Shown: one piece after another, positions 1-50,130 of the stretch
Numbering within the stretch: position 1 is the stretch's first letter
How the letters are laid out: the number at the start of each line of letters is the position of its first letter
Source: a virus
Length of the DNA: 50,130 bases
Direction: 5' to 3' (one strand)
IMG/VR virus record: IMGVR_UViG_3300045966_000151
Coordinates: 1 to 50,130 of that record
Program-made: the position numbers and the translations under genes
The notes under the pieces: generated by a model
Seen by the model: the letters and a program-made list of their open reading frames with translations, nothing else
The model's database searches: none
Told to the model about the DNA's origin: nothing

Positions 1-1
1 T

Positions 2-127
2 CTTGCGCTTACGACCGCGGCCGCAGCCGGCGTCACCACGGACAGCGTGGCCGCCAGCGCGATCGTCACGACCGCTGCGAGCTCGAGCGGCGCCGCGACC
101 AATGACGCGAGCAGCGCGACGGTGCTT
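2..127. repeat. Terminal direct repeat, copy 1
   Basis: These 126 bases are identical to positions 50005-50130; base 1 (T) differs from its counterpart at 50004 (C). The repeat lies inside an alanine-rich coding frame that stays in phase across the join. A repeat close to an assembler k-mer length is the usual signature of a circular or terminally redundant genome, so this is best read as a closure overlap rather than a biological terminal repeat. Confidence 0.9.
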
Positions 128-907
128 GTCGCTGACGCCTCGGCGTCAGGATCGGCTGGCGGCGGCGGCGGCGGCGGGGCCACGGCTGGCTGCGAAGGCA
201 GCGCCGCTGGGTCTGGGGCCGGGGCAGGCGTCGGCGCAGCGCTGGCCGGCACCGTCGGCGCCTCGAGTGCGTCGGCGGCATCGGATGGCGTCAGCGGCGC
301 GACCGCGGCCGCGGATGGCGCATCGTCCGGGGCTGCCGTCGGTTCTGGCGTGTCCGTCACCGTCATCACCACCGCCGGCAGTTCATCGGGGGCTGCGAGC
401 CCGCAGGGCGTCAGTGGCACCACCGCCGGAGTGGTGGGGGTCAGCGCTGGCGTCGCCGAGGCCCTTGGTGCTGGCGACGATGGAAACGCGGTCGGATCCG
501 ATGCCGAGTCGAGCGGAACGGCGAGCGTCTCCGGCGTCGGATCGGCGACCGCTCAGACGGCAGGAGCTACGACTGGCGCCGCGACGGGGGCAGGCGTCGG
601 CGCGACCATCGCGACGGCGACGGCGACGGGGTCTGGGAGCGCGCCAGTCTCCGCGACTGGCGCTTCCACGGCCACCGCTCAGGTCTCTTCGGATGGCGCG
701 GCCACGGCGAGCGCGACCTCCGGCGTGACGGCGGCCGTCGTGGCGACCGCTGCGGGCCAGGCCTCGGCGACCGCCGAGCCCTTCTCGTTGATCCTCACGC
801 CGGTACCCGAGCACGAGCAGGTGAGTGGCGGAGCACCGTGGCGGGCCCTCGAGGGGACGCCGTCATGGCAGGCCATCGACGGTCCGTCGTGGCAGGAGGT
901 CTCATGA
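2..907 (+). CDS. Alanine/serine/threonine-rich virion protein, C-terminal part (5' end at the other end of the contig)
   Basis: The frame is open from base 2 and is the continuation of the gene starting at GTG 49813; joined through the terminal repeat the product is about 365 residues. It is almost entirely Ala, Ser, Thr, Gly and Val in loose repeats such as GVSGATAAADGAS, with no predicted catalytic motif. Only the last 50 residues, around WRALEGTPSWQAIDG, are of normal composition. It follows a run of tail genes and precedes a probable tail-associated protein, so a fibrous or surface virion protein is the likeliest role; that is inference. The stop overlaps the next start (ATGA at 904-907). 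Confidence 0.8.
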   Translation, partial: LALTTAAAAGVTTDSVAASAIVTTAASSSGAATNDASSATVLVADASASGSAGGGGGGGATAGCEGSAAGSGAGAGVGAALAGTVGASSASAASDGVSGATAAADGASSGAAVGSGVSVTVITTAGSSSGAASPQGVSGTTAGVVGVSAGVAEALGAGDDGNAVGSDAESSGTASVSGVGSATAQTAGATTGAATGAGVGATIATATATGSGSAPVSATGASTATAQVSSDGAATASATSGVTAAVVATAAGQASATAEPFSLILTPVPEHEQVSGGAPWRALEGTPSWQAIDGPSWQEVS

Positions 908-1203
908 GCGTCATTCCTCAGCGCCAGGTGCCTTACCGCTACAAGCAGCCGGACGAGGTCCGCAAGGCAACCTTCAACTTCGGGGCGAAGGCGGGGGCCG
1001 GCGTCGAGTTGTCCGGGGCGCCGACGCTCGTCGTGCCGGCGGGCATCAGCGCCTCCCCGCCCACCGTCGATGGCATGCGCGTCACCGTGCTCGTCAGCGG
1101 CGGCACGCTGGGGCAGATCTACCGGATCTCGTGCCGCCACGCCGTGACGAGCGGCGAGGTCTTGGAGCTCGATGTCGACATCGGGGTCGAGGACGCGAAT
1201 TGA
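904..1203 (+). CDS. Probable tail-fibre-associated structural protein
   Basis: 99 residues starting at ATG 904, coupled to the preceding stop. Compact, mostly beta by composition, with the C-terminal pattern YRISCRHAVTSGEVLELDVDI. That layout (a G.Y.I.C.A.T..G segment followed by an acidic alternating strand) is familiar from small Ig-like proteins encoded beside siphophage tail-fibre genes. The longer frame from 838 is unlikely because it would overlap the alanine-rich gene heavily. The assignment rests on pattern memory and context, not on an alignment. Confidence 0.7.
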   Translation: MSVIPQRQVPYRYKQPDEVRKATFNFGAKAGAGVELSGAPTLVVPAGISASPPTVDGMRVTVLVSGGTLGQIYRISCRHAVTSGEVLELDVDIGVEDAN

Positions 1204-1218
1204 GCCCGGAGTCGTGCG

Positions 1219-1554
1219 GTGCCCGATGAGCCGCAGCGCGGCCGCGCCGTCAAGGGGCTCATGGCCGGGCTCGTGCTCGTCGGCAGCATCCTCGGCGGCA
1301 GCGGTAGCGGCCTGGTCGTCTACGACGTCAAGCACTCGTGGCTTCGCGCCGACGTCGACCGCCTCGAGCGCGAGCACCACCGCGACCTCGAGCAGGTCAA
1401 GGGCGAGCTGCGCGCCCTGCGGGACGCCTTCGAGGCCGCACGCGTGAACGACGCCAGGGCGGCCGGCGAGGCGAGCGAGCGGATCCGTCGCGCGCTGGCC
1501 GACTTCGAGCGGATCGAGTCACGGCTCGAGCGCTATCTCCCGAGGCGCCCGTGA
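1219..1554 (+). CDS. Single-pass membrane protein with coiled coil, lysis-cassette candidate
   Basis: 111 residues from GTG 1219, with GGAG 8 bases upstream. One glycine-rich hydrophobic segment at about residues 14-38 (GLMAGLVLVGSILGG onward) is followed by a charged helical region rich in Arg and Glu that should form a coiled coil. The topology resembles small phage membrane proteins of lysis cassettes (XhlA-like or inner spanin-like), but no family signature is visible. It ends in a TGATG overlap with the next gene. Confidence 0.75.
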   Translation: MPDEPQRGRAVKGLMAGLVLVGSILGGSGSGLVVYDVKHSWLRADVDRLEREHHRDLEQVKGELRALRDAFEAARVNDARAAGEASERIRRALADFERIESRLERYLPRRP

Positions 1555-1946
1555 TGGCGCCGGGCGTGTCGCAACTCGGCGGCGCCGTCGCCGTCGTCAT
1601 GGCGATCCTGGTGGGCGGGAACGCGCTGCTGGCTCAGCATCGCCACGGGGCGTCGCATCGGGCGCAAGCCGAGGCCGTACCGGAGGCCACGCAGGACACC
1701 TATGGCGAGGTGCGCGACGCGGCCGGGGAACTCGCCGACCGGGCGTCGCGCCTCCGCCAGAAGATCGAGGCCATCGAGGGGACGACGCCGCCTACCACAC
1801 CGCCGGTTCGCCCGGAGCCCGAGGTAGCCCGCGACCGATTCATCGCCGCCCCGGCCCCCGCCTCGTGCCCGACGCGCGCCACGCCGGGGTACGTGCGCGG
1901 CGGGTATCGGCCGCCAGAGTGTGCCGCCAAGAGGCAGGCGCCGTGA
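1554..1946 (+). CDS. Membrane-anchored protein, possible inner spanin
   Basis: 130 residues from ATG 1554, which overlaps the preceding TGA. A hydrophobic N-terminal stretch at about residues 8-26 (GGAVAVVMAILVGGNALL) is followed by an alpha-helical region and then a proline-rich tail with two cysteines near the end. One N-terminal anchor, a periplasmic helix and a proline-rich end is the usual inner-spanin plan, so it may be the Rz-like partner of the lipobox protein at 2833-3429. This is inference from topology alone. Confidence 0.7.
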   Translation: MAPGVSQLGGAVAVVMAILVGGNALLAQHRHGASHRAQAEAVPEATQDTYGEVRDAAGELADRASRLRQKIEAIEGTTPPTTPPVRPEPEVARDRFIAAPAPASCPTRATPGYVRGGYRPPECAAKRQAP

Positions 1947-2074
1947 TCGCGGCGGTCGCCCTCGCTGTGGCCTCCGGTCTCGTCATCCACGCCATCCTCG
2001 TGAACGACCCCTTCGCGCCGGCCGCGCTCTTCGTCGGCGCTGTGCTGGGCTGGAAGGGGCGGGAGTCGATCTGA
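1943..2074 (+). CDS. Small hydrophobic protein, holin-like
   Basis: 43 residues from GTG 1943, overlapping the previous stop by 4 bases and ending in a TGATG overlap. Almost the whole chain is hydrophobic: one segment at residues 2-18 and another at about 25-37, joined by a short loop with NDP, and a charged end WKGRESI. Two short membrane segments in a lysis-like cluster suggest a small holin or antiholin. Confidence 0.65.
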   Translation: MIAAVALAVASGLVIHAILVNDPFAPAALFVGAVLGWKGRESI

Positions 2075-2490
2075 TGGCCGCTGTTCCGATCGCCACCATC
2101 CTCGACCTCGCCCGCCAGGGACTCAGCCAGGGCGAGATCGCCTCACGCGTCGGGCGCTCGCGCCAGGGCGTGAACTACCGAATTCGGGCCGCCAACGGCC
2201 GCGTGCCGCCACGGAGCGCCGCGCAGGCCGCCACGGGATACCCCAGGACGCCAGAGCGCCCGCCGGAGGCCTGTACCCCCTGCGGGAGGCCCGTGGGGGG
2301 CTCCTACGGCAAGGGCGGGCCTGTGTCGCTGCTGGAAGAGCCGGACTGCTGCCGGTGGTGCGCGCGGCCCCTGACGGACGAGGCGAAGGCGCGGGCGCCC
2401 CTGGCCGGCTACATCGAGCTGGCCCGCACAACGGCTCGCTCACCGGCCTCCGTCCGGGCGCACCGGCGGGCCGAGACGGACGTCTCGTGA
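2074..2490 (+). CDS. Helix-turn-helix protein with C-terminal cysteine pairs
   Basis: 138 residues from ATG 2074. Residues 6-35 (LDLARQGLSQGEIASRVGRS) form a clear resolvase/sigma-4-like helix-turn-helix. A cysteine cluster follows, CTPCGRP and CCRWCARPL, likely to bind one zinc ion. Probably a small DNA-binding regulator. Its position inside the late end of the genome raises the possibility of a late-gene regulator, but nothing shows its target. Confidence 0.75.
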   Translation: MAAVPIATILDLARQGLSQGEIASRVGRSRQGVNYRIRAANGRVPPRSAAQAATGYPRTPERPPEACTPCGRPVGGSYGKGGPVSLLEEPDCCRWCARPLTDEAKARAPLAGYIELARTTARSPASVRAHRRAETDVS

Positions 2491-2708
2491 GCCTCTGCGC
2501 CTCGTGCGGCACGGAGACGGGCGACGCGGGGATCTGCGCGTACCACCACGCCGTCTACAACGACACCGAGTGGGCGCGCTTCAACGCCATCTGGTGCGCC
2601 TTCATCCATCGCGGCCAGGCGCTGCCGAGGCTCCCGAAGGAGGAGCGGGACCCGCTGTTGGCGGAGGCCGTGGCGACGGCGCCCGCCGAAGGCTACTTCG
2701 ACGAATGA
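2487..2708 (+). CDS. Small zinc-ribbon protein
   Basis: 73 residues from GTG 2487 (GTGA overlap). The N-terminus carries CASCGTETGDAGICAYH, a C-x2-C ... C-x2-H arrangement typical of a small zinc knuckle, followed by an aromatic helix (WARFNAIWCAFIHRG) and an acidic tail. Function unknown. It belongs to a tightly overlapped series of short genes. Confidence 0.7.
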   Translation: MSLCASCGTETGDAGICAYHHAVYNDTEWARFNAIWCAFIHRGQALPRLPKEERDPLLAEAVATAPAEGYFDE

Positions 2709-2836
2709 GCCCTCAGGCCCACCTCGGATGTCACCCGATGATTCCGTGCCGTCGGTGTCGCGCCAAGGGCGACCGCAACGGAACCGGAGCCTGCCAACGC
2801 GGCTGCTGGACCAAGAAGAAAGGAGCCCCCTCATGA
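2705..2836 (+). CDS. Small cysteine-rich protein
   Basis: 43 residues from ATG 2705 (ATGA overlap). Contains C9, CRRC, CQRGC and a basic end (CWTKKKGAPS). Too short for a family call; zinc binding is plausible. The 3' end overlaps the strong ribosome binding site and start of the next gene, so it may serve in translational coupling as much as encode a functional peptide. Confidence 0.5.
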   Translation: MSPQAHLGCHPMIPCRRCRAKGDRNGTGACQRGCWTKKKGAPS

Positions 2837-3429
2837 ATCGAGACCAACTCCTCACGGCCCTGACGCCCCTCATCGTCACCGTCCTGATTCCGCTGGTGAT
2901 GAGCCAGGCGAAGAAGCTCATTCCCGAATCGTGGAAGCCCCTGATCCCGACGCTGGCCGTGGCCCTCGGCCCGCTGGCCGACCTGGCGATCTCGTGGCTG
3001 ACCGGCAAGGCGGCGGACCCGGCGCTCGGTCTGCTCTACGGCGGCGCGGCCGTGGCGCTCCGGGAGATCGTGGACCAGGTCAAGAAGGCCGTCAACGCGC
3101 CGCTGGTCAAGCTCGCGGTGCTCGTGACCGTGGGGCTGCTGGCCCTCGGCGCCTGCACGCTCTCCACCCCGATCGAGGGCAAGTCCTCGGCCGAGCGGAT
3201 CTCGGACGCCTTGCGCTGCTACGACGGCATGAAGTCCAACACCCTCATGGTGGCCAAGATGCGCGTGGAACTCGGCCCGGAGCCGACCACGAGCCAGAAG
3301 ATCGCGTTCGTGGAGCAGCTGAGCGCGGCGGAGATCCCGCGGTCCTCAGCGGATGCTTGTGCCGCAGCCATCGCCAACGCCCTCGCCGCACGGGCCGTGC
3401 GGGAGAAGGCGCAGCCGGTCAAGCCCTAG
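2833..3429 (+). CDS. Polytopic membrane protein with internal lipobox, holin/spanin candidate
   Basis: 198 residues from ATG 2833, preceded by AAAGGAG. Hydrophobic segments near residues 8-22 and 36-57 look like a holin. A third segment (LAVLVTVGLLALGAC, about residues 93-107) ends in a lipobox-like LALGAC, followed by a helical hydrophilic domain of about 90 residues with two more cysteines. A GTG inside that third segment (GTG CTC GTG ACC GTG) could start a separate outer-spanin-like lipoprotein. Either one fused protein or a gene within a gene is possible. The last gene of the rightward cluster. Confidence 0.75.
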   Translation: MNRDQLLTALTPLIVTVLIPLVMSQAKKLIPESWKPLIPTLAVALGPLADLAISWLTGKAADPALGLLYGGAAVALREIVDQVKKAVNAPLVKLAVLVTVGLLALGACTLSTPIEGKSSAERISDALRCYDGMKSNTLMVAKMRVELGPEPTTSQKIAFVEQLSAAEIPRSSADACAAAIANALAARAVREKAQPVKP

Positions 3430-3533
3430 CGGATCATCCTGAACCAGAGCCGGGTTCGGTGGCAGCCACGCTCCCGCCGCACCCGGCCTCGCCCCGCCGG
3501 CCCGGTTCAGCCACCTGGCCCCAGCGCGGAAGC

Positions 3534-3752
3534 TCAGCCATCAACGCACCACCACGTCACCGACCGCGGCACCGACGGCAGGCAAAGCCCACGCAACGTA
3601 CGACCATGCCGTACTGAACTCGTGACATCGACCGAGATCTCGTACTGAAACTCGACGCCGTCCGGTGCGTCGACGACTCGGACGATCCGGCACGAGTGGC
3701 CGCCGAGGAGAAATCGGCGCCCGACGCGGATCGCTGACTCTCGATCAGGCAT
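3534..3752 (-). CDS. Small protein of unknown function, distal lysogeny operon
   Basis: 72 residues from ATG at 3752-3750, overlapping the end of the upstream gene (3745) by 8 bases. The central part, GRRFLLGGHSCRIVRVVDAP, looks like a small beta-barrel strand pattern; the last 25 residues are less protein-like. No family recognised. It would be the last gene of the leftward immunity operon. Confidence 0.55.
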   Translation of the reverse strand: MPDRESAIRVGRRFLLGGHSCRIVRVVDAPDGVEFQYEISVDVTSSVRHGRTLRGLCLPSVPRSVTWWCVDG

Positions 3753-4005
3753 CTTTGCTCTCCCACCCGCCGCGATCCATTTCGACGGCGATGCGCTCGG
3801 CCTGAGCCGCGAGTCCCACGAACGACAGCCGAATCGCGTTGACGCTCTCGGCGAAGCGACGAAGGAGAATCCCGCTGTAGTAGGGGCGCCACCGTCTCGG
3901 CCCGTGGTCGGCCATCAACACGACAAACATCACGCGCGGGTTCGTGACGGAGTAGATCGTGTATCGAGCCCAGCGGGGGAGACTGAGAACCCAGTGGCCG
4001 TTCAC
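3745..4005 (-). CDS. Small protein of unknown function
   Basis: 86 residues from GTG at 4005. Aromatic and arginine-rich, with a short hydrophobic stretch (NPRVMFVVLMADHG). No helix-turn-helix, zinc or catalytic motif is visible. It sits 14 bases after the secreted protein gene and overlaps the next gene, so it is part of the same leftward transcript. A superinfection-exclusion or host-range role would fit the position but is not shown. Confidence 0.6.
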   Translation of the reverse strand: MNGHWVLSLPRWARYTIYSVTNPRVMFVVLMADHGPRRWRPYYSGILLRRFAESVNAIRLSFVGLAAQAERIAVEMDRGGWESKDA

Positions 4006-4019
4006 GTCGCCATCTTACC

Positions 4020-4484
4020 CTACCGCCCGAACCTCCGATCAATCGCCGCACTTACGGCCGCCTCAAGCGCCGCGGTGTCTGCGCTTGGGGCGTCGGCGGT
4101 GGCAGCGTCGAAGAAGTCGCCGTGCAGAATGAGGGCCGCGAAGTCCCCGGACAGCCCCGACTGCCTCAGGCAGAGGAAGAGGTAGAAGTCTGATGCCGGC
4201 ACCGTGACATGCCGCACGATCGCGCTGGAGCCAGAGATCAGGAGTCCGCTCGCGCCAGAGCGGCCGAGCCCGCAAAAGCCCACCGTCGAGGCAAACTCCA
4301 GTCCCACCCCCCACAGCGCGAGGGGCGTGCCGGCGTTGAGGTTGGTCCCGGCCGTCACGCTCTCGAAGGCTGTCATCTGTCCGACCCCGACGGCGATCAA
4401 GCCGGGAATCGGTTGGGCGTCGGACACGTGCGGGACGGACAGCAAAAACAGCAGACCAGCCAGTAGCAGTACGGACGTCTTCAT
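4020..4484 (-). CDS. Secreted protein expressed from the lysogeny operon
   Basis: 154 residues from ATG at 4484, with AAGGGGG just upstream. A textbook signal peptide (MKTSVLLLAGLLFLLSVP, cleavage probably after the Ala of SDA) leads a mature domain rich in Gly, Ser, Thr and Ala with two cysteines (FCGLG, FLCLRQ). The longer frame to 4880 is a shadow. A secreted or periplasmic protein made from the prophage could be a lysogenic-conversion or exclusion factor; that is inference from the operon. Confidence 0.75.
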   Translation of the reverse strand: MKTSVLLLAGLLFLLSVPHVSDAQPIPGLIAVGVGQMTAFESVTAGTNLNAGTPLALWGVGLEFASTVGFCGLGRSGASGLLISGSSAIVRHVTVPASDFYLFLCLRQSGLSGDFAALILHGDFFDAATADAPSADTAALEAAVSAAIDRRFGR

Positions 4485-4522
4485 GGGAACCCCCTTGTGT
4501 GTTCGATAGGGTTTGGAACGTC

Positions 4523-5158
4523 TCACGCCAGCAGCGCGCCGAACCACCACGGCGCGGCGTCTGGGATGAGCAGCACGGCGAGCGCATCCCGCCACTTCGT
4601 CCGCCTGGTCCCCGGCAGGAAGAGCTGCTCCGCCGGCTCCTCCTCGCCCCACGGAAACTCCGCCTGCCCTGGCCGGATCAGCTTCGTCTTCCTCCGCCGC
4701 CACCGAACACGACCGCCCTCGAGCACCTCGACGACGGGGTACTCCACCAGGAACTCCATCTCGATCTGCTGGGCATCGAGCCCGGCCCGGACGAGCCGCG
4801 GGTAGGGCGGGCCCTGCGGATGAGGCGCGAGCGCGAGGTAGCCGATCATCGACGCCTCGAGCTCGATCGCGCCGAGCCACCCGGGCGAGCCGAGGTAGAA
4901 GTCCAGGTGGCCCGGATGGCCGAACCAGTGCGCGAGCGCGTGGAAGGCGGAGAACGTCCGGTACTTCTCGCTCAGGCCGGCGTTGAGGGTGATCTTCGCG
5001 GGCGGCTTCCGGACGAGCTGCTCGTCGGCCTCCTGGTGCTTCAGTTCAACCGCGAGCCGTTCGGCGGCGGCAGCAGAGAGGAAGTCCTCGAACGTCATCA
5101 CGCGGCGCGCGAAGTCGCGGACGCGCGTTTGCACGAGCTGGATCAGTTGGTCGCTCAC
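4523..5158 (-). CDS. ImmA/IrrE-like (COG2856) protein with altered active site
   Basis: 211 residues from GTG at 5158. Residues 66-113 match the layout of M78-type metallopeptidases: a helix with FHALAHWFGH (H73, H77), then GWLGAIELEASMIGYL with E99/E101 as a third zinc ligand and a following ALAP segment. In the family the motif is HExxH and the Glu is catalytic; here it is Ala74, so proteolysis is doubtful while zinc binding may remain. Its neighbour is an XRE repressor, as in ImmR/ImmA pairs where the peptidase cuts the repressor during induction. It has its own promoter at 5236-5209. Confidence 0.75.
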   Translation of the reverse strand: MSDQLIQLVQTRVRDFARRVMTFEDFLSAAAAERLAVELKHQEADEQLVRKPPAKITLNAGLSEKYRTFSAFHALAHWFGHPGHLDFYLGSPGWLGAIELEASMIGYLALAPHPQGPPYPRLVRAGLDAQQIEMEFLVEYPVVEVLEGGRVRWRRRKTKLIRPGQAEFPWGEEEPAEQLFLPGTRRTKWRDALAVLLIPDAAPWWFGALLA

Positions 5159-5208
5159 CCGTTCGCGAGCCGCCTGTTGAGATCTGACGTGGAGCGGGCG
5201 ACGGCGAA

Positions 5209-5236
5209 TCTATAGCGGGTGACGGCGCCGTGTCAA
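5209..5236 (-). promoter_or_regulatory. Sigma-70-type promoter for the ImmA-like operon
   Basis: On the minus strand TTGACA (5236-5231) is followed after 16 bases by TATAGA (5214-5209). The predicted transcript would begin near 5202, about 44 bases before the GTG at 5158. The -35 box contains the stop codon of the repressor gene. An exact -35 hexamer and an A/T-rich -10 are rare in this G+C-rich genome. Confidence 0.6.
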
Positions 5237-5724
5237 TGGGGACGCTTGCCCTTCGGGTCGCGCGCCTCGGCGATGAGCATGGCCTTGTACTCCGCGAGCC
5301 CGCGCTTCAGCTTCTGGGCGTAAGCCTCAAGCTCTCGCTCGGTTTCAGCGAGGCGCTCGCGGTAGCGCTCGCGCGCCCCCTGGCCTCCGGGCAGGTGGGT
5401 GAACGGGTCCAGCTCTAAGTCGGCGTGCATGAAGCCGAGGAGGTCGGCGACGTAGGGGAGGGAGTCGGTGCGATCTAACGCCTGGTCGCGAGTGTCCGAT
5501 GGCGCGCTATCGATTCCAAGCAGCTGCTCAACCGTCAATCCGAAGACTTCGGCCAAGCCGGCGAGGAGAGGTCCGCGAGGGTAGGACCGGCTGCGCTCCC
5601 ACTGGCTGACGGCGTTGAGAGAAACACCCAGCTTGGTTGCGACGACGCCTTGGTTCCATCCGCGACGTTCGCGAAGGCCCTTGATCTTCGGGCCGAATTC
5701 CGCGGTCAATTTAACGATTGACAT
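5233..5724 (-). CDS. XRE-family repressor (CI/ImmR-like)
   Basis: 163 residues from ATG at 5724. Residues 12-66 form an XRE helix-turn-helix (LRERRGWNQGVVATKLGVSL, then NAVSQWERSRSYPRGP); the remainder has an acidic segment and a long C-terminal helix (residues 112-150) suited to dimerisation. No RecA-type self-cleavage domain is seen, consistent with an ImmA-type rather than a LexA-type induction mechanism. Divergent from the Cro-like gene at 5755 and preceded by an inverted repeat at 5728-5775, its probable operator. Likely the lysogeny repressor. Confidence 0.85.
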   Translation of the reverse strand: MSIVKLTAEFGPKIKGLRERRGWNQGVVATKLGVSLNAVSQWERSRSYPRGPLLAGLAEVFGLTVEQLLGIDSAPSDTRDQALDRTDSLPYVADLLGFMHADLELDPFTHLPGGQGARERYRERLAETERELEAYAQKLKRGLAEYKAMLIAEARDPKGKRPH

Positions 5725-5746
5725 ATGTTCAAGTAACGTGTAGTCT
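5718..5746 (+). promoter_or_regulatory. Rightward early promoter candidate
   Basis: TTGACA at 5718-5723, 17-base spacer, TAGTCT at 5741-5746. The predicted start of transcription (about 5753) lies within 2 bases of the ATG at 5755, so the Cro-like message would be leaderless, and no Shine-Dalgarno sequence is present. The -10 is weak (3 of 6). The -35 overlaps the first codons of the repressor gene on the other strand. Confidence 0.5.
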
Positions 5747-5775
5747 CCTCGTCCATGGAAACACGTTTAGTTGAA
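5728..5775. promoter_or_regulatory. Inverted-repeat operator candidate in the lysis-lysogeny switch
   Basis: Left arm TTCAA-GT-AACGTGT (5728-5741) and right arm ACACGTT-TAG-TTGAA (5761-5775) are reverse complements at 12 positions, separated by 19 bases and centred near 5751. The left arm covers the spacer and -10 of the rightward promoter, the right arm covers the start and -10 of the leftward promoter. Two repressor dimers or a Cro/repressor pair could bind here. Confidence 0.55.
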
Positions 5776-5979
5776 TACGCCGCGACCACGTCAGGTGTCA
5801 AACGTGGCCTGAGGGCAGCAGGACTCTCGCAGCGCCGGGCCGCGCTCGCCACCAGCCAGAGCCCGGCCCTCGTCAGCATGGTCCTGGCGAAGAAGGCCAA
5901 GTCTCAGCCGTGCCTCGACAAGCTCGCCGCCCTCATCGCCAGGACGATGGCGGCGCGCGAGCAGCACAGCGCGGCCTAG
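5755..5979 (+). CDS. Cro-like small helix-turn-helix protein
   Basis: 74 residues from ATG 5755, divergent from the XRE repressor. Residues 15-62 (GVKRGLRAAGLSQRRAALAT, then SPALVSMVLAKKAKSQPCLD) follow the XRE five-helix pattern, with the recognition helix around SPALVSMVLAKK. Size, position and orientation are those of a Cro or antirepressor-type regulator. The start lies inside the operator repeat and appears leaderless. Confidence 0.75.
   Translation: METRLVEYAATTSGVKRGLRAAGLSQRRAALATSQSPALVSMVLAKKAKSQPCLDKLAALIARTMAAREQHSAA
5772..5801 (-). promoter_or_regulatory. Leftward repressor promoter candidate
   Basis: On the minus strand TTGACA (5801-5796), 18-base spacer, TATTCA (5777-5772). 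The transcript would start near 5765 and reach the repressor ATG (5724) after about 40 bases. It faces the rightward promoter, so the two transcripts would collide or overlap, as in P2/186-type switches. Confidence 0.5.
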
Positions 5980-5981
5980 CC

Positions 5982-6926
5982 ATGCGCCTCTCCACCGACG
6001 TCGAGCGCGTGGTCATCAGCAAGGTCCAGGTGGGGGTCCGCCGACGTCAGAAGCTCGGCAACCTCCGGTCCCTCGCGAAGTCGATCGAGACGCACGGCCT
6101 GCTGCACCCGATCCTGCTGCGCAACGGCGACACCCTCGTGGCGGGCCAGCGTCGCCTGGAGGCCTGCAAGCTCCTCGGCTGGACCTCGATCCCGGCGCGC
6201 CGGGTCGACGGCATGACGGACGAGGAGCTGCGCGCCGTCGAGCTGGAGGAGAACACCGAGCGCCTGGAGCTGCTCCCCTACGAAGCGTCGCGGCAGCGGT
6301 TCGCGGAGATCCGTCAGATCGAAGCCGATCTGAAGCGGCCAGCGACAGAGAAACCCGGGGCAGATTTGCCTCGGGTTTCCGGTGGGCGCGGACACACCGA
6401 GAAGGCGCCGGGCTCTCGGCGCGACGTGGCATCGGTCACCGGCATCTCGCCGAAGGACCAGCGCCGCATCGAGCAGCACGTCGCCGTGGCCGAGCAGTAC
6501 CCCTTCATGCAGAAGGGCGACTGGCGTCAGTACCGGGTGCTGGAGGCCGGCGAGAAGCTCGAGAAGCTCCCGGAGCGCGAGCGCCCCAAGGCCGCGGCGA
6601 TCATCGACCAGCCGGGCGTCGACCCGAGGAAGGCCGTGGAGATTCTCGGCACTCTGGCAGCGCAACCCGCGCCGGCCCGCCAAGAGATCTACCGCCTCGC
6701 CGAGTCGGCGGATGCGCATGACCGCAAGGTCGCCCTGACGCGGGCCGCCGCCGCGCCGCCACCTGTCGATCCCGGGCTCGTGCTCCTGCTCGATGCCGAG
6801 GAGACGCTGGCGAAGGCCGCGAAGGCCTGCCGGGTCGCGGCGTTCAAGCCGAAGCTGACCGCGCTCGCGCAGGGCGCGGCGAAGCTGGCCCAGTCCTTCA
6901 AGCGGCACCTTAAGGAGACGCGATGA
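5982..6926 (+). CDS. ParB/Srx-like nuclease-fold protein
   Basis: 314 residues from ATG 5982. Residues 10-85 are a ParB N-terminal domain: a conserved opening (VERVVISKVQVGVRRRQKLG), then LRSLAKSIETHGLLHPILLR and the motif AGQRRLEACKLLGW (GxRR-type nucleotide-binding segment), followed by an acidic helix ELEENTERLELLPYE. The middle holds a helix-turn-helix-like part (VASVTGISPKDQRRIEQHVA). Phage proteins of this class act as CTP/DNA-binding regulators or partition factors; with no ParA nearby, a regulatory or early replication role is likelier than plasmid partition. Confidence 0.85.
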   Translation: MRLSTDVERVVISKVQVGVRRRQKLGNLRSLAKSIETHGLLHPILLRNGDTLVAGQRRLEACKLLGWTSIPARRVDGMTDEELRAVELEENTERLELLPYEASRQRFAEIRQIEADLKRPATEKPGADLPRVSGGRGHTEKAPGSRRDVASVTGISPKDQRRIEQHVAVAEQYPFMQKGDWRQYRVLEAGEKLEKLPERERPKAAAIIDQPGVDPRKAVEILGTLAAQPAPARQEIYRLAESADAHDRKVALTRAAAAPPPVDPGLVLLLDAEETLAKAAKACRVAAFKPKLTALAQGAAKLAQSFKRHLKETR

Positions 6927-7342
6927 GCGAGAACGACGACCTGTTCGACGGGCTCAAGGGCCGGCACCGCGCCTTCGAGGAGATCCGCGCCCTGTTCGTC
7001 GAGCTGGGGGGCGACGTGCCGGCCGCGAACCTGTATGACGTCGCGGTCGCGCGCGGCATCCTCACCGATCGGCTGGAGGCCTTCCAGCGCCAAGCCGGAA
7101 CCGCGTTCTGCGCCCTCGCGCTCAAGCAGAAGGACGAGGACGAGCTGCCGTTCGCCAAGCCCGTGACGGTCGAGGGGGAGCGGCGCTGGCGCCAGCGTGA
7201 GTTGTGGACGTACGCCAACGCCGTCGAGGTTATTCAGCGCGAGGCGGACGGCATTCTGGCGGACCACAAGGAACTTCGTCGGCTCCAGCAATGGTGTCGA
7301 CTGAAGTTCGGCAAGGCCCCACGCATCCCGAGGATCGGATAG
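6923..7342 (+). CDS. Conserved-looking early protein, function unknown
   Basis: 139 residues from ATG 6923 (ATGA overlap with the ParB-like gene). Mostly helical, with charged N-terminus (MSENDDLFDGLKGRHRAFEE) and a basic C-terminus (KFGKAPRIPRIG). Translational coupling to the ParB-like protein suggests the two act together. Confidence 0.75.
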   Translation: MSENDDLFDGLKGRHRAFEEIRALFVELGGDVPAANLYDVAVARGILTDRLEAFQRQAGTAFCALALKQKDEDELPFAKPVTVEGERRWRQRELWTYANAVEVIQREADGILADHKELRRLQQWCRLKFGKAPRIPRIG

Positions 7343-7346
7343 CCGC

Positions 7347-7460
7347 ATGACCCGGTCCTCGCTCCTCCTCTTCTTCGCCGTCATCCTCGCCGCGCTCGCG
7401 CTCCTGTGGCTCATCCTCACGACGTCGTCGCTGTGCTTCCTGCCGGACGTGGCGCGGTGA
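7347..7460 (+). CDS. Small single-pass membrane protein
   Basis: 37 residues from ATG 7347, 5 bases after the previous stop. Nearly all hydrophobic between residues 5 and 31 (SLLLFFAVILAALALLWLIL), then a short polar end. Ends in a TGATG overlap with the next gene. Good hydrophobic periodicity supports a genuine membrane peptide. Confidence 0.6.
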   Translation: MTRSSLLLFFAVILAALALLWLILTTSSLCFLPDVAR

Positions 7461-7687
7461 TGACGACGGATCGCCGCCCGCTCGCCAAGATCGAGCCACC
7501 GCGCACGCCCGAGAGCCGCGAGCCGATCTCGATCCGGCTCAAGCCATCCGAGCTCGACAAGCTGAAAGACCTCGCCCTGACCATGGGGCTCGGCCACACG
7601 ACGTTCGCGCGGGAGTGCCTGCTCACGGGTCTCAGGATGGCCTACGTGGAGCGGCTGATGAAAGAGGACACGCGTGTTACGGCCTAG
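7460..7687 (+). CDS. Ribbon-helix-helix (CopG/BrnA-like) protein
   Basis: 75 residues from ATG 7460 (a GTG at 7457 is an alternative). A basic N-terminal tail is followed by the strand PISIRLKPSELDKLKDLAL and helix TTFARECLLTGL, the classic beta-alpha-alpha pattern of ribbon-helix-helix DNA-binding proteins. No BrnT-type toxin is adjacent, so a transcriptional regulator is likelier than an antitoxin. Confidence 0.7.
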   Translation: MTTDRRPLAKIEPPRTPESREPISIRLKPSELDKLKDLALTMGLGHTTFARECLLTGLRMAYVERLMKEDTRVTA

Positions 7688-7707
7688 CGCGTTCCTACAC
7701 GTCTCGG

Positions 7708-7738
7708 TGTCGTCGCCGTATGACGCGGCGACACGACA
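7708..7738 (+). promoter_or_regulatory. Bulged hairpin in intergenic region
   Basis: GTCGCCG (7712-7718) pairs with CGGCGAC (7726-7732) over a 7-base loop; TGTC (7708-7711) and GACA (7735-7738) extend the stem after a 2-base bulge. It lies in the 75-base gap before a gene with a strong ribosome binding site. There is no T-run, so it may be an RNA-stability or pause element rather than a standard terminator. Confidence 0.5.
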
Positions 7739-7762
7739 GTAACGACAAGGAGGGACACCCCC

Positions 7763-8005
7763 ATGAAGCGCATCGTTCTCTTCGGCTGGTTCGTCACCAC
7801 GCTGGCCCACGGCACCGTCGACATCCCCGCCCACGACCAGGGCGAGAGCTCGATCACCTCGCACGTCGTCCGCGTCGACACGTGGCGCGTCGGGACGCGG
7901 GAGGAGTGCGAGCTGCTGCGCGCCAAGCTCGAGAGCGCCGGGCACGCTGTCCTCGGCGCGTGCTTCACGCAGGGGCAGGGCGAGCGCGACACGTGGACGA
8001 AGTAG
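7763..8005 (+). CDS. Small protein with hydrophobic N-terminus, function unknown
   Basis: 80 residues from ATG 7763 with an excellent Shine-Dalgarno sequence (AAGGAGG). The start MKRIVLFGWFVTTLAHG could be a signal peptide or anchor; the remainder has two cysteines (EECELLRAKL, LGACF). The strong translation signal and upstream hairpin suggest a separately regulated, well-expressed product. Confidence 0.7.
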   Translation: MKRIVLFGWFVTTLAHGTVDIPAHDQGESSITSHVVRVDTWRVGTREECELLRAKLESAGHAVLGACFTQGQGERDTWTK

Positions 8006-8121
8006 GTCGCATCCTCCCGCTCAACGCGTGGCACGGGATGATCCTCGTGCACTACGTGAGGCTGCCGATCCTCGGGACGACGGTCACGATCGCCTTCGGC
8101 GTCCCGATGTCGAGGTCGTGA
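7993..8121 (+). CDS. Very small protein, function unknown
   Basis: 42 residues from GTG 7993, overlapping the end of the preceding gene by 13 bases and ending in TGATG. Contains a hydrophobic core (WHGMILVHYVRLPILG, TTVTIAFGV). Only size and overlap pattern support it; it could be a spurious frame. Confidence 0.45.
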   Translation: MDEVGRILPLNAWHGMILVHYVRLPILGTTVTIAFGVPMSRS

Positions 8122-8297
8122 TGCCCGCCTACGCGCTCTACGGCGAGACGGAACCGCGCGAGGTGACGCGCGGCTGCATCTTCTCGTCCCCGGTGCCCGA
8201 GGAGGCGCGGGGGTACGGGTGGCGCGCCTGGTGTCCGCGCTGCGGGCAACTCTTTTGGACCGACGACGAGTGGATGCGGTCGACGTGCCGGGCATGA
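8121..8297 (+). CDS. Small zinc-ribbon-like protein
   Basis: 58 residues from ATG 8121. The C-terminal half has WCPRCGQLFW followed by a terminal Cys (MRSTC), a probable partial zinc ribbon; another Cys is at GCIF. Function unknown. Confidence 0.65.
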   Translation: MPAYALYGETEPREVTRGCIFSSPVPEEARGYGWRAWCPRCGQLFWTDDEWMRSTCRA

Positions 8298-8578
8298 CCA
8301 ACCGCCGCGCCTACACGCTCACCACCGCGCTCGCCCTCGCCGGCCTGACGGTCGGCTACACGGCGGGGGTGTCGCAGGAGCCGAAGCAGGGCCCCGCGGT
8401 CGTCGTGGCGACGGATCTCCCGGTCATGGTGCCCCGCGAGCCGGAGCCGACGCTCGTGGACTGCGCGCCGCCGGCTAGACCGCGTTTGCACGAGGCGGTC
8501 GAGCGCGACTACTGGCGGGCGCTTGCGCGGGAGGGCGCGTTCCCGGTGACGAGGTTCGAGGGCAGGGAAGCGCGGTGA
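8294..8578 (+). CDS. Small N-terminally anchored protein
   Basis: 94 residues from ATG 8294 (ATGA overlap). A hydrophobic segment at residues 8-26 (LTTALALAGLTVGYTAGV) could be a signal anchor; the rest is polar and proline-rich with one Cys. Longer upstream starts would overlap the zinc-ribbon gene. Confidence 0.65.
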   Translation: MTNRRAYTLTTALALAGLTVGYTAGVSQEPKQGPAVVVATDLPVMVPREPEPTLVDCAPPARPRLHEAVERDYWRALAREGAFPVTRFEGREAR

Positions 8579-8790
8579 GCTGCGTCCCGATCGTCGAGCG
8601 GTTGCGGGAGGAGCGGGACCGGGCCCGCGCCGCACTGCGACTCCCGCTGCTGGTCCACGGCGCTGGCCCGTGGACCGAGGAACGCCGCGAGGAGTGGCGG
8701 AGCATCACCGGCACCGACGAGGCGACCACGAGAGTCATGTGCGACACGATCCGCGCGCTACTCGCCAGGATCGCCGGAGCCTCCGCGTGA
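8575..8790 (+). CDS. Small helical protein, function unknown
   Basis: 71 residues from GTG 8575 (GTGA overlap). The N-terminus VERLREERDRARAALRL is an amphipathic helix. The sequence between residues 28 and 55 (HGAGPWTEERREEWRSITG) is unlike known families. Genes on both sides overlap it by 4 bases. Confidence 0.6.
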   Translation: MSCVPIVERLREERDRARAALRLPLLVHGAGPWTEERREEWRSITGTDEATTRVMCDTIRALLARIAGASA

Positions 8791-9139
8791 CGGCCTCCGA
8801 CCGCGCCGCCGTGGACCGAGAGATCGCCGCGCGCGTCGCCTACGTCGAGCTCGTGCGCGTGCTGGGCGAGCCCGCGTTCATGCGGCGACTGCGCCAAGGC
8901 TGGATGGTCAGATCGTGGACCGGCTGGGATGAGTATTCCTCCCGCAAGCGCGACGCCGTGTCCATCCTGCGCGGCCACGTCCGGCGGTGCGCCGAGCGCC
9001 TCAGCGAGCTGCGCGCCCAGCTCGAGGCAGACGCCCTCGACGCGGAGATCGCGGCGACGCCGATCGGGGAGCGGGAGGCGAGCGCGAGGGCGCAGCGCGA
9101 GGCCATCGACGGGCCGCGGTGGAAGGCCAGGAGGGCGTC

Positions 9140-9143
<4 letters not shown>
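8787..9143 (+). CDS. Helical protein, function unknown
   Basis: 118 residues from GTG 8787. Two helical, charged regions flank an aromatic centre (GWMVRSWTGWDEYSS). The C-terminal helix is rich in Ala, Glu and Arg and may be a coiled coil. No family recognised. Ends in an ATGA overlap. Confidence 0.65.
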
Positions 9144-9843
<700 letters not shown>

Positions 9844-9847
<4 letters not shown>

Positions 9848-9933
9848 GCGTCTACGAGTCGTTGCTCGCGGCCGTGCTGGTGCTCGCGAACGTCCTCGCG
9901 TGGACCGCGGTCGCGGTCATGGTCGAGCCATGA
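9844..9933 (+). CDS. Tiny membrane peptide
   Basis: 29 residues from ATG 9844, with ATGA overlaps at both ends. Residues 5-27 are one hydrophobic segment (ESLLAAVLVLANVLAWTAVA). The double overlap and membrane character support translation, but function is unknown. Confidence 0.5.
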
Positions 9934-10100
9934 GCGTCGTCAACGCGCCCGGCGTTTCGAAGTCGCCACGCGGCATCTGCTCCGCGTGCGGACGAGACTA
10001 CGCGATCACGAAGGCGGGCGAGATCCGACACCACGGCGAGCACGGGTGGCAGTCGAGCACGTGTCCCGGCTCGTTGCGGCCGCCGAAGGAGGCGAGGTGA
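9930..10100 (+). CDS. Small zinc-binding protein
   Basis: 56 residues from ATG 9930. Contains ICSACGRDY, then HHGEHGW and a Cys near the end (STCPGS), giving a C-x2-C ... H/C zinc site. Common type of small phage accessory protein, function unknown. Confidence 0.65.
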   Translation: MSVVNAPGVSKSPRGICSACGRDYAITKAGEIRHHGEHGWQSSTCPGSLRPPKEAR

Positions 10101-10723
10101 TGGGCGGGCGGTGGGTCCCGCTCCCAACCCGCTCCTGCCCGTCATGCGGGAGCCGCCACCGACGCCGCTACGCGGAACACTGCAAGGGCTGCCGGCCAGG
10201 CGCCATCCGGCCACCGCGCCCTTGCCGGTGCCTCTTCGCGACCGAGGGCGTCAGGATTCCGCTGAACCACGGGCGCTCGGCCATCGTAGACCGCGACGAC
10301 CACGAGCGCGTGTGCGCGTATCGCTGGGCTGCCGTCAGGAGGAATAACGCCTGGTACGCCGTCGCTCGGATAGAGGACCGCAGAGACCTCAGGTACATGC
10401 ACCGATTCATCTTGTCCGACGTCGCGACCCAGATCGATCACCGCGACGGGGACGGCCTCAACAACCGTCGCGCGAACCTGAGGCCATGCACGGCCGCCCA
10501 GAACGCGTGGAACTGGAATGCGAACCGGCGGCGACGTCAATCCCGGTTCCGCGGGGTCCACTTCGATGGGCGCTGGGTAGCCTCGATCTGGGTGGACGGA
10601 CGGAACAAGTCCCTCGGCCGGTTCGACTCAGAGGAGCTAGCCGCCATCGCATACAACCGCGCCGCCTCGGAGCTGCGCGGTGAGTTCGCCAGACTCAACG
10701 AGGTGGAGGAGGCTTCGGCGTGA
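10100..10723 (+). CDS. HNH homing endonuclease with C-terminal AP2 domain
   Basis: 207 residues from ATG 10100, with AAGGAGG 7 bases upstream (GTG 10097 is possible). Order: N-terminal zinc ribbon (CPSCG at 13-17, CKGC at 28-31), HNH_3 core (MHRFIL near 100-105, QIDHRDGDGLNNRRANLRPC at 111-130), then an AP2 DNA-binding domain (SRFRGVHFDGRWVASI to about 200). This is the standard free-standing phage homing nuclease plan; the AP2 part gives site recognition. It sits between small genes in the recombination region. Confidence 0.9.
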   Translation: MGGRWVPLPTRSCPSCGSRHRRRYAEHCKGCRPGAIRPPRPCRCLFATEGVRIPLNHGRSAIVDRDDHERVCAYRWAAVRRNNAWYAVARIEDRRDLRYMHRFILSDVATQIDHRDGDGLNNRRANLRPCTAAQNAWNWNANRRRRQSRFRGVHFDGRWVASIWVDGRNKSLGRFDSEELAAIAYNRAASELRGEFARLNEVEEASA

Positions 10724-10968
10724 TCGACACGGTGATCCGCTGCGACGTTCCGACGTGCCACTCGATCATTCCCGAGCACGCCAAGCGGTACGAGACGCGC
10801 CTGGTGCTGACGCTGGTCAATGGCGACAAGCGTGAGGCGTTCACAGCCCGGACGTTGTGCTCTCAAGCCTGCGTGCTGGCCACGGTCTCGGAGCTGATGC
10901 GCGCGGTGTCGGGGGCGACGGTGGGGGCGGTGGCGGGCGAGTGCCACAGTATCCGAATGGAGGATTGA
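10720..10968 (+). CDS. Small cysteine-containing protein
   Basis: 82 residues from GTG 10720. Two cysteine pairs (CDVPTC and CSQAC) flank a beta-strand region (TRLVLTLVNGDKREAF), suggesting a treble-clef-like zinc fold. It precedes the recombination genes with a 2-base gap. Function unknown. Confidence 0.65.
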   Translation: MIDTVIRCDVPTCHSIIPEHAKRYETRLVLTLVNGDKREAFTARTLCSQACVLATVSELMRAVSGATVGAVAGECHSIRMED

Positions 10969-10970
10969 AC

Positions 10971-11951
10971 ATGTCGGTCGTTCATCAGCACGAGACTCAG
11001 CAGGGCGCCATCGCCCTCGCGTACCGCCACGAGCTGACCGTCGAGGAGCTGGCCGGCCAGGTCAAGAAGATCCACGAGGTCATGGCGAAGCTCATGAAGC
11101 CGGAGACGCACTTCGGCGTGATCCCCGGGACGAAGAAGCCGACGCTCTACAAGCCGGGCGCCGAGCTACTGAACATGCTCTTCCGGCTCGACCCGCAGTA
11201 CGGCACCGAGGAGATCCGGGACGGGGACCACCTGATCGTGCGCAGCACGTGCACGCTCTGGCACATCCCGACCGGGCAGCGGATGGGGTCGGGGATGGGC
11301 TCGTGTTCGACGCGGGAGGCGAAGTACGCCTACCGGCGCTCCGGGCGCACGTGCCCCTCGTGCGGCAAGGAAGACACCATCATCAAGGGCAAGGCCGAGT
11401 TCGGCGGCGGCTGGCTGTGCTTCGGCAAGCGCGGCGGCTGCGGGGCCAAGTTCAAGGACGGCGACGACGCGATCGAGCAGCAGCAGACGGAGCAGCGCGT
11501 CGCGAACCCCGACCTGCCCGACACGCACAACACCGTCCTGAAGATGTCCAACAAGCGCGCGCTCGTCGCCGCGGTGCTGAACGTGACAGCCGCGTCCGAG
11601 ATCTTCACGCAGGACGTCGACGACAAGGACGAGCGGGACCGCGACGACGAGGACGAGGATCGACCGTCGAGGCGTGAAGCACCGTCGTCGCGCGGGCAGG
11701 GGGTTCCGCAGCAGGAGCACCGGACCGATCCCGACATCGTCATCAACGAGAATCAGCACAAGCGGCTCCGGGCCATCGCGACCGGCACCAAGTGGTCCGA
11801 CGACCAGCTGCACGAGCTGCTGTCGGGATACCAGTACAACTCGCCTCGGGACGTCAAGATCAAGGACTACGAGACGCTGTGCGAGAAGCTCAAGCAGGGG
11901 CCGGACAAGGGGCTGAGCAAGCCCGGCCAGCAGCAGGGCACGCTGGCGTGA
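10971..11951 (+). CDS. Conserved phage recombination-region protein with zinc ribbon
   Basis: 326 residues from ATG 10971. The motif HFGVIPGTKKPTLYKPGAEL followed by LWHIPTGQRMGSGMGSCST is characteristic of a widespread phage/prophage family of unknown biochemistry usually found beside exonuclease or single-strand annealing genes. A zinc ribbon (CPSCGKE, then WLCFGKRGGCGAKF) is inserted at about residues 126-164. After KMSNKRALVAAVLNVTAAS there is a very acidic linker and a C-terminal helical domain. By location and family company, a single-strand DNA-binding or annealing role in recombination is likely, but not shown. Confidence 0.8.
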   Translation: MSVVHQHETQQGAIALAYRHELTVEELAGQVKKIHEVMAKLMKPETHFGVIPGTKKPTLYKPGAELLNMLFRLDPQYGTEEIRDGDHLIVRSTCTLWHIPTGQRMGSGMGSCSTREAKYAYRRSGRTCPSCGKEDTIIKGKAEFGGGWLCFGKRGGCGAKFKDGDDAIEQQQTEQRVANPDLPDTHNTVLKMSNKRALVAAVLNVTAASEIFTQDVDDKDERDRDDEDEDRPSRREAPSSRGQGVPQQEHRTDPDIVINENQHKRLRAIATGTKWSDDQLHELLSGYQYNSPRDVKIKDYETLCEKLKQGPDKGLSKPGQQQGTLA

Positions 11952-12400
11952 GCGTGGCGCTTCCGCTGCTGGAACGCTGGGAATCGAAGGTCGAGCCCGA
12001 GCCGAACACCGGCTGCTGGCTGTGGGTTGGTCATATTCAGCCAAACGGCTACGGGACGATCCGGACGGGTTCGCTGCTATCAGATTCCCGGGCGATGTCC
12101 TACGCACATCGCGTTGCCTACAAGCTGCTCGTCGGTCCGGTTCCCGTCGGCCTCCAGGTGGACCACCTGTGTCGTGTTCGCCAGTGCGTGAATCCGGCGC
12201 ACTTGGAGCCGGTGTCGCCAGCGGTCAACACAGGACGCGGTAGCAGTCCATCAACGCGGACTGCGCGGGAGGGGCGCTGCCAACGCGGCCACGATCTGAC
12301 CGCCGAGAACATCAAGGTCCGGTCAAACGGGAAGCGCTCCTGTCGGCGCTGCATCAATCTGAGGAAGACGGTGGGATGGGCGCGACGTACCCGCGTGTAA
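11948..12400 (+). CDS. HNH endonuclease (HNH_3 type), copy A
   Basis: 150 residues from GTG 11948 (GTGA overlap). Motifs: TGCWLWVGHIQPNGYG (21-36), AHRVAYKLLVGP, and VDHLCRVRQCVNPAHLEPVS (71-90), containing D72-H73, N82 and H85 of the HNH site; then a second zinc knuckle (C111, H115, C132, C135). A paralogue is at 16863-17255. Its last 25 bases overlap the exonuclease gene. A free-standing homing nuclease inserted in the recombination operon is the best reading. Confidence 0.88.
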   Translation: MSVALPLLERWESKVEPEPNTGCWLWVGHIQPNGYGTIRTGSLLSDSRAMSYAHRVAYKLLVGPVPVGLQVDHLCRVRQCVNPAHLEPVSPAVNTGRGSSPSTRTAREGRCQRGHDLTAENIKVRSNGKRSCRRCINLRKTVGWARRTRV

Positions 12401-12927
12401 CGACGATTCTGTCGGCGGTTGGCCTCGGACCCGACTTCACCCTGGTCCGCCCCGACGTCGTCGAACTCGCTCGTGACCGAGGCTCAAGGCTTCACGCGCT
12501 CCTGGAGGCCGAGCATTACGGCTATCTCGACGAGGCGGACGTGACGCCTGAGCTCGCGCCGCGCCTCGACGCTTACCGGAAGTTTGTCGCGGACTCAGGC
12601 CATGAGCCCGTCCTGACCGAGTTCGAGGTCCGCCATGCTGCGTGGAAGTTCATCGGTCACCCCGACCGGCTTGGCTGGATCAATGGGCACCGCTGCATCA
12701 TCGACTTCAAGTCCGGCGGCACTGACGGCGCGGAGTACCAGATCGCTCTCTACGTGCTCGCGTACAACCACGAGCACCCCGACGAACCCGTCAGCGTCGG
12801 CGCAATTCTCGAACTACGAGATGACGCCACGTATCGCTTCACCGAGGTCGACCTGGCCGCCGCGACACAGGTCGCTCTCGCGGCCATCGTCGTCTATCGC
12901 GCCCAACCAGGGCGGAGGGCCGCATGA
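12376..12927 (+). CDS. PD-(D/E)XK exonuclease (RecB/Cas4-like fold)
   Basis: 183 residues from ATG 12376. Begins with YPRVTTIL, the usual opening of this phage exonuclease group. Active-site signature: E84, GHPDRLGW (D97), CIIDFKSGG (D110, K112) and YQIALYVLAY (Q122, Y126), i.e. E...D...DxK...QxxxY. It should degrade one strand at double-strand ends to feed the annealing protein. Neighbours (10971-11951 and 12924-13658) are its usual partners. Confidence 0.88.
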   Translation: MGATYPRVTTILSAVGLGPDFTLVRPDVVELARDRGSRLHALLEAEHYGYLDEADVTPELAPRLDAYRKFVADSGHEPVLTEFEVRHAAWKFIGHPDRLGWINGHRCIIDFKSGGTDGAEYQIALYVLAYNHEHPDEPVSVGAILELRDDATYRFTEVDLAAATQVALAAIVVYRAQPGRRAA

Positions 12928-13658
12928 CCACGACCATCGCCCCCGAGACGCTCGACCGCGAAGGTGGTGAGCTCGTCGTCCGCGTGCAAACGATCGCCGT
13001 CGTGGACGACGAGACGTTTCGCCAGGCCGGCGAGCTGCTGAGGACCGTCAAGGTGTACCTCGGGCGCGTCGCCGAGGTCTTTACCCCCATGGTGAAGGCC
13101 GCCCACGAGGCTCACCGCGCCGTGCTCGCCCAGCGCCAGAAGGTCGAGGCGCACGCCCTGGAAGCCGAGAAGCTGCTCAAGCAGCAGATGGGCGACTACC
13201 AGCGCGAGCAGGAGCGAAAGCGCCTCGAGGAGCAGGAGCGGCAGCGCCAGGAGCAGCTCCGGCTCGAGCGCGAGGAGCGTGAGCGCGTCGAGGCCGAGCG
13301 GCGGCGGCGCCAGAAGGAAGAGGAGGATCGACGCCTCGAGGAGGCGGCCAGGGCCGAGCAGCGCGGTGACGCGTCGGCCGCTCGGAAGCTGATCGAGGAG
13401 CCCGTCGTCGTGACCGCGCCGGCGCCGCGGCCCGTCTTCGCGCCGCCCGCGCTGATTACGGCGCCGCCCAAGGTCGAGGGCGTCTCGTTCCGCGAGGAGT
13501 GGACGTACGAGGTCGTCAACGCGGAGCTGATCCCGAGGGAGTACCTGGCGGTGGACGACAAGAAGCTCGCCGGCGTCGTGCGCGCGATGCGTGGCTCGTG
13601 CCGGATCCCGGGCGTCCGCGTGTTCAGCCGGACCGTGACGTCGGCGAGGAGCCGATGA
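12924..13658 (+). CDS. Coiled-coil recombination-module protein
   Basis: 244 residues from ATG 12924. Residues 18-75 carry VVDDETFRQAGELLRTVK and FTPMVKAAHEAHRAVLAQRQ, followed by a highly charged coiled coil (about 80-150, runs of E, R and Q) and a C-terminal domain with FREEWTYEVVNAELIPREYL, DDKKLAGVVRAM and IPGVRVFS. This family is common next to phage exonuclease and annealase genes; precise function is unknown, an accessory of DNA recombination is inferred. Confidence 0.82.
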   Translation: MTTTIAPETLDREGGELVVRVQTIAVVDDETFRQAGELLRTVKVYLGRVAEVFTPMVKAAHEAHRAVLAQRQKVEAHALEAEKLLKQQMGDYQREQERKRLEEQERQRQEQLRLEREERERVEAERRRRQKEEEDRRLEEAARAEQRGDASAARKLIEEPVVVTAPAPRPVFAPPALITAPPKVEGVSFREEWTYEVVNAELIPREYLAVDDKKLAGVVRAMRGSCRIPGVRVFSRTVTSARSR

Positions 13659-13957
13659 CCGACCTCCCCGCCGAGATCGAGGTCTGCGGTCGGGTTGTCG
13701 ACGGCTTCGCCTGCCGCGGCGTGATGTACCGCCCCACGCCTGAGGCGCCGCCCCACTGCGTGAAGTGCTCGTCGACAGCGCCGGGCTGGCTGAGACCTAC
13801 GCCCGCGCTCCCCACTACTACGGCTCGACGTTCTGCGTCGAGTGCCGCACGCACCTGCCGGTCGGAGAGCACGGCGAGTTCGTGTGGATCGAAACGGACG
13901 GCACCAACGGCCCGAGGGTCGGCACGTGATCGATCGCGCGCCCTTCACCCCCGTTGA
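13655..13957 (+). CDS. Small cysteine protein, frame probably broken
   Basis: From ATG 13655 (ATGA overlap) the first 42 residues look genuine, with four cysteines (EVCGRVVDGFACRG and HCVKC). After about 13780 this frame becomes Ser/Thr/Arg/Ala-rich and shadow-like, while the -1 frame reads a recognisable domain (13765-13929). A one-base indel, a programmed shift or two overlapping genes are all possible. Confidence 0.45.
   Translation: MTDLPAEIEVCGRVVDGFACRGVMYRPTPEAPPHCVKCSSTAPGWLRPTPALPTTTARRSASSAARTCRSESTASSCGSKRTAPTARGSARDRSRALHPR
13765..13929 (+). CDS. Conserved phage C-terminal domain (YYGSTFCVECRTHLPVGE), overlapping frame
   Basis: 54 residues from GTG 13765, or an extension of the frame begun at 13655 after a -1 shift. 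The sequence LAETYARAPHYYGSTFC, then CRTHLPVGEHGEFVW and DGT...RVGT matches a domain I know as the C-terminus of larger phage proteins (pattern YA..P.FYG.TFC..C..H.PV.EF.W..DG..VG). No start with a good ribosome site is visible, so frameshifted expression or decay is likely. Confidence 0.5.
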   Translation: MLVDSAGLAETYARAPHYYGSTFCVECRTHLPVGEHGEFVWIETDGTNGPRVGT

Positions 13958-13981
13958 CACTCCCGGAGCGAAAGACTGACC

Positions 13982-14575
13982 ATGGCGCGAATCAGCTATC
14001 CCCCGATCGAGCCGGAGGCGCCCGCCATGGGTGAGAGCCGCGACGTCGCTCGCATGTCTGAAATCGTCGGCGCTCAGCCGAGCTTCATGTGGTCGTCGAT
14101 CGACTTCTCGGCGCTCAGGAGCCCGATCGTCTACGCCTGGCTTCGTGATGGACGCGCGCGATACATCGGCATGTCCCTGCGTGGCGCGCAGCGCCCACTG
14201 GATCACGGACACGATCACATCCTGACGGACTCGGTCCGCGATGGCGACTCGTTCTGCCTCTGGTCACCAACCTCGGAAGGTGCCGCCGTCGAGGCTGAGG
14301 AGCGTGCGATCAGCGAGCTGAAACCCCTCATGAATCGCCGCCGGATCTTCATCCCGATCATTCGGGAGCCTCGGCCTGATCGCCGCCCGAGTCGAGACGC
14401 GTGGCGCCCACTCCTGCTCGCCGCGTCGAACGTCGAGCGGGCCGCCCAGGCGGTGCGGATGAGCCTCTCGATTCCCAGCCTCTTGCGGTTCAACCCGCGC
14501 CCGACGGAGCTGCTCACGGAGCTCAAGCGTCACATCGCCGACCTCGAGTCGGAGATGCGGGTCAACATCGGATGA
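13982..14575 (+). CDS. GIY-YIG-like nuclease
   Basis: 197 residues from ATG 13982. Residues 48-110 show IVYAWLRDGRARYIGMSLRG, an aromatic-Tyr/Tyr-Ile-Gly pair with following Arg, then HGHDHI, and AAVEAEERAISELKPLMNRR with the expected Glu and Asn. This is the GIY-YIG core in a variant form (VYAW-YIG). The C-terminal 80 residues are basic and helical. It may be a homing nuclease or a small resolvase-like enzyme; it directly precedes the integrase. Confidence 0.78.
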   Translation: MARISYPPIEPEAPAMGESRDVARMSEIVGAQPSFMWSSIDFSALRSPIVYAWLRDGRARYIGMSLRGAQRPLDHGHDHILTDSVRDGDSFCLWSPTSEGAAVEAEERAISELKPLMNRRRIFIPIIREPRPDRRPSRDAWRPLLLAASNVERAAQAVRMSLSIPSLLRFNPRPTELLTELKRHIADLESEMRVNIG

Positions 14576-14649
14576 GATCGGCTACGATGCTCGCCACCCA
14601 GCGACCGGCCCCCGTGCCGGCGCAACCTCTCGTTCGGGGGTGGCGGCAC

Positions 14650-15621
14650 ATGAAGCTCTCCACTGCGCGCGAGCAGTTCCTGGTGGACGCCCAGCTCCGC
14701 GGCATCGCGAAGCAGACGATCGCCAACTACAAGTCGGATCTGAATCTCCTGATCGCCCTGGCAACCGTGCGCATGGGCGACAGCGTGATCGCCTTCACCC
14801 CCGACCTGGCCCGCGAGTTCATGGTGTCGCTCGCGCGCCGCGAGAAGCCGCTGAGCCTCTCGACGCTGCATCGTCGCCGGGCGAGCGTCTCGGAGTTCGC
14901 GAAGTGGGGGCTCCGCAAGCGGCTGTGGCCCGTCGATCCGATGCTCGACGTGCCGCCCATCAAGCGGCCGAAACATCTCCCGCGGCCGTTCGCGCCGGAG
15001 CAGCGCGACGCCCTCCTGGCCCTCGACCTCCAGGGCGTCGACAAGGTCATCCGCGCGCTGCTGTACTACACCGGCCTCCGCGCCACGCCGATCTGCAATG
15101 TCCGCGTTGGTGACTGCTCCTTCGCGCCGGTCACGCTCACGACTGGCGACGTCGTCCCCGGAACGATCCGGGCGACGGGGAAGGGCAACAAGACCTCGGT
15201 CAAGCCCATGCTGCCCGAGCTCTACGAGGTCCTCTTCGACTGGTGCCTCAAGCACACGGACATGAAGCCGGCCTCGTTCGTCCTGGCGAAGAAGAACGGC
15301 CGGCCGTACTCACGGAAGATGCTCGAGGACCGGACCCGGGCCTGGGGCGTCCAGGCCAGCGTTCCGGAGTGCCTGCCGCACCGATTCCGCCACACGTTCG
15401 CGACAGCGTTGCTGGAGCGAGGCGTCGACATCCGCATCATCCAAGTGCTCATGGACCACGCCGACATCGGCACGACAGCCCTCTACACCAAGGTGGTCGA
15501 CGATCGGGCGTTCGGGGCAGCCCTGCGCCTGTCGTCGAAGGGCACAGAACCGCTCGGGGTTACATTCCGGGGTTCTGTACCTGGTAATTCTGACGAGACG
15601 GAGCGTTCAGCAAGTGCCTGA
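14650..15621 (+). CDS. int: Tyrosine-type site-specific integrase
   Basis: 323 residues from ATG 14650; ATG 14572, which overlaps the previous stop, would add 26 residues lacking domain character. N-terminal SAM-like domain (about 5-90: FLVDAQLRGIAKQTIANYKS) and catalytic domain 112-300 with all residues present: R144 in YYTGLRATPI, K in TGKGNK (178-181), H244 and R247 in PHRFRHTFAT, H270 and the nucleophile Y279 in LYTKV. It inserts and probably excises the prophage. No excisionase was recognised. The structured non-coding segment after the gene is a candidate attP. Confidence 0.93.
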   Translation: MKLSTAREQFLVDAQLRGIAKQTIANYKSDLNLLIALATVRMGDSVIAFTPDLAREFMVSLARREKPLSLSTLHRRRASVSEFAKWGLRKRLWPVDPMLDVPPIKRPKHLPRPFAPEQRDALLALDLQGVDKVIRALLYYTGLRATPICNVRVGDCSFAPVTLTTGDVVPGTIRATGKGNKTSVKPMLPELYEVLFDWCLKHTDMKPASFVLAKKNGRPYSRKMLEDRTRAWGVQASVPECLPHRFRHTFATALLERGVDIRIIQVLMDHADIGTTALYTKVVDDRAFGAALRLSSKGTEPLGVTFRGSVPGNSDETERSASA

Positions 15622-15625
15622 AAAG

Positions 15626-15706
15626 GTTAGTGTGCGCCAGAGAGGGCGTGTAAGCCGGGAACGATACCCGGCGGTCTCTGGCGTCGTAACCCCACGGCAC
15701 ACTGAC
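15626..15706 (+). other. Nested three-stem structured element (ncRNA or att candidate)
   Basis: Starting 4 bases after the integrase stop: stem 1 pairs 15626-15635 with 15697-15706 (10 pairs, one G-T); stem 2 pairs 15636-15643 with 15675-15682 (8 pairs, continuous with stem 1 on the 5' side); stem 3 pairs 15654-15659 with 15667-15672 (6 pairs) over loop AACGATA. The 3' side carries a 14-base bulge (15683-15696). There is no T-run. It does not fold as a tRNA. Confidence 0.6.
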
Positions 15707-15751
15707 GTTCTTTCCGTTCCGGGTTACCGACCTCACCATCCTGGTGTAAGC

Positions 15752-15777
15752 GGAGGGCGCGATGTAGAGACATCGTG
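15752..15777 (+). promoter_or_regulatory. Ribosome site, start-stop codon pair and hairpin over the next start
   Basis: GGAGGG (15752-15757) precedes ATG TAG (15762-15767), a minimal start-stop pair. The segment 15758-15765 pairs with 15770-15777 around loop AGAG, burying the GTG start of the 15775 gene in the stem. This arrangement could throttle translation of the downstream zinc-ribbon series. Confidence 0.4.
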
Positions 15778-15936
15778 ACGGCTGCGCTCGCTCAGCTCTT
15801 CGCTGTCGTCTGCCGCTGCGGCTGCCCCTCGACCGACCACGCCCCAACCGTTTTCGCCGACGGGCGCCCCGTGGGCGCCTGCCTCGCGTGTAGCTGCCCT
15901 TGCTTCGAGCCCGCGGTCCCGGATCTGGCCGCGTGA
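15775..15936 (+). CDS. Small cysteine-rich protein
   Basis: 53 residues from GTG 15775. Eight cysteines in two clusters (VCRCGCPSTDH and ACLACSCPCFEP) suggest one or two zinc ions. The start codon lies in a hairpin. Ends with a GTGA overlap. Function unknown. Confidence 0.55.
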   Translation: MTAALAQLFAVVCRCGCPSTDHAPTVFADGRPVGACLACSCPCFEPAVPDLAA

Positions 15937-16128
15937 TCGCCTGCCCCGAACCAGGCTGCACCGTGAGTGCCCCGCATGCCAGCGCGCTCGCCGACCACTT
16001 CATGACCGGCGGCGAAGCCGGAGCTCGCCGCGCGACGAAGCCCGGCCGTGGAGTTCCTCGACCAGGAGATCGCGAAGCTGGAGCGCCAGCTCGGCGCGCT
16101 GAAGGGCGCGCGCGAGGTCCTGGCGTGA
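15933..16128 (+). pseudogene. Small zinc-finger/coiled-coil gene needing a +1 shift
   Basis: From GTG 15933, frame 3 reads a zinc-finger-like start (VIACPEPGCTVSAPHASALA, then DHFMTGG). From about 16010 the coding signal moves to the +1 frame, which reads AVEFLDQEIAKLERQLGALK and ends at TGA 16126-16128, overlapping the next GTG. Together they would give a C2H-type finger plus coiled coil of about 65 residues. Frame 3 is open throughout, so a 141-residue fusion to 16358 is formally possible but its middle is shadow-like. Confidence 0.5.
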
Positions 16129-16358
16129 AGGTCTGCCGCTCCACTGCCTGCGTGGTCTGCGAACAGCGCCCCCACGGGGCATGCGCGCGGTGCGGCGGGC
16201 GGGCGTGTTGGCGGTGCGATCGGTGCCAGGGATGTCAGCGGCTGATCTGTCGGGCCTGCGATACGGTCCCGGCCCCGTCGTTCGACTTCCCGGGCGACCG
16301 CTACCGTCATCCCCACTGCGACGTCGACGGCACGCTGACGCTGGAGGACGTGGCGTGA
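16125..16358 (+). CDS. Small multi-cysteine zinc protein
   Basis: 77 residues from GTG 16125, overlapping the preceding stop. Thirteen cysteines in the first 50 residues (ACVVCEQRPHGACARCGGRA, then CWRCDRCQGCQRLICRAC) indicate cross-braced zinc binding like a RING or B-box-style knuckle. The tail has DFPGDRYRHPHC. Function unknown; protein-protein or nucleic-acid binding is likely. Confidence 0.65.
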   Translation: MKVCRSTACVVCEQRPHGACARCGGRACWRCDRCQGCQRLICRACDTVPAPSFDFPGDRYRHPHCDVDGTLTLEDVA

Positions 16359-16831
16359 ACCCGATCCGCGTGGCCCTCCACCGCCAGCTCGACGAGGACC
16401 TCGCGCGCCTCCAGCGCCGCGACGGGGACGCGCTGGCGCATCCCGGCGGCTCGGACCCCGACATGGACGCGGTGGCCAGCAGCCAGGACGCCGAGGTGAC
16501 CGCGCAGCATCGCGAGGTGCTCCTCGATCGCGTGCGGCAGATCCGAGAGGCATTCGGGCGGCTCGACGACGGGACGTGGGGCACCTGCACCTCGTGTGGG
16601 GAGCCGATCGCGGACCGGCGTCTCGTCGCATACCCCTGGGCTCCGACCTGCGTCGCCTGCGCGACGCAGGATGAGGTGGCGGCGCGCCGGGCTGCCTACG
16701 CGGCCGCGCCGGAGATCCGTCGCCCACGTGGTCGGCCGAGGAAGATCGCCGAGCCCGTGCTCGAGGATGCGCCGGTGGACGAGCTCGCTGGGTTCCCGGC
16801 GGCAAACGACCCAGGGGAGGAATGGCCATGA
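16355..16831 (+). CDS. DksA/TraR-type zinc-finger protein with AT-hook
   Basis: 158 residues from GTG 16355. Residues 5-72 form an N-terminal helical hairpin; TCTSCGEPIADRRLVAYPWA then TCVACATQ (C78, C81, C99, C102) is the C4 finger of the DksA/TraR family. The C-terminus adds RRPRGRPRK, an AT-hook core, which is uncommon for the family. Phage DksA/TraR homologues bind RNA polymerase's secondary channel and redirect transcription; that role is inferred here. Confidence 0.82.
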   Translation: MNPIRVALHRQLDEDLARLQRRDGDALAHPGGSDPDMDAVASSQDAEVTAQHREVLLDRVRQIREAFGRLDDGTWGTCTSCGEPIADRRLVAYPWAPTCVACATQDEVAARRAAYAAAPEIRRPRGRPRKIAEPVLEDAPVDELAGFPAANDPGEEWP

Positions 16832-16863
16832 AAGCCTGCCCGCGCTGCGGCTGCCAGGGTTGA
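16828..16863 (+). pseudogene. 11-codon remnant of the gene continued at 17239
   Basis: A strong ribosome site (GGGGAGGAA) leads to ATG 16828, encoding MKACPRCGCQG and then TGA. The intact gene at 17239 begins MPTCPRCQCQG, identical at 8 of 11 residues. The HNH gene lies exactly between, starting at the A of this TGA. The remnant is best read as the original 5' end of the zinc-ribbon gene, now serving as a leader that couples ribosomes to the HNH gene. Confidence 0.6.
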
Positions 16864-17255
16864 TGATGCGCCCCGATGTCCGCTTCTGGATGAAGGTTGA
16901 CCGCGACGGCGCCTGCTGGCTCTGGAACTCAGTCATCAAGGAAAACGGGTACGGGCAGTTCTGGGTTGAAGGACGTTATGTCCAGGCCCATCGGTTCGCC
17001 TACGAGCTGGCCAGAGGGCCGATCCCGGCCGGCCTAAGCATAGACCACCTCTGCCGAGAGCGGGCCTGCGTCAACCCGTCACATCTTGAGCCTGTGACCA
17101 CGCGGGAAAACTTACGACGGTCGCCCCATACAGTGAATTCCATCAACGCGGCCAAGACGACGTGCCCGCGCGGCCATGCGTACAACCGGAAGCGCCGTCA
17201 GCGGTATTGCCTGACCTGCGAGAACGAGAGGCGACGCGATGCCCACATGTCCTAG
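16863..17255 (+). CDS. HNH endonuclease (HNH_3 type), copy B, inserted in a zinc-ribbon gene
   Basis: 130 residues from ATG 16863 (16866 is also possible). Motifs: GACWLWNSVIKENGYGQFW (16-34), AHRFAYELARGP, and IDHLCRERACVNPSHLEPVT (60-79) with D61-H62, N71 and H74; second zinc knuckle C101, H105, C116, C119. Clearly paralogous to copy A at 11948. It begins on the stop of the 11-codon remnant and its last 17 bases overlap the start of the reconstituted gene. Confidence 0.88.
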   Translation: MMRPDVRFWMKVDRDGACWLWNSVIKENGYGQFWVEGRYVQAHRFAYELARGPIPAGLSIDHLCRERACVNPSHLEPVTTRENLRRSPHTVNSINAAKTTCPRGHAYNRKRRQRYCLTCENERRRDAHMS

Positions 17256-17484
17256 ATGTCAGTGCCAGGGCCACGGCCAGACCTACGTCGCCACGCGCTC
17301 GGTCTGCGGCGAGGTCAAGTACCCGACGCTGGCCGAGCCGCCGGGGCCAGGCTGGATCTGCGCCCTGTGCCGCGCGACACCCGTGGAGACACGATCGGCG
17401 CGCCGGGAGGCCTCGGCACGGGCTCAGGCGACAAAACGCGCCCAGGGACGCCCAGGGACCGCAGGGGGGCCAGAGGCGGCATGA
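17239..17484 (+). CDS. Small zinc-ribbon protein with replaced 5' end
   Basis: 81 residues from ATG 17239. CPRCQCQGHGQTYV and WICALCRATPVE supply two C-x2-C pairs around a beta hairpin. The first 10 codons use TGT, CCT and AGA, unlike the G+C-rich codons just after them, consistent with this end having arrived with the HNH gene. Function unknown. Ends in an ATGA overlap. Confidence 0.72.
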   Translation: MPTCPRCQCQGHGQTYVATRSVCGEVKYPTLAEPPGPGWICALCRATPVETRSARREASARAQATKRAQGRPGTAGGPEAA

Positions 17485-17708
17485 CCCTGGCTCCGCTTGA
17501 CAAACGGAACTTTCACGGCGCCCTCGCGAAGCGCTCGCCGTACGCGACGCGGTGGGTGCCCTGCGTAACGTGCAGCACCCCGATCACGAACACGGCCGAG
17601 CAGGCGCGGCTCGGTCAGATCTGCAGGCTTTGCCGTGACGCTGGCTGGCTGGAACCGGACGAGTACGCGGCAGCGGTGGCTCGGGCGAGCAAGGAGGGCG
17701 CCGCGTGA
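17481..17708 (+). CDS. Small zinc-ribbon protein
   Basis: 75 residues from ATG 17481. PCVTCSTPITNTAEQARLGQ followed by ICRLCRDAGW forms a C-x2-C ... C-x2-C ribbon. The remainder is helical and acidic. Located in a run of zinc-binding genes upstream of RusA. Confidence 0.68.
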   Translation: MTLAPLDKRNFHGALAKRSPYATRWVPCVTCSTPITNTAEQARLGQICRLCRDAGWLEPDEYAAAVARASKEGAA

Positions 17709-17899
17709 TCAGGCAGGCCCGCCACCGTCGCCGCCGGCGCGCCCAGCTTCCACCGACGCTCCGAGCGCGGATCGAAGCCTCGCGCGCGTCGATAGAGATG
17801 TACGGCCTCGGCCCGGTGGTCTCGCTCTCGCGCGAGGCGCTGCCGATCCTGCGGCGCGTGCACGGCGTGCCGACGACGCGGCTGGAAAAGGAGGACTGA
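17705..17899 (+). CDS. Small basic protein, function unknown
   Basis: 64 residues from GTG 17705 (GTGA overlap). Begins with a very arginine-rich stretch (MIRQARHRRRRRAQLPP) and continues helical. Nucleic-acid binding is plausible. No family recognised. Confidence 0.6.
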   Translation: MIRQARHRRRRRAQLPPTLRARIEASRASIEMYGLGPVVSLSREALPILRRVHGVPTTRLEKED

Positions 17900-17900
17900 A

Positions 17901-18329
17901 GTGGCCGAGATCCTCGCCGTCCGCGTCTACGGCGTCCCGGTCCCCCAGGGCCGGCCCCGTGCGCGCGCCTTCCGGCTTCCGAACGGCGGAGTCCGTGCGT
18001 CCGTCTACGAGCGGGCCGAGGACAAGGACTGGAAGCGCACGGTGCTCGCGCAGGTCCTTCCTCACCGTCCGCCGGCACCAGTGGATGGGCCGCTGGTCAT
18101 GACGGTGACGTTCTATCTTCCGCGGCCGAAGTCGCTCCCGAAGCGCGTGGAGTACCCCGTCACGAAACCGGATCTCTCGAACTGCCTCAAGGCGATCGAG
18201 GACGCGCTGAACGGAATCGTGTTCGTGGACGATTCACGCCTCGTGGAGATCCGGATGGCCAAGCGGTACGACCCAGCGCCGGGGGCAGAGATACGGATTG
18301 CGCACGCTCCTGCGTGGCGTCACGAATGA
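17901..18329 (+). CDS. rusA: RusA-family Holliday junction resolvase
   Basis: 142 residues from GTG 17901, preceded by AAAAGGAGG. Motifs: YGVPVPQGRPRARAF near the start, then KPDLSNCLKAIEDALNGIVF and VDDSRLVEIRMAKRY, the conserved acidic core of RusA (family D-x-D; here DLS, a substitution also common in phages). The dimeric enzyme cuts four-way junctions symmetrically, here probably to resolve recombination or packaging intermediates. ATGA overlap with a second RusA-like gene. Confidence 0.9.
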   Translation: MAEILAVRVYGVPVPQGRPRARAFRLPNGGVRASVYERAEDKDWKRTVLAQVLPHRPPAPVDGPLVMTVTFYLPRPKSLPKRVEYPVTKPDLSNCLKAIEDALNGIVFVDDSRLVEIRMAKRYDPAPGAEIRIAHAPAWRHE

Positions 18330-19117
18330 GCGCGTATAGCGAGCGGCGGCTGTCTTTCGAGCCGGTGGTGTGCGCTCAGTGCGGCGAGTCGGCTCGTCGC
18401 ACTTCGAACGCGCAACGCTTCTGTGGGCGATGTGCCGGACGGCGCTATCTGGCGCCACGCGCTGCTGGGCGCTCGAAGAATCGCGCGTCCGCCTCCTCCA
18501 TCTTCTGGTCGGCGTCCGAGTCCATCGACATCGTCAGGATGCTCAGGGTGTCTGTCCCGTTCACATGGTTTTTTTCCAAGAACTGGCTTCATCAGCTCGC
18601 GGGGCGGCGCGACGGCAAGAAGGCGATGCTCGTTCATGACAAGTGTCGCGCCGCGCGCGGCGCACTGGCTGATCGCATTCGAGCCGCGAACGCAGGCGAG
18701 GCATGGCCGCGACGAAAGACGTACATCGACATCCTCGTCCAGAAGCCACGGGCCAACGGCGATGCCGTCAACGTCGTTGACGTGGTCTGCGACGCGGTCG
18801 CTGATGGCATCGGCGTCGATGATCGATGGTTCGCGATCCGTCGGCTCGACTGGGAGGTCGTGAAGGCCGCGCCGCGCTTGTACGTGGGCATTGGCCAGGA
18901 CGGCGAAGAACCTCAGCAGATCTGTTCCGCGTGCGGACTCCTGCTGGATGTCTCGCGCTTTCATAAGAATCGCGCGGATCTGCTCGGATACGCGCGTATC
19001 TGCATCGCCTGTCGGACGACGCCGAGGCCGCGGGCTCAGCGGTTCGCCCCGGGCGTGGTGATCCGCGTCGCGCATGTCCCACCAGAGCAGGCGTCGCTCG
19101 TGGAGCGGACGCCGTGA
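18326..19117 (+). CDS. RusA-like nuclease flanked by two zinc ribbons
   Basis: 263 residues from ATG 18326. Residues 16-36 are a zinc ribbon (VCAQCGES ... FCGRC); residues 68-192 are RusA-like, with KTYIDILVQKPRANGDAVNV, DVVCDAVADGIGVDDRWFAI and a PRLYVGIG strand; residues 200-229 form a second ribbon (CSACGLLLDVSRFHK ... CIACR) of the type usually seen in HNH proteins. Acidic residues D146, D156, D165 and D166 are in place. Likely a junction- or flap-specific nuclease whose ribbons add DNA targeting. It is adjacent to a normal RusA, so two resolvases may divide the work. Confidence 0.75.
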   Translation: MSAYSERRLSFEPVVCAQCGESARRTSNAQRFCGRCAGRRYLAPRAAGRSKNRASASSIFWSASESIDIVRMLRVSVPFTWFFSKNWLHQLAGRRDGKKAMLVHDKCRAARGALADRIRAANAGEAWPRRKTYIDILVQKPRANGDAVNVVDVVCDAVADGIGVDDRWFAIRRLDWEVVKAAPRLYVGIGQDGEEPQQICSACGLLLDVSRFHKNRADLLGYARICIACRTTPRPRAQRFAPGVVIRVAHVPPEQASLVERTP

Positions 19118-19368
19118 GCCACGGGCGCCACAATTCCGCGCACGGAGGCGGCTGGGGATCGCGCGGCAAGCGCCTCCGCTCGAAGCTCGGCGACTCGATC
19201 ACCCTCGGGCGACTCACCGACCTACTCGGCGCCGCCGGCAGGCGCCAGAAAGGAGGAGCCATGGAACGCGACGTCGAGAAGGAGCAGGACAAGGACCAGC
19301 AGGAGCAGGGCGGCGACGAGCAGCAGCAGGAGACGCCGCCGGCGTCGGAGACCGAGCAGACGGCCTAG
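19114..19368 (+). CDS. Small basic/acidic two-part protein with internal start
   Basis: 84 residues from GTG 19114 (GTGA overlap): a basic Gly/Arg-rich half (HGGGWGSRGKRLRSK) and an acidic Glu/Gln half. A very strong ribosome site (AAAGGAGGAG) lies before an in-frame ATG at 19261, which would give a 35-residue acidic peptide (MERDVEKEQDKDQQEQGG). Either or both may be made. Function unknown. Confidence 0.6.
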   Translation: MSHGRHNSAHGGGWGSRGKRLRSKLGDSITLGRLTDLLGAAGRRQKGGAMERDVEKEQDKDQQEQGGDEQQQETPPASETEQTA

Positions 19369-19442
19369 CAGCACTACCACACCCGCCGCGTCGGGCTGGC
19401 ATCTGGCGCGGCGGGACATCACCGACGAAGCGAGGGCGAAAC

Positions 19443-19586
19443 GTGACGACCGCGGCGTCTCGACATCTCAAGATCTCGCCGGACTTCATCCTGCCCGACG
19501 ACGCGGTCACGCAGACCTATGAGCCGCCCGATCGACGACCTGAATGCCTCGTTGCGGTCAGCCGCTCCGGGCCGTGTGCTTATTGA
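19443..19586 (+). pseudogene. Truncated start of a HerA/DUF87-type ATPase
   Basis: From GTG 19443 the first 25 residues (TTAASRHLKISPDFILPDDA, then VTQTY) match the opening of phage DUF87 ATPases, where this segment leads directly into the Walker A motif. Here it changes to unrelated sequence just before the P-loop and stops at 19586. A decayed gene is the simplest reading. Confidence 0.5.
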
Positions 19587-19617
19587 GGTCATCCCATCCC
19601 TGGCGGGAAGTGAGTAG
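19519..19617 (+). CDS. Very small protein upstream of the helicase
   Basis: 32 residues from ATG 19519, inside the ATPase remnant in another frame, ending 8 bases into the helicase gene. Sequence MSRPIDDLNASLRSAAPGRV looks protein-like. It may couple translation to the helicase; support is weak. Confidence 0.35.
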   Translation: MSRPIDDLNASLRSAAPGRVLIEVIPSLAGSE

Positions 19618-20992
19618 GACGAGGACGACGACCATTCCTGCCGAGATCCCGAACCGGATCCCGCCGCACGACCTCGCGGCCGAGGCCGCCGTCCTGGGCG
19701 GCTGCCTCCTCGAGGCCGCCATCCTCGAGCGCGCGGCCGTGAAGCTCGAGCCCGAGGACTTCTACACGGAGGCGCACCGGACGATCTACCGCCGGATGCT
19801 GGACCTCCACGAGGCCCAGTCAAGCGTGGGGCTCATCACGTTGACCGATGCGCTGCGCGCCAGCCACGAGCTGGAGGCCGCCGGTGGGCCCGCCGCGCTC
19901 GCGCTCCTCGTGGAGCAGGGGGCCATCCCCAGCCTCGTTGACGACTACCTCCGGATCATTCTCGTGCATGCCGGCGCGCGCCGGGACATCCAGGTCCTGA
20001 CCCAGGCGCTCCAGGCCGCCTACGACGGCACGGCGCCCGCCGAGCTCGCCACGTCGGTCACCGACGCGCTGACGCAGATCGCGGAGCGCACGGACGGCGA
20101 GGCGCTGCGTGAGAAGGGGCGGCACGGCGAGCCACCGAAACCGGTGAGGCAGGTGCTGCGGTCGATTCTTGAGGCCCTGGACACGCCGGAATCCGACTTC
20201 GTCACGTGTCCCCATCACGGCGTGAACGATCGCCTGGGCGGCGGGCTGCTCCGAGGCGAGATGCTCACGCTCGGGGGCCGCCCTGGGGTGGCCAAGTCAG
20301 CGCTCATCGTGCAGTGGGCGATTCACGTCGCGCAGCGTGGCCAGTCGGTGCTGCTCGTGTCCCAGGAGATGAACGCCGCGGCCATCGGGCGACGCATCCT
20401 CGCCCAGCAGACGAGGACGAGTGCGACCTCTCTCCGTCGGCGTGACGTGGACCCGCACGACTGGCCGAAGCTCCTCGGTGCGATGGATCGGCTCGAGGAC
20501 CTCCCGCTGTGGATTGACGACAGCAAGCCCACGCTCAATGGGCTCCGCCGGCGTCTGCGCGAGCGTGCGTACCGCCTCGTCATCGTCGACTACCTCCAGC
20601 TCCTTCGCGCTCCCGAGCACCGCGACCGGCGGCTGGAGGTGAGCGCCGTGAGTGCCGGGCTCAAGCGCTTGGCGTCGTGGCGTGAGGGCTGCTCCGTGAT
20701 CGCCCTGTCGTCGTTGACGCGGCTCTATCAGGACAAAGGGAAGAAGGTCGAACGCCCGGGCATGGACAAGCTCAAGGAGTCCGGGGACGTCGAGGCCGAT
20801 TCGGATGCGGTGCTCATCCTTCACTGGCCGGACACCGAGCAATCCGAGCGCGAGCTGATCTTCGCCAAGGTGCGGGACGGGGAAGGCGGTGGCGCGCCGC
20901 TGCTGCTTGACTTCGAGCCCGCGTTCGTGAAGTTCACGATTCCGGATGAAGCGCCACCCCAGCCGACATGGGTGCTGGACGGAGGACGGTGA
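19610..20992 (+). CDS. DnaB-type replicative helicase
   Basis: 460 residues from GTG 19610 (the longer frame from 19544 overlaps the upstream remnant). N-terminal DnaB helical domain (PPHDLAAEAAVLGGCLLEAA, about 18-125), linker, RecA-like motor from about 195: Walker A GGRPGVAKSA (222-231), SQEM (251-254), Walker B LVIVDYLQLL (D327), and a C-terminal ESGDVEADSDAVL switch segment. It is shorter in the linker than bacterial DnaB. With the initiator at 20995 it forms a lambda O/P-like replication pair that unwinds DNA at the origin; no primase is fused. Confidence 0.92.
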   Translation: MSRTRTTTIPAEIPNRIPPHDLAAEAAVLGGCLLEAAILERAAVKLEPEDFYTEAHRTIYRRMLDLHEAQSSVGLITLTDALRASHELEAAGGPAALALLVEQGAIPSLVDDYLRIILVHAGARRDIQVLTQALQAAYDGTAPAELATSVTDALTQIAERTDGEALREKGRHGEPPKPVRQVLRSILEALDTPESDFVTCPHHGVNDRLGGGLLRGEMLTLGGRPGVAKSALIVQWAIHVAQRGQSVLLVSQEMNAAAIGRRILAQQTRTSATSLRRRDVDPHDWPKLLGAMDRLEDLPLWIDDSKPTLNGLRRRLRERAYRLVIVDYLQLLRAPEHRDRRLEVSAVSAGLKRLASWREGCSVIALSSLTRLYQDKGKKVERPGMDKLKESGDVEADSDAVLILHWPDTEQSERELIFAKVRDGEGGGAPLLLDFEPAFVKFTIPDEAPPQPTWVLDGGR

Positions 20993-20994
20993 CC

Positions 20995-21714
20995 ATGGCG
21001 GGCGGCACCTACCGCGGCGTGTTCAGCAAGCTGTTCGACGACCTGGACTACCAGCAGCTCACTCCCTACGCGCGGCTCACCCTCGTCACGCTCCGGCTGT
21101 GTGCTCAGAACTCCGCCGCTTCGATCTTCCGGTACTACCCCGAGGTCCTCCGATCCCAGACCGGCCTCACGAACGAGATCCTCGACGCCACCCTCGCGGA
21201 GCTGGAGCGCTCCCCGAGCTCGGAGGCCCCGTGGATCTTCCGCGAGGGGCCCGTCGTGTGGGTCCGCAACGGCCTCCGGCATGACCCGAACATCCGACTG
21301 GCGGACAAGAAGCACATGAAGAGCGTCGAAAGGGCGGTCGCGAGCCTGCCGAGACTACAAATCGTCGCAAGGTTCTGTGATTACTACCGAATAGAGAGGC
21401 CCTTCGATGGCCCTCCGAAGGCCCTCGGAAGGCCCTTGGAAGACCCATCCCCTCCGAGTAGTAGTACGAGTACGAGAACGATACCCCCCGGAAGGGTCTT
21501 CGAAGGCCCTTCGAGCAACAGCAGTCAGAACGGCCGCCTGATCAACGGCCGCTGGCCCGCCGAGATGTTCAACCGTGACTGCCTCGACCCGGCCTGGCGT
21601 GAGTACCAGTGCGTCAGGTCGTCGTGGGTGGCCGAGCATCCCGGCGAGCCGTTTCCCTCGAAGCGAGACGGAACGCCGAAGCAGTGCGCGGTGCATCGAG
21701 GGGCGATCGTATGA
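20995..21714 (+). CDS. Replication initiator-like winged-helix protein containing the origin
   Basis: 239 residues from ATG 20995 (GTG 20989 also possible; GGAGG at 20981-20985). Residues 1-115 are a winged-helix domain typical of phage initiators: GVFSKLFDDLDYQQLTPYAR, LRSQTGLTNEILDATLAELE, and a wing with WIFREGPVVWVRNGL. A low-complexity linker (about 130-180, Pro/Ser-rich) encloses six 11-base iterons, then a C-terminal segment. This is the plan of lambda O, where the origin lies within the linker-coding DNA. Its likely partner is the helicase immediately upstream. Confidence 0.8.
   Translation: MAGGTYRGVFSKLFDDLDYQQLTPYARLTLVTLRLCAQNSAASIFRYYPEVLRSQTGLTNEILDATLAELERSPSSEAPWIFREGPVVWVRNGLRHDPNIRLADKKHMKSVERAVASLPRLQIVARFCDYYRIERPFDGPPKALGRPLEDPSPPSSSTSTRTIPPGRVFEGPSSNSSQNGRLINGRWPAEMFNRDCLDPAWREYQCVRSSWVAEHPGEPFPSKRDGTPKQCAVHRGAIV
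21398..21515 (+). other. Putative replication origin with 11-base iterons
   Basis: Four tandem copies, GGCCCTTCGAT (21398), GGCCCTCCGAA (21409), GGCCCTCGGAA (21420) and GGCCCTTGGAA (21431), are followed after about 50 bases by two more, GGGTCTTCGAA (21494) and GGCCCTTCGAG (21505). An 11-base period cannot be imposed by a codon repeat, so selection is on DNA. The 45 bases just upstream (21350-21397) are A/T-richer than most of the genome. Confidence 0.7.
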
Positions 21715-21845
21715 AGTGCATAGGGGGGCGGCATAGGTTCTTCCGTCGCATCCCCGTCGCGGGACGCGTCGGGCCCGATCCGCGTTTTGCCGCAGGTGGA
21801 ATCCACGGGTCCACTGTGCGACCGATGGGGGAGGACCTTGCATAA
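21711..21845 (+). CDS. Small protein before terminase, or non-coding cos-region DNA
   Basis: 44 residues from ATG 21711 (ATGA overlap), MKCIGGRHRFFRRIPVAGRV onward, ending 8 bases into the terminase small subunit. Basic and glycine-rich. The palindrome GTGGAATCCAC at 21796-21806 and nearby GGTCCAC lie within it, and the position just before a GpA-type terminase is where a cos site would be expected, so protein function is doubtful. Confidence 0.4.
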   Translation: MKCIGGRHRFFRRIPVAGRVGPDPRFAAGGIHGSTVRPMGEDLA

Positions 21846-22377
21846 CCGACAAGGGGGCCGGAAACGCGCGATCGTCGATCCTAGGGCCACGGAGCGGCTC
21901 GGCGTCACTGCGTTCGCGCGACGGGTCGGCGTCGACACAGCGGCCGTGCGAAAGGGCATCCGGAACGGCCGGCTCGAGCAGAGTCTCGGGCGCGACGACA
22001 AGGGGCGCGTCGTGATCGCCGACGTCGCCCTCGGCGTCCAGGAATGGCGGCGGAACCGAGATCACGCGAAGGATCCGCGCCCGGCGACGAGGGATCTGCT
22101 GGTCATCGCGGACATCAGGCGGGCCATCGAGCGGGAGCGGCAGCGCAAGCTCAAGCTCGCGAACGACGAGCGCGAGGGCCTACTGATCCGGGCGGACGTG
22201 GCTGAGCGCCAGGAGGCCGAGCGGATCAGCCTCGCCAAGAATCGCCTGCTGGGGCTCCCGAGTCGCATCAAGCGGGTGGCGCCGGAGCTCGACGCCGTGA
22301 CGCTCGCCGCCATCGACGCCGTGATCCGCGAAGCCCTGGACGAGCTGGCCGGCGCGGGGCTGGAGGACGACGAGTGA
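21838..22377 (+). CDS. Terminase small subunit (Nu1-like)
   Basis: 179 residues from TTG 21838, chosen because GGGGGAGG lies 3 bases upstream; TTG 21787 and GTG 21796 are alternatives. Residues 16-55 are a winged helix-turn-helix (LGVTAFARRVGVDTAAVRKG), followed by a linker and a long helical part (ERERQRKLKLANDEREGLLI, then RADVAERQEAERISLAKNRL) as in Nu1/gp1-type subunits. It should recognise the packaging site and recruit the large subunit, whose start overlaps its stop. Confidence 0.85.
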   Translation: MHNRQGGRKRAIVDPRATERLGVTAFARRVGVDTAAVRKGIRNGRLEQSLGRDDKGRVVIADVALGVQEWRRNRDHAKDPRPATRDLLVIADIRRAIERERQRKLKLANDEREGLLIRADVAERQEAERISLAKNRLLGLPSRIKRVAPELDAVTLAAIDAVIREALDELAGAGLEDDE

Positions 22378-24260
22378 CGCCGGCCGCGCTGGCGCTGCGC
22401 GATGAGCGCCTGCGCGCAATCTGGCGCCCGCCGCTGCGGGTGAGCCTGTCGGCGTGGGCGGACGAGCATTTCCGGTTGCCGGCCGGCGACGCGGAGGCCG
22501 GCCGCTGGGTCACGCACCCCTACCAGCGCGAGATTCTCGACGCGATGGGCGACCCGACCGTGGAGCGCGTCTCGGTGCTCAAGAGCACCCAGGTCGGGTG
22601 GTCCAAGCTCGTGCAGATCACGCTAGCGTTCTACATCGCGCACGACCCGTGCCGGATCCTGGTCGTCCAGCCGGCCATCGACGACGCGGAGAAGTACAGC
22701 AAAGAAGAAATCGCGCCGCTGCTCTCCGGCTTGCCGGCCCTACGGGGCCTGGTGGCGGACCCCAAGTCGCGGACGGCCGACAACGCCATCCTGTTCAAGG
22801 CGTTCCGCGGCGGCAACCTGTCGCTCGTGGGCGCGAATAGCCCGCGCGGATTCCGCCGCATCTCACGTCGGGTCATCGCCTTCGAGGAACCCGACGAGTA
22901 TCCCGTCAGCGCCGGCGACCAGGGCGACCCGATCGCGCTGGCGATGCGACGCTCGGACGCGTTCTGGAATCGCAAGATCGTGGCCGGGTCCACGCCGCGC
23001 CTCGAAGGGCACAGTAAGATCGTCGAGCTGTACGAGGCCGGCGACCAGCGCCGGCGCTATCTGCCGTGCCCCGCGTGCGGGTACTACCAGCCGCTCGAGT
23101 TCGAGCACCTACGATGGCCCGAAGGCAAGCCGGAGGCGGCCGTGTTCGTCTGCGTCGATCGGGGCTGCACGATCACGCATCGGCAGTTGCGCGACATGGA
23201 CGCCGCAGGGGAGTGGCGGCCCGAGAAGCCGGAGCATTTCACGGAGAGCAACCGACACCGATCGTTCTCCATCTGGGCGGCGTACTCGTACCTGCCGCAG
23301 GTCACGTGGGGAGCCATCGCCGCGCAGTACGTGGCCGCCGTCCGTGGGGGCCCGGACACGCACAAGACGGCAGTCAACACGATCCTTGGCCGTCCGTGGA
23401 AGCACCGGGGCGACGCGCCCGACTGGGAGCGCCTGCACGCGCGGCGCGAGCCGTACGCGATCGGGACGTGCCCGCCCGGCGTGCTGTTCCTCACGTGCGG
23501 CGTCGACGTGCAGAAGGATCTCCTGAAGTACCACGTCGATGGCTGGGGCCGCGGCAAGGAATCGTGGGTGATCGACGCGGGCGCGATGCCGGGGGACACG
23601 TCGGACCTCGAGCGCGGACCGTGGGTGAAGCTCGACGCGCTCCTCGCGCGCCCGTTCCGCCACGTCTACGGCGTGGACCTGCGGATCGAGATGCTGGCCG
23701 TCGACAGCGGCTACAACACGCAGACCGTCTACGCGTGGGCGCGACGCTACCCGATGAATCGCGTGATCGCCATCAAGGGCCAGGAGTCGGGGCACGTGCT
23801 GGTGAGCCCGCCGACCCCGGTGGAGATGAGCCGACGCGGCCGCAAGCTCAAGGGGGCGTACCGCGTCTGGCCCGTGTGCGGCCACGTGGCGAAGAGCGAG
23901 CTGTACGGCTGGCTGTCGCTGCCGATGCCGACGAGCGGCGAGGGGTACCCGCCCGGGTTCCTGCACTTCCCCGAGTTGGCCGAGGAGTACTTCCGCGAGC
24001 TGACGGCCGAGCATCTCGTGGCGGTGAAGAATCGCCGCGGCTTCGTGAGGCTCGAGTGGGCGCTCATCCCCAACCGGCGCAACGATTGGCTCGACGCCCG
24101 CGGGTACTCGCGCGCGGCCGCGGCCGTCGTCGGCCTCGACCGCTTCGCGGAGTCCGATTGGCTCGCGCTCGAGGCCGCGGTTGGCAAGCCGGTGGACCTC
24201 GAGCCGGAGGTCTACGACGACGAGGTGCCAGACGCGGAGGCGGCTGAGATCACGGCATGA
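22374..24260 (+). CDS. Terminase large subunit, GpA family
   Basis: 628 residues from GTG 22374 (GTGA overlap). ATPase: VLKSTQVGWSKL (Walker A region, 69-80), VIAFEEPDEYP (Walker B with catalytic Glu, 167-177). A zinc ribbon (C232, C235, C260, C265) lies between motor and nuclease. Nuclease acidic residues: TCGVDVQKD (D378) and LAVDSGYNT (D444). It cuts concatemers and pumps DNA into the prohead. GpA-family enzymes are usual in cos-type, lambda-like packaging. Confidence 0.95.
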   Translation: MTPAALALRDERLRAIWRPPLRVSLSAWADEHFRLPAGDAEAGRWVTHPYQREILDAMGDPTVERVSVLKSTQVGWSKLVQITLAFYIAHDPCRILVVQPAIDDAEKYSKEEIAPLLSGLPALRGLVADPKSRTADNAILFKAFRGGNLSLVGANSPRGFRRISRRVIAFEEPDEYPVSAGDQGDPIALAMRRSDAFWNRKIVAGSTPRLEGHSKIVELYEAGDQRRRYLPCPACGYYQPLEFEHLRWPEGKPEAAVFVCVDRGCTITHRQLRDMDAAGEWRPEKPEHFTESNRHRSFSIWAAYSYLPQVTWGAIAAQYVAAVRGGPDTHKTAVNTILGRPWKHRGDAPDWERLHARREPYAIGTCPPGVLFLTCGVDVQKDLLKYHVDGWGRGKESWVIDAGAMPGDTSDLERGPWVKLDALLARPFRHVYGVDLRIEMLAVDSGYNTQTVYAWARRYPMNRVIAIKGQESGHVLVSPPTPVEMSRRGRKLKGAYRVWPVCGHVAKSELYGWLSLPMPTSGEGYPPGFLHFPELAEEYFRELTAEHLVAVKNRRGFVRLEWALIPNRRNDWLDARGYSRAAAAVVGLDRFAESDWLALEAAVGKPVDLEPEVYDDEVPDAEAAEITA

Positions 24261-24514
24261 AGATCAAGACGCAGTGCTCGAAGTGCGGCGCGGATCGCTA
24301 CGCCGACCCGCCGGTGCCGTCGCCCTACGTCTGCAAGCGGTGTCTGGCTGGAGCGAAGCCGAAGACACCGAAGCCAACCCCAAGCGCTTCACCACCGAGC
24401 GGCGACCCGTTCATGCGCGACGACCGCAAGAATCCCGACGGGAGCCTGAAGCGCGTGGAGCAGTCTCGGAAGTGGATTCCGAACACGCGCGGGTGGTTGC
24501 GGAGGAGCCGGTGA
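24257..24514 (+). CDS. Small zinc-ribbon protein
   Basis: 85 residues from ATG 24257 (ATGA overlap). KTQCSKCGADRYADPP followed by VCKRCLAG is a C-x2-C ... C-x2-C ribbon; a Pro/Lys linker leads to a basic tail (SRKWIPNTRGWLRRSR). Its place between terminase and head genes suggests a packaging or head accessory. Confidence 0.72.
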   Translation: MKIKTQCSKCGADRYADPPVPSPYVCKRCLAGAKPKTPKPTPSASPPSGDPFMRDDRKNPDGSLKRVEQSRKWIPNTRGWLRRSR

Positions 24515-24538
24515 CCGGATCGATCCATGGAGGACCAC

Positions 24539-24697
24539 ATGCCTGAGCAGCAGCCGATCCCGCCGCATATCTGGCGGCGAATCCGAGAGTTCCTCGAAGC
24601 CGTGCCGGAGAACTGGCCGGGCGGCGCGGAGATCGTGCTCAAGGTCTCGAAGCAGGGGATCGTGACTGCCTGCACATGCCAGGGGCGAATCGAGTGA
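24539..24697 (+). CDS. Small protein, function unknown
   Basis: 52 residues from ATG 24539, with GGAGG upstream (ATG 24527, in frame, would add 4 residues). Sequence IPPHIWRRIREFLEAVPENW then an amphipathic strand GAEIVLKVSKQGIV. Good ribosome site and normal composition support it. It lies between packaging and head genes. Confidence 0.6.
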   Translation: MPEQQPIPPHIWRRIREFLEAVPENWPGGAEIVLKVSKQGIVTACTCQGRIE

Positions 24698-24826
24698 TCT
24701 CGTAGTAAAATCAGCCAACCTAGGGGCAACCCTGGCAACCCCAGACGCCCCGCAACGCGGCGTTGGTGCCGATGGAGTCGACGTGGCCAACGCCACTCGC
24801 CGCTCCAGGTCTCGCGCCGGCGCCTG
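24698..24826. other. Non-coding gap before head genes
   Basis: 129 bases without a credible gene. It contains TAGTAAAAT (about 24703-24712), unusually A/T-rich and similar to a -10 box though without a good -35, and three CAACC repeats spaced 9-11 bases (about 24717-24740). A late promoter or terminase-binding site is possible; nothing decisive is visible. Confidence 0.35.
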
Positions 24827-25033
24827 ATGGCCTTCACCGCCACCCACCTCGCAGAGCTCGAAGCGACAATCCTCGCCGTCACGCAGGGCAAGGCCGTCAC
24901 GTTCAACGGCCGTTCCGTGACGCGCCAAGACCTGCCGGATCTCCTCAAGCTCCGCGCGCTGATGATCGCCGAGATCAACATCTCGGCCGGCGGTGCCAGC
25001 TCGCGGCTGGCGGCGACCAGCAAGGGCACATGA
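24827..25033 (+). CDS. gpW-like head-tail connector
   Basis: 68 residues from ATG 24827. HLAELEATILAVTQGKAVTF, NGRSVTRQDLPDLLKL fits the lambda gpW fold (two helices around a small hairpin); size is the family's. It stabilises packaged DNA and prepares the portal for tail attachment. ATGA overlap with the portal gene, as in lambda W-B. Confidence 0.85.
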   Translation: MAFTATHLAELEATILAVTQGKAVTFNGRSVTRQDLPDLLKLRALMIAEINISAGGASSRLAATSKGT

Positions 25034-26616
25034 TGGTCGCCTGGATCGATAAGCTCACCGCCCCGTTCGCCCCGCGGTGGACGGCTCGGCGCGTGCGCGC
25101 CCGCATCGCCCTCGACGCGCTCGCCGGGTACGATGCCGCCTCGTATGGTCGTCGCACCGCAGGCTGGAAACGTCCGTCGACGGACGCCAATGCCGAATTG
25201 CGAGGCGCGCTCGCGACGCTCAGAAGCGATGCGCGTGAGTTGATTCGGAACAACGCCTTCGCCGAGTCCGCGCTCTCCACGATCGTCAACCACACCTGCG
25301 GCGGCTGGGGCATCGCCGCCTCGACGAAGCACAAGCAGGCGGCCGAGCTCTGGAAAGCGTGGGCCGGAACGACGGCGTGTGATGCCGACGGCCGACAGGA
25401 CTTCGCGGGCCTGCAGAAGACGGTCATGCGGACCGTGGTCGAATCGGGTGAGTGTCTCGTGCGCCGCCGCCTTCGCCGGCCCGAAGACAATCTCCCGATC
25501 CCCCTCCAGTTGCAGGTCCTTGAGCCTGACTATCTCGACTCCACGAAGGACAATGCCACCGCGGCTGGCTTCGCCTCGTCGGATGGCGGCGCCGACAGGT
25601 CGATTATCCAGGGCATTGAGTTCGATCGGATCGGCCGCCGCATCGCCTACTGGATGTTCCGCGATCACCCAGGCTCCTCGCACCCGCCGTCGCTCTCGCT
25701 CACGTCGGATCGCATCCCGGCCAGCGAGATCCTGCACGTCTATCGACCCGGTCGTCCGGGTCAGGTGCGCGCGCCCTCGTGGTTCGCGGGCGTGGCGCTG
25801 CGGATGAAGGACTTCGACGAGTACCTCGACGCGGCGTTGATGAAGCAGAAGATCGCCGCGTGCCTGGCGGTCATCACGTCGGATATCAGCGGGGATGCGA
25901 CGCCGCTGGGCATCGCGGTCGCCCAAGGCGCCGGCGAGATGCAGTGGGACCGCCTCGAGCCGGGTCTGATCCACAACGCCCCGCCCGGCCGGAGCATCAC
26001 CGTCGTCGACCCGCCGGCCATCAACGAACACGCCGCCTATGCGAAGACCGTCCTCAGCGAGATCGCCACCGGCCTCGGCGTCGCCTACGAGGACCTGGTC
26101 GGCGACTACACGGGTCTCCCGTACTCCGCCGCCCGCATGTCGCGGATCCGGCACTGGGAGAACGTCCACGGCTGGCGCTGGGGTCTCCTCATCCCGCAAT
26201 TCTGCGACCCCGTCTGGCGCTGGGCGATGCAGGCCGCCGTCATCGGGGCCGCGCTCACCGAGACCCCCGCAGTGGAGTGGACCCCGCCGCCGCCCGCGCT
26301 GCTGGATCCTGGCGTCGAGGCCATCGCCTACATGCGGCTCCTGCGCCTCGGCGCGATCACGTGGCCCGAAATGGTGCGCGAGCTCGGCTATGACCCCGAT
26401 GAACAGCTTGACGAGATCGCGCGGTGGAACGGGGCCTTCGACAAGGCGGGTGTCATTTTTGACGGGGACGGACGCAAGATGACGCAGGGCGGGCAGCTCC
26501 AGGGCGCCGCGGCTGGGTCGAGCCCGCCGCAGGCCGTCGCGAGACTCCTCGATGAACTCCGGCGCGACATCACGGACGCGGCCAGCAACGGCGCCAGCAA
26601 CGGAGGAGGGCATTGA
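25030..26616 (+). CDS. Portal protein, lambda gpB family
   Basis: 528 residues from ATG 25030 (25033 also possible). Characteristic features: GYDAASYGRRTAGWKRP near the start, RELIRNNAFAESALSTIVNH, HVYRPGRPGQVRAPSWFAGV, the DYLD and EYLDAALMKQKIAACLAVI segments, and GLPYSAARMSRIRHWENVHG towards the C-terminus. It forms the dodecameric ring at the head vertex for DNA entry and tail attachment. Confidence 0.93.
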   Translation: MMVAWIDKLTAPFAPRWTARRVRARIALDALAGYDAASYGRRTAGWKRPSTDANAELRGALATLRSDARELIRNNAFAESALSTIVNHTCGGWGIAASTKHKQAAELWKAWAGTTACDADGRQDFAGLQKTVMRTVVESGECLVRRRLRRPEDNLPIPLQLQVLEPDYLDSTKDNATAAGFASSDGGADRSIIQGIEFDRIGRRIAYWMFRDHPGSSHPPSLSLTSDRIPASEILHVYRPGRPGQVRAPSWFAGVALRMKDFDEYLDAALMKQKIAACLAVITSDISGDATPLGIAVAQGAGEMQWDRLEPGLIHNAPPGRSITVVDPPAINEHAAYAKTVLSEIATGLGVAYEDLVGDYTGLPYSAARMSRIRHWENVHGWRWGLLIPQFCDPVWRWAMQAAVIGAALTETPAVEWTPPPPALLDPGVEAIAYMRLLRLGAITWPEMVRELGYDPDEQLDEIARWNGAFDKAGVIFDGDGRKMTQGGQLQGAAAGSSPPQAVARLLDELRRDITDAASNGASNGGGH

Positions 26617-26924
26617 TTACCAAGCTCGACGTGAGGGCCGACGTCGCGGACCAGGACGACAAGTCGAAGCGCAACGGACACAGGGCGCCAGAGACCCCAC
26701 TGCCGGCGCCGCCCACACCCGCCCAGCGCCTCGCCGCGGCGCGCGCGCTGCAGCCGCCCTCCTCGTCGCCTTGCCGCGATTGCTGGACCCGCGGTCAGCG
26801 CGCGGCCATCCTCGCGATGGAGGCCGGAGAAGATCCCGGAGCCGTACGTCCTGGCGTGCGCGATCAACATGATCTGAGGGCATTCAATGCGGGCCGTGAC
26901 GCGGTCGCCGAGTGTTCTCGGTGA
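26613..26924 (+). CDS. Small protein with C-x2-C motif, 3' end doubtful
   Basis: 103 residues from TTG 26613, overlapping the portal stop and preceded by GGAGGAGGG. Proline-rich opening, then PCRDCWTRGQRAAILAMEAG. After about 26826 this frame looks unnatural, while the +1 frame reads EKIPEPYVLACAINMI and stops at 26877, so a one-base shift may have altered the end. Its last 13 bases overlap the HNH gene start. Confidence 0.5.
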   Translation: MITKLDVRADVADQDDKSKRNGHRAPETPLPAPPTPAQRLAAARALQPPSSSPCRDCWTRGQRAAILAMEAGEDPGAVRPGVRDQHDLRAFNAGRDAVAECSR

Positions 26925-27511
26925 TCTGGCCAGAACCGAGGGCGCCGGAATCCCCTCCACCGATCGACAACCCCAGAGTCCTCACCGCTCGACAGGCTGA
27001 GGTCTACACGCTCGCCGCGGACTATCTGGCGAAGCTGGGGGAGGGGTGTACCAGGGCCTACATCGCCAAGCGCCTCAACCTCTCGCCGCGAGGCTGCCAG
27101 ACTCACGTCGACGCTCTCTGGCGAAAAGGCTGGCTTCGCTCAACGGGATCACCCGTTCTCCCACTTCATCCGGTGAGCCGGATACGCATTGGGGAGATGC
27201 CCTACTCGGAGCGTCGCCAGCGGCAGTCGATCTATCCTGTGGACCGGAAGCCCTTCGTCGAGCCGAAACTCCGCTTCTTCGTGCTCCAGAGAGATCACTT
27301 CACCTGCCAGTATTGTGGAGCCGCGAGTCCGGACGTCGCGCTTCACGTCGATCACGTCATCGCTCGGAGCTGCGGCGGGACGACTACGGCGGACAATCTC
27401 ACCACGGCATGCGTCTCTTGCAACCGGGGTAAGGGGGTCATGTCGGCCGAGGAGTGGAGAGCGGAGTTAAGCAGTCTCCGGGGTCCGATAGGTATCGCAG
27501 AATGTAGCTAG
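26912..27511 (+). CDS. LexA-like winged helix fused to HNH endonuclease
   Basis: 199 residues from GTG 26912. Residues 24-85 closely follow the LexA DNA-binding domain (VLTARQAEVYTLAADYLAKL, AYIAKRLNLSPRGCQTHVDA, LWRKGWLRSTGSPVLPL). Residues 119-175 are a classic HNH nuclease: LRFFVLQRDHFTCQYCG (C132, C135), LHVDHVIARSCGGTT (H145, H148), DNLTTACVSCNRGKG (N162, C167, C170, N171). Codon use is less G+C-rich than in neighbours. Probably a homing-type nuclease that borrowed an SOS-type reader head. Confidence 0.8.
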   Translation: MFSVIWPEPRAPESPPPIDNPRVLTARQAEVYTLAADYLAKLGEGCTRAYIAKRLNLSPRGCQTHVDALWRKGWLRSTGSPVLPLHPVSRIRIGEMPYSERRQRQSIYPVDRKPFVEPKLRFFVLQRDHFTCQYCGAASPDVALHVDHVIARSCGGTTTADNLTTACVSCNRGKGVMSAEEWRAELSSLRGPIGIAECS

Positions 27512-27544
27512 CCCTCACCCTGTTCCCGGCGTCACCCTGCGCCC

Positions 27545-29572
27545 ATGACCACCACGGTCGCCGCAGCCGACCGCGCCCAGACGATCGAACAAGGTCCGCT
27601 CAACATCGTCGCCGCGATCGCGCCCTCGAGCATCAACGTCGAGGCGCGCACCGCTGAGGTCATCTTCTATACCGGGGCGCCGATCCGCATGTACGACTGG
27701 GACCGCGGCGAGCCCTACCTGCTCACGTTCTCCCTCAAGCCGTCCGATGTCCGTCTGGATCGGCTGAGGAACGGGGCGCCGTTCCTCGACGCGCACCACG
27801 CCTCCGAGCTGAGCGCCGTCCTCGGCGCCGTCGAAAGCGCGCGCATCGAGAAGGGCCAAGCCGTCGCGACCGTGCGCTTTTCAAAGCGCGCCGAGGTCGA
27901 GCCGATCTGGCAGGACATCAAGGACCGGATCATCCGGAACGTGAGCGTCGGCGCGAACTTCTACAAGTTCGAACAGACCGAGGCCACCGGTACCACTCCC
28001 ATGAAGCGGCACGCGACGGACTGGGAGCCCTTCGAGATCTCCGCGGTCCCGATCGGTGCCGATCCCGGCGCCAAAATCAAAGCCGCCGACACCGCGACGA
28101 AGCACGCGTGCGTGATCGTGCGTCGACAGGAGCTGAACATGGCAGAGGATCGGTCGGAAACCATCGCGGCAGACAACCCGATGATGATGCCGGCGTCGCC
28201 GCTTCTCAGTGCTCCAGCCGCGACATCAGTCGATCCGCCGGAGCCGAACGAGCGCGATGAGGGTGCCGCTGCGGAGAACGAACGCTGCGAGGGCATTCGG
28301 AGTGCCTGTCTGGCCGCGAAGATGCCACGATCCTTCGAGGACAAGCTGATCCGTGATCGGAGCATGTCTCTGGTCAAGGCGCAGGGCCTGGTGCTCGACG
28401 AACTGCGGAAGCGGGGCGGGGATGACCGTGGCCCTCGCTCGCCCAGTGGAGCCAGCGAGATCATTGTCGGGGACGACCCGTTCATCCACGTCCGCGCGGG
28501 CATCGAGGGCGCGCTGCTGCACCGCGTGGCCCCCCATCGGTTTCCCCTCGACGACAGGAGTCGCCACTACCGCGGCATGAGTCTGCTGGATGTCGGCCGA
28601 GCGTTCCTCAACGCCCGCGGAGTGCGCACGAGCAGCCTCGATCGCTCCAGGCTCGTCGATGCCCTGATGGTGCGGGCGGCAGGCCTCCACACCACCACGG
28701 ATTTCCCGGGCCTCTTCGAGGACGCGGCGAACAAGAACCTCCGGGCGGCCTACGAGGCGGCACCGCAGACGTGGTTGACCATCTCCAGGCTCGTCACGCT
28801 GACGGACTTCAAGCCGTCTCGTCAGCTCCAGGTCGGAGATGCTCCCGCCCTGCTCGAGATCCTCGAGCACGGCGAATACACGTTCGGCACGATCGGCGAG
28901 GCGAAAGAGACGATTCAGCTCAAGACCTACGGCCGCATGTTCGGGATCACCCGCCAAGCCCTCATCAACGACGACCTGAACGCCTTCGGTGAAGTGCCGG
29001 CCGCGTTCGGCCGCAAGGCGCGCGACATCGAATCGGATCTCGCCTGGGCTCAGATCACGACCAACCCGACGATGGGCGACGGCGTGGCGCTGTTCCACGC
29101 GGGGAGCCACTTCAATCTGACCTCGTCCGGGACGGTGATCTCGGTGGCCTCGCTCGGTGTCGGCCGGGCCGCGTTGCGGAATCAAAAGGGCATCGATGCC
29201 GTGACCCCGCTCAATCTCTCGCCGAGCTATCTGATCGTGCCGGCGGCGCTCGAAACGATCGCGGATCAGTTCGTGACCCAGATCACTCCGGCGGTGTCGG
29301 GTAGCGTGAATCCCTTCGCGGCTGCCGGCCGCACTCCGCTCACCACGATCGTCGAGCCGCGGCTCGACGTCAACAGTGCCACGGCCTGGTACATGGCGAC
29401 CAACGTCTCGCAGGCGCCACTGCTCTATCACGGGGTCCTCGACGGGCAGGAAGGCCCTCTCGTCACGCAGATGGAGGGCTTCGACGTCGACGGCATGAAG
29501 TTCCGGTGCCGGATCGATGTGGCCTTCAAGGCCGCCGACTGGCGCGCCGCGTACAAGAACGTCGGCGCGTAG
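27545..29572 (+). CDS. Prohead protease / major capsid protein fusion
   Basis: 675 residues from ATG 27545; no Shine-Dalgarno sequence is visible. Residues 20-180: HK97-type protease with PFLDAHHASELSAVLG (His84/85), RNVSVGANFYK (Ser134) and WEPFEISAVPIGADP. Residues about 199-330: charged, helical scaffold-like part. Residues about 340-675: capsid protein of the Mu gpT-like group (TDFPGLFEDAANKNLRAAYE, YGRMFGITRQALINDDLNAF, LVTQMEGFDVDGMKFRCRID). An internal ATG at 28139 (residue 199) has AGGAG upstream and could yield scaffold-capsid without protease. Confidence 0.88.
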   Translation: MTTTVAAADRAQTIEQGPLNIVAAIAPSSINVEARTAEVIFYTGAPIRMYDWDRGEPYLLTFSLKPSDVRLDRLRNGAPFLDAHHASELSAVLGAVESARIEKGQAVATVRFSKRAEVEPIWQDIKDRIIRNVSVGANFYKFEQTEATGTTPMKRHATDWEPFEISAVPIGADPGAKIKAADTATKHACVIVRRQELNMAEDRSETIAADNPMMMPASPLLSAPAATSVDPPEPNERDEGAAAENERCEGIRSACLAAKMPRSFEDKLIRDRSMSLVKAQGLVLDELRKRGGDDRGPRSPSGASEIIVGDDPFIHVRAGIEGALLHRVAPHRFPLDDRSRHYRGMSLLDVGRAFLNARGVRTSSLDRSRLVDALMVRAAGLHTTTDFPGLFEDAANKNLRAAYEAAPQTWLTISRLVTLTDFKPSRQLQVGDAPALLEILEHGEYTFGTIGEAKETIQLKTYGRMFGITRQALINDDLNAFGEVPAAFGRKARDIESDLAWAQITTNPTMGDGVALFHAGSHFNLTSSGTVISVASLGVGRAALRNQKGIDAVTPLNLSPSYLIVPAALETIADQFVTQITPAVSGSVNPFAAAGRTPLTTIVEPRLDVNSATAWYMATNVSQAPLLYHGVLDGQEGPLVTQMEGFDVDGMKFRCRIDVAFKAADWRAAYKNVGA

Positions 29573-29593
29573 GCGCAGCCCAAGGAGACTGGC

Positions 29594-29941
29594 ATGAAGA
29601 CATTTTCCCAGGACGCTGACAACCCCACTCACACGGCGCCCGCCAACGTGACGGCCGGCATCGGCGTGAAGATTGGCGACCAGCTGGTCATTCCGACCAC
29701 CACCGTCCTCTCGGGCGCCCAGTTCACTGGGGTCGTCCGGGGCGTGGTCGAGCACGCGAAGTTGTCGGCTCAGGCGTGGACCGAAGGCCAGCAGGTCAAC
29801 TGGGACGACACGAACAAGCGGTTCACGACGGTCACCACGGGAAACTTCAAAGCTGGCTACGCCTATCGGGCGGCGGCCAACCCGACGGCGACCGGCCTGG
29901 TCTTTCTCTACGGCTCCGGTCTCGGAGCGGCTCTCGCGTAA
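29594..29941 (+). CDS. Capsid decoration protein (DUF2190-like)
   Basis: 115 residues from ATG 29594, with AAGGAG upstream. Pattern VTAGIGVKIGDQLVIPTTTV, LSGAQFTGVVRGVVEHAK and TTGNFKAGYAYRAA is typical of small DUF2190 capsid cement proteins. Directly after the capsid gene, the usual location. It would bind capsomers after expansion. Confidence 0.82.
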   Translation: MKTFSQDADNPTHTAPANVTAGIGVKIGDQLVIPTTTVLSGAQFTGVVRGVVEHAKLSAQAWTEGQQVNWDDTNKRFTTVTTGNFKAGYAYRAAANPTATGLVFLYGSGLGAALA

Positions 29942-29944
29942 ACG

Positions 29945-30265
29945 ATGCTCAACGCCCACCCCGACCTTGGAGTCTTCGATACCGTCTTCGCGACCGAGGC
30001 GACTGTGATCGTCCCGGGGCACGCCCCCGTCCTCATGCCCGTCATTCCCGACGGACGTCTCGGGCAGCAGACCCTCGACCGCGAGGGCGATACGTTCATT
30101 CTCAATTCGCCCCACTTCGATCTCCGCCGCGACGTGATCGGCGACGAGGTGCCCGTCGACACCACGATCACCGCGGCGCGCGTGGAGGGCCAGAGCCCGA
30201 AGGCGTGGCGTGTGATCCGCACCGTGGACCTCGACCCCGAGTACATCACCTGCCTCGTGGTGTGA
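29945..30265 (+). CDS. Head-tail joining/neck protein candidate
   Basis: 106 residues from ATG 29945. Mostly beta, with VIVPGHAPVLMPVIPD and a C-terminal WRVIRTVDLDPEYITCLVV strand pair. Size and place, between decoration and GpZ-like proteins, fit the gpFII-type head-tail joining slot. No firm family signature. Confidence 0.65.
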   Translation: MLNAHPDLGVFDTVFATEATVIVPGHAPVLMPVIPDGRLGQQTLDREGDTFILNSPHFDLRRDVIGDEVPVDTTITAARVEGQSPKAWRVIRTVDLDPEYITCLVV

Positions 30266-30269
30266 TGAC

Positions 30270-30863
30270 GTGATCACCGTCGAGGGCACCGAGCGGATGG
30301 CGGCCAACCTGCTGGCCATCGGCAAGGATCTGCCCATCGCCCAGATGCGGGCGATCAACCGGACGCTCGAGGGCGCGAAGACGCGCGCGTCGGCGGCCAT
30401 CGTCGCGGATCTCGGCGGCGGTATCACGAAGCGGGCCGTCGACCGCTCACTCCACATCACGAAGGCGAGCCCGAGAACGCTCGAGGGCACCCTGGCGATC
30501 GGGCCGTATCGGCGCACGGACGGCAAGCCGCCGCACGTGCTGGGCCGGATCCCGATGCAGGACTTCCGGCCGTACCAGCTCCTGGCCGGCGTCCAGGCGG
30601 GCTCGCTGTTCGCGCCGCGGGCGTTCCTCGCCACGATGCGCAGCGGGCACAAGGCCGTGGTCGGACGCCGCCGCGGCGCCGGGCCGACCGGACTCGTCGG
30701 ACGTCTGCCGATCGACGAGCGGTTCGGGCCGTCGCCGCTCCGCGTGTTCAACGCCAAGCTCGTCGACGAGAACGTGGCGACCGCGCGCGAGCAGTTCCGC
30801 TCGCGCCTGGTGCACGAGATCAACTTCATCCTGAGCCAGCGCGCCGGGCGCGAGGCCGCGTAG
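30270..30863 (+). CDS. Minor tail protein GpZ-like
   Basis: 197 residues from GTG 30270. VEGTERMAANLLAIGKDLPI then AQMRAINRTLEGAKTRASAA and GITKRAVDRSLHITKASP match the prophage minor tail protein Z family, as does the C-terminal LVHEINFILSQRAG helix. In lambda, gpZ acts in tail completion at the head-proximal end. Confidence 0.82.
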   Translation: MITVEGTERMAANLLAIGKDLPIAQMRAINRTLEGAKTRASAAIVADLGGGITKRAVDRSLHITKASPRTLEGTLAIGPYRRTDGKPPHVLGRIPMQDFRPYQLLAGVQAGSLFAPRAFLATMRSGHKAVVGRRRGAGPTGLVGRLPIDERFGPSPLRVFNAKLVDENVATAREQFRSRLVHEINFILSQRAGREAA

Positions 30864-30867
30864 CGCG

Positions 30868-31338
30868 ATGCCGCCGGCCGCCCCGCCGATCCGCGAGCAG
30901 ATCGAGCGCGCCGTGGCCGCGCGCCTGGTGACGATCGTCGAGGGCCCGGACTACTTCTTCACGATCACGCCGGAGCGCCTCACGCGCGAGATGCTCGACC
31001 TGGAGCACTTCAAGTATCAGGCGCTGCTGCGCGAGGGGCCGATCCTCGGCGTGATGCGCGGCTCGGGGAGCACCTTCGATCCCGACTACTCGCAGACGAG
31101 CGAGAGCCACGCGCACCGCTTCGCGCTCTGGGGCTACGTCTACAGCGGGATCGAGGACGACCCCGTCAACGATCTGCTGAACCGGCTGTGGCAGGACGCG
31201 ACGAAGTGCCTCCTGCTCGACCGCACGCTCGCCGGTCTCGCGAAGATGCTCCTCACGCCCGACGGTCCGATGGATACCGACGACGGCGCGAAAGAGCCCT
31301 ACGGCGTCTTTCGCCAGCACTGGGTCGCGCACACGTAA
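30868..31338 (+). CDS. Tail terminator/completion protein candidate
   Basis: 156 residues from ATG 30868. Helix IREQIERAVAARLVTIVEGP then LEHFKYQALLREGPILGVM and SHAHRFALWGYVYSG. The order GpZ-like, this gene, tail tube corresponds to the lambda Z-U-V region, so a gpU-like terminator is the likeliest role. Identification is by position and fold type. Confidence 0.65.
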   Translation: MPPAAPPIREQIERAVAARLVTIVEGPDYFFTITPERLTREMLDLEHFKYQALLREGPILGVMRGSGSTFDPDYSQTSESHAHRFALWGYVYSGIEDDPVNDLLNRLWQDATKCLLLDRTLAGLAKMLLTPDGPMDTDDGAKEPYGVFRQHWVAHT

Positions 31339-31364
31339 AGGACGCGGATAAGGAGAACTGAGCC

Positions 31365-31877
31365 ATGCCAGGATCACTCACGGGGACCCTCTCGCTGGGC
31401 GTCGACATTCTGGACAGCCGGCAGATCGGCGCCGAGGTGGTGAAGTCGCAGGTGGGCCCGAGGTTGCTGCAGTGGACCGTCGCTCCGGGCACCGGTGTGG
31501 GCCTCGCCGACCTCAAGTGGACGAGCCTGTCACGAGCGCTCGCGGCGAGCGCCAACGAGGATCACGACCTGGCGGGGGCCCTGCTGGACGCCTTCGGCGT
31601 CGCCGTCGTCTTCGCGAAGCTCAAGGCGCTCTACGTGTTCAACACGACGGCGCTCGGCGGCAACAGGATCCGCGTGGGCCGCGGGGCCACCAATGGCGTG
31701 CCCTGGATCTCGGCCGCCAGCGCCGGCGTCGACATCGGCCCCCAGAGCGGGTTCGGCTGGTTCGACCTGGTCGGCATCACGGTCACGCCCACGACCGGCG
31801 ACCTCATCAACGTGCTCAACACGGCGGGCGTCACCGGCGTGACCTACGACATCTACCTCGGCGGCTCCAGCGCGTAG
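31365..31877 (+). CDS. Virion structural protein
   Basis: 170 residues from ATG 31365, with AAGGAGAA upstream. Beta-rich: LSLGVDILDSRQIGAEVVKS, ALYVFNTTALGGNRIRVGRG, and a C-terminus VTGVTYDIYLGGSSA. Proteins with this AL..FN.T..G.....VG.G pattern occur in the head-tail region of many siphophages as uncharacterised structural proteins. Confidence 0.7.
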   Translation: MPGSLTGTLSLGVDILDSRQIGAEVVKSQVGPRLLQWTVAPGTGVGLADLKWTSLSRALAASANEDHDLAGALLDAFGVAVVFAKLKALYVFNTTALGGNRIRVGRGATNGVPWISAASAGVDIGPQSGFGWFDLVGITVTPTTGDLINVLNTAGVTGVTYDIYLGGSSA

Positions 31878-31901
31878 CCCGAGCGGGGAGAGGAGAACTC
31901 C

Positions 31902-32321
31902 ATGAGCCAGGCCGTACACGCCAAAGGCACGCTGATGCAGGTGGAGACCTCGGAGGGCTCCGGCGCCTACGTCACCATCCCCGAGGTCGGCGCCATCGAG
32001 GGGCCGAGCCCCGACAAGACCGAGCACGACGTCACCAGCCACAGCACGGACGGCATCCACACGGAGACCCTGCTCGGCCTGGTGAACTCGGGGGCCCTCA
32101 GCTTTCCAATCTCGGAGATCCCCGCCAACGCGCTGCACAAGCAGCTCCGGAACGACGCCTTCACGCTCACGAAGCGCAACTACCGCGTGGTCGAGACCAG
32201 CGGCGAGTTCGCGACGTATCGGTGCGCGGTGAAGACCTACGCGCGGAGCCGCCCGACGGACGGGCCGCGGCGCGCCCAGGTCACGCTGCGCGTGCTTGAG
32301 CTGCCGGCGTTCAGCGATTAA
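31902..32321 (+). CDS. Major tail tube protein
   Basis: 139 residues from ATG 31902, with GGAGAGGAG upstream. SQAVHAKGTLMQVETSEGSG, then VTIPEVGAIEGPSPDKTEHD and VTSHSTDGIHTETLLGLVNS is the conserved opening of lambda gpV-like tail tube proteins. It forms stacked hexameric rings around the tape measure. Two hairpins follow, as expected after a highly expressed gene. Confidence 0.85.
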   Translation: MSQAVHAKGTLMQVETSEGSGAYVTIPEVGAIEGPSPDKTEHDVTSHSTDGIHTETLLGLVNSGALSFPISEIPANALHKQLRNDAFTLTKRNYRVVETSGEFATYRCAVKTYARSRPTDGPRRAQVTLRVLELPAFSD

Positions 32322-32358
32322 ACGACGCGCGGCGGCTGACGCCGCTCGGTGGGGTACT

Positions 32359-32389
32359 CCGGCGCCTTTCTCCTCCTTGGGGGCGCCGG
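32359..32389 (+). terminator. Hairpin after the tail tube gene
   Basis: CCGGCGCC (32359-32366) pairs with GGCGCCGG (32382-32389) over a 15-base pyrimidine-rich loop. No downstream T-run. It may attenuate readthrough or protect the tail tube message. Confidence 0.5.
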
Positions 32390-32460
32390 GGTTCTGAACG
32401 TGAAGCCGGGATAGCGACCCCGCCCTGAGACCCCGGTGGGCATCAGCTGCCGCGTTTAAC

Positions 32461-32482
32461 CCGGCCCTGTCAGAGGGGCCGG
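32461..32482 (+). terminator. Second hairpin upstream of the chaperone gene
   Basis: CCGGCCC (32461-32467) pairs with GGGCCGG (32476-32482) over an 8-base loop. No T-run. It stands just before the strong ribosome site AAGGAGG (32491-32497) of the next gene. Confidence 0.5.
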
Positions 32483-32503
32483 TCACCACGAAGGAGGTTC
32501 CTC

Positions 32504-32911
32504 ATGGCGAAGTCCATTCCGGTCGAGCTCGGCGGCAAGGTCCGGTATCTCCGCTTCAGCAGCAAGTCGGCGCAGCGCGCGACGAACGAGCTGCAAGCCC
32601 ACATGCAGGTGGGCCTCGTGCAACACAAGCTCCAGATCGACGGCGCCGCGAGGCTGATCGAGGAGCAGAACGACCGCGACGGCATCGTGATCTTCCTCCG
32701 GCACGGCCTCGAGGAGAAGATCTCCGAGGAAAAGCTCTGGTCCTGGATGGACGCCCACCTCGAGGCCCACGACTCGCTCCACGGCATCGCGAAGGCGCTC
32801 GTCGACGCGCTCATCGAGGCCCGATGCGTCCGTGAGGTGTCACCCGATCGTTCCGAGGAGGAGCGACCGCGCCCTACGCTGGCGATGGCGAGCCCTCCGA
32901 GGGGCGACTAG
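32504..32911 (+). CDS. Tail assembly chaperone, short form (gpG-like)
   Basis: 135 residues from ATG 32504, with AAGGAGG upstream. Opens with a beta segment (SIPVELGGKVRYLRFSSKSA), followed by helices and an Arg/Pro end. It lies between tail tube and tape measure, the fixed position of gpG-type chaperones. The -1 frame is open from 32836 and continues into 32935-33348, so a frameshifted G-T form is expected. Confidence 0.82.
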   Translation: MAKSIPVELGGKVRYLRFSSKSAQRATNELQAHMQVGLVQHKLQIDGAARLIEEQNDRDGIVIFLRHGLEEKISEEKLWSWMDAHLEAHDSLHGIAKALVDALIEARCVREVSPDRSEEERPRPTLAMASPPRGD

Positions 32912-32934
32912 TTCGCGAGCTTCAGGGGATCGAC

Positions 32935-33348
32935 GTGGACGCCTGGATCGAGGAGACCGAGCCCGTCGCGCTCGGGCTCCTCGGTCTCAAGCCGTGGGAA
33001 TTCGACCGCTGCACGCCGGGCGAGGTCGAGGCCATGCTCGCGGGCGTCGCGTACCGCCACGAGCTGCTCTGGGACATTCTCGCGCGCCACGCGCTCCGCA
33101 CGGGCATGTGGTCGCAGGACGCCCGTCCATCCCTCAGCGACGTCATCGGCCGCGAGCCGAAGCCGTACGACCCGCGCTGGCAGCCGAAGCCATCGGATGA
33201 GGACGACGCCGAGGAGCGCCACGAGCACGACCTGGTCGAGGACTCCATGACCCTCGCCCGAGAGTACGAGTCGCTGGGCATGGCGCAGACGGGCCGGCTC
33301 ACGCCCGAGGAACTCGCCCGGGCGCGAGACGAGGCGCGGGTGCGGTAG
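32935..33348 (+). CDS. Tail assembly chaperone, T part (probable -1 frameshift product)
   Basis: From GTG 32935, 137 residues; the frame is open back to 32836 and reads YAGDGEPSEGRLVRELQGID before the GTG, which looks like genuine protein and supports a -1 fusion with the preceding gene. Core: PWEFDRCTPGEVEAMLAGVA and a charged C-terminus. No classical slippery heptamer was found in the overlap. It helps the tape measure and tube protein assemble. Confidence 0.78.
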   Translation: MDAWIEETEPVALGLLGLKPWEFDRCTPGEVEAMLAGVAYRHELLWDILARHALRTGMWSQDARPSLSDVIGREPKPYDPRWQPKPSDEDDAEERHEHDLVEDSMTLAREYESLGMAQTGRLTPEELARARDEARVR

Positions 33349-36300
33349 TGGCGAACGAAGGCACGGTTGTTATCCGAGTCGTGGCGAGCGGGCCCGCCGA
33401 AGCGGCCCGAGCGCTCGAGGCCGTCGCGCAGTCAGGGGCGAAACTCCATTCAGTCGTCGCGGGCGGAGCCGCGGCCGCGAGCCGCGAGCTCTCCGGCCTC
33501 CGCGACACGGCGAAGCGTGTGTTCGAGGTCTTCACGGGCGTCAACCTCGCGAACGTCTTCCAGCAGGCGGTCGTCGCCATCAAGGACTACGTGCTGGAGG
33601 CCTCGCGGATGGCGCGCGAGGCCGAGATGCAACAGGCCTCCTTCATGGCGCTGACGAAGGCGATTGGCGTCAATGGCGAGGCGCTGGCCGAGCAACTGAT
33701 GAAGGCCTCTGACGGGCTGCTCGACATCGAGGACGCGATGCAGGCGGCCTCGAAAGCGCTGATCGAGGGCCTCCAGCCGAAGCAGATCATCGAGATGATG
33801 GAGGCGGCGCGCCAGCTCTCGAAGCTCTTCGGGGGCGACGTCAAGGCCGCGTTCGACGCGTTCGCGCAAGCCGCGGCGACGGGTCGAACGCGGGCCCTCC
33901 AGATGGTCGGCATCCAGGTCGACGCGACGGAGGCGGCGAAGAAGTACGCGGCGGCGCTGGGCGTCGAGGTCGACCAGCTCACGGACGCGCAGCGAGCGCA
34001 AGCCATCCACACCGAGGCGATGGCGAAGGCCAAGCCCGTCGTCGACAGCCTGACGGGCGTCAACAACCTCCACGCCGAATCGGTCAAGCGGCTCCAGGTG
34101 GCGTGGAAGGAAACGCAGGAGTCGTTCGGGGAGCTCCTCAATACCGTGGCGGCGGCCATCCTGGAGTGGATTCAAAAGATTGGCCGCGAGATCGGGACGA
34201 TGGGGCCTGCGCTGACCGAGCTCGGCAAGATCTGGAAGGCGACGTGGGAGGGTGCGCTCGAGGTGCTTCGTCCGGTCGGCACCGTCCTAGAGAAAACGAT
34301 CGGGCCGACGATCAAAGAGACGTTTAGAGAGATCGCCATCATCGGCGTCGGCCTCGCGGCGGTGATGGTCCCCCTGGCCAACATTACGGCCTTCTATGGG
34401 AGCCTCGCCGACGACCTCGCGAATGGCCGGCTTCCGAACATGACGAAAGCCTTCGCCGCGGGTGAGGCGGCGATGAGCGCGGCCACGACGCGATTCCAGG
34501 AAGCCCGTGACGCCCTCGATCGCTTCAACGATAGCGCCAAGGGCACCACTGAATCGCAGAAGGAGCTGAGCAAACTCGGCACGAATCCGCTCGGCAACCT
34601 CCCGAAGAACGCCGCCATGTCGGCTGCCGAGATCAAGAAGCTGGGCGAGCAGATCCTCAAAATGCACGTCGACTCGGCAGAGGCCATCATCGCCGAGTCG
34701 ACGCGCGCCCTCGAGGCCGAGGTCGAGATCACCAACAAGGCGCGCCAGCACGAACAGCAGATGCTCGCGCTGAGCGACGCCGAGTGGGTGGCGCACATCG
34801 ACGCGCGCCTGGCGCTCCTCCACGAGAGCCAGATGGCCGAGGTGGAGATCAACAATCGCGCGCGGGCGGAGGAAGCGAAGACGCTCGCGATGTCTGACGC
34901 CCAGTGGGTGCAGCACGCCGAGAACGTGCAGCAGGCGTTGCATGACGAGCAGATGGCGATCGTGGACATCACGAACGCCGCGCGGGCCGTCGATGCGGTC
35001 TTCACGTCGATCAACCTCCAGTCGCAGCTGCTCGGCCCGAGCTTCGATGCGCTCGGGGCCAGCCTCGACGCGGTGCGGGCGCGGATGCTCGCGGTGGCGA
35101 ACGCGGCGGGGGGGATCACGCCGGAGGTGGTGCGCCTCAAGGCCGAGTTCGATCGCTTGTCCGATCTTGCGAACGCCCGCGACTTCTGGCGCGACATCTT
35201 CGGCTCGATCACGCAAGGCATCGACCAGGTCGTCAAGGGCCTCCAGCAGGGGACCCTGACGTGGAAGTCGTTCGGCGACATCGCGATGCAGGTCATCAAC
35301 TCGATCGCCGCCGAGCTGATCAACCGACTCCTCAAGCGCGCCATCGAGCCGGTGATCGACGCGCTGATCTCCGTGTTCACGGGGAGCGCAAGGCTCGCGA
35401 CGAGTGGCGGAGGCGCGGTGGCTGCGGCGCTCGGCGGCGGCGGTGTCACGATGACGGACCCGCTCGGTGAGGGCACGTTTACCCTCGGCGGCGCCGGCCT
35501 GGCCGGCGGAACCGACGTCATGGCGCTGGCCGGCTTCGGCAACACGCTGATCGGCATCGGCGGCAAACTCGTCACCGTCTTCGACTCCGTCGTGGCCGCG
35601 GGGCAGACCTTCGCGCTCGCGCTGCGGTCCGGCGGCACGCTCGGCGAGGCCTTCAACGCTGCGGGCGTCGCCGCCAACGTCGGGAAGATGAGCACCGCCG
35701 CCGCGAGCTTCACCGCCGTCGCGGCCGCGGTGGGCATCGCCCTGACCGCGATGCGGAAGGACATCACGGACGCCGGCAAGGCCGTGCAGTCGGCACTGTT
35801 GGCTGCCGCCGCTGCCGCCGCGATCTTCGGCGGCCCCTACGGCTGGCTGGCCGCCGCGGGGCTGGCGATCACTGGCTTTGTCCTCGAGTTCACCGGCGTC
35901 TTCAGCAAGGCGTCCGAGCGCTGGCTCTCGTTCTCGACGCGGCTCTCGGAGACGCTGACGAAGGAGGGTGAGGCCGTCACGGCGTTCGGCAACCAACTGT
36001 CCGAAGCCGTCGACCTCGCCGGTGTCGCCAAGTCCATCGAGGACTTTCGGCACTCGATCGAGGACCAGGCGGGCGTCGGCGGCTTCTTCGCGGCCACGGC
36101 TGGGCTCGGGCCGTTCCAGGTGCCCGGCATCCCCGGCGCCACCGGCACCCAGCACGAAGGGGGGCTGGCGTTCAACTTCGGCCCGTTCATCGACCAGTTT
36201 CAGGCCGGCATCAACACGATGCTCGACGCGATGCGGAACACGATCAGCGTCGAATTCGCCGACGCCGCCCGCAAGGCGCTGCCGGATGATGTCGCGGCCG

Positions 36301-38609
36301 CCTTCGTCAACGGCCCCATCAAGGCGATCCGCGAAGAGTTTGAACGCCTCGTGTCCTCGGCCAGCGCAACCGCCGAGGACATCAAGAAGTTCGAGGAGTC
36401 GCTCCCGGCGATCGGGGAGCGGTTGACGCAACTTGCGGGCCTCGCGAGCCTGATCGACGGGTTCATCGGGGACGCCGCAAAACTGGCCCTCGGCGGCATC
36501 GCGGAGGCGTTCGCGGCGAACCTCGTCGCCCCGCTCCGCCAAAAGCTCGTCGAGCTTGCCGGCAACGCCAACACGACGAAGGAAGAGCTCGAAGCGCTCA
36601 CCAAGGAAATCGCCGCGGTGGCGGCGCTGTCGCAGCAGTACGTCAGACTCGGCGCCACGATCGCCGCCATGTCGCTCGACATGAACACGCGAATGGAGGG
36701 CGCGCTCCAGGCTATCCGGCTCTCAATGGCCCTGGCGACGCAGGCCGTCCAGGACGCCACGAGCCGATGGGCCGAGGCGATGACGAGCGAGGAGTTGGCG
36801 ACCGCGGGCGCCGCGCTCGAAAAGGCCATCCTCGAGAAGTACGCGCTGGAGAAGCGGCTCGTCCAGGAGATCCAGGCCGAGATCGACCGGCTGCTCGACA
36901 CCTTCGGCAGCAACTTCCTGTCGAACGCGATCACGTCCGCGCTGACGTCGCTCGACATCGGCAACGCGGGACCAATCGGGACGCTGGTCACGATGCTCAA
37001 CCACGTCGCGACGAGCGCCGAGAACGCCTCCGTCCGGCTCTTCGCGGCCGCCGCGGCGCTCCAGGCGATCACCGCCGCGCTGCCGGCGCTCTTCGCGAAG
37101 CTCGCGGGGCTCGCGCCGGGCCAGGGCGGCTCGAGCGCCCAGATGCTCAGCGAGGGCATCGGGATCGCCGTGCAGGCCGCCATCCCGGCGCTCACGACCT
37201 TCGGGACGATGTTCAACGAGGCGAAGGCGTCCGGCAACCTGGAGGGTGCGCTCCAGATCCTCCAGACGGGCGCGGCGTCGTTGACGAACCTCGCGAACGG
37301 GCTGATCGCCGGTGTCGAGGCGTGGCGGACGGCATCGCTCAACGCCGCGCGCGCGAACACCGAGGCTCTGATCCGGATGGAGCAGGAGCGCGCCGACCAG
37401 GCCATCGCCGCTGCGCGTGCCGCCGCCGACGCCGCGATGGAAGCCAACCGCCTCCAGATCGAGGCGAACAACCTGGAGATGGACGCGCTCCGCGAGCAGC
37501 GCCGGACCATCGAGGAGAACATCCGGCTCTCGCGCGAGTGGGCGCGCGTGGTCGAGGACATCGACAAGATGATCGCCGACCTCAAGCTCGGCGGAACCTC
37601 GCCGCTGGGCCCGGCCGATCGACTCGCGTTCGCGCTGAGCAATGTCCGGGCCGCGGAGGCCGCCTTCGCCGCCAACGCCACGCCCGAGAACGCCGCGGCC
37701 GTGCAGCAGGCCATCCAGGCCGCGCTGGCCGCCGGCACGGACGTCATGCGTCGCCCCGGCCCGAAGTGGGAGGCGTTCTTCGACGAGATGGTGGGCAAGC
37801 TCGAGGCCGTCAAGGCCGCCGCGGCGGCGCGGGTCACGCCGGAGGAGAGCGCGGCGGCGAGCCTGCAATCCATCGACGAGCAGATCGCCGCGCTGACCGA
37901 GGCGAACAAGGGCCTCGAGGCCATGAATCGCGAGATCGAGCGGAACACGGCCGACGCCGTGCGCGCGATCGAGCAGCAGCGCGACGCCAACATCGAGGCC
38001 ATCCGCGCCGCCGAGGCCGCCCAGGTCGCCGCGATCAACGCCGCGGCGGACAAGGAAATCGAGGGCATCAAGAAGGGGCTGGCCGAGGCCCTGGCCCTCA
38101 TCGCGACGGAGCAGGCGGCCCTCACCGGCATCCTGCTGGAGCGACAAAACCAACTGATGCGCGAGGTCACCGGCGGCGATTCGCCGCTCGCGTTCCTGGC
38201 CAGGATCCAGAAGGACGCCTACGACGCGCTGGTGATCATCCGCGACCGGCTGACGGACATTTTCAACACGATTCCGCAGCACGCGCTCGGCACGGACTAC
38301 ACGCCGGGCGGTCTCGCGATGCTCCATCGCGGCGAGGCGGTGCTGAATCCCGAGGACGCCGAGGTGTGGCGCGGGATGAAGTCCGATGGCGGCGGCACGG
38401 TCCTGGCGCCGATGGCCGCGCCATCAGCTTCGAGTGGCGACGTCCACGTGACCTTCACCGTCGCGCCCGGGGCGTTCGTCGGGGCCAAGAGCGACGAGGA
38501 GATGTACCAGAAGTTCCTCGCGCGCGTGGAACGCGACTTCCGGAGCGGCGGCCGGCTCTACGAGGTTGTGATGGAGAAGACGGGCCACCACAAGGGGTCG
38601 CGCCGATGA
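33348..38609 (+). CDS. Tail tape measure protein
   Basis: 1753 residues from GTG 33348, overlapping the previous stop. Long helical segments, an early Ala-rich coil (PAEAARALEAVAQSGAKLHS), a hydrophobic block around residues 800-845 (LLAAAAAAAIFGGPYGWLAA), long coiled coils near residues 1340-1400 and 1505-1600, and an end with AMLHRGEAVLNPEDAEVW, a common tape-measure C-terminal motif. By the usual 0.15 nm per residue, a tail of roughly 260 nm is predicted. No peptidase or lytic domain was recognised. Confidence 0.93.
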   Translation: MANEGTVVIRVVASGPAEAARALEAVAQSGAKLHSVVAGGAAAASRELSGLRDTAKRVFEVFTGVNLANVFQQAVVAIKDYVLEASRMAREAEMQQASFMALTKAIGVNGEALAEQLMKASDGLLDIEDAMQAASKALIEGLQPKQIIEMMEAARQLSKLFGGDVKAAFDAFAQAAATGRTRALQMVGIQVDATEAAKKYAAALGVEVDQLTDAQRAQAIHTEAMAKAKPVVDSLTGVNNLHAESVKRLQVAWKETQESFGELLNTVAAAILEWIQKIGREIGTMGPALTELGKIWKATWEGALEVLRPVGTVLEKTIGPTIKETFREIAIIGVGLAAVMVPLANITAFYGSLADDLANGRLPNMTKAFAAGEAAMSAATTRFQEARDALDRFNDSAKGTTESQKELSKLGTNPLGNLPKNAAMSAAEIKKLGEQILKMHVDSAEAIIAESTRALEAEVEITNKARQHEQQMLALSDAEWVAHIDARLALLHESQMAEVEINNRARAEEAKTLAMSDAQWVQHAENVQQALHDEQMAIVDITNAARAVDAVFTSINLQSQLLGPSFDALGASLDAVRARMLAVANAAGGITPEVVRLKAEFDRLSDLANARDFWRDIFGSITQGIDQVVKGLQQGTLTWKSFGDIAMQVINSIAAELINRLLKRAIEPVIDALISVFTGSARLATSGGGAVAAALGGGGVTMTDPLGEGTFTLGGAGLAGGTDVMALAGFGNTLIGIGGKLVTVFDSVVAAGQTFALALRSGGTLGEAFNAAGVAANVGKMSTAAASFTAVAAAVGIALTAMRKDITDAGKAVQSALLAAAAAAAIFGGPYGWLAAAGLAITGFVLEFTGVFSKASERWLSFSTRLSETLTKEGEAVTAFGNQLSEAVDLAGVAKSIEDFRHSIEDQAGVGGFFAATAGLGPFQVPGIPGATGTQHEGGLAFNFGPFIDQFQAGINTMLDAMRNTISVEFADAARKALPDDVAAAFVNGPIKAIREEFERLVSSASATAEDIKKFEESLPAIGERLTQLAGLASLIDGFIGDAAKLALGGIAEAFAANLVAPLRQKLVELAGNANTTKEELEALTKEIAAVAALSQQYVRLGATIAAMSLDMNTRMEGALQAIRLSMALATQAVQDATSRWAEAMTSEELATAGAALEKAILEKYALEKRLVQEIQAEIDRLLDTFGSNFLSNAITSALTSLDIGNAGPIGTLVTMLNHVATSAENASVRLFAAAAALQAITAALPALFAKLAGLAPGQGGSSAQMLSEGIGIAVQAAIPALTTFGTMFNEAKASGNLEGALQILQTGAASLTNLANGLIAGVEAWRTASLNAARANTEALIRMEQERADQAIAAARAAADAAMEANRLQIEANNLEMDALREQRRTIEENIRLSREWARVVEDIDKMIADLKLGGTSPLGPADRLAFALSNVRAAEAAFAANATPENAAAVQQAIQAALAAGTDVMRRPGPKWEAFFDEMVGKLEAVKAAAAARVTPEESAAASLQSIDEQIAALTEANKGLEAMNREIERNTADAVRAIEQQRDANIEAIRAAEAAQVAAINAAADKEIEGIKKGLAEALALIATEQAALTGILLERQNQLMREVTGGDSPLAFLARIQKDAYDALVIIRDRLTDIFNTIPQHALGTDYTPGGLAMLHRGEAVLNPEDAEVWRGMKSDGGGTVLAPMAAPSASSGDVHVTFTVAPGAFVGAKSDEEMYQKFLARVERDFRSGGRLYEVVMEKTGHHKGSRR

Positions 38610-39451
38610 CCGTGGATCTCCGCGCCACGGTCACGACGGACTGGGTTCAGGCCGCGACCATCTACAACGTGAGCAGCCAGGCCGCCGGCTATCCCATCAC
38701 GAACATCCAGGACCCCGCGTCGCCGGATATTCCCTGGAAGAGCACGGCCGCGACGCTGCAGCTCATCAGCATGGACCTCGGCAGCGCGAAGGCCGTGCAG
38801 TGGTGGGCGCTCTTGTACACGAATTTCGCCAGCGTCCAGATCTGGGCCGACGACGCGAACACCTTCGACTCCGGGGGGGGCGGGGAGCCCAACTACAAAT
38901 CAGCGGTGCTCACGATCGGCGAAAGCCCGCTGAATGGCCGCCTCTGCCTCTGGCACGCCCCGACGTCGACGGTGACGCGGCGATTCTGGCGCATCGTGAT
39001 TCCGGAGCAGACGCCCGTGACCGGGATCGCGAACCAGACCGATCTCCCGACCGCGTTCCGCCTGGGGGCGTTTCTCGTGTGTCCGCTGACGACGATCCGG
39101 AACTTCCGGTGGGGCTTCGATCCGACGCCGACGCAGCCGATCATCATCTCGCGCTCGCTGGGCGGCGGCTCGCAATCCCTCCTGATGGGTCCAGAGTATG
39201 CGCGCCTCACCGGCACGCGCAACGCGCTCGTGCGGGTGGCCAGCAACGGCGCGGCGACGGGCACCCTGCTGGCCGACGGGGTCGCCGAGTGGATAGCCTT
39301 CGAGCGCCGCTGGAAGGCGGCCGGCCGCGCGCTGGTCGCCCCGTTCCCTGACAACCCCTATGCCGTCGCCCTCCTCCGCCATGTCTCTGCGCGGCGCAGT
39401 GTGCAGTTCCCGGCGGACGACGTGAGCTTCGAGTGGGAGGAGGTGGCCTAG
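38606..39451 (+). CDS. Distal tail / baseplate protein candidate
   Basis: 281 residues from ATG 38606 (ATGA overlap). Repeated aromatic beta strands (VQWWALLYTNFASVQIWADD, FWRIVIPEQTPV) suggest a galactose-binding-like domain for residues 30-160; the C-terminal part ends FPADDVSFEWEEVA. First gene after the tape measure, the usual place of the distal tail protein. Confidence 0.75.
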   Translation: MTVDLRATVTTDWVQAATIYNVSSQAAGYPITNIQDPASPDIPWKSTAATLQLISMDLGSAKAVQWWALLYTNFASVQIWADDANTFDSGGGGEPNYKSAVLTIGESPLNGRLCLWHAPTSTVTRRFWRIVIPEQTPVTGIANQTDLPTAFRLGAFLVCPLTTIRNFRWGFDPTPTQPIIISRSLGGGSQSLLMGPEYARLTGTRNALVRVASNGAATGTLLADGVAEWIAFERRWKAAGRALVAPFPDNPYAVALLRHVSARRSVQFPADDVSFEWEEVA

Positions 39452-42400
39452 GTGGCGGACGTCATCTTCAAGCACGTCGTGCAAACGCTCCCGATCAGCG
39501 CCGCGGAGTATCACGCGACGACGGGCACGCACGAGGTCACCGGGGGCGAGGTCGGAACCGTCGTCGTCTTCGCCGCCTCGTCGCCGACGAAGCTCTTCTT
39601 CTCGAAGTCGCTCGGGCTCAACGCCGCGCTGCCGGTGGACGCGGGATGTTACTCGTCCATCCTCGGCGCGAACAACGTCACGGGCCTCTCGATCTGGCGG
39701 TTCACGGACACGTCTCCGACTGGGGACTTCTACCACTTCAAGACGTTGAATGGCGTGGTCTCGCTGGCGCGGATGGACATCAACGGGAGCGCGACCAGCA
39801 CGTCGTATTCGACGGCGACCGTGATCTCCTCCGAGAAGTTCCTGACGGCCGGCGACCTGGGGCAGCGCATCCGGGCCGCCGCCATCGAGCTGCCGTCGAC
39901 CGGCGGCATCGTCGATGCGCGAGACGCGACGGGGACGCAGACGATCTCGGTGAGCGCGACGGACGTGCTCAGTGGCATCACGAAGCCGCTGACGATCCTG
40001 CTTCCGGTGGGCACGATCACGGTCAACTCGACTGGCGCGGCCAACATCTTCGTCCTGAAGAGCAACCAGCGCATCCTCGGGTCGGGCATCGGGCTCACGA
40101 TCATCAACGCCGACACGTTCACGTCGACGCCGTCGAACAAGGCCCCGATCGTCATGGACAACGGCATGACCGACTGCGAGGTGGGTCACCTGACGTTCAA
40201 GTCCAACGGCCTGACCACGAATCACCGCATCGCCGCCGGCGTGCTCGTCGGCACGACCACGCGCCCGTACGTCCACGACGTCCACTTCGACCTCTGGTAC
40301 GGCAGTATCGGGGTCTACGTCATTGGCGCGACCTACGGGAAGTTCCACGACCTCAGCAGCATCTCGCGGGACATGTACTCCGGGCCGAACGAGGGCACGC
40401 CCGTGCTGGCCACGAATCCGGGATCAACCCTCGTCTTCGTCGACAACGCCACGCAGTCCTACGGGTTCCTCGCGCACCACGACATCCGGGGGATCACCGA
40501 GTTCAAGGGCGGCTGGGCCGTCGTCCTCCGACGCGCCGACCGCTGCACCGTGACCGATCTGTACGCGTGGGACGACACGCGCCTGTCCTTCGAGGGATTG
40601 AACGTCTGCCAGTCGTCGGACTGCACGTTCACCAACATTCGGTCCATCAAGCGCGGCGACGCCGGCATCATCATCGGCGCCGACAACGACATCGCCGGCG
40701 GGCCGGGCGGTGGCGGCACCAACTTCTCCAAGCGCAACGTGCTGTCCAGCTCGTACGTCGCCTACAACCACTTCGGCGGCATCGGCATCGGCGGCTGGGA
40801 CAACCACGTCATCGGATGCGTAGCCATTGGCAACGGCTTCGAGGACGCGGTGTCGACGAACCGGCAGGGGTTCAGCGTCGCCTCGTTCGCCAAGGGCACC
40901 GTACTCCGAGACATCACGGCAGGCGATGATCAGGGCGCACCCACGCAGCAGTGGGGCATCCAGATCACGGCGGGCGCCGAGGACACCTACATCGAGGGCG
41001 CGCACCTCTTCAACAACGTGCAGGCGAACCAGATCGACGACGCCGGCACGAACACGCACTACGCGGGCTGGTATCGCAAGAACGACACGAAGCGGGCCGC
41101 GCGCTTCACGCGCATCCTGGCCGGCGCCACGCTCACGGAGTCCGCGTCGGACGACGAGCCAATCCAGGCGCGGGGCGCCGCGGCCGGGATCAGGCTCTTC
41201 GATCGCACGGACCCGACCAAGAGCTGGTCGATCCGCGCCGATCAGGTCTCCAGCGCGACGCGGATCCAGGTCCACAACTCGGTGGCCGGCGCCGTGGTCT
41301 TCAGCCTCACGGCGACCGGCAACGTGATTCTGACTTCGAGCGCGGCTCTCGGCCTGTCCGGCGATACGGCGCTCACCTTCAACGTCGGTAACCAGAACAG
41401 CTCGCCCGCGCTGTCGCTGACGACGGCCTCGAACGCCCAGAACACCGGAACGTCCGTGACGCTCAAGGCAACGTCGACCTTCACGGGCACGGGCGGCACC
41501 GCCTACGCCACCCAGATCGCGCCGACGTTCGCCCCGACGGCGACCTCAACGATGGCGGGCGTCGGACTCTTCATCAACCCGACGATCAACTACAGCGCCG
41601 GCACGCCGGGCGCCGGTGGCGTGACGGGCATCCTGCTGGAGTTCACAGAGACCGCGCTGCCGACGGGCGCCAGCTACTTCATTCGGGCGCTGCGCACGTC
41701 GGGCTCGCTGGAGCGCTACTCGGTGTCGCGGCTCGGCGTGGTGTCGCAGAACGCCAACGCCATCGCCCCGCCGGCGCCCATCGGCGACGAGATGGTCGCC
41801 CTCTGCCAGGCGGACGGCCAGGCCAACCGCATCCAGATGGAATCCTTCGGCGCCGCGAGCCAGATCACTGGCCGCCGCGCGAACGACACGAACGCCAGCC
41901 CGGACGCCCTCGCGGCCGACGACATCATCCTTCAAATGACGGCCCGCGGGTACAACGGCTCGGCGTACTCGTCGGCAGGTCGCGCCCACATCATGCTGAA
42001 GGCGCTCGACGCCTGGGTCTCCGGCGTGGACGAGAGCGCGTGGATCGACTTTCAGACGACGGCGATCAACTCGACGACGACGGCGACGGCGATGGCGCTC
42101 AAGAGCGGGCTGATCGTCGGCCTCCCGGCCTCCGTGACGGACCCCGGCGCCGGGTCGGTCAACCTCTCCGGCGTGTACCAGAAGGCCGGCGTCACCATCG
42201 CCGACTGGCACTACCAGGTGTACGGGGGGCTCACGGTCGCGGCAGCGACGACGACGTTCGGCGTGCCGTCCGTGTCGACGCACAGCGCCTCGGAGACCGC
42301 GCGGCAGATCGTCATGACGGTCGGCGGCGCCACCACGCGCACCATCAGGAACCTCCGCGTCCACACCTCGAACTCGCAGCCGGCCGGCGGGTCGCTCACC

Positions 42401-42607
42401 GTGACGATCCGGAAGAACGCGGCGGATACGGCGGTGATCGCGACGGTGGCGGCGACCGCTGGCGCGGGGGTCTACGCCGACACCACGAACTCCGTGACGT
42501 TCGCGAATGACGACAAGCTCTCGGTGGAGTTCACCAACAACGACGGCTCGAACGCGAGCGCCCAGATCTCCAGCATCGCCTTCGAGGCGACGGTCGGCGG
42601 CGCGTAG
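39452..42607 (+). CDS. Beta-helix tail spike / receptor-binding protein
   Basis: 1051 residues from GTG 39452, abutting the previous stop. N-terminal 130 residues probably attach to the tail. Residues 140-540 show right-handed beta-helix rungs (GIVDARDATGTQTISVSATD, GIGLTIINADTFTS, GIIIGADNDIAGGPGGGG, GIGIGGWDNHVIGC) of the pectate-lyase type, fitting a polysaccharide-binding or cleaving spike. The remaining part is Thr/Ser/Ala-rich beta structure like a trimeric fibre, with a distinct C-terminal domain (about 930-1050). Confidence 0.82.
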   Translation: MADVIFKHVVQTLPISAAEYHATTGTHEVTGGEVGTVVVFAASSPTKLFFSKSLGLNAALPVDAGCYSSILGANNVTGLSIWRFTDTSPTGDFYHFKTLNGVVSLARMDINGSATSTSYSTATVISSEKFLTAGDLGQRIRAAAIELPSTGGIVDARDATGTQTISVSATDVLSGITKPLTILLPVGTITVNSTGAANIFVLKSNQRILGSGIGLTIINADTFTSTPSNKAPIVMDNGMTDCEVGHLTFKSNGLTTNHRIAAGVLVGTTTRPYVHDVHFDLWYGSIGVYVIGATYGKFHDLSSISRDMYSGPNEGTPVLATNPGSTLVFVDNATQSYGFLAHHDIRGITEFKGGWAVVLRRADRCTVTDLYAWDDTRLSFEGLNVCQSSDCTFTNIRSIKRGDAGIIIGADNDIAGGPGGGGTNFSKRNVLSSSYVAYNHFGGIGIGGWDNHVIGCVAIGNGFEDAVSTNRQGFSVASFAKGTVLRDITAGDDQGAPTQQWGIQITAGAEDTYIEGAHLFNNVQANQIDDAGTNTHYAGWYRKNDTKRAARFTRILAGATLTESASDDEPIQARGAAAGIRLFDRTDPTKSWSIRADQVSSATRIQVHNSVAGAVVFSLTATGNVILTSSAALGLSGDTALTFNVGNQNSSPALSLTTASNAQNTGTSVTLKATSTFTGTGGTAYATQIAPTFAPTATSTMAGVGLFINPTINYSAGTPGAGGVTGILLEFTETALPTGASYFIRALRTSGSLERYSVSRLGVVSQNANAIAPPAPIGDEMVALCQADGQANRIQMESFGAASQITGRRANDTNASPDALAADDIILQMTARGYNGSAYSSAGRAHIMLKALDAWVSGVDESAWIDFQTTAINSTTTATAMALKSGLIVGLPASVTDPGAGSVNLSGVYQKAGVTIADWHYQVYGGLTVAAATTTFGVPSVSTHSASETARQIVMTVGGATTRTIRNLRVHTSNSQPAGGSLTVTIRKNAADTAVIATVAATAGAGVYADTTNSVTFANDDKLSVEFTNNDGSNASAQISSIAFEATVGGA

Positions 42608-42658
42608 GTGAAGACCAAGCAGCGCACCCTGTACCAGTGGCCGAAGAAGCGAGGAGCC

Positions 42659-43069
42659 ATGAAAGACCTGACCTTCGGATTGATGGAGCGGGACGTGCTC
42701 CGAGACCTCTACATCTGCGCGCGCGTGGGGGACCTCTACATCCTCGGCGGCGGCCAGCGGCTCACGGCGATGGCGAACGTCAACAAGAAGCTCTCCGCGC
42801 GCGTGCTCTCGCAGACGCTGCCCGACGGCTCCGAGGTGCTGACGCCGCTGGTGGACGGCTCGGCGACCGTGCTCCTCGAGGACGCGGAGTTCGGCGTGCT
42901 CAAGGAGTGCGTCAAGATGGTCTGCGAGGACGGCGTGAACCCCGGCACGGCGACGACGCGCCATCACGCGCGGATGTTCTCGGCCGACCGCGCCCTGGCC
43001 GTGCTCGAGTTCATGGACGCGGTCAAGCCGTACACGATGCCGGAGCCCGAGAAGGTGTCCGCCGCGTAG
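42659..43069 (+). CDS. Small tail-region protein, function unknown
   Basis: 136 residues from ATG 42659, chosen for CGAGGAG directly upstream; GTG 42608, abutting the previous stop, would add 17 basic residues. MKDLTFGLMERDVLRDLYIC, then VGDLYILGGGQRLTAMANVN; helical, with three cysteines. Located between spike and hub genes, so probably an assembly helper or minor structural protein. Confidence 0.72.
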   Translation: MKDLTFGLMERDVLRDLYICARVGDLYILGGGQRLTAMANVNKKLSARVLSQTLPDGSEVLTPLVDGSATVLLEDAEFGVLKECVKMVCEDGVNPGTATTRHHARMFSADRALAVLEFMDAVKPYTMPEPEKVSAA

Positions 43070-43072
43070 GCC

Positions 43073-45628
43073 ATGGCGACCCTCGCCCAGAAGCCGCGCT
43101 GGTACGTCGACCTCGAGGGGCAGCCGGACTTCGTCGGCCCCGGTGACTTCGTGCCCGGCGACTTCGTGACGGACGGGGGCTCCATGTTCATCTCGACGGT
43201 GGACTCGGACGCGGGCACGGACCCGCGCTATGGGCTCATCGCCGAGCGCCTCGAAGTCACGCAACGGCAGTCGGACCCCATCTATCGGACGCTGGAGCCC
43301 ACACGGGTGTCGGTGTCGCTGCAAAACCTCAACGGCGCGCTGACGGCCGTCTTCGGCGCCGATCCGCGTGGCGCAAACCTGGTGGTCCGTCGGGCGGACG
43401 AGGCGGACGGGTATCTGGCCACGCGATTCATGGGGCAGGTCTCTCAGCCTCGGCTCGGGGACCATCTCATCCTCGAGGCCGAGGACCTCAAGGTGTCCGT
43501 GCTCCAGGACGAGATCCCGAAGGGGACGGTGACCAACGAGCTCTTCCCCGACGCCCCGGACCTCGGCAAGCCTCTGCTCGTCGTGTTCGGCAACGCGACG
43601 AATGTCCCGCTCTGGCACATCCGCGACGATCGCGAGCTCAACGTCAACTACTACCTCGCGCCGCGGGCGGCCGGCGGCGGATCGCTCACGTTCAACCTGC
43701 TCAAGAGCGACGGGGTGGGGGGCCAGCAGTTCGAGGAGATCACGCCGGCGGAATACACGGTGCTCACGTCGCTCCCGGAGTACCCCGGCTTCACGATCGT
43801 CAGCTTCGTCAAGCGCCAGGAGCGGCACAACAGCGACGAGCTCCACCTGATCTACGCGGACATCTCGACGCCCGCGATTGACCGAAACTCCTCTCGGGTC
43901 CGGAAGAACATCCTGACGAATACCTCGTGGGGGCTCGGCCAGCCGGTCAACGCGGCCAGCTTCACCGCGGCCGAGACCCTGGTGGATCCGGCCACGACCA
44001 GCCTCTTCGCGGACGGCATCATCGGGCTCAACGGCCCGGAGCCCGCCCTCGACGTCCTCCGGCTGCTCGGCCAGTTCGCCGACCAGTGGCTGACGATGAA
44101 CGAGGACGGGGAGTGGGTCGAGCACGTGGACACCTACACGCCGGACGTCGAGCTCGTGCTGCGCGACGGCGTGGGCGACGGGGTCCGGAACATCGTGGCC
44201 ATCGGCGAGGTCACACCGCGGCCGACCGACCAGCTCATCCGAGCCGTGAGCATCGAGTACCGCCTCGGCTTCGACGGCACGCCGCTGCACACGATCACGC
44301 GCAACGTGACGCTCCCGAGTAACTTCGGGTCGACGCACGGCCGGGTGCTGGTCCTGGACGGGCGCTTCGTGACGAACCACGTGACGGCCGACAAGATCGC
44401 CTATCGCCGCATGGCCCGGATCAACTTCACGGATCGGTCGGTGCGGGTGACGTGCCAGCAGGATGCCCGCGCGATCGAATACGGCCACGTGGTCTCCCTG
44501 ACGTACGCCCCACGTGGCATCAACGGGGCGATCTGCGAAACCTTCTCGGTCACGGACGGGCTCGACGAGGTCGTGCTCGACCTCTGGGTCGGGACGCAGG
44601 CGCTCTACGACGCGATCTACACCTACGTCGCGGGGCCGCTGCCGTCCGAGTCCGAGATTGATCCCATCGTCGACTTCTCGAATACGGCCCCGTCGCCGCC
44701 GACGCTGCTCTCGGTCCTCACCGAGGGGGCGCCCCTGGCCACCGACGGCACCGCGCGACCCTTCGTCGTGCTGCGCTACACGACGCCGAGCGTGAACTTC
44801 TCGCACTCGGTCGTGTACTACGCGGACCTCGCCGACAGCAAGATCATGGCGAGCGGGAACATGCTCGGGGCCGGCGTCGTGGACGCGCGCCTCGATGGCT
44901 TCACGGCGGGCCACACCTACGTCTTCCGGGCCGAGTCCTTCAACCGCTTCGGGCTCACCTCGAACCCCGGCGGCCCCATCGTGTTCTGGCTGGCGCCTGG
45001 CGACAAGGACGGCCCGGCGTTGCCCACGGGCCTCGCCCTGGTCGACAAGAAGCTCACGACCGCCGTCCTGAAGTGGACGCCGTCGCCGGAGAAGGATGTC
45101 CGCGGGTACAACTGGCAGCAGCACACCGGGGCGAATGGCTCGGGCTCGCTGATCGCGTCAGGCTTCGTCGAGGGTGCGACGCTGCCGGTGCAGGCCGGCT
45201 CGGCGGGCTACTCGTCGACGCACTACCGCGTCCAGGCCGTCGACTTCACCGGCAACACGAGCGGCATCGTGGCCGGCGCGGGGACCCCGACGTGGACCGC
45301 GTCTCTCGCGGTCACGTTCGGGCGGGCGGTGGGGACGGACATCGATGACCTGGAGATCACTGAGCCCAAGCTGGGGCCGCTGGCCGTCACCACAGGCAAG
45401 CGCCAGCCGCTCCTGGTGGAGCCCCACGCCTACTCACTGAACCCTGGCGAGTTCACCTCGACGCCGAAGTCTCACTCGCTGGGGGTGATCCCGAACATCA
45501 CGATCGATTCCGGCAATCCGAACGTCGTGTGCTGGGCCACGAACATCACGGCCTCGGGGTTCAACATCACGCTCCTGAACGCGGCGGCCGGCGTCCGGAC
45601 CGGGACCGCGGTCTTCTATTTCTGGTGA
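43073..45628 (+). CDS. Tail hub / central fibre protein with FN3-like domains
   Basis: 851 residues from ATG 43073. N-terminal 480 residues are a beta-rich, hub-like region (EVTQRQSDPIYRTLEPTRVS, ARFMGQVSQPRL type strands, and DVLRLLGQFADQWLTMNEDG). Residues about 535-650 and 650-740 look like fibronectin III repeats (SPPTLLSVLTEGAPL, LPTGLALVDKKLTTAVLKWT). The C-terminus (740-851) includes ITEPKLGPLAVTTGKRQPLL and a small beta domain. Similar in plan to gpJ-type host-specificity proteins. Confidence 0.82.
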   Translation: MATLAQKPRWYVDLEGQPDFVGPGDFVPGDFVTDGGSMFISTVDSDAGTDPRYGLIAERLEVTQRQSDPIYRTLEPTRVSVSLQNLNGALTAVFGADPRGANLVVRRADEADGYLATRFMGQVSQPRLGDHLILEAEDLKVSVLQDEIPKGTVTNELFPDAPDLGKPLLVVFGNATNVPLWHIRDDRELNVNYYLAPRAAGGGSLTFNLLKSDGVGGQQFEEITPAEYTVLTSLPEYPGFTIVSFVKRQERHNSDELHLIYADISTPAIDRNSSRVRKNILTNTSWGLGQPVNAASFTAAETLVDPATTSLFADGIIGLNGPEPALDVLRLLGQFADQWLTMNEDGEWVEHVDTYTPDVELVLRDGVGDGVRNIVAIGEVTPRPTDQLIRAVSIEYRLGFDGTPLHTITRNVTLPSNFGSTHGRVLVLDGRFVTNHVTADKIAYRRMARINFTDRSVRVTCQQDARAIEYGHVVSLTYAPRGINGAICETFSVTDGLDEVVLDLWVGTQALYDAIYTYVAGPLPSESEIDPIVDFSNTAPSPPTLLSVLTEGAPLATDGTARPFVVLRYTTPSVNFSHSVVYYADLADSKIMASGNMLGAGVVDARLDGFTAGHTYVFRAESFNRFGLTSNPGGPIVFWLAPGDKDGPALPTGLALVDKKLTTAVLKWTPSPEKDVRGYNWQQHTGANGSGSLIASGFVEGATLPVQAGSAGYSSTHYRVQAVDFTGNTSGIVAGAGTPTWTASLAVTFGRAVGTDIDDLEITEPKLGPLAVTTGKRQPLLVEPHAYSLNPGEFTSTPKSHSLGVIPNITIDSGNPNVVCWATNITASGFNITLLNAAAGVRTGTAVFYFW

Positions 45629-45825
45629 TGGACGCGACCGCCCTCCGCCCGATCAAGTGCCCGGTGAGCGCCCACACGCTCTTCGAGCTGGAGGGGGGCG
45701 ATCGGGTCGCCCTGAGCCCCCCGGTGCAGATCATCTGCCGATGCGGGCTGCGGTTACGGATCCTGGCGGTCAACCACATCACGATCCTTGGAGGATCGAA
45801 AGCGCCGGCAATCCGCGTACAATAG
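45628..45825 (+). CDS. Small Com-like protein
   Basis: 65 residues from ATG 45628 (TGATG overlap). IKCPVSAHTLFELEGG then VQIICRCGLRLRILA follows the layout of Mu Com (I.C..C...LF ... I.I.C..C), but one cysteine of each pair is out of place. A small zinc- or RNA-binding protein is possible. Its end approaches a short non-coding gap. Confidence 0.6.
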   Translation: MDATALRPIKCPVSAHTLFELEGGDRVALSPPVQIICRCGLRLRILAVNHITILGGSKAPAIRVQ

Positions 45826-45846
45826 CGGCGTAACGACGCACACCTA

Positions 45847-45866
45847 GCGGCCAGCGGCCAGCGGCC
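45847..45866 (+). repeat. Short tandem repeat in intergenic gap
   Basis: Two and a half-plus copies of GCGGCCA lie in the 87-base gap before the next virion gene; GAGCCC-type repeats follow. No function evident. Confidence 0.6.
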
Positions 45867-45912
45867 TTGAGCCCAGAGCCCCGAGCCCTTCAGTCACGGA
45901 GGGTATAGGGGC

Positions 45913-46338
45913 ATGTCCAAGACCAACGCGCTCGAAAATTCGCTCCTTCTGCTTTTGTTCAACGGGACCGCCATCGCGGACCTCGCCGAGAACGACGCCT
46001 CGAGCCCGGCGACCACCCTGACCGTCTCGCTCCATACGGCCGATCCGGGGGAGGCCGGCACCATGACCACGAATGAGACCGCCTACACGGGGTACTCGCG
46101 CGTCACGGTCAACCGGAACTCAGGCGGTTGGACGGTCACCGGCAACAGCGTCAGCCCCACCGCGAACATCGACTTCGGGGAATGCACGGCGTCGCCCGGG
46201 GCCGCCATCACGCACTTCGGCATCGGGACCGGCGTGAGCAACAACCTCATGTACAAAGGCCCGGTCACGCCGAACATCACCCTCGCGGTCGGCGTGATCC
46301 CCCGCCTGAAGACGACGAGCACGATTTCGGAAGACTGA
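45913..46338 (+). CDS. Conserved virion protein (phage tail-fibre region family)
   Basis: 141 residues from ATG 45913, with GGAGGGTATAGG upstream. MSKTNALENSLLLLLFNGTA, LTVSLHTADPGEAGTMTTNE, TAYTGYSRVTVNRNSGGWTV is a widespread phage structural family seen in Mu-like and siphophage fibre regions; biochemical role unknown. Normal length for the family. Confidence 0.85.
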   Translation: MSKTNALENSLLLLLFNGTAIADLAENDASSPATTLTVSLHTADPGEAGTMTTNETAYTGYSRVTVNRNSGGWTVTGNSVSPTANIDFGECTASPGAAITHFGIGTGVSNNLMYKGPVTPNITLAVGVIPRLKTTSTISED

Positions 46339-46342
46339 GCCG

Positions 46343-46579
46343 GTGTCCAAGCCCCTCGGCACCGGCATGTTCACGCGATCGCCGCAGTACCGGCGCGCGA
46401 TGCGGCTGCTCTCCGTCGACCCGGAGAGTCCGCTCGGTCGCCTGTACCCGCCGCCGCCGCTGACCGTGAACGACGGGCCGAGGCCCACCACGCACGACCA
46501 CTCCCTGCCCGCGCGCCTGCTCGTCGTGATGCGCCGCGGGCTCACGCAACGCTGGCCCATCGAGGAGGGACCGCAATGA
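46343..46579 (+). CDS. Small protein, function unknown
   Basis: 78 residues from GTG 46343. Basic and proline-rich (MFTRSPQYRRAMRLLSVDPE, RLYPPPPLTV). ATGA overlap with the next gene. Probably a minor structural or linker protein; no family recognised. Confidence 0.62.
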   Translation: MSKPLGTGMFTRSPQYRRAMRLLSVDPESPLGRLYPPPPLTVNDGPRPTTHDHSLPARLLVVMRRGLTQRWPIEEGPQ

Positions 46580-46899
46580 AGACGCTGCTGTTCGCGCTCG
46601 CGCTGCTCCTGGCCATCGCCGCCGAGGCTCAGGCGTGGTCGGCCGTGTACTCGTGGGCGCCGTCGGCGGGCGCCACGTCCTACCGGCTCGAGAAGTCGAC
46701 CGACAACGGCGCGTCGTGGGCGCTGGTCTCGGCCACGGCGACGTCGCCGTTCACGTACACGGGCACCGAGGCGGCGCTGACGCTGTTCCGCCTGCACGCC
46801 TGCAACGCCACGGCCTGCACGCCGCGGCCCGCCGACGGATTCTGGCACGACGAATCGAGGCAGGTGCCCGCCGCGCCCGCGAGTCTCGGGGTGCAGTAA
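46576..46899 (+). CDS. Secreted single-domain FN3-like protein
   Basis: 107 residues from ATG 46576 (GGAGG upstream). Signal peptide MKTLLFALALLLAIAAEAQA (cleavage probably after AQA) followed by one FN3-like unit (WSAVYSWAPSAGATSYRLEK and FRLHACNATACTPRP, two Cys likely disulphide-bonded). A signal peptide is odd among virion genes; the product may modify the host envelope or be displayed outside the cell. Confidence 0.72.
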   Translation: MKTLLFALALLLAIAAEAQAWSAVYSWAPSAGATSYRLEKSTDNGASWALVSATATSPFTYTGTEAALTLFRLHACNATACTPRPADGFWHDESRQVPAAPASLGVQ

Positions 46900-46902
46900 G
46901 AC

Positions 46903-47946
46903 GTGGCCATCACGCGCTTCGTAAATACGGCTTCAACTGCTGGAGGCGACGGGACCACGAATAACACTTCGGGCTCGACGCGCGCCTTCGCCACGCTGCT
47001 CGAAGCCATCAACAGCCTGCCCGGCACGCTCACCGACCAGACCACGATCTTCTGCGATGGGTCGGGAGGCGCGGATACCTCGGCGGTGGATCAGACCCCG
47101 TGGGATTTCGCGACGTCGGCCACCAACTACCTCCTCATCACGACGACGGGCACGGCGCGTCATCAGGGGAAGTGGACCACGACGGGGAACGCGTACCGCC
47201 TCGAAGTCACGAACGCCAACGCGCTGTACGGCAACACCTCGGCCCACGTCCGCATCGACGGGCTCCAGGTGCAGGTGACGGTCAACGACGGCGATTCCTA
47301 CGAGGGCATCAAGACGACGAACGCGAACCAGACGACGGGCACCGTCGACATGCGCGTCAGTAGTTGCATCGTCCGCGGGGTCCTCACGAGCGGGACGCTC
47401 ATCGGGTTCCACGCGCGCCCGACCGGCGGGGCCACGGGCAGTACGGAATTCTGGAACTGCATCGCGTACGACTGCTCCATTGGATTCCAGGGGGAGTTCG
47501 TCTCCACCGAGTTCTACAACTGCACGGCCATCGGCGTGTCCGGTCAGTTTCCGTTCGTCTCCAACGCGACGAACGGCGCGCTCTGCATCAACTGCCTGGG
47601 GGAGGGCGGTGACGTCACGTTTGTCGTCGGTGGCGCCTACGCGGCGGGGACCAAGAACAACGCATCGAGTGACGGCTCCGCCCCCGGCACGAGTTCGCGC
47701 ACGGGTCAGACCTTCACGTTCGTCAACGCGGCCGGAGACGATTACCACCTTGCCGCGTCCGACGCCGGAGCCAGGGGATTCGGCTTCACCGACCCAGGCT
47801 CCGGGCTCTTCGCTGACGACATCGACGGGGTGACGCGCGAGGGCGCGTGGGACATCGGCGCCGATCAGGTCCGACCGTTCGTGTTCACGCTCCCGAACAG
47901 GGGCAAGACACGCCCGCGCGCCTTCGCGCCGGGACTCGCGAGATAG
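46903..47946 (+). CDS. Beta-helix surface protein, second spike candidate
   Basis: 347 residues from GTG 46903. ITRFVNTASTAGGDGTTNNT, then FATLLEAINSLPGTL (pectin-lyase-like opening), beta-helix rungs through the middle (FWNCIAYDCSIGFQGEF, FYNCTAIGVSGQF) and the closing motif REGAWDIGADQ that terminates many phage and bacterial beta-helix proteins. Probably an additional spike or decoration protein. Confidence 0.78.
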   Translation: MAITRFVNTASTAGGDGTTNNTSGSTRAFATLLEAINSLPGTLTDQTTIFCDGSGGADTSAVDQTPWDFATSATNYLLITTTGTARHQGKWTTTGNAYRLEVTNANALYGNTSAHVRIDGLQVQVTVNDGDSYEGIKTTNANQTTGTVDMRVSSCIVRGVLTSGTLIGFHARPTGGATGSTEFWNCIAYDCSIGFQGEFVSTEFYNCTAIGVSGQFPFVSNATNGALCINCLGEGGDVTFVVGGAYAAGTKNNASSDGSAPGTSSRTGQTFTFVNAAGDDYHLAASDAGARGFGFTDPGSGLFADDIDGVTREGAWDIGADQVRPFVFTLPNRGKTRPRAFAPGLAR

Positions 47947-47955
47947 GAGAACACC

Positions 47956-48489
47956 ATGAGCCGACAGAGCTGGCAGGAATTGCTCACGTGGGCGACCGCC
48001 GACGGGGCGGCGATCCACACCACCACGACCGAGACCATCATCTTCCCGAACATCCTCATCCCGGCCAACTACATGAGCGACGGCCGGGTGCTCGAAGGCT
48101 ACGCGGCCGGCAAGCTCAGCACCACGGGCACGCCGACCATCACCTTCGCGATCCGATGGGGCGGCGTCGCCGGGACGCTGCTGGCGACCACCGAGGCCAT
48201 CACGAACGGCTCGGGCGTGACCAACGTGATGTGGGAGGTCCGCTTCATCATCCAGACGCGGGCCAACGGCGCCACGGGCAGTCTGTTCGTCACCGGCAGC
48301 GCCGACGTCCACACGGCCGCAGCCACCGTCGTCCGCAACGTGTTCTCGGTCTCCGGGTTCGACGCACCGGCTGCCGTGACGGCCGACCTCACCGCCGACA
48401 CGGCGCTCTCGCTCACCGCGGACTGGAGCGCGTCGAGCGCGTCGAACACCCTCACGGGCCACGTCTACACGCTGAAGTCGCTGAACTGA
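47956..48489 (+). CDS. Virion-associated beta-sandwich protein
   Basis: 177 residues from ATG 47956, with AGGAG upstream. SWQELLTWATADGAAIHTTT, TIIFPNILIPANYMSDGRVL, ending TLTGHVYTLKSLN. Regular alternating strands suggest a jelly-roll or TNF-like fibre head. Similar proteins follow spike genes in other phages. No enzymatic motif. Confidence 0.7.
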   Translation: MSRQSWQELLTWATADGAAIHTTTTETIIFPNILIPANYMSDGRVLEGYAAGKLSTTGTPTITFAIRWGGVAGTLLATTEAITNGSGVTNVMWEVRFIIQTRANGATGSLFVTGSADVHTAAATVVRNVFSVSGFDAPAAVTADLTADTALSLTADWSASSASNTLTGHVYTLKSLN

Positions 48490-48495
48490 CCCCGC

Positions 48496-49812
48496 ATGGC
48501 CCTGATGTACGCGCACGGCGCCCGGCAGTGGCTGACCGCAGACTCGGCCACGACCACGTACGTCGAGACGTGCACGGACGTCCGGACCGGCCAGACGTTC
48601 AGGCCGAAGGCGATCAAGGTCTGGACGCAGGGGCTCGGCTCCGGGGCCGACGCCAACTCCACGACGGCCCACTTCCGCAAGTGCATCGGCTTCGCGACTT
48701 CGGCGACGAACCGCCGCTGTGTCGCCTCACAGGATCAGGACGCGGCCGGGACGCAGGTCTGTACGGCCGGCCAGCGCACGGACGCGGTCGCCGCCACCGT
48801 GACGAGCACGCCCGCGTTTGACGGGCTGCTCGACATTCAGTCCTTCGACGCGGCGGGCTTCACGTTCATCGTGGACGACGCCTCGCCGGTGGACATCACC
48901 GTCTTCTGGGAAGCCTGGGGCGGCGACGACTCGATCAGCGCCAACGTCGTGGACATCACGGAGCCCGGCAGCGCCGGCAACCAGACCTACAGCGTCGGGT
49001 TCCAGCCGAGTGTCCTGATGATCGCCGGCTGCCAGCACAACGCGGCCGATGGCTCGGCGCGCCAGGACTCCGGGATCTGCCTCGGCTTCGCGACCAGCGA
49101 CCGTGCCGCCGACAACGTCGTCATCCTCGGGAACTCCGACGACGCCTCAGGCACCTCGGACTGCGACGCCTACTGCCAGACCGGCGAGTGCCTGGCCATG
49201 ATCGCGATCGGTGGCGGCAACGCGACGGCCCGGGCCAAGCTCGCGAACTGGACGCAGGACGGGTTCGTCCTCAACTGGATCGCCCGCGCGACGACGAACC
49301 GCCGCTACATCGCCCTCGCCATCTCTGGCGGACAGTGGCAGGCCGGCGCGTACACGATCGCCGGCAACAGCGGGAGCGCCACCGAGACGGTCTCCGGTCT
49401 TCCCTTCGTCCCCCTCGGCGTCTCCACCATCGGCGTGATGACGACGCAACCCGCGGCGGGCACGTCCGGGGCTCAGGACCGCATGGGGATTGGCTGCGGC
49501 TCGAGCACGACCTCTCGTCGGTCCATGGGCGGGCTGTCGCAGGACGGCCAGGGCGCGGCGGCCCTGGTCAACCTCACGATGCAATACGACCAGGTCCTCT
49601 GCTACCCGGACACCTCGGGGGGCGTGCTCGCGGCCTACGACATCGACGCCATGCTCGCGGATGGGTTCCGCATCATCGTCGACACCGCCGGCGGCGTAGC
49701 GAACGAGTGGCAGGGCTACCTCGCGTTCGGTGGCAAGTCGCCGACCGGGCTCAACAACTACCAGGCCGTCCGCGTCGGCAACGGCATGGGTACGGGCGAG
49801 AGGATCCGCTAG
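48496..49812 (+). CDS. Virion protein with three tandem beta domains
   Basis: 438 residues from ATG 48496. Three repeats of about 100-130 residues share GFATS/GSSTTS, a later small polar segment and a closing DGF/AGF strand: repeat 1 near KCIGFATSATNRRC and SFDAAGFTFIVDDA; repeat 2 near ICLGFATSDRAADN and TQDGFVLNWIARAT; repeat 3 near MGIGCGSSTTSRRS and LADGFRIIVDTAGG. Several Cys may form disulphides. A surface-binding structural protein is likely. Confidence 0.75.
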   Translation: MALMYAHGARQWLTADSATTTYVETCTDVRTGQTFRPKAIKVWTQGLGSGADANSTTAHFRKCIGFATSATNRRCVASQDQDAAGTQVCTAGQRTDAVAATVTSTPAFDGLLDIQSFDAAGFTFIVDDASPVDITVFWEAWGGDDSISANVVDITEPGSAGNQTYSVGFQPSVLMIAGCQHNAADGSARQDSGICLGFATSDRAADNVVILGNSDDASGTSDCDAYCQTGECLAMIAIGGGNATARAKLANWTQDGFVLNWIARATTNRRYIALAISGGQWQAGAYTIAGNSGSATETVSGLPFVPLGVSTIGVMTTQPAAGTSGAQDRMGIGCGSSTTSRRSMGGLSQDGQGAAALVNLTMQYDQVLCYPDTSGGVLAAYDIDAMLADGFRIIVDTAGGVANEWQGYLAFGGKSPTGLNNYQAVRVGNGMGTGERIR

Positions 49813-50130
49813 GTGTCGTTCCCACAGCGACGGTCGCCGTACTTCAGCTTCGCGCGGTCTTCGCCGGCGGGTGGGGGGCCGACGGTCATCGAGGCTGATG
49901 GCGCGTCAACGGCTAGCGCGACGGTGAGCGCCGTCAGTGGCGCCATCGCCGGGAGCGTCGCGGCGGTGACGGCCGTGGCGACAGCCGCCGCCGTGGCGGC
50001 GGCCCTTGCGCTTACGACCGCGGCCGCAGCCGGCGTCACCACGGACAGCGTGGCCGCCAGCGCGATCGTCACGACCGCTGCGAGCTCGAGCGGCGCCGCG
50101 ACCAATGACGCGAGCAGCGCGACGGTGCTT
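49813..50130 (+). CDS. Alanine-rich virion protein, N-terminal part (continues at position 2)
   Basis: From GTG 49813, abutting the previous stop. The first 30 residues (MSFPQRRSPYFSFARSSPAG, then GGGPTVIEADGAS) are of normal composition; from residue 33 the protein is Ala/Ser/Thr/Val-only. The frame runs off the end and continues in phase at base 2 once the terminal repeat is merged, ending at 907. The N-terminus probably anchors the protein and the low-complexity part forms an extended surface structure. Confidence 0.8.
   Translation, partial: MSFPQRRSPYFSFARSSPAGGGPTVIEADGASTASATVSAVSGAIAGSVAAVTAVATAAAVAAALALTTAAAAGVTTDSVAASAIVTTAASSSGAATNDASSATVL
50005..50130. repeat. Terminal direct repeat, copy 2
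   Basis: Identical to 2-127; see copy 1. Removing one copy yields a circular genome with a continuous alanine-rich gene. Confidence 0.9.

Follow-up and report, generated by a model that had tools for sequence, protein, structure and literature searches.

Just 30 bp separate the start codons of the repressor candidate and the cro-like gene in the phage analysed here, raising the question of how the promoters and operators of a lysogeny switch are arranged at such a junction. The window, i.e., the whole stretch of DNA analysed, is the 50,130-base IMG/VR record IMGVR_UViG_3300045966_000151 (~69% GC). It is a temperate phage genome, and the switch is its immunity/early control region.

Gene layout and relatives

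The genes that define the region, and the integrase, are as follows.

5233-5724, minus strand: repressor candidate P0001, HTH_3/HTH_31, 163 aa, without a peptidase domain
5755-5979, plus strand: cro-like gene P0002, 74 aa, four-helix HTH protein
5982-6926, plus strand: ParB-N domain protein, the next gene in the presumed lytic operon
4523-5158, minus strand: P0004, weakly metalloprotease-like, downstream of the repressor
14401-15621: tyrosine integrase

Other genes in the window encode a DnaB-like helicase, a GpA-type terminase, a lambda-family portal, and a fused head protease/capsid protein.

The ribosome-binding site is a poor fit for the repressor and cro alike. The repressor ATG (5724-5748, minus strand) has none at the normal distance, with AGGAG lying ~20 nt upstream. 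The minus-strand ATG within CCATGG (5756) opens a frame of 16 codons (5706-5756) that runs across the repressor start in a different reading frame; were the leftward RNA to begin near 5765, this upstream frame would have almost no leader. In the related phage L025 (see below), the minus-strand ATG equivalent to window position 5756 is in frame with the repressor.

A scan with the Cro-like protein returned two relatives, L020 and L021, and an alignment search added a third, L025. Their Cro proteins are 60-68% identical to that of the window over 63 residues, and conservation was assessed across these four uncultured phages, including the window. L023 is the same contig as L020, and L024 the same contig as L021; a near-identical contig (L002/L003, 99.97%) is the same virus as the window and was left out of the evidence. 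Used as queries, the repressor, ParB, and P0004 recovered the same virus again or nothing, and neither the repressor nor the Cro alignment had a match in genome contigs. P0004 had no relative in the phage or plasmid collections, and P0002 none in the phage collection.

The repressor of L021 is 42% identical to that of the window over the HTH part. The repressor-side genes of L020 and L025 encode other small HTH-like proteins that resemble one another only marginally and whose weak Pfam matches differ in kind, and tblastn detected no match between the L020 repressor and P0001. Judged by these comparisons, three distantly related viruses keep the layout, two of them with what appears to be a replaced repressor gene. 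The TerL relatives G003 and G004 (50-52%) lack this switch.

Facing promoter candidates

The first-pass annotation had pointed to two exact TTGACA boxes facing each other on opposite strands, and both are indeed present, at 5718-5723 (plus) and 5801-5796 (minus). TTGACA occurs only five times in the 50 kb, both strands counted, and a facing pair within 100 bp would be expected by chance ~0.01 times (3 x 2 x 100/50130). The promoter elements considered are the following.

5718-5723, plus strand: -35 box TTGACA of the putative rightward (lytic) promoter PR; TTGACA/TTGACT in 4/4 phages
5741-5746, plus strand: -10 box TAGTCT of PR; TANNNT in 4/4 phages
5796-5801, minus strand: -35 box TTGACA of the putative leftward promoter, within cro codons 14-16
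5772-5777, minus strand: candidate -10 box TATTCA of the leftward (repressor) promoter; letters identical in 4/4 phages

Spacing in the window is 17 nt for the rightward promoter and 18 nt for the leftward one, each -10 box matching TATAAT at 3/6 positions; the TATTCA letters are also fixed by Glu-Tyr codons and by an operator. Simple sigma-70 scoring of all positions on both strands (~500,000 combinations) ranked the rightward promoter second and the leftward one sixth, on weights that may not be those of the host's sigma factors. Neither was listed by a stricter consensus scan, because each -10 box is only a half match.

PR is the better conserved of the two. A promoter of its type, TTGAC[A/T] followed after 17 or 18 nt by TANNNT, is the top rightward candidate in 4/4 phages, and its -10 box ends 8, 10, 11, and 8 nt before the cro ATG (8 nt in the window). 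Since transcription from PR would start a few bases from the ATG, the cro mRNA is predicted to be leaderless or nearly so. The leaderless cro message suggested earlier is thus supported in its near-leaderless form, PR and its distance to the ATG having been kept in three independent relatives.

The leftward -35 box reads TTGACT in L020 and L025 and TTGATT in L021. In the window, L020, and L025, the leftward candidate with the highest score is built on this box, so that in 3/4 phages the top leftward candidate points towards PR, not away from it. The best spacing differs, being 16 nt to GATATT in L020 and L025 versus 18 nt to TATTCA in the window, and in L021 the box (TTGATT) reaches a score of 4.4, a poor value that other candidates exceed. 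Of the face-to-face promoters previously proposed at a lysogeny switch, therefore, the switch itself stands and a convergent pair is probable, the leftward TTGAC[A/T] being kept in two relatives, but both -10 boxes are weak and the leftward box of L021 lends little to the case. On balance we favour a leftward promoter at this place. The ~12 bp between the predicted starts holds only if TAGTCT and TATTCA are the right -10 boxes.

Three palindromic operators at the repressor/cro junction

Three related operators were found at the junction, with the palindromic consensus TTCAAYTGAA. The window copies are degenerate, matching at 7-9 of 10 positions; those of the relatives are exact or near-exact.

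5705-5714, no strand: O3, GTCAATTTAA (8/10), in repressor codons 4-7, 3 bp left of the PR -35 box
5728-5737, no strand: O2, TTCAAGTAAC (7/10), between the PR -35 and -10 boxes; left arm of the inverted repeat
5766-5775, no strand: O1, TTTAGTTGAA (= TTCAACTAAA on the minus strand, 9/10), in cro codons 4-7, over the leftward -10 box; right arm of the inverted repeat

Mismatches to the consensus in the window thus number two in O3, three in O2, and one in O1. The O1 counterparts are exact TTCAAYTGAA in L020, L021, and L025. For O3 they are TTCAATTTAA in L021 and TTCAACTGAA in L020 and L025, and for O2, at the same place, TTCAATTGAA in L021, TTCAACTGAA in L025, and the 11-mer TTCAAATTGAA in L020; O2 falls within the PR spacer in 4/4 phages. 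L025 accordingly carries TTCAACTGAA three times (5944, 5976, and 6009), L021 carries TTCAATTTAA at 3934 and TTCAATTGAA at 3956 and 3997, and L020 carries TTCAACTGAA at 3930, the 11-mer TTCAAATTGAA at ~3961-3971, and TTCAATTGAA at 3997. In 12 kb each of L025 and L024, no site other than the three at the switch comes within one mismatch of the consensus (6 strand-hits versus 0.20 and 0.15 expected). We regard PR together with these operators as very probably real.

Operator-like sequences were also seen elsewhere. Two further TTCAANTGAA sites lie outside the switch in L023, the contig of L020 (1684-1693 and 2675-2684), as possible additional operators, and in the window a site with one mismatch, TTGAACTGAA on the minus strand, is located at 5040-5049 within the P0004 gene. 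Matches to the operator pattern in L027/L030, L028, and L029 were rejected, as no window-type Cro is encoded in their frames; they belong to other systems or arose by chance. L027 (1726-1774) and L030 (2900-2948) contain an unrelated switch of a lower-GC phage that faces a CI-like gene. There TTTCAAATGAAA is repeated, within the PR spacer and again 30 bp further on, an operator-in-spacer design with other proteins.

DNA-level constraint inside cro

Because the stretch that would hold the leftward promoter is coding, third codon positions were checked. Codons 4-7 of cro, which contain O1, are A/T-ending in 4/4 phages, unlike the rest of the gene, and the codons used are nearly absent from the window genome (TTA 0.00, TCA 0.05, and GTT 0.03; GC3 0.89). 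This points to selection on the DNA rather than on the protein. AT-rich gene starts are common, so it is the exact palindrome, not AT-richness, that bears this argument. Beyond codon 8, an A/T ending shared by 4/4 phages is seen at codon 14 alone of 54 codons, with 0.04 such columns expected from a background of 0.17; the leftward -35 box ends, with its sixth base, on the third base of this codon.

These data bear on an alternative that accepts PR and the operators but has the repressor transcribed from a different promoter, weak or in need of activation, which might lie within the O2/O3 stretch or, if PRE-like, far to the right. In that case the leftward TTGACA would be a by-product of conserved Val-Lys codons, and the switch would not be convergent here. 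The lack of a good leftward box at this place in L021, the weak -10 in all four phages, and the overlap of the box with conserved coding would all fit. Against it, the conserved A/T ending of codon 14 stands out from the background, and the leftward -35 box gives the strongest leftward candidate in 3/4 phages, so that we consider another repressor promoter rather unlikely.

The regulator proteins

P0002, for which an AlphaFold model was built with its relatives (pLDDT 83), models as a Cro/C1-type HTH bundle. The model resembles HigA, the SinR N-domain, C-proteins, and 434 Cro (weak E-values, TM ~0.7), and P0002 had no Cox/Apl family match. P0001 has an HTH domain only and lacks a LexA-type/peptidase S24 domain, which is compatible with the earlier suggestion that the repressor is not RecA-cleaved.

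The accompanying suggestion, that the repressor is instead of the ImmA type, was not supported. ImmA/IrrE proteins have an HExxH motif, which in P0004 is replaced by HALAH, thus without the catalytic Glu. P0004 gave a faint match to the PHROG 87 metalloprotease (2e-4), nothing in Pfam or NCBIfam, and nothing significant in PDB; no convincing counterpart was found near the switch of the relatives, and its single-sequence model (pLDDT 38) was too poor for use. Between the repressor and P0004 lies TTGACA-18-TAGATT (5236-5207, minus strand, 10/12), the only strict sigma-70 match in the 3-9 kb interval. It is upstream of P0004, which may therefore have its own promoter.

The divergence of the repressor-side proteins invites the reading that the operators serve Cro only, for autorepression and repression of the repressor gene, while the divergent HTH protein has its binding sites elsewhere or has a role other than that of immunity repressor. 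Such an arrangement would suit the contrast between a conserved Cro and divergent HTH genes of at least two unlike kinds. It is quite improbable given that in each phage the divergent gene at this place codes for a small HTH-like protein and that the surroundings of the switch showed no further repressor candidate.

The inverted repeat

An inverted repeat had been proposed to overlap the cores of both promoters.

5728-5741, no strand: left arm, TTCAAGTAACGTGT; inner ACGTGT not conserved
5761-5775, no strand: right arm, ACACGTTTAGTTGAA; inner ACACGT not conserved

The repeat is present as described, with arms of 14-15 nt, one mismatch, and one indel. Its score of 9.5 (shuffles, 6.65 +/- 1.06) was reached or beaten in 5/200 shuffles and in 23/200 pieces drawn at random from the window, and taken alone the repeat proves little. 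The outer TTCAA/TTGAA of its arms are, of the two halves of O2 and of O1 in the window, those that match the operator better; the inner ACGTGT/ACACGT are absent from the relatives. What was read as one two-armed site is thus better described as half-sites of two operators; the span first marked (5718-5801) contains both -35 boxes, and the third operator, at 5705-5714, falls just outside it. One long operator or an RNA/DNA hairpin, as the long and nearly matched arms might suggest, was rejected as highly improbable: the repeat is near chance, its inner arms are missing from the relatives, and the leftward leader RNA shows no folding advantage over shuffled sequences (z 0.07).

Proposed mechanism

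As read in the sequences, the gene layout, the operators, and PR are conserved in four divergent phages, and constraint is apparent inside cro. We think it probable that the switch consists of a convergent PR/leftward promoter pair, three shared operators, and a near-leaderless cro. PR (TTGACA-17-TAGTCT) would produce a near-leaderless mRNA for the Cro-like protein, the ParB-like protein, and further genes, while the leftward promoter, with its -35 and -10 boxes inside the first 16 cro codons, would produce the repressor mRNA and be aimed straight at PR. With starts ~12 bp apart, RNA polymerase could not occupy both promoters together, and the two polymerases would therefore exclude each other.

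O2, in the PR spacer, would block PR directly; O1, over the leftward -10 box, would block the leftward promoter and, lying 12-22 bp inside the PR transcript, could also road-block early PR transcription. O3 lies beside and upstream of the PR -35 box and within the gene for the repressor. In the likeliest scheme, O2 (with O3) is the preferred target of the repressor, which thereby keeps PR silent in the lysogen, and O1 is that of Cro, which silences the repressor. The activity of the leftward promoter, the start points, the operator preference of each protein, and the mutual occlusion are what we infer from this arrangement.

A broader and more tentative reading is that of a fixed cassette that combines cro with three operators and a pair of overlapping promoters placed face to face, and into which repressors of unlike HTH families have been swapped. 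One promoter and one operator would then be written in cro codons, and all repressors would have to read the same operators. That a single operator is read by all four repressors is an assumption, since these are not all of one family.

Relation to known switches

The region had been likened to P2 and 186 more than to lambda. This applies to the promoter orientation, whereas the operator anatomy is lambda-like, with three sites, since the inverted repeat resolves into half-sites of two of the three palindromic operators. In P2 and 186, rightward lytic and leftward lysogenic promoters converge, an arrangement that the sequences support here in the window, L020, and L025 and weakly in L021. In 186, pR interferes with pL (PMC7708051), and the title of Dodd et al. 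(1990), as listed in PMC3004801, refers to the face-to-face promoters of that phage. The differences are that the lytic regulator is Cox/Apl in P2/186 and a Cro/C1-type HTH protein here, that the predicted starts are only ~12 bp apart, and that the operators are three lambda-like palindromes.

With lambda OR (OR1-OR3, CI/Cro) the region shares three related palindromic operators at a repressor/Cro-like junction and two HTH proteins. Lambda PR and PRM, however, are back to back, whereas the promoters here are apparently convergent with one operator inside cro, and the window repressor lacks a LexA-type self-cleaving domain. The telomere phage PY54 offers a parallel in its immB region, for which parts of PMC4488713 describe leaderless cI and cro mRNAs with a compact region between them; it differs in the single operator, OR3, bound by Cro, and facing promoters are not described in those parts of the source. 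ImmR/ImmA (ICEBs1, TnSmu1) and IrrE/DdrO are similar in that an HTH repressor is followed by a gene with faint metalloprotease resemblance, and differ in that here HALAH stands for HExxH, with no family match and no equivalent seen in the relatives.

Each of these designs is already known; what is new is the combination of lambda-like operators with an apparently P2/186-like convergent pair. If true, lambda's three operators and the colliding promoters of P2/186 would be united in one 100-bp element, and the operator-cro cassette would outlive its repressor. A change of immunity specificity would then be testable where repressors were exchanged and operators kept, and the operator consensus may provide a handle for finding more members in uncultured high-GC phages.
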